Assembly: GCA_903854305.1 (NCBI GenBank)
Contig: CAINWC010000204.1
Span: 1-14,367 of the forward strand
Direction: 5' to 3'
Source of the DNA: an uncultured Pseudomonadota bacterium
GTDB lineage: Bacteria; Pseudomonadota; Gammaproteobacteria; Burkholderiales; Methylophilaceae
DNA length: 14,367 nucleotides
Part shown: in pieces, positions 1 to 14,367 of the stretch
Layout of the letters: each line of letters starts with the position of its first letter
Position numbering within the stretch: the first letter of the stretch is position 1
Notes under the pieces: generated by a model
Seen by the model: the letters and a program-made list of their open reading frames with translations, nothing else
Told to the model about the DNA's origin: nothing
The model's database searches: none
Translations under genes and position numbers: made by a program

Positions 1-20
1 AAAAGCTACAAATCCTTAAA

Positions 21-581
21 TTGAACATTGGAAATAAATTGAAGCATTGGTTTGCAGTATTGGCAATAGTGGTATCCACTACTTCGTTTGCTGAAGAGCC
101 TGTTGAATCAGGTATGTGGTCTCGCATGCAAGATTCGCTCTCTCAAACATGGGCCTCAGAAAACTATGAGCTGTATATTCCAGTGAATACCTGGCATAAC
201 CGCAGCTACTATACCGCAGAAAAAATTGATTCATATAATGAGCAACCTTGGGGTATCGGCATAGGTAAATACCGATTCGATGCTGATGGCGATTGGCATG
301 CTTTATATGTCATGACCTTTCAGGATTCGCATAATGATGCAGAGCCTGTTGCCGGGTATGCTTTTCAAAAGGTATGGCGTCCTGCTAATGACGTCCGTTT
401 AGGCGTTGGCTACACTGTTGGTATGACGATGCGTAAAGACATGGATTATATACCCATCCCTGTGATTGCTCCGCTGATGTCCGTTGCATATAAGCAATTG
501 GCAGTGCAATCTACTTACATTCTAGGGGGCGAAGGCCATGGCAATATTTTGTTTACTTGGTTGCGTTGGCAGCTTGAGTAG
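21..581 (+). CDS. pagP: Lipid A palmitoyltransferase PagP (start possibly upstream of window)
   Basis: Outer-membrane eight-stranded beta-barrel enzyme that moves a palmitate chain from a phospholipid to lipid A, which strengthens the outer membrane against cationic peptides. Seen: a signal peptide (basic start, hydrophobic core about residues 10-20, likely cleavage after SFA at 24), then a mature protein of about 160 residues, the normal PagP size. The catalytic set is present: His59 (in NTWHNR) and Asp102-Ser103 (in FQDSHN), with the same 43-residue spacing as His33, Asp76 and Ser77 of the E. coli enzyme. The sequence ends in an aromatic-rich strand (WLRWQLE). The start used is TTG at 21; the frame stays open to the left edge, so a start outside the window cannot be excluded. 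The gene converges on the regulator gene that ends 8 bp away, with no visible terminator between them. Confidence 0.9.
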   Translation: MNIGNKLKHWFAVLAIVVSTTSFAEEPVESGMWSRMQDSLSQTWASENYELYIPVNTWHNRSYYTAEKIDSYNEQPWGIGIGKYRFDADGDWHALYVMTFQDSHNDAEPVAGYAFQKVWRPANDVRLGVGYTVGMTMRKDMDYIPIPVIAPLMSVAYKQLAVQSTYILGGEGHGNILFTWLRWQLE

Positions 582-589
582 GGCGTAAC

Positions 590-1378
590 TTAAGTAGTTT
601 GGCGATACTGCACATCAGATAACAGACGATGCATTTCTTTTTTAACCACCGCGTAGCACTCGCAGACATGGGTCTCTAATCCAGACCGATCAAGCACCGA
701 AATGTGACCGCGGCGGTAATTAATCAGGCCAGCGCGCTGCAAATTGCCAGCGGCTTCAGTAATCCCTTCGCGGCGTACGCCAAGCATGCCAGCCACCAAC
801 TCTTGTGTAATGATTAAATCACTGGTCGGCATGCGGTCTAGCGTTAATAATAGCCAGCGGCATAATTGTTGCTCAACTGAGTGATGTCGGTTACAGGCCG
901 CGGTTTGGGACATCTGCGTCATCAGCGCTTGAGTGTAGCGCAACAACAAGCGTTGTAACAATCCGCCACGGTCAAATTCTCGCTTGAGCAATCGCCGATC
1001 AAGCCGATATGCATGGCCAGCAGTTTGCACCACCGCCGAGCTTGAGGTGGTGTCTCCGCCCATAAATAGCGAAATGCCGACCATCCCTTCATTACCTACC
1101 CCCGCAGATTCGGCAGATGAGCCAGATGCCATCACATAATGCAGCGATACAATCGACGTAGTAGGAAAATAGGCGTGCTGCAATTGCATGCCAGGTTCGT
1201 AGAGCATTTCACCTAGCGGCATTAAAACCAGTTCTAGATGCGGCGCTAAAAACTCGAATTCCACCGTTGGTAGCGCGGCGAGAAGATGGTTTTGATTTGG
1301 GTTAGATTGACTAGTTTTCGATTGATTAGGCTTGGTGTGATTAGCACTATTTTGATGAATGTTATGGAGTGTCGACAT
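590..1378 (-). CDS. Crp/Fnr-family transcriptional regulator
   Basis: Cytoplasmic DNA-binding regulator of 262 residues. Seen: an N-terminal tail (residues 1-30) rich in Asn, Gln and Ser; a cupin-like effector domain about residues 40-150 (LMPLGEMLYEPG, and GNEGMVGISLF near 95-105); a long dimer helix about 140-180; and a C-terminal winged helix-turn-helix about 187-230 (ITQELVAGMLGVRREGITEA, then GLINYRRGHISVLD). No Cys cluster typical of FNR is visible and the ring-type cNMP phosphate-binding signature is not clear, so the effector is unknown. The start lies 2 bp after the stop of the upstream receiver-PAS gene, with no clear ribosome-binding site of its own, so translational coupling is likely. 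It is the last gene of the minus-strand operon and the probable transcriptional output of that signalling set (inference). Confidence 0.88.
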   Translation of the reverse strand: MSTLHNIHQNSANHTKPNQSKTSQSNPNQNHLLAALPTVEFEFLAPHLELVLMPLGEMLYEPGMQLQHAYFPTTSIVSLHYVMASGSSAESAGVGNEGMVGISLFMGGDTTSSSAVVQTAGHAYRLDRRLLKREFDRGGLLQRLLLRYTQALMTQMSQTAACNRHHSVEQQLCRWLLLTLDRMPTSDLIITQELVAGMLGVRREGITEAAGNLQRAGLINYRRGHISVLDRSGLETHVCECYAVVKKEMHRLLSDVQYRQTT

Positions 1379-1380
1379 GA

Positions 1381-2253
1381 TTAGCGATCACTATTTTGTG
1401 ATTGATACTTGCCAGTAAGCTCTACACCAATTCCCCGGTAGCCAATGAATCGGCAATGCCAGTCAAACATTGGTTCGCCACTCACCTGAAATCTCCTTTG
1501 CGAACCATCAATATTAGTCTGGTGGAAGACGAAGTCTAAGAACGGTTGTCGCGCAGCAATGGTTGCTTGCAGCGTCTTTCGCTCTACCTCGTTCCAGCCC
1601 GTTAGAAGAATGTCGCTTGGCTCCTCTTTGCTAGATTTACCACCGCTTGGTTTATCGTCCAAAGCATCCATCTGAATACCGAGCATCTCGCGTACCGGGC
1701 CTGAAACCTTGGTGAAATTCATATTTTCATCCTGCTCCCAGTACCAGTCAGAGGCCAGTTCGGTCAGGCTGCGATAACGGGCTTCGCTTTCACGTAGTTC
1801 GGCGGTGCGCTCTTGCACCGTTTGTTCTAGCACTTTGTTGTAATTCTCAAGTTTTTTGTATAACAGGCGTACTTCCAGCATGTTGTGAATCCGCGTCTTA
1901 ACTTCGACTAAATCAAACGGTTTGCTGATGAAGTCTTTTGCGCCCTCTTGTAAAGCGCGCAGCTTGTGATTAGGTTGGGCGGTAAGCACGAGTACTGGCA
2001 GGTAAGCATCGTCTTGATTTATTTTGAGGGCTTTCATGACCTGAAATCCATCCATGACTGGCATCTGCAGATCCAGTAAAATAAGGTCGTAGTGATGAAT
2101 GCTGTGCAATTCACAAACTTCCTCTGGATTCATGGTGGAGGTCACCGATGTGTAACCTGTATCACTGAGCAATTGCTCAAGCAGGCTGATATTGGATTCC
2201 TGATCATCAACGATCAAGATGTTGGCATTAAGAATCTCTAGCGCGGTAATCAT
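1381..2253 (-). CDS. Response regulator receiver domain protein with C-terminal PAS domain
   Basis: Two-component signalling protein of 290 residues. Seen: a CheY-like receiver at about residues 10-125 with the acidic pair Asp16-Asp17, phospho-acceptor Asp61 (LILLDLQMPVMDGF), Thr91 and Lys111 (FISKPFD). A charged coiled-coil linker follows at about 126-160 (KKLENYNKVLEQTVQERTAEL), then a PAS/PAC domain about 160-285 (ARYRSLTELASDWYWEQDEN near its start, GYRGIGVELTG at its end). There is no kinase, GGDEF, EAL or DNA-binding output domain, so it must act through a partner. The ATG overlaps the upstream kinase-stump stop by 4 bp and is preceded 7 nt away by a strong ribosome-binding site (AAGGAGG on the minus strand, plus positions 2261-2267). 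It can therefore be translated efficiently even though its upstream gene is broken. Confidence 0.88.
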   Translation of the reverse strand: MITALEILNANILIVDDQESNISLLEQLLSDTGYTSVTSTMNPEEVCELHSIHHYDLILLDLQMPVMDGFQVMKALKINQDDAYLPVLVLTAQPNHKLRALQEGAKDFISKPFDLVEVKTRIHNMLEVRLLYKKLENYNKVLEQTVQERTAELRESEARYRSLTELASDWYWEQDENMNFTKVSGPVREMLGIQMDALDDKPSGGKSSKEEPSDILLTGWNEVERKTLQATIAARQPFLDFVFHQTNIDGSQRRFQVSGEPMFDWHCRFIGYRGIGVELTGKYQSQNSDR

Positions 2254-3059
2254 GATACTTCCTCCTTTTTAGCTAAGCGTGCTGCTTCTGTTTTCGCAAA
2301 CTTTAATGCTAAATCTAATGTATCCAAAAATTCTTTAACTTTGATCGGTTTGGTGAGGTAGCGGAAAAACCCTGCTTCCAGACCCTTTTCAATGTCGCGT
2401 GGCATTGCGTTTGCGCTGAGCGCAACCACTGGAATATGTGCGGTTTGTGGGTCGTCACTTAGCATGTTAAAGGCATCGAAACCACTGAAGCCTGGCAGAT
2501 TAATATCCATCAGGATGACATCTGGCAGCGTTGCTCGCGCAAGTTTAATGCCTTGTCTAGCATTGCTTGCACTCAATAAACGTACATCGGGCAGTCGTGC
2601 AATAATGTCCTCGACCAGCATTAAATTCGCTGGATTATCCTCAACATACAATAGTGTGTACAACAGCGCACCGTCATGAAGTTGCGATAAAGATTCTGAC
2701 TGGTGGTGTGGCGCTATGTCGGTCTGTGGATCAATGGTCAGGTCTAGTTCAATCCAGAACACACTGCCCTTACCGACAGTACTTTCCACGCCGATCTTGC
2801 CATTCATTAAATCTATCAACCGCTTGCACACCACTAGGCCGATGCCGGTACCTTCCTCTTTTGTTTTTTGTCCAAGCCTATTGAATGGCTGAAAAAGCTG
2901 CGCAAGCTGTTCTGGCTTCAGCCCGGCGCCCGTGTCTTGCACGCTGATTCGAACCGAATTTAAGGCAGTCAGGCTGCATTCCACGGTCACCGTTCCGTTA
3001 ACCTTATTATATTGGGTATCCGTATTTAGTGATTGATATCTAATTTTGTAATTATACAC
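2250..3059 (-). pseudogene. 5'-truncated hybrid histidine kinase: partial HATPase domain plus receiver domain
   Basis: Remnant of a hybrid sensor kinase. Seen: the ATPase domain starts in the middle of the N-box; family members normally read NLxSNAIKYN there, and native sequence resumes only at Tyr17-Asn18. The G1 box (DTGAG, 42-46), F-box region (QLFQPFNR) and G2 box (GTGIG, 70-74) are intact, followed by a complete receiver with Glu140-Asp141, phospho-acceptor Asp185 (VILMDINLPG), Ser215 and Lys237. The dimerisation/phospho-acceptor histidine domain and all sensing parts are missing. Residues 1-15 of the open frame, including the ATG at 3059, are encoded by the inserted element; codon 16 spans the junction. 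The native part ends at 3013. Kinase activity should be lost, while the receiver could still fold if expressed. The stop overlaps the next gene by 4 bp. The natural promoter of the operon is also gone. Confidence 0.85.
3014..3039 (+). repeat. Left terminal inverted repeat (IRL)
   Basis: Starts GGGTATCCGTATTT and continues AGTGATTGATAT. It matches the reverse complement of 8777-8802 at 23 of 26 positions (mismatches at 15, 16 and 24). It contains the core ATCCGTATTNNNTGATTGA at 3018-3036, which recurs twice more just inside this end. Confidence 0.93.
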
Positions 3060-3062
3060 TAA

Positions 3063-3081
3063 ATCCGTATTTTGTAGTTGA
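3063..3081 (+). repeat. Subterminal copy of terminal repeat core (R2)
   Basis: Direct copy of the IR core, ATCCGTATT then TTG then TAGTTGA (two mismatches in the second half), 45 bp inside the copy in IRL. Its last four bases are the first four of the -35 box of the element promoter. Likely a binding site for the same protein that binds the ends (inference). Confidence 0.75.
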
Positions 3082-3106
3082 CAACGCCTTTAATGCGGAG
3101 TATAGT
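3078..3106 (+). promoter_or_regulatory. Sigma-70 promoter of the methyltransferase-nuclease-transposase operon
   Basis: TTGACA at 3078-3083, a 17-bp spacer, and TATAGT at 3101-3106: a perfect -35 box and a near-perfect -10 box at ideal spacing. The expected transcription start is near 3113, giving a leader of about 38 nt before the ATG at 3151. The repeat copy R2 overlaps the -35 box and R3 covers the expected start site, an arrangement typical of repression by a site-bound protein. Confidence 0.8.
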
Positions 3107-3108
3107 CA

Positions 3109-3127
3109 ATCCGTATTGTATGATTGA
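3109..3127 (+). repeat. Subterminal copy of terminal repeat core (R3)
   Basis: ATCCGTATT then GTA then TGATTGA, an exact copy of both conserved blocks, in the same orientation as IRL and 46 bp inside R2. It lies on the expected transcription start of the operon. Confidence 0.78.
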
Positions 3128-3147
3128 TTAACTTTGTTTGAGGTATT

Positions 3148-6100
3148 GTGATGACTGGTGAAGTAGAGCAAAAAAAAGCGTACGTTGCAATTGAGTCAAA
3201 GCGAACCCGCCCATGGAGTAATGAGGAAGAAGTTCGTATTGCTTGGGTAGCTGCTCTGGAGGCTGCTCTCGGCGTTCATTTTGATGCTGAGAGGTCAAGA
3301 AAAGACAGTAGCTACAATAACGTTATTATCGAATTTAAGGCGCCGGGATTATTTAAGGGCTCTAAAGCGAGCTCAAAGTTTATTGAAGCCACTGAAGCAA
3401 GACTACTTCCATACATCCAGCGTGAAGCAATAAAATCAGGAATCCCTGAAGAAGATTACATCGGCATTGCAATTGATGGTGAACATATATGCTTTGCGCA
3501 AGTAATTGACGGAATTATCCATTCCCAACACCTCATTCCATTTTCAGAATATGCTGTCGGCGTAGTTATTCAAGCCATTAAAGCAGACACTCGTCGAGCG
3601 GTTACTGCTGAAAATATGATGAATGACTTTGGACATGGGTCCGAGAATGCCAAGTCATTAATGCAAGCCATGGCTGATTATCTTGCTGATGAACTATCCG
3701 TAAGTGGCAACTCTAAAATAAAGATGCTTTTTGAAGAGTGGCGTACTCTTTATGGCCAAGTTGCTGACATGTCAGTGCTGCAAGCTGACGCCATCAATAA
3801 AGAGATGTGCTTTAAATGGAATGGTAGTGCTAATGAGGCAATGTCTGGGCGCTTATTTGTGATCCACACCTATAACTCATTACTCATTAAGCTATTGGCG
3901 GCTGAGATTATTTCTGCGCATGGCTTAACGTCAACTCAACAGCCAGCTCAAGCAATGTCTGCGCTAATGGATAATTCCTCGTTATTAAATACATTATCGC
4001 AAGACATAGAGCGTGCAGGAATCTTTGTCCAAGCAGGTATTAATGGCTTTGTTGAAGAGGCTATTTTTAGCTGGTATTTAGATGTTGGTGTAAATCCGAA
4101 ACACTCTTCCACTCTGCTTCCTGCCTTACGTGGAGTGCTTGCGTCTTTATCACTTTATCGTACGGATTATTTAACGCACACCAGAGATGTTTTACGAGAC
4201 CTATATCAAGGTTTAGTACCAGGAAAATTAAGACAAAGCCTTGGTGAATTCTATACACCTGACTGGATGGTTGACTTCACTGTTGATAAGGCACAACAAG
4301 GTTCTTGGTTAGATAAGCGAGTCCTTGATCCTACGTGTGGTTCTGGGGCCTTTCTTTTAGCTGTACTACGTAGAATTCATGATGAAGCAAAACTTGCAGG
4401 ATGGAGTCCGTCTCGTATTTTGAGGCACTTATGCTCTTCTGTATGGGGGTTTGATTTAAATCCACTTGCAGTTCAAACAGCACGCGTTAACTTCCTGATG
4501 GAAATAGCTTCCTTAATGAGAGCTTGTCCAGGACAATCATTGGAGATTCCCGTGTTATTGGCTGACGCCATTTACTCTCCAGCACCTGATCCAACGCCAG
4601 GCCAAAATGTTGTACGATACCAGATTGGTAGCCAGGTAGCTGGGCTTGATATTACTTTACCTTCAGCGCTGGCATTTGATCGCACGCGTCTTGATCAAGT
4701 ATTCGCTCAAATGGGTGAAGATGTAGAGTTAAACCTTGATTATGTTGAAGCTGAATCAAAACTAATTGCGTCTGGATTAGCTTCTAATGATGAGATTGAA
4801 GAATGGAGAGAACCATTAAAGCACACATACGATCAGATTCTTGATCTTCATAGGAAGCAGTGGAATGGCATCTGGTTCCGTGTCGTGCGTAATTTCTTTT
4901 GGTCTGCTACAGCAGGTCACTTTGATAGCATTATCGGCAATCCACCATGGGTGCGCTGGTCCAAGCTCCCTGATGCTTACCGCGAGCGAGTTAAGCCTAC
5001 CTGTGAGCGTTATGGGATATTCTCTAAAAATAAACGCCATGGCGGCAATGAATTAGATATTTCAGCCATGATTACTTACACCACGGCCGATAAATGGTTG
5101 AAACCTAATGGCCGGCTTGCATTTGTAATTACTGGCACTATTTTCAAGAACCCATCATCGGCAGGTTTTAGGCATTTTAAACTGGAGCCAAGTAATCCTA
5201 ACTCCATGCATTTATCGCCAGTGTCAGTAGATGATATGAAAGCCTTAAAGACGTTTGAGGATGCATCAAATCACACTGTTATAGCAATCTTTGATAAGCG
5301 TACTAAGCCTGGCATTTACCCTGTTCCTTACTACTTATGGGATAGCGTAGCAGGACAGACAAAAGTGATTCCTTCAAGATTAACATTGCAAGCCGTTCTT
5401 GCTCGTACCGCCATTTCTACAATGGAAGCCGTTCCAGTAGATGTGGAAGGGTCGCCATGGTCTGTATTAGCTAAAGGCCGATATGCTCAACTTAAAGCGC
5501 TATCAGGCGTTTGTTCATGGGCAGTTGGTAGAAAAGGTATTACAACAGATTTAAATGGCGTGTATTTCGTTCCAGTCATAAAAGATAACGGAACACTCGT
5601 TCAAATCAACAGTAGGCCAGAAGCAGGAAAGAAAGATATTGGTCCAGTAAAGACAGCATGGGTAGAGCCTGAATTGCTTTATCCTTTAGTTAAAGGTGCC
5701 GGTGATTTTGAGTCATGTTATCTAAGGCTTAATAATCCAAGTCGTACTGAACCTTTACTCTATACTTTCGTTACCAATCGAGGTATTGATAAGACTGACT
5801 TTGCTGCAATAGAATCTTCTATGAATGCTCCTGCATTAGCAAAAACAAAAGCATGGTTCAGCGCCTATAAAACATTGCTAAATGATCGATCAACATACCG
5901 TAGGCAGTTGATTGGCGCTCCATTTTATTCTGCTTACAATGTTGGTGATTACACATTCCAGCCTTGGAAAGTTGTATGGCCTGAGATGTCTAGTAAATTC
6001 TATGCTGCGGTTGCTGGCAGCGCATTGGTTCCAGTGGCTGGACGTCGCCCTTTTGTTCCTGATCACAAGGTCTACTTCGCTGCTTTTGATGATAAAGAAC

Positions 6101-6381
6101 CTGCTTATTTTTTATGTGGTTTATTGAACGCACCTATGGTTCGAGAATGGATAGAAAGCCATATTGTGTCGATTCAGGTTGGCGACGTATTCAAACACAT
6201 GTCACTACCAGAATATGATGAAACTGACATAGATCACCTAGACTTAGCTACACTTGTCGAGCAAGCACATAACGAACATAATCAAGTAAACAGGGCCGTT
6301 ATTGTGTCAAACGTAGAGGTAACTGGTGAAGTTATTCTAAAAAAATGGATGAAAGCCAAAAGTAAAGGTAAGAAGATATGA
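3148..6381 (+). CDS. Type IIG-like restriction-modification protein: N-terminal PD-(D/E)XK motif plus N6-adenine DNA methyltransferase
   Basis: Large single-chain protein (1077 residues from GTG 3148; ATG 3151 is the likelier start, 7 nt after AGG). Seen: an N-terminal nuclease-like motif with Asp53 and Glu62-Phe-Lys64 (KDSSYNNVIIEFKAP), preceded by a Glu-rich helix; a helical connector; then the methyltransferase core with LGEFYTPDWMVD at about 365-376, AdoMet-binding DPTCGSGAF at 394-402 and the catalytic motif IV NPPW at 598-601 (adenine-N6 type). The part after about residue 700 probably holds the target recognition domain. This order (nuclease, connector, methyltransferase, specificity) is that of type IIG enzymes, so one polypeptide may both cut and methylate DNA. 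It could also be methylase-only with a degenerate nuclease. It is the first gene of the element, reads from the strong promoter at 3078, and overlaps the next gene by 4 bp (ATGA). Confidence 0.85.
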   Translation: MMTGEVEQKKAYVAIESKRTRPWSNEEEVRIAWVAALEAALGVHFDAERSRKDSSYNNVIIEFKAPGLFKGSKASSKFIEATEARLLPYIQREAIKSGIPEEDYIGIAIDGEHICFAQVIDGIIHSQHLIPFSEYAVGVVIQAIKADTRRAVTAENMMNDFGHGSENAKSLMQAMADYLADELSVSGNSKIKMLFEEWRTLYGQVADMSVLQADAINKEMCFKWNGSANEAMSGRLFVIHTYNSLLIKLLAAEIISAHGLTSTQQPAQAMSALMDNSSLLNTLSQDIERAGIFVQAGINGFVEEAIFSWYLDVGVNPKHSSTLLPALRGVLASLSLYRTDYLTHTRDVLRDLYQGLVPGKLRQSLGEFYTPDWMVDFTVDKAQQGSWLDKRVLDPTCGSGAFLLAVLRRIHDEAKLAGWSPSRILRHLCSSVWGFDLNPLAVQTARVNFLMEIASLMRACPGQSLEIPVLLADAIYSPAPDPTPGQNVVRYQIGSQVAGLDITLPSALAFDRTRLDQVFAQMGEDVELNLDYVEAESKLIASGLASNDEIEEWREPLKHTYDQILDLHRKQWNGIWFRVVRNFFWSATAGHFDSIIGNPPWVRWSKLPDAYRERVKPTCERYGIFSKNKRHGGNELDISAMITYTTADKWLKPNGRLAFVITGTIFKNPSSAGFRHFKLEPSNPNSMHLSPVSVDDMKALKTFEDASNHTVIAIFDKRTKPGIYPVPYYLWDSVAGQTKVIPSRLTLQAVLARTAISTMEAVPVDVEGSPWSVLAKGRYAQLKALSGVCSWAVGRKGITTDLNGVYFVPVIKDNGTLVQINSRPEAGKKDIGPVKTAWVEPELLYPLVKGAGDFESCYLRLNNPSRTEPLLYTFVTNRGIDKTDFAAIESSMNAPALAKTKAWFSAYKTLLNDRSTYRRQLIGAPFYSAYNVGDYTFQPWKVVWPEMSSKFYAAVAGSALVPVAGRRPFVPDHKVYFAAFDDKEPAYFLCGLLNAPMVREWIESHIVSIQVGDVFKHMSLPEYDETDIDHLDLATLVEQAHNEHNQVNRAVIVSNVEVTGEVILKKWMKAKSKGKKI

Positions 6382-7433
6382 CCTCTATTATTAACCCAAA
6401 TGATGAATATGCATCTTGGCTTATTGAGATCAAGAAGAGAATTCGCGAGGCTCAAACAAAAGCGATTGTTGCTGTTAACTCAGAACTTATAATGCTCTAT
6501 TGGCAAATTGGTCACGATATTATTCAGCGGCAGAAGAATAATGGCTGGGGCTCTAAAGTTATTGAGCAGGTGGCTGCAGATTTGCGAAAAGAGTTTCCTG
6601 ATATGAAAGGTTTTGCACCAAGAAGTCTGAGTGCAATGCTTGCTTTTGCTAAGGCGTGGCCTAATAAAGAAATCTTGCCACAGCTTGTGGCAAAATTGCC
6701 TTGGGGTCATAATCGATTGCTTCTTGATAAGCTTAAATCAACGTCAGAGCGTGAGTGGTATGCTAAGGCCTCTATTGAAAATGGCTGGAGTCGCAACGTT
6801 TTGCTTCACCATTTAGAAACCAATGCGATTGTTCGCTTTGGCTCAGCTATCACAAATTTCAATAAAACATTGCCAGCGCCACAATCAGAGCTTGCTCAAC
6901 AACTGATTAAAGATCCTTACATCCTCGACTTTATGACGTTAGAGGCTGATGCAAAGGAACGTGAGCTTGAGAACGGATTAATTGAACATCTGCAAGCATT
7001 TCTTATGGAACTTGGCAAAGGATTCACATTCGCTGGCCGCCAATACCATCTCTCTGTTGGAGGTCAAGACTTTTATTTGGACCTATTGTTTTACAATACA
7101 GACCTCCATTGCTATGTTGTAATTGATCTTAAGATTGATGAGTTTAAGCCAGAATATGTTGGCAAAATGCAATTCTATCTCGCAGCAGTTGATGATCTGA
7201 AGAAGAGTGATCGCGACGAGCCATCTATAGGGTTAATTCTATGTAAGACCAAAAACGGGATTATTGCTGAATATGCTTTACGCGACTCAAGCAAACCAAT
7301 TGGTATCGCTGAATACAAAGTTTTACCACCAGAAATAGCTAAAGCATTGCCATCCATTAAGGAGCTTGAAGTTGAGCTTTCTGATGACGAGTCAGCCCCA
7401 CCTCCGCCATCTGGTACAAAGTTCGGTAAATAA
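6378..7433 (+). CDS. DUF1016/YhcG-family PD-(D/E)XK nuclease domain protein
   Basis: Protein of 351 residues. Seen: an N-terminal helical DUF1016 domain about 10-155 (AVNSELIMLYWQIGHDIIQ, GFAPRSLSAMLAFAKAWP, LPWGHNRLLLDKL) and a C-terminal PD-(D/E)XK nuclease fold about 175-330. The catalytic candidates are Asp235 (DFYLDLLFYN), Asp250 and Lys252 (YVVIDLKIDEFKPEYVGKMQ), with Gln265 after them. Family members are known as predicted nucleases often found beside restriction-modification genes; their exact role is poorly known. The tail is acidic and Pro-rich (DDESAPPPPSG). The start overlaps the methyltransferase stop by 4 bp, so expression is coupled, and the transposase begins 2 bp after its stop. 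Its place inside a transposon between a restriction enzyme and the transposase suggests a defence role, but a role in the element's own life cycle is equally open. Confidence 0.88.
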   Translation: MTSIINPNDEYASWLIEIKKRIREAQTKAIVAVNSELIMLYWQIGHDIIQRQKNNGWGSKVIEQVAADLRKEFPDMKGFAPRSLSAMLAFAKAWPNKEILPQLVAKLPWGHNRLLLDKLKSTSEREWYAKASIENGWSRNVLLHHLETNAIVRFGSAITNFNKTLPAPQSELAQQLIKDPYILDFMTLEADAKERELENGLIEHLQAFLMELGKGFTFAGRQYHLSVGGQDFYLDLLFYNTDLHCYVVIDLKIDEFKPEYVGKMQFYLAAVDDLKKSDRDEPSIGLILCKTKNGIIAEYALRDSSKPIGIAEYKVLPPEIAKALPSIKELEVELSDDESAPPPPSGTKFGK

Positions 7434-7435
7434 TC

Positions 7436-8773
7436 ATGCCAGCAAACATCCTCAACCTACCATCATACACGGTTACAGCGCTTCAAGAGAACGATCACGA
7501 CTACCACATCGATGCTGTAGCGAAAAATCGCCCTGAGTGCTGCCCTCATTGCCAGTCTAACAACCTGGTTGGCTTCGGTCGTCGTGAGCAAATGGTAAAA
7601 GACTTACCAATGCACGGTAAGCGTGTTGGTTTGTATGTTGAGACTAAGCGCTTTCAATGCAGATCATGCGACAAAACATTCTATGAATCACTGCCTGATG
7701 TTGATGAAAAACGCATGATGACTAGCCGCTTAGCCGCATGGGTTGGCAAGCAGGCGATCAAGCGCACCTTTGCGTCCATTGCAGAAGATGTTGGTATTAA
7801 CGAAGGCACCGTTCGTTCAGTCTTTCGCGACTACATTAACGAGCTTGAAAGCACTGTGCGCTTTGATACGCCTAAATGGATGGGTATCGATGAGATTCAT
7901 CTGATTAAGCCGCGTGGCGTCATTACCAATATTGAAAATAATACAGTCGTTGAACTATTAGCGAATCGTAATAAAGAAACGATTATTAAGTACCTTTTTA
8001 ACCTTGAAGGCAAACAGCACATTCAATACGTAACGATGGACATGTGGCGGCCGTATAAAGATGCTGTTGAAGATGTGCTTCCGCAGGCCAAGATAGTGAT
8101 TGATAAGTTCCATGTCGTTAAGATGGCTAACGAAGCCTTAGAGCGCGTTAGAAAGAGCTTCCGTGAGTCTCTAACACCTAAACAACGCAGAGGCCTGATG
8201 CATGATCGTTTTATCTTACTGAAGCGTGAATCAGAGCTCACTGATAAAGAAGTCTCACTTGTTGCCAATTGGTTAAATAACTACCCGGAACTTGGTAAGG
8301 CTTATCGACTTAAGGAAGACTTTTTCAATATCTATAAAGCTAACTCAAGAAGTGAAGCATTAGTAAGATTTGCTGATTGGGAAAAGTCGATTACCCCTGA
8401 TGTTCGCGATGCATTTGCTGATTTAATTAGAGCCTTTCGCAACTGGCAGCCTTATATTCTTAACTACTTCGATCATCCCGTGACCAATGCTTATACAGAG
8501 TCGCTGAACAGCTTAATTCGCGTAATGGATAGACTAGGCAGGGGTTATAGCTTTGAAGCGCTGAGAGCCAAGATACTGTTTGCAGAAGGAGCATTCAAAA
8601 AGCAATTAATTAGGCCTAAGTTTGAACGTCGTAATGTTCCTGATTACGCAACTATTGGTTATGCCAGAGTGGATGATTTCAGAGCATATCAACCAGAACC
8701 GCCTCAAAAGGAAATCAACTATGGGGTGGATATATCAACATTAGTATCCATGATTGAAAATGGTGAGATTTAG
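7436..8773 (+). CDS. ISL3-family transposase
   Basis: DDE transposase of 445 residues, normal for the family. Seen: an N-terminal zinc-binding region with Cys35/Cys36-Pro-His-Cys39 and Cys75-Arg-Ser-Cys78; a helix-turn-helix at about 112-131 (FASIAEDVGINEGTVRSVF); then the RNase H-like catalytic core with Asp152 (MGIDEIHL), Asp202 (VTMDMWRPYKDAV) and Glu355 (NAYTESLNSLIRVMDRLGRGYSFE), all intact, with the usual helical insertion between the second Asp and the Glu. It starts 2 bp after the nuclease stop without a convincing ribosome-binding site, so it is probably translated by re-initiation at a low level. It cuts and joins the element's ends and is the best candidate for binding the repeat core at both ends and near the promoter. 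Confidence 0.95.
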   Translation: MPANILNLPSYTVTALQENDHDYHIDAVAKNRPECCPHCQSNNLVGFGRREQMVKDLPMHGKRVGLYVETKRFQCRSCDKTFYESLPDVDEKRMMTSRLAAWVGKQAIKRTFASIAEDVGINEGTVRSVFRDYINELESTVRFDTPKWMGIDEIHLIKPRGVITNIENNTVVELLANRNKETIIKYLFNLEGKQHIQYVTMDMWRPYKDAVEDVLPQAKIVIDKFHVVKMANEALERVRKSFRESLTPKQRRGLMHDRFILLKRESELTDKEVSLVANWLNNYPELGKAYRLKEDFFNIYKANSRSEALVRFADWEKSITPDVRDAFADLIRAFRNWQPYILNYFDHPVTNAYTESLNSLIRVMDRLGRGYSFEALRAKILFAEGAFKKQLIRPKFERRNVPDYATIGYARVDDFRAYQPEPPQKEINYGVDISTLVSMIENGEI

Positions 8774-8776
8774 GCC

Positions 8777-8802
8777 ATTTCAATCATGAAATACGGATAC
8801 CC
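8777..8802 (-). repeat. Right terminal inverted repeat (IRR)
   Basis: Read on the minus strand it starts GGGTATCCGTATTT, then CATGATTGAAAT, matching IRL at 23 of 26 positions. It lies 3 bp past the transposase stop codon. Its outer edge is 19 bp from the -35 part of the fliC promoter. Confidence 0.92.
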
Positions 8803-8821
8803 GAAAATTTAAGGCTCACCC

Positions 8822-8848
8822 TAAACTTTCTAAAAAGCCTACCGATAA
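8822..8848 (+). promoter_or_regulatory. FliA (sigma-28) promoter of fliC
   Basis: TAAACTTT at 8822-8829, 11-bp spacer, ACCGATAA at 8841-8848: one mismatch from consensus in each box (TAAAGTTT-N11-GCCGATAA). It would give a leader of about 85 nt ahead of the flagellin start. The mobile element stops just before it and leaves it intact. Confidence 0.88.
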
Positions 8849-8939
8849 TAGTTACATCAGCAGCGCAATTAGCACTTAACTGCAACGCTACAGGCAATAC
8901 GATGTAAATGAAATTTAATTTAAATTTAGGAGAATTATC

Positions 8940-9779
8940 ATGGCTTCAGTTATTAATACCAACATCAATTCATTAAATACACAACGTAATTTAAGTGCTT
9001 CACAAAGCTCACTTAGTACAGCAATGCAACGCTTGTCATCTGGTTTACGTATTAATAGTGGTGCGGATGATGCTTCTGGCTTGGCGATTGCTACAAAAAT
9101 GGACTCACAAATTCGCGGCATGAACGTGGCGATTCGTAACTCTAATGACGCGATTTCATTTGCGCAAACTGCAGATGGTGGTTTAAGTAAAGTGACTGAT
9201 TCATTACAACGTATGCGTGAACTAGCGGTTCAAGGTGCCAACGGAACCACTGATAACGCAAGTTTAGCAGCAGAATTTGGCCAACTACAATCTGAAATTA
9301 CCCGTGTGTCCGGTAGTACAAACTTTAACGGTACTAATACCTTGGGCGCAACTGCAGCATCAGGTATTGATTTCCAAGTAGGAACTGGTACATCAGCTAC
9401 TTTAGATGTGGTTCAGGTTAAAGGTGTAGACATCACTGCTTCTGGTTCTGATACAGCAAAAACCGCAGCAAGTACAATAAAAGTTGATAGCGCTGCAAAC
9501 TCATTACTAGCAATTGCTCAAATTGATTTGGCGATTACAGAAGTCAATGGTGCTCGTGCTACATTTGGTGCCGTGCAAAACCGCTTCTCATCCATTGTAA
9601 GTAACTTGCAAATTTCTTCTGAAAATCAGTCTGCTGCTAAATCACGCATCATGGATACGGACTTTGCGGCAGAAACTGCAAACTTGACTCGTGCGCAAAT
9701 CTTGCAGCAAGCAGGTACAGCAATGTTAGCGCAAGCCAACTCATCACCAAATGGTGTGTTAGCGCTACTAAGAGGCTAA
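8940..9779 (+). CDS. fliC: Flagellin FliC
   Basis: Main subunit of the flagellar filament, exported by the flagellar type III apparatus. Seen: the conserved N-terminal D0/D1 coiled-coil half (INTNINSLNTQRNLSASQSS, then RLSSGLRINSGADDASGLAIA; about residues 1-130), a very short variable middle (about 130-185), and the C-terminal D1/D0 half (QNRFSSIVSNL, ending in ALLRG). At 279 residues it is a short flagellin lacking large outer D2/D3 domains, as in many betaproteobacteria. A strong ribosome-binding site (AGGAGA at 8928-8933) lies 7 nt before the ATG. It is transcribed alone from the FliA promoter upstream and ended by the hairpin downstream. No terminator separates it from the transposase gene, so element transcripts could also enter it. 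Confidence 0.97.
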   Translation: MASVINTNINSLNTQRNLSASQSSLSTAMQRLSSGLRINSGADDASGLAIATKMDSQIRGMNVAIRNSNDAISFAQTADGGLSKVTDSLQRMRELAVQGANGTTDNASLAAEFGQLQSEITRVSGSTNFNGTNTLGATAASGIDFQVGTGTSATLDVVQVKGVDITASGSDTAKTAASTIKVDSAANSLLAIAQIDLAITEVNGARATFGAVQNRFSSIVSNLQISSENQSAAKSRIMDTDFAAETANLTRAQILQQAGTAMLAQANSSPNGVLALLRG

Positions 9780-9819
9780 GTGAAAGCGGTTTAATCTTTA
9801 AAGGTTTTAACATTAAGCG

Positions 9820-9851
9820 CCCACAGAACTTATTGTTCTGTGGGTTTTTTT
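9820..9851 (+). terminator. Rho-independent terminator after fliC
   Basis: Perfect 10-bp stem (CCCACAGAAC / GTTCTGTGGG) with a TTATT loop, followed by seven T. It isolates the highly expressed flagellin message from flaG. Confidence 0.95.
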
Positions 9852-9916
9852 ATGGCGATGATCAAGCAATTTAATTGAGACTTAAAACAACATTGAAATA
9901 TTTTTTGCAATAACCC

Positions 9917-9943
9917 TAAATTTTTATAAATCCTTGCCGATAA
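9917..9943 (+). promoter_or_regulatory. FliA (sigma-28) promoter of flaG
   Basis: TAAATTTT at 9917-9924, 11-bp spacer, perfect GCCGATAA at 9936-9943. Expected start near 9950, a leader of about 70 nt before flaG. It may also drive fliD, fliS and fliT, because no terminator is visible after flaG. Confidence 0.88.
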
Positions 9944-10019
9944 GTTAAGTAAGTAGTTAATAAATCTATTATTTGTATGAGGTTTAATCATCATATGGAT
10001 ATTTGCAAAGGAGATCATC

Positions 10020-10388
10020 ATGTTCAATTCGTCGTTAGAGGCTTATGGTTCAGTTAGAAAGCTGGCGGCTGTACAAAATTTTGCAGGTGGCGCAAGTGCA
10101 ATAGTGACTAAGCCTGTTGTGAAAACTGACAATATTAAGCTTGAAAATAAACCTGTTGCAGTGGATAAAGCTTCGCTGGTTACTGCCGTTAATAAACTTA
10201 ATGAGTTTGTAGCACCAGCGTTACAAACAGTAGAGTTTGCAATCGATGATCAGTCTGCACGTATGGTGGTTAAAGTGGTGGATACCGCCTCCAAAAAAGT
10301 ATTACGGCAGATTCCGAATGAGGAAGTGCTGGCAATGTCTAAAACGTTGGATAAGCTGCAAGGCTTGGTGATTAGGCAAACTGCTTAA
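10020..10388 (+). CDS. flaG: FlaG family flagellar protein
   Basis: Small protein (122 residues) of the FlaG family, found next to flagellin and cap genes and linked to filament length or assembly; the biochemical role is not well defined. Seen: a variable first half and the typical conserved C-terminal half from about residue 70 (LQTVEFAIDDQSARMVVKVVD, KKVLRQIPNEEVLAMSKTLDKLQGLVI), predicted to be two strands plus a helix. A strong ribosome-binding site (AAAGGAG, 10007-10013) lies 6 nt before the ATG. It has its own FliA promoter and is followed after about 120 bp by fliD. That gap is AT-rich and holds no clear terminator. Confidence 0.9.
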   Translation: MFNSSLEAYGSVRKLAAVQNFAGGASAIVTKPVVKTDNIKLENKPVAVDKASLVTAVNKLNEFVAPALQTVEFAIDDQSARMVVKVVDTASKKVLRQIPNEEVLAMSKTLDKLQGLVIRQTA

Positions 10389-10509
10389 GTAATGTGGGTT
10401 TGTTCTAGCATTAGGGTTGATGGTCTATGAGATATAGTCGATTTTTGTTTAGTTATATTTTTGTTGGCAATAAATTTGTTTAACTAATAACCGTTAAAAA
10501 GGATTTCAC

Positions 10510-12129
10510 ATGGGTATTTCATCAGCAGGAATAGGTTCTGGTCTTGATGTGAATGGCATTGTGACTAGCTTAATGGCGATTGAACAAAAGCCATTAACAG
10601 CGGTGAATAATCAAAAAACCAGCTATCAATCACAGATATCTGCTTATGGCACACTGAGTAGTAGCTTGGCTACTTTTCAGACTACGGTACAAGCGCTTTC
10701 TAATCCCGCTAGCTTTAATGCACAGACTGTGACATCGGATAATCCCAGTGTGTTTACTGCCACCGCCAATGGCAGCGCGACGATTGGTAATTATGCGGTA
10801 ACCGTGAGCCAGTTGGCAGCACAGCAGAAACTAGCCTCAACAGGATTCCCCAGCGCCACATCCACAATTGCTACAGGACCATTGTCTATTGCTTTTGGTA
10901 GCTATGCGTCAACCAGCCCTTATGGCTTTACTGCGAATACGGCTAAAACGCCATTAAACATTACCATTGATAGTACAAACAACACGCTGTCGGGCGTACG
11001 CGATGCGATTAATGCTGCAAATGCGAGTGTTAGTGCAACCATTGTGAACAATGGCACGAGCAATCAACTTGTGATTACCTCAAAAGATACTGGCGAGGTG
11101 AATAGCTTACAAATATCTGGCATTGCCGCGCTGGCTTATGACTCAAGTACTGGCGTTAATGCCATGACGCAAATGCAGGCTGCAAAAAATGCCAATTTAA
11201 ATATTGATGGCATTAACGTAGTGAATGCCAGCAATAATATTTCCAATGTTATTGACGGCGTTACACTTAATTTACTGACAACCAGTGGCGGCGTTAGTGC
11301 AAACTTGGGTGTAACGACTAATCAAGGTGCAGTGACCTCATCAGTTACCGCATTTGTGAATGCTTACAATAGCTTGGATAGCACCTTACGTAACCTGACT
11401 AAATATGACCCAACCGGTGCAGCATCTGGTGTGTTACTGGGCGATGCTACAACACGCTCACTCATTAGTCAGATTAAATCTGTAATGACTAAGGCGATTG
11501 CTAGCAGCGGCAGTCTTTCCTCATTGAGTCAAATAGGCGTGTCTTTTCAAAGTAGCGGTCAATTGGCGTTGGATTCAACCAAGTTATCTGCAGTCATGAC
11601 TTCTAACTTTAGTGATATTGCAACCTTATTTGCAACCACGGCAAAAGTAACAGACCCGCAAATGAGTTACTCTGCCAGCAGCAGTAAAACAAAGGTTGGC
11701 AACTATGCTATTACGGTAAGTAGCCTATCCCCATTGGCTGGAATGATTAATGGTGTTGCGGCAACGGTGAATGGTACCCATTTAGTGGGTGCGGTTGGAG
11801 ATGCTAGTGAAGGTTTGGATATAAAAGTTTCTGGCACCGCGACAGGCTCTCGTGGTACGGTGAGTTTTACTATAGGCTATGCTGCACAGTTGAACAGTGT
11901 GATCACAAACTTACTAGGCACCAGCGGTATGTTGACTTCAAGAACTGATGGTATTAAAAGTTCTATCACTCGATTGGATAATCAAGCAGCAGCTATTAGC
12001 GCTAGGTTAACTACGATTGAGAAAAATTATCGTGCCCAATATACTAGGCTGGATACCTTGATGTCCAGCATGACGGCTACCAGCACTTATCTCACGCAGC
12101 AAATTGCATCAATCAATGCTAATAAGTAA
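10510..12129 (+). CDS. fliD: Flagellar filament cap protein FliD
   Basis: Forms the cap at the filament tip that folds and inserts flagellin subunits; exported through the flagellar channel. At 539 residues it has the normal length. Seen: an N-terminal FliD_N domain about 5-105 (GIGSGLDVNGIVTSLMAIE, then long coiled coil), a variable Ser/Thr/Asn-rich middle with a flagellin hook-IN type stretch near 150-200 (TIDSTNNTLSGVRDAINAAN), and a FliD_C domain about 267-535, ending in a coiled-coil helix (SSITRLDNQAAAISARLTTI). A ribosome-binding site (AAGGA at 10499-10503) lies 6 nt before the ATG. fliS follows after 33 bp, so the two are probably co-transcribed. Confidence 0.96.
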   Translation: MGISSAGIGSGLDVNGIVTSLMAIEQKPLTAVNNQKTSYQSQISAYGTLSSSLATFQTTVQALSNPASFNAQTVTSDNPSVFTATANGSATIGNYAVTVSQLAAQQKLASTGFPSATSTIATGPLSIAFGSYASTSPYGFTANTAKTPLNITIDSTNNTLSGVRDAINAANASVSATIVNNGTSNQLVITSKDTGEVNSLQISGIAALAYDSSTGVNAMTQMQAAKNANLNIDGINVVNASNNISNVIDGVTLNLLTTSGGVSANLGVTTNQGAVTSSVTAFVNAYNSLDSTLRNLTKYDPTGAASGVLLGDATTRSLISQIKSVMTKAIASSGSLSSLSQIGVSFQSSGQLALDSTKLSAVMTSNFSDIATLFATTAKVTDPQMSYSASSSKTKVGNYAITVSSLSPLAGMINGVAATVNGTHLVGAVGDASEGLDIKVSGTATGSRGTVSFTIGYAAQLNSVITNLLGTSGMLTSRTDGIKSSITRLDNQAAAISARLTTIEKNYRAQYTRLDTLMSSMTATSTYLTQQIASINANK

Positions 12130-12162
12130 GTCAATACTTTTTAAGAACAAGTAAAGGATACG

Positions 12163-12657
12163 ATGATGTTTGGACAAAATAAACGTGGAGTCAGCGGTTA
12201 TGCACAAGTGAATGTAGAGACAGGTGTTCTTGCTGCTAGCCCAAATAAACTAATCATCATGCTTTATGAAGGTGCTATTACTGCTTGTTATAGCGCAATA
12301 AGGCATATGCAGGCCGCAGAAGTTCAGAAAAAGGGCGACATGTTTTCTCAAGCTATTATGATTATAGAGAGCGGCCTCAGACTTAGCCTTAATAAAAAAA
12401 CCGGCGGTGAGATTGCTGAAAGTTTGGATGCCCTTTACGCTTATATGAGTAACCGATTGACTATGGCAAATGTGCATAACCAGCCAGAGTTGGTGTATGA
12501 AGTGATTAAGTTGTTAACAGAGTTGAAAAGTGCATGGGAAGCAATCGGTAATATACAAACAACACCGCAAGCAACAGCGCCAGTCATTGCCATGGTTCAA
12601 CCTAATCAGGGTGCTGCGGCTGTTAATCGCAATATTGCTAATTACGCAAAGGTGTAA
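12163..12657 (+). CDS. fliS: Flagellar export chaperone FliS
   Basis: Cytoplasmic helical-bundle chaperone that binds the flagellin C-terminus, stops early polymerisation and delivers it to the export gate. Seen: the conserved N-terminal stretch YAQVNVETGVLAASPNKLI and MLYEGAI at about 13-39, the helical core to about residue 127, and an extra Ala/Gln/Pro-rich tail to 164 that makes it longer than the usual 120-135 residues. The tail looks disordered and its role is unknown. A ribosome-binding site (AAAGGA) lies just upstream; ATG at 12163 and 12166 are both possible starts. fliT begins 3 bp after the stop. Confidence 0.94.
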   Translation: MMFGQNKRGVSGYAQVNVETGVLAASPNKLIIMLYEGAITACYSAIRHMQAAEVQKKGDMFSQAIMIIESGLRLSLNKKTGGEIAESLDALYAYMSNRLTMANVHNQPELVYEVIKLLTELKSAWEAIGNIQTTPQATAPVIAMVQPNQGAAAVNRNIANYAKV

Positions 12658-12660
12658 TGT

Positions 12661-12984
12661 ATGGAATACCAAAATACCATTGCTCTATATGAAGAAGTGG
12701 CCGAGCTAACTAAGCAAATGCTGTTAGCCGCCAGGCAGCAGGATTGGGACAAGCTGACTGAGCTGGAAACAAAATGCGCGCAGCATGTGGCACATCTTAA
12801 AATGATTAAAGATGCCTTGCCGCTACCTAAAGAAGGGCGCGAGCGCAAAGTGGCGAGTATTAAGAGCATTCTTGCCGATGACCGTGAGATTCGTAATTTA
12901 GTATCGCCTTGGATGGCGAGGTTGAATGCGCTGATTAACAGCCATAAAACCAGTAGTAAAATGACGCGTGCTTACGGTCAATAA
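12661..12984 (+). CDS. fliT: FliT-like flagellar export chaperone
   Basis: Small all-helical protein of 107 residues. In the enterobacterial system FliT is the chaperone for the cap protein FliD and also tunes flagellar gene expression by binding FlhDC. Seen: an amphipathic helical pattern throughout with a DWDKLTELE motif (residues 28-36), typical of FliT-like proteins; no other domain. It starts 3 bp after the fliS stop and its ribosome-binding site (AAAGG) lies inside the end of fliS, so the two are coupled. The family is poorly conserved, so the assignment rests on position after fliD-fliS plus this pattern. Confidence 0.82.
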   Translation: MEYQNTIALYEEVAELTKQMLLAARQQDWDKLTELETKCAQHVAHLKMIKDALPLPKEGRERKVASIKSILADDREIRNLVSPWMARLNALINSHKTSSKMTRAYGQ

Positions 12985-12998
12985 ATGATGCCTTTATC

Positions 12999-14066
12999 AT
13001 GATGCTCAAACAGCCAGATCTTGCCGGGGTTAATCCAGTTTCCAGGGTAATGCCGGTGCTGGTTGTGGATAGCATTGGTAGTACTGCGCAGGAGCTTGGT
13101 GATAGAGCGACGCAGTTTGTAAAAGGTCAGGAATATTTCGCCCATGTACTTTCGAACGTAAGTGGTACTACTTTTACCGTAAAAGTGGATGGCCTTGATC
13201 TTAAAAATGCAGCGCTAAAAGGCGCGGGCATTGAAAATACGGACCTTAAAGGTACTGGACTTAAAAGTACCGATAATAAAGCCAGCATCCCTACGGATGT
13301 TCTCCTTAAAATGGATCTTGGTGCTGCGGCTAAAACCGGTCAAACATTGTCGCTGCGCTATATGCATAGTGATCCAGTACTGACATTTTTACTCACACAG
13401 ACACCGAGCAACGTGGCTGGAAGTACCACGGACATTAGCGCAGCGGCAAGTCTCATTGGCAATTACTTAAAACAGGCAGAGAACGACGGTGTGTCGACTC
13501 GTTTAGAGGCGACAGCTGTTGTTACACATACGCCCAACAACGCACAAGTAATGGCACATGATTTAAAACAAGCGGTCAGTAATAGTGGCTTATTTTATGA
13601 ATCGCATCTGAGTGATCTCATACAAAATAATCAAACGCTGGCAGCGATTAAGCTAGAGCCGCAGAATCAAAATGGCTCGCCGCTAGCGGCTTTAATGTCT
13701 CAACAATTAGCCGTTTTGGAAAATCAGCGCATGTCATGGCATGGCGAAGTATGGCCTGGGCAGAAAATGCATTGGGATGTTTATCTGGAGCCACGTGATG
13801 TACTGGACGATGGAGATACTTGGTCTTCTAATTCGTCGCAAGATGATAAAGGCCGGCCTATTTCTAGCGAGATGACGCTACATTTGCCGCATTTGGGTAA
13901 AGTCTCTGCTAAATTAATGTTAGTGGATGGTCGCATGCGCATCAGTATTCTTGCTGATCAAATGGCGACATTAGACGCGCTTAAAAGTCAACGGCAAAGC
14001 CTGGCTGAGGCTATTGTAAAAAATGGTCAGCAGTTAGATGCTTTAACGGTGGTGCAGCATGAATAA
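12999..14066 (+). CDS. fliK: FliK-like flagellar hook-length control protein
   Basis: Protein of 355 residues whose C-terminus matches the FliK/Flg_hook domain (about 235-350): MSWHGEVWPGQKMHWDVYLE, then MTLHLPHLGKVSAKLMLVDG and a final amphipathic helix ending GQQLDALTVV. FliK proteins measure hook length and switch export from hook to filament subunits by touching the FlhB C-domain. The N-terminal part contains a small beta domain (about 40-125) interrupted by pentapeptide-like repeats at residues 66-90. It starts 14 bp after fliT with no clear ribosome-binding site. The next gene starts inside its last codons and encodes an FlhB C-domain, the expected FliK partner. It may be a second, FliK-like paralogue and not the main hook ruler, since it is not beside hook genes here. 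Confidence 0.75.
   Translation: MMLKQPDLAGVNPVSRVMPVLVVDSIGSTAQELGDRATQFVKGQEYFAHVLSNVSGTTFTVKVDGLDLKNAALKGAGIENTDLKGTGLKSTDNKASIPTDVLLKMDLGAAAKTGQTLSLRYMHSDPVLTFLLTQTPSNVAGSTTDISAAASLIGNYLKQAENDGVSTRLEATAVVTHTPNNAQVMAHDLKQAVSNSGLFYESHLSDLIQNNQTLAAIKLEPQNQNGSPLAALMSQQLAVLENQRMSWHGEVWPGQKMHWDVYLEPRDVLDDGDTWSSNSSQDDKGRPISSEMTLHLPHLGKVSAKLMLVDGRMRISILADQMATLDALKSQRQSLAEAIVKNGQQLDALTVVQHE
13194..13268 (+). repeat. Tandem pentapeptide-coding repeat inside the fliK-like gene
   Basis: Five in-frame 15-bp units encode LDLKN, AALKG, AGIEN, TDLKG and TGLKS, with a degenerate sixth (TDNKA). The central Leu/Ile every five residues is the hallmark of pentapeptide repeats. At DNA level the last two units are closest (GACCTTAAAGGT and GGACTTAAAAGT), which points to recent duplication or slippage. 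Confidence 0.65.
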
Positions 14067-14367
14067 TCGTAGCAGCAGCGCTGTTGTTAATCCCAATTTG
14101 ATTAATAAAGCGAGCCATAATCCTAATCAGCAAGCGATTGCATTAGCCTACGGTGCGGGTGATTATGCGCCAAAAGTGGTAGCCAAAGGTCGTGGTTTGA
14201 TTGCGGAACAGATTATCGCCAGAGCCAAGGAGCATGATGTATTTGTGCATGAATCTAAAGACTTGGTCGCGCTATTGATGCAGGTTGATCTTGATGACCA
14301 CATTCCTCCCGCCTTGTATCAGGCTATTGCCGAGGTGTTGATGTATCAGACAAAGACGAGGATGGCA
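14059..14367 (+). CDS. Orphan FlhB C-terminal domain (EscU/YscU-type) protein, truncated by window end
   Basis: Open frame of 103 codons without a stop before the right edge. Seen: an FlhB cytoplasmic domain without the membrane part: NPNQQAIALAY at 21-31, APKVVAKGRGLIAEQIIARA at about 37-56, then HIPPALYQAIAEVL near 81-94, the typical end of the domain. FlhB is the switch in the flagellar export gate; its NPTH motif self-cleaves between Asn and Pro. Here that motif reads NPNQ, so cleavage is unlikely. Free-standing FlhB C-domains next to a FliK-like gene occur in other bacteria. The ATG overlaps the end of the fliK-like gene by 8 bp, showing coupling. It probably ends shortly after the window. 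Confidence 0.82.
   Translation, partial: MNNRSSSAVVNPNLINKASHNPNQQAIALAYGAGDYAPKVVAKGRGLIAEQIIARAKEHDVFVHESKDLVALLMQVDLDDHIPPALYQAIAEVLMYQTKTRMA

Follow-up and report, generated by a model that had tools for sequence, protein, structure and literature searches.

The locus raises the question of whether restriction-modification (R-M) genes that lie between two inverted repeats, next to a transposase gene, belong to the mobile element itself, and what they may do there. In the window, by which we mean the whole analysed stretch of 14,367 nucleotides, positions 3014-8802 form a single ISL3-family transposon with cargo genes inside (Table 1). Its GGGTATCCGTATTT inverted repeats bound a tight operon of three genes, for a type IIG enzyme, a DUF1016 nuclease and a transposase that is intact, coupled by a 4-bp overlap and then a 2-bp gap. 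The original prediction had given these boundaries, genes and couplings, and the open reading frame coordinates reproduce them exactly; its claim that matching repeats enclose only the three genes was likewise borne out. Judged by sequence, the pairing of the two ends is above chance, because relatives in other genomes have termini of the same kind. As in the ISL3 family, the terminal repeats start with GG and the DDE transposase has a zinc ribbon and an HTH; it scores 300.9 bits against NF033550 (cut-off 180). With one transposase and one pair of ends, the element is not a composite (IS-flanked) transposon with cargo between two IS copies, nor is it a toxin-antitoxin (TA)-bearing Tn3 transposon with Tn3 transposase and resolvase, its three genes matching other families.

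Table 1. Features of the element and its borders (window coordinates)
Feature	Position	Strand	Remark
Left flank ATTATATT	3006..3013	+	probably from another insertion; within histidine kinase gene
Left terminal inverted repeat GGGTATCCGTATTTAGTGATTGATAT	3014..3039	+	outer 25 bases: 22/25 as in right end
Internal end-repeat copy 2 (AATCCGTATTTTGTAGTTG)	3062..3080	+	element position 49; 3' edge enters -35 box
Promoter-like site TTGACA-17-TATAGT	3078..3106	+	11/12; top match of 2950-9000
Internal end-repeat copy 3 (AATCCGTATTGTATGATTG)	3108..3126	+	element position 95; directly past -10 box
Type IIG restriction-methylation enzyme, 1077 aa	3148..6381	+	Pfam/NCBIfam/PADLOC
DUF1016 / YhcG PD-(D/E)XK nuclease family, 351 aa	6378..7433	+	YhcG_C 8.9e-63, DUF1016_N 1.2e-43
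ISL3-family transposase, 445 aa, intact ORF	7436..8773	+	NF033550; 2-bp gap after cargo
Right terminal inverted repeat	8777..8802	-	end 29 bp past transposase stop
Right flank GAAAATTT	8803..8810	+	same 8 bases precede left end on contig C54; probable target duplication

The IIG protein carries Eco57I and N6_Mtase domains (Pfam/NCBIfam/PADLOC) and matches PADLOC model PDLC03630 over nearly its full length (E 1.2e-230, residues 24-1048 of 1077). An N-terminal PD-(D/E)XK-like stretch precedes the N6-adenine methyltransferase motifs DPTCGSGAF and NPPW. In an alignment of 11 IIG sequences, EFK is present in ten and ELK in L018, and DPTCGSG and NPPW are found in all 11. The PD-(D/E)XK-like region, the N6-adenine methyltransferase and the C-terminal specificity part of a single-chain type IIG architecture are all present, the last as judged from the whole-model match. 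Comparison with solved structures returned a single weak match, 3ufb. The DUF1016 protein corresponds to PDC-S02 in PADLOC.

At a tight cut-off the transposase is rare: with the own genome included in every count, it occurs in 4 of 369 genomes at class level, 11 of 399 at order level and 3 of 398 at phylum level. Besides its own gene, the IIG protein was found at three places in two of 199 related genomes; among plasmids it matched 168 records, 20 of them with at least 80% coverage, and in one of 10 contexts fetched (L010) an ISL3 transposase of the window's type is present. The exact triplet of IIG, DUF1016 and ISL3 genes, which the original prediction had proposed to seek elsewhere, was encountered neither in the 199 related genomes nor in the 10 plasmid contexts taken from these 20. 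On this comparison, the recurring feature is the cargo slot and not the cargo itself. At least 16 plasmid records (H1-H16) exceed 56% identity in the transposase; nine of them were included, and H5, H8-H12 and H14 were left out.

In order to follow the slot, cargo was surveyed across the transposase clade, which comprises 36 tree rows. Two outcomes had been named as fatal to the prediction, namely relatives with the cargo genes at this locus but without ends or transposase, and a transposase always alone between such ends; neither holds, and recognisable cargo lies upstream of the transposase in 30 of the 36 rows (none recognised in 6). It is of R-M type in 7 rows, of TA type in 23 and of metal or drug resistance type in none, the classes being assigned, not blind, from Pfam names or record annotation, for L044 by 96.5% identity to L028 and for L010 through its resemblance to the IIG protein of the window. 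The TA class takes in families of presumed toxin role (Fic, DUF6036), some matches fall slightly under the Pfam cut-off (Fic in L019 and L195, VapD-like in L140 and L197), and VapD is counted here as a TA-type family. Outside the clade, metal or drug resistance accounts for 5 of 9 assigned rows and R-M or TA cargo for 4, against 30/30 within it (Fisher p 2.2e-4, with rows partly non-independent). A later sample gave R-M or TA cargo at 10/10 genome loci, many of them close kin of earlier ones (L194 of L025, L197 of L140, L195/L198 of L019, L199/L200 of L108, L203/L205 of L109). Cargo being general across the clade, a one-off capture was rejected. In systems with distinct M and R genes (L025, L139, L194, L032, L036), the M gene precedes the R gene. 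On the tree, 15 cargo kinds in 39 rows require 19 changes, compared with a mean of 27.9 and a minimum of 25 in 200 shuffles, so that cargo tracks the transposase in part yet has switched many times. Left out of the counts or the tree were L196 and L201 (identical to L028 and L030), the near-identical copies L020, L033, L113, L142 and L143, the loci L039, L049, L055, L063 and L079 (used in an earlier comparison), broken, partial or distant transposases (e.g., L048, L060, L065, L096-L100, L103-L105 and viral loci L181-L193) and most of the 35-45% transposase group, three members of which form the outgroup.

We consider it probable that the locus is an autonomous ISL3-family transposon in which the space from the left end to the transposase serves as a cargo slot and holds an R-M module; control by one promoter and roles in retention and defence may be proposed for it. 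An alternative that we regard as unlikely, but that survives best, is that the cargo is retained for the defence of the host, and of a resident plasmid, against phages and plasmids, stabilisation of the transposon being irrelevant. The IIG, BsuBI/PstI-type, SacI-type and ISP-type enzymes and AbiE-type genes found as cargo, all known or candidate anti-phage systems, speak for host defence, but DUF433-DUF5615, VapD-like, HepT-nucleotidyltransferase and Fic modules, better known as TA type, occupy the same slot in the same clade, and addiction fits at least equally well. Distinctly less probable is ordinary passenger capture, by which ISL3 elements would take any neighbouring gene and R-M and TA modules would merely be common in mobile DNA. 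P-type ATPase, cation efflux or MFS genes in outlying kin (L035, L052, L141, L051, L038), the viral-contig clade members L179 and L180 without recognised cargo, and the metal-related or permease genes of ISPst2 and ISPpu12a, as described in excerpts of the reports (PMC6305408, PMC4447125), are in line with such capture, but the uniform R-M or TA type of the cargo recognised in the clade and at the later genome loci argues against it.

The slot-bearing transposon of our preferred reading has mobile relatives. Both ends could be placed for 25 clade elements; every one of these finishes 29-31 bp past the transposase stop, and 18 of them have an exact 8-bp duplication, which is absent in the other 7; among the 30 cargo rows, a scripted search did not locate a matching left end in 7. 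L019 and L020, which lie on two plasmids, are 99.86% identical over 4420 bp, and L028 and L044 are 96.5% identical over 3275 bp; in both pairs the flanks are unlike and the exact 8-bp duplications differ between the two members. L032 and L033 are 100% identical over 3483 bp within one genome and have unlike left flanks, the right flanks being unread because both contigs stop at the right end. Clade units span 1.9-8.9 kb, with one transposase and usually one module. These relatives support the predicted self-mobilising unit with its cargo within the transposase operon.

At the element's own borders, ATTATATT and GAAAATTT agree at 3 of 8 positions and no target duplication is present. The first 23 bases of the left repeat recur on the own-genome contigs C54, C77 and C358, and the left end is identical over 130 bp at C54 and 81 bp at C77. 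Probably the same element occupies at least three places in this genome, as judged from the 81-130 bp of match, the interiors of the further copies being unassembled. The element seems to be multicopy and the window to join flanks from two insertions, since GAAAATTT also flanks the identical left end on C54; this cross-contig match is the sole source of an 8-bp duplication for the window's element. The reading that a missing duplication means no transposition was dropped once C54 and C77 showed matching left ends or flank. For a second transposase of the same genome (L102), no left end was found. The histidine kinase at the left flank lacks its first 620-800 residues. In seven relatives kinase and regulator remain adjacent, without a flagellin match in the 9-18 kb around the kinase, so the juxtaposition of histidine kinase and flagellin here is unlikely to be native. 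That the arrangement is a product of assembly or recombination, with R-M genes outside any mobile unit, would suit the differing flanks, the shortened kinase and the lack of a flagellin in the relatives but is very improbable, as the oddity is limited to the flanks, interior, ends and operon are continuous, C54 has the matching flank, and on a complete plasmid the relative L010 shows IIG gene and transposase in the same order, together with an exact duplication.

The left end also contains the top-scoring promoter-like site of 2950-9000, oriented toward the operon. Such sites are no more numerous in this interval than expected by chance (14 against 13.9 in shuffles), so support for a promoter comes from its recurring position across elements; a promoter of at least 9/12 is absent from the scanned position in 10 of 27 left ends. 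Across left ends, 47 of 54 expected sites hold an internal end-repeat copy, compared with 0.89 in shuffles, in phase windows set after a first inspection; with windows fixed beforehand, seven later left ends (L195, L197-L200, L204, L180) gave 11 of 14 sites. The internal repeats are missing from the closest relative, L022 (transposase 88%), in which cargo and transposase are both broken. The promoter-like site is enclosed by internal end-repeat copies, an arrangement that suggests auto-repression. Of the prediction that defence and transposition are expressed from one message, the anatomy stood, that is, the site facing the operon; the shared message itself stays at the level of a prediction.

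We posit that a single promoter would read the methyltransferase/nuclease, the DUF1016 nuclease and then the transposase, and that transposase binding to the internal repeats would shut it down. Because of this silencing, modification enzyme and transposase would be produced in a burst when the element newly arrives and would then fall to a low steady level. The cargo may serve addiction or defence: it would tie the transposon to the lineage, since a cell that lost the R-M (or TA) gene would be left exposed to residual toxin or nuclease, and the cargo could also restrict incoming phage or plasmid DNA. By swapping cargo, related transposases would disseminate such modules.

Putative mobile forms of R-M systems were reportedly treated in Furuta 2010 (a reference of PMC12707154), which to judge by its title concerns R-M genes as mobile units. 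The closest known systems are ISPst2/ISPpu12 and TA-bearing Tn3 transposons. According to the excerpts available, ISPst2 and ISPpu12a are ISL3-family elements with passenger genes, and ISPst2 also shares the end type (IRL GGGTATCCGGAATTTCTGGTTGAT) and 8-bp direct repeats (PMC6305408; PMC4447125). Their passengers there are an ArsR regulator with a permease, or czcD, in contrast to the R-M and TA modules found here, which are often coupled stop-to-start to the transposase; the comparison is by passengers, not gene order. Tn3-family elements similarly hold TA pairs of several kinds at one fixed site of the transposition module, beside res and mostly upstream of the resolvase, whereas the present cargo lies in an operon ending with the ISL3 transposase; R-M cargo is not mentioned in the abstract and section 14 of that survey (Lima-Mendez 2020, PMC7157771). 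Tn7-like transposons also carry defence and TA genes, but, as excerpted, with Tn7-type machinery and mixed cargo (PMC8649781), compared with the single transposase and usually single module of the present units. No ISL3 element with cargo of R-M or TA type was found described in the literature covered, including excerpts of PMC6305408, PMC7371123, PMC4447125, PMC7157771, PMC12707154 and PMC8649781; ISfinder/TnPedia and subscription papers lie outside this scope, and a prior description is possible.

Taken across the clade, the elements suggest a family of miniature transposons spreading defence and TA systems. More tentatively, and with somewhat less than even confidence, we propose that this ISL3 clade is a dedicated vehicle for swappable R-M and TA modules, in which a self-regulating left-end cassette of promoter and transposase-binding repeats lets a repressor-transposase dose both toxin or nuclease and transposition. 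If so, the cassette would accept addiction or defence modules of any kind, joined stop-to-start to the transposase, and the elements would be among the smallest autonomous mobile defence or addiction units. Selfish stabilisation and host defence could be separated within one small element, because carrier, ends, duplications and candidate promoter are all visible, and the ends offer a search key for more such units. The movement of single-gene R-M and TA systems has long been a question, and the clade would provide a route by which solitary systems of both kinds pass between chromosomes and plasmids.

Recognised cargo was present in 30 of the 36 tree rows that form the clade around the transposase of the window, and consisted of restriction-modification (R-M) genes of four enzyme kinds in 7 rows and of toxin-antitoxin (TA) type genes in 23. 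No cargo was recognised in L027, L054, L102, L106, L179 and L180, the last two being viral contigs judged without a Pfam run. For 23 of the 30 rows the element was delimited at both ends. The other seven (L026, L030, L031, L194, L202, L203, L205) have their cargo upstream of the transposase and no left end paired by script, a degenerate one being visible by eye in L194. Of nine assigned rows outside the clade, four carry R-M or TA cargo and five carry metal or drug genes (clade versus outside, Fisher p 2.2e-4 on 30 and 9 rows), on a tree from a quick search in which some joins involve long branches. Also outside the clade, L141-L143 hold cation efflux and ArsP permease genes (Pfam run on L141). 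The pattern had been noted before the later loci were gathered; L139 and L140 agree with it, as do ten further loci from genomes (L194, L195, L197-L200, L202-L205), many later loci being kin of earlier ones.

Features of the window element, of end sites in its own genome and of cargo in related loci. Cargo was identified mainly by Pfam; classes (R-M, TA type, metal/drug) were assigned by hand.
Feature or locus	Position	Class	Description
Inverted repeats bounding element	3014-8802		start GGGTATCCGTATTT...; 22/25 bases match
Type IIG-like protein, 1077 aa	first of three same-direction genes		PADLOC PDLC03630, residues 24-1048, E 1.2e-230
DUF1016/YhcG nuclease-family protein	second gene, same direction, within 3014-8802		
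ISL3 transposase, intact	third gene, same direction, within 3014-8802		
Contig C54	contig finish		130 identical bases of left end
Contig C77	contig beginning		81 identical bases of left end
Contig C358 (L159)	126-2304		88% match to the left end across 115 bases, then 690-aa HSDR_N-N6 methyltransferase ORF
Contig C247 (L160)	4321-4985		88% match to the left end across 40 bases, then phosphoribosyltransferase ORF (Pribosyltran)
Contigs C70, C217			ends belonging to other ISL3 copies
L025, L194, L139		R-M	Eco57I methylase + BsuBI/PstI nuclease (Pfam)
L022	5939-11366	R-M	N6 methylase + specificity fragments; DUF1016 also present
L107 (Pandoraea plasmid)	683-7994	R-M	ISP-type (Pfam)
L032, L036 (Bacillota)		R-M	D12 methylase + SacI nuclease; L033 identical to L032
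L010		R-M	IIG, assigned by similarity
L024, L029, L031, L108, L199, L200, L204		TA type	nucleotidyltransferase + HEPN/HepT
L110		TA type	nucleotidyltransferase (from its record) + HEPN/HepT
L202		TA type	HepT only
L109, L205		TA type	AbiEii
L023		TA type	DUF433-DUF5615
L026		TA type	DUF5615 alone
L140, L197		TA type	VapD-like; Cas2-family match just below cut-off
L028, L030, L203		TA type	Fic
L019, L195		TA type	Fic, just below cut-off
L198		TA type	Fic, just above cut-off
L044		TA type	Fic, assigned by identity
L114		TA type	DUF6036
L047 (Nitrospirae MAG)	7658-11353		25/25 ends, exact duplication
L012, L021 (Klebsiella, Chitinibacter plasmids)	3903-7758 (L021)		IIG relatives

The relatives came from a transposase pattern scan of one genome per species (84,980 species; 93 confirmed loci, 80 kept) and from further plasmid and whole-genome searches, with element ends and target duplications located by script. 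All 25 clade elements with both ends identified finish 29-31 bp past the transposase stop, and 18 are flanked by an exact 8-bp duplication, the exceptions being the window, L024, L029, L106, L114, L140 and L195. Whole units recur at differing sites (L019/L020, L028/L044, L032/L033, L035/L113), in L141/L143 within one genome.

The functions of the cargo proteins are predicted from family membership. Among 11 aligned IIG relatives, DPTCGSG and NPPW are kept in all and an N-terminal EFK motif in 10, L018 having ELK. The nearest relative of the window element, L022, has the same ends, a transposase 88% identical in broken frames and a DUF1016 gene retained at 54% identity, with type I-like methylase and specificity fragments in place of the IIG gene. 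In L107 an IS21-family insertion splits the cargo gene, and the three ORFs of L047 gave no Pfam match. One assembly of the symbiont Candidatus Enterovibrio escacola holds eleven transposase loci (including L039, L040, L045 and L049); in four the ends lie 2.2-2.3 kb apart, a 180-199-aa cargo ORF was present in 3/3 examined, and that of L040, the one so searched, had no Pfam match. The IIG relatives of L012 and L021 lie 16 bp downstream of a recombinase-family gene, possibly another mobile association.

In the window element the three genes are coupled by a 4-bp overlap and then a 2-bp gap. Of the 23 clade members that were scored, 12 have their cargo stop at -1 to +3 relative to the transposase start by script, and L108 is similarly close according to the annotation of its record; the remaining scripted distances reach 165 bp, L027 having none. 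None of seven outlying members is so closely coupled, the starts of L036 and L040 being placed inexactly. Inside the left end the end repeat occurs two more times, near positions 49-60 and 95-116; across 27 left ends, 47 of 54 such internal sites reach at least 12/19, against an expected 0.89 in mononucleotide shuffles. In 17 of the 27, the scanned stretch includes a -35/-10 pair with a score of 9/12 or more; 15 of these pairs sit at position 65 or 74-76, which places the -35 on the edge of repeat 2 and the -10 right before repeat 3. Neither internal repeats nor a promoter-like pair were found in the left end of L022. By its sequence, the left end looks like an autoregulated promoter, with putative binding to the internal repeats.

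The 8-bp flanks of the window element are unlike (ATTATATT and GAAAATTT, 3/8 bases alike). Searching its own genome, a 445-contig draft with 90.4% completeness, for the end sequence gave 8 sites, the window's two included. Because the right flank, GAAAATTT, also precedes the left end on C54, and further identical left ends exist, this genome probably contains the element at several sites, and the window probably joins the flanks of two insertions, by recombination between copies or by assembly. A close homologue of the truncated histidine kinase gene left of the element occurs in 13 of 52 genus genomes (own genome counted). In all seven relatives fetched the same regulator follows, and in six also a Crp-like gene, the contig of the seventh stopping; no flagellin match, as on the right side of the element, was found near the kinase in these seven (9-18 kb read). 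In three of these relatives the kinase measures 873-1074 aa, and the window copy aligns from residue 622 or 802. The same genome contains a second R-M-like element (L159), and in L160 the phosphoribosyltransferase ORF, an unusual cargo for this element type, runs off the contig.

Like the window element, ISPst2 and ISPpu12a belong to the ISL3 family and carry passenger genes (PMC6305408, PMC4447125); as described in the portions consulted, these are ArsR/permease or czcD, whereas the recognised cargo of the clade is of R-M or TA type. The clade resembles Tn3 in having TA pairs inside the transposition module (PMC7157771, in part). In the accessible portions of the open-access literature searched, no ISL3 transposons with a single exchangeable slot for R-M and TA modules were found.
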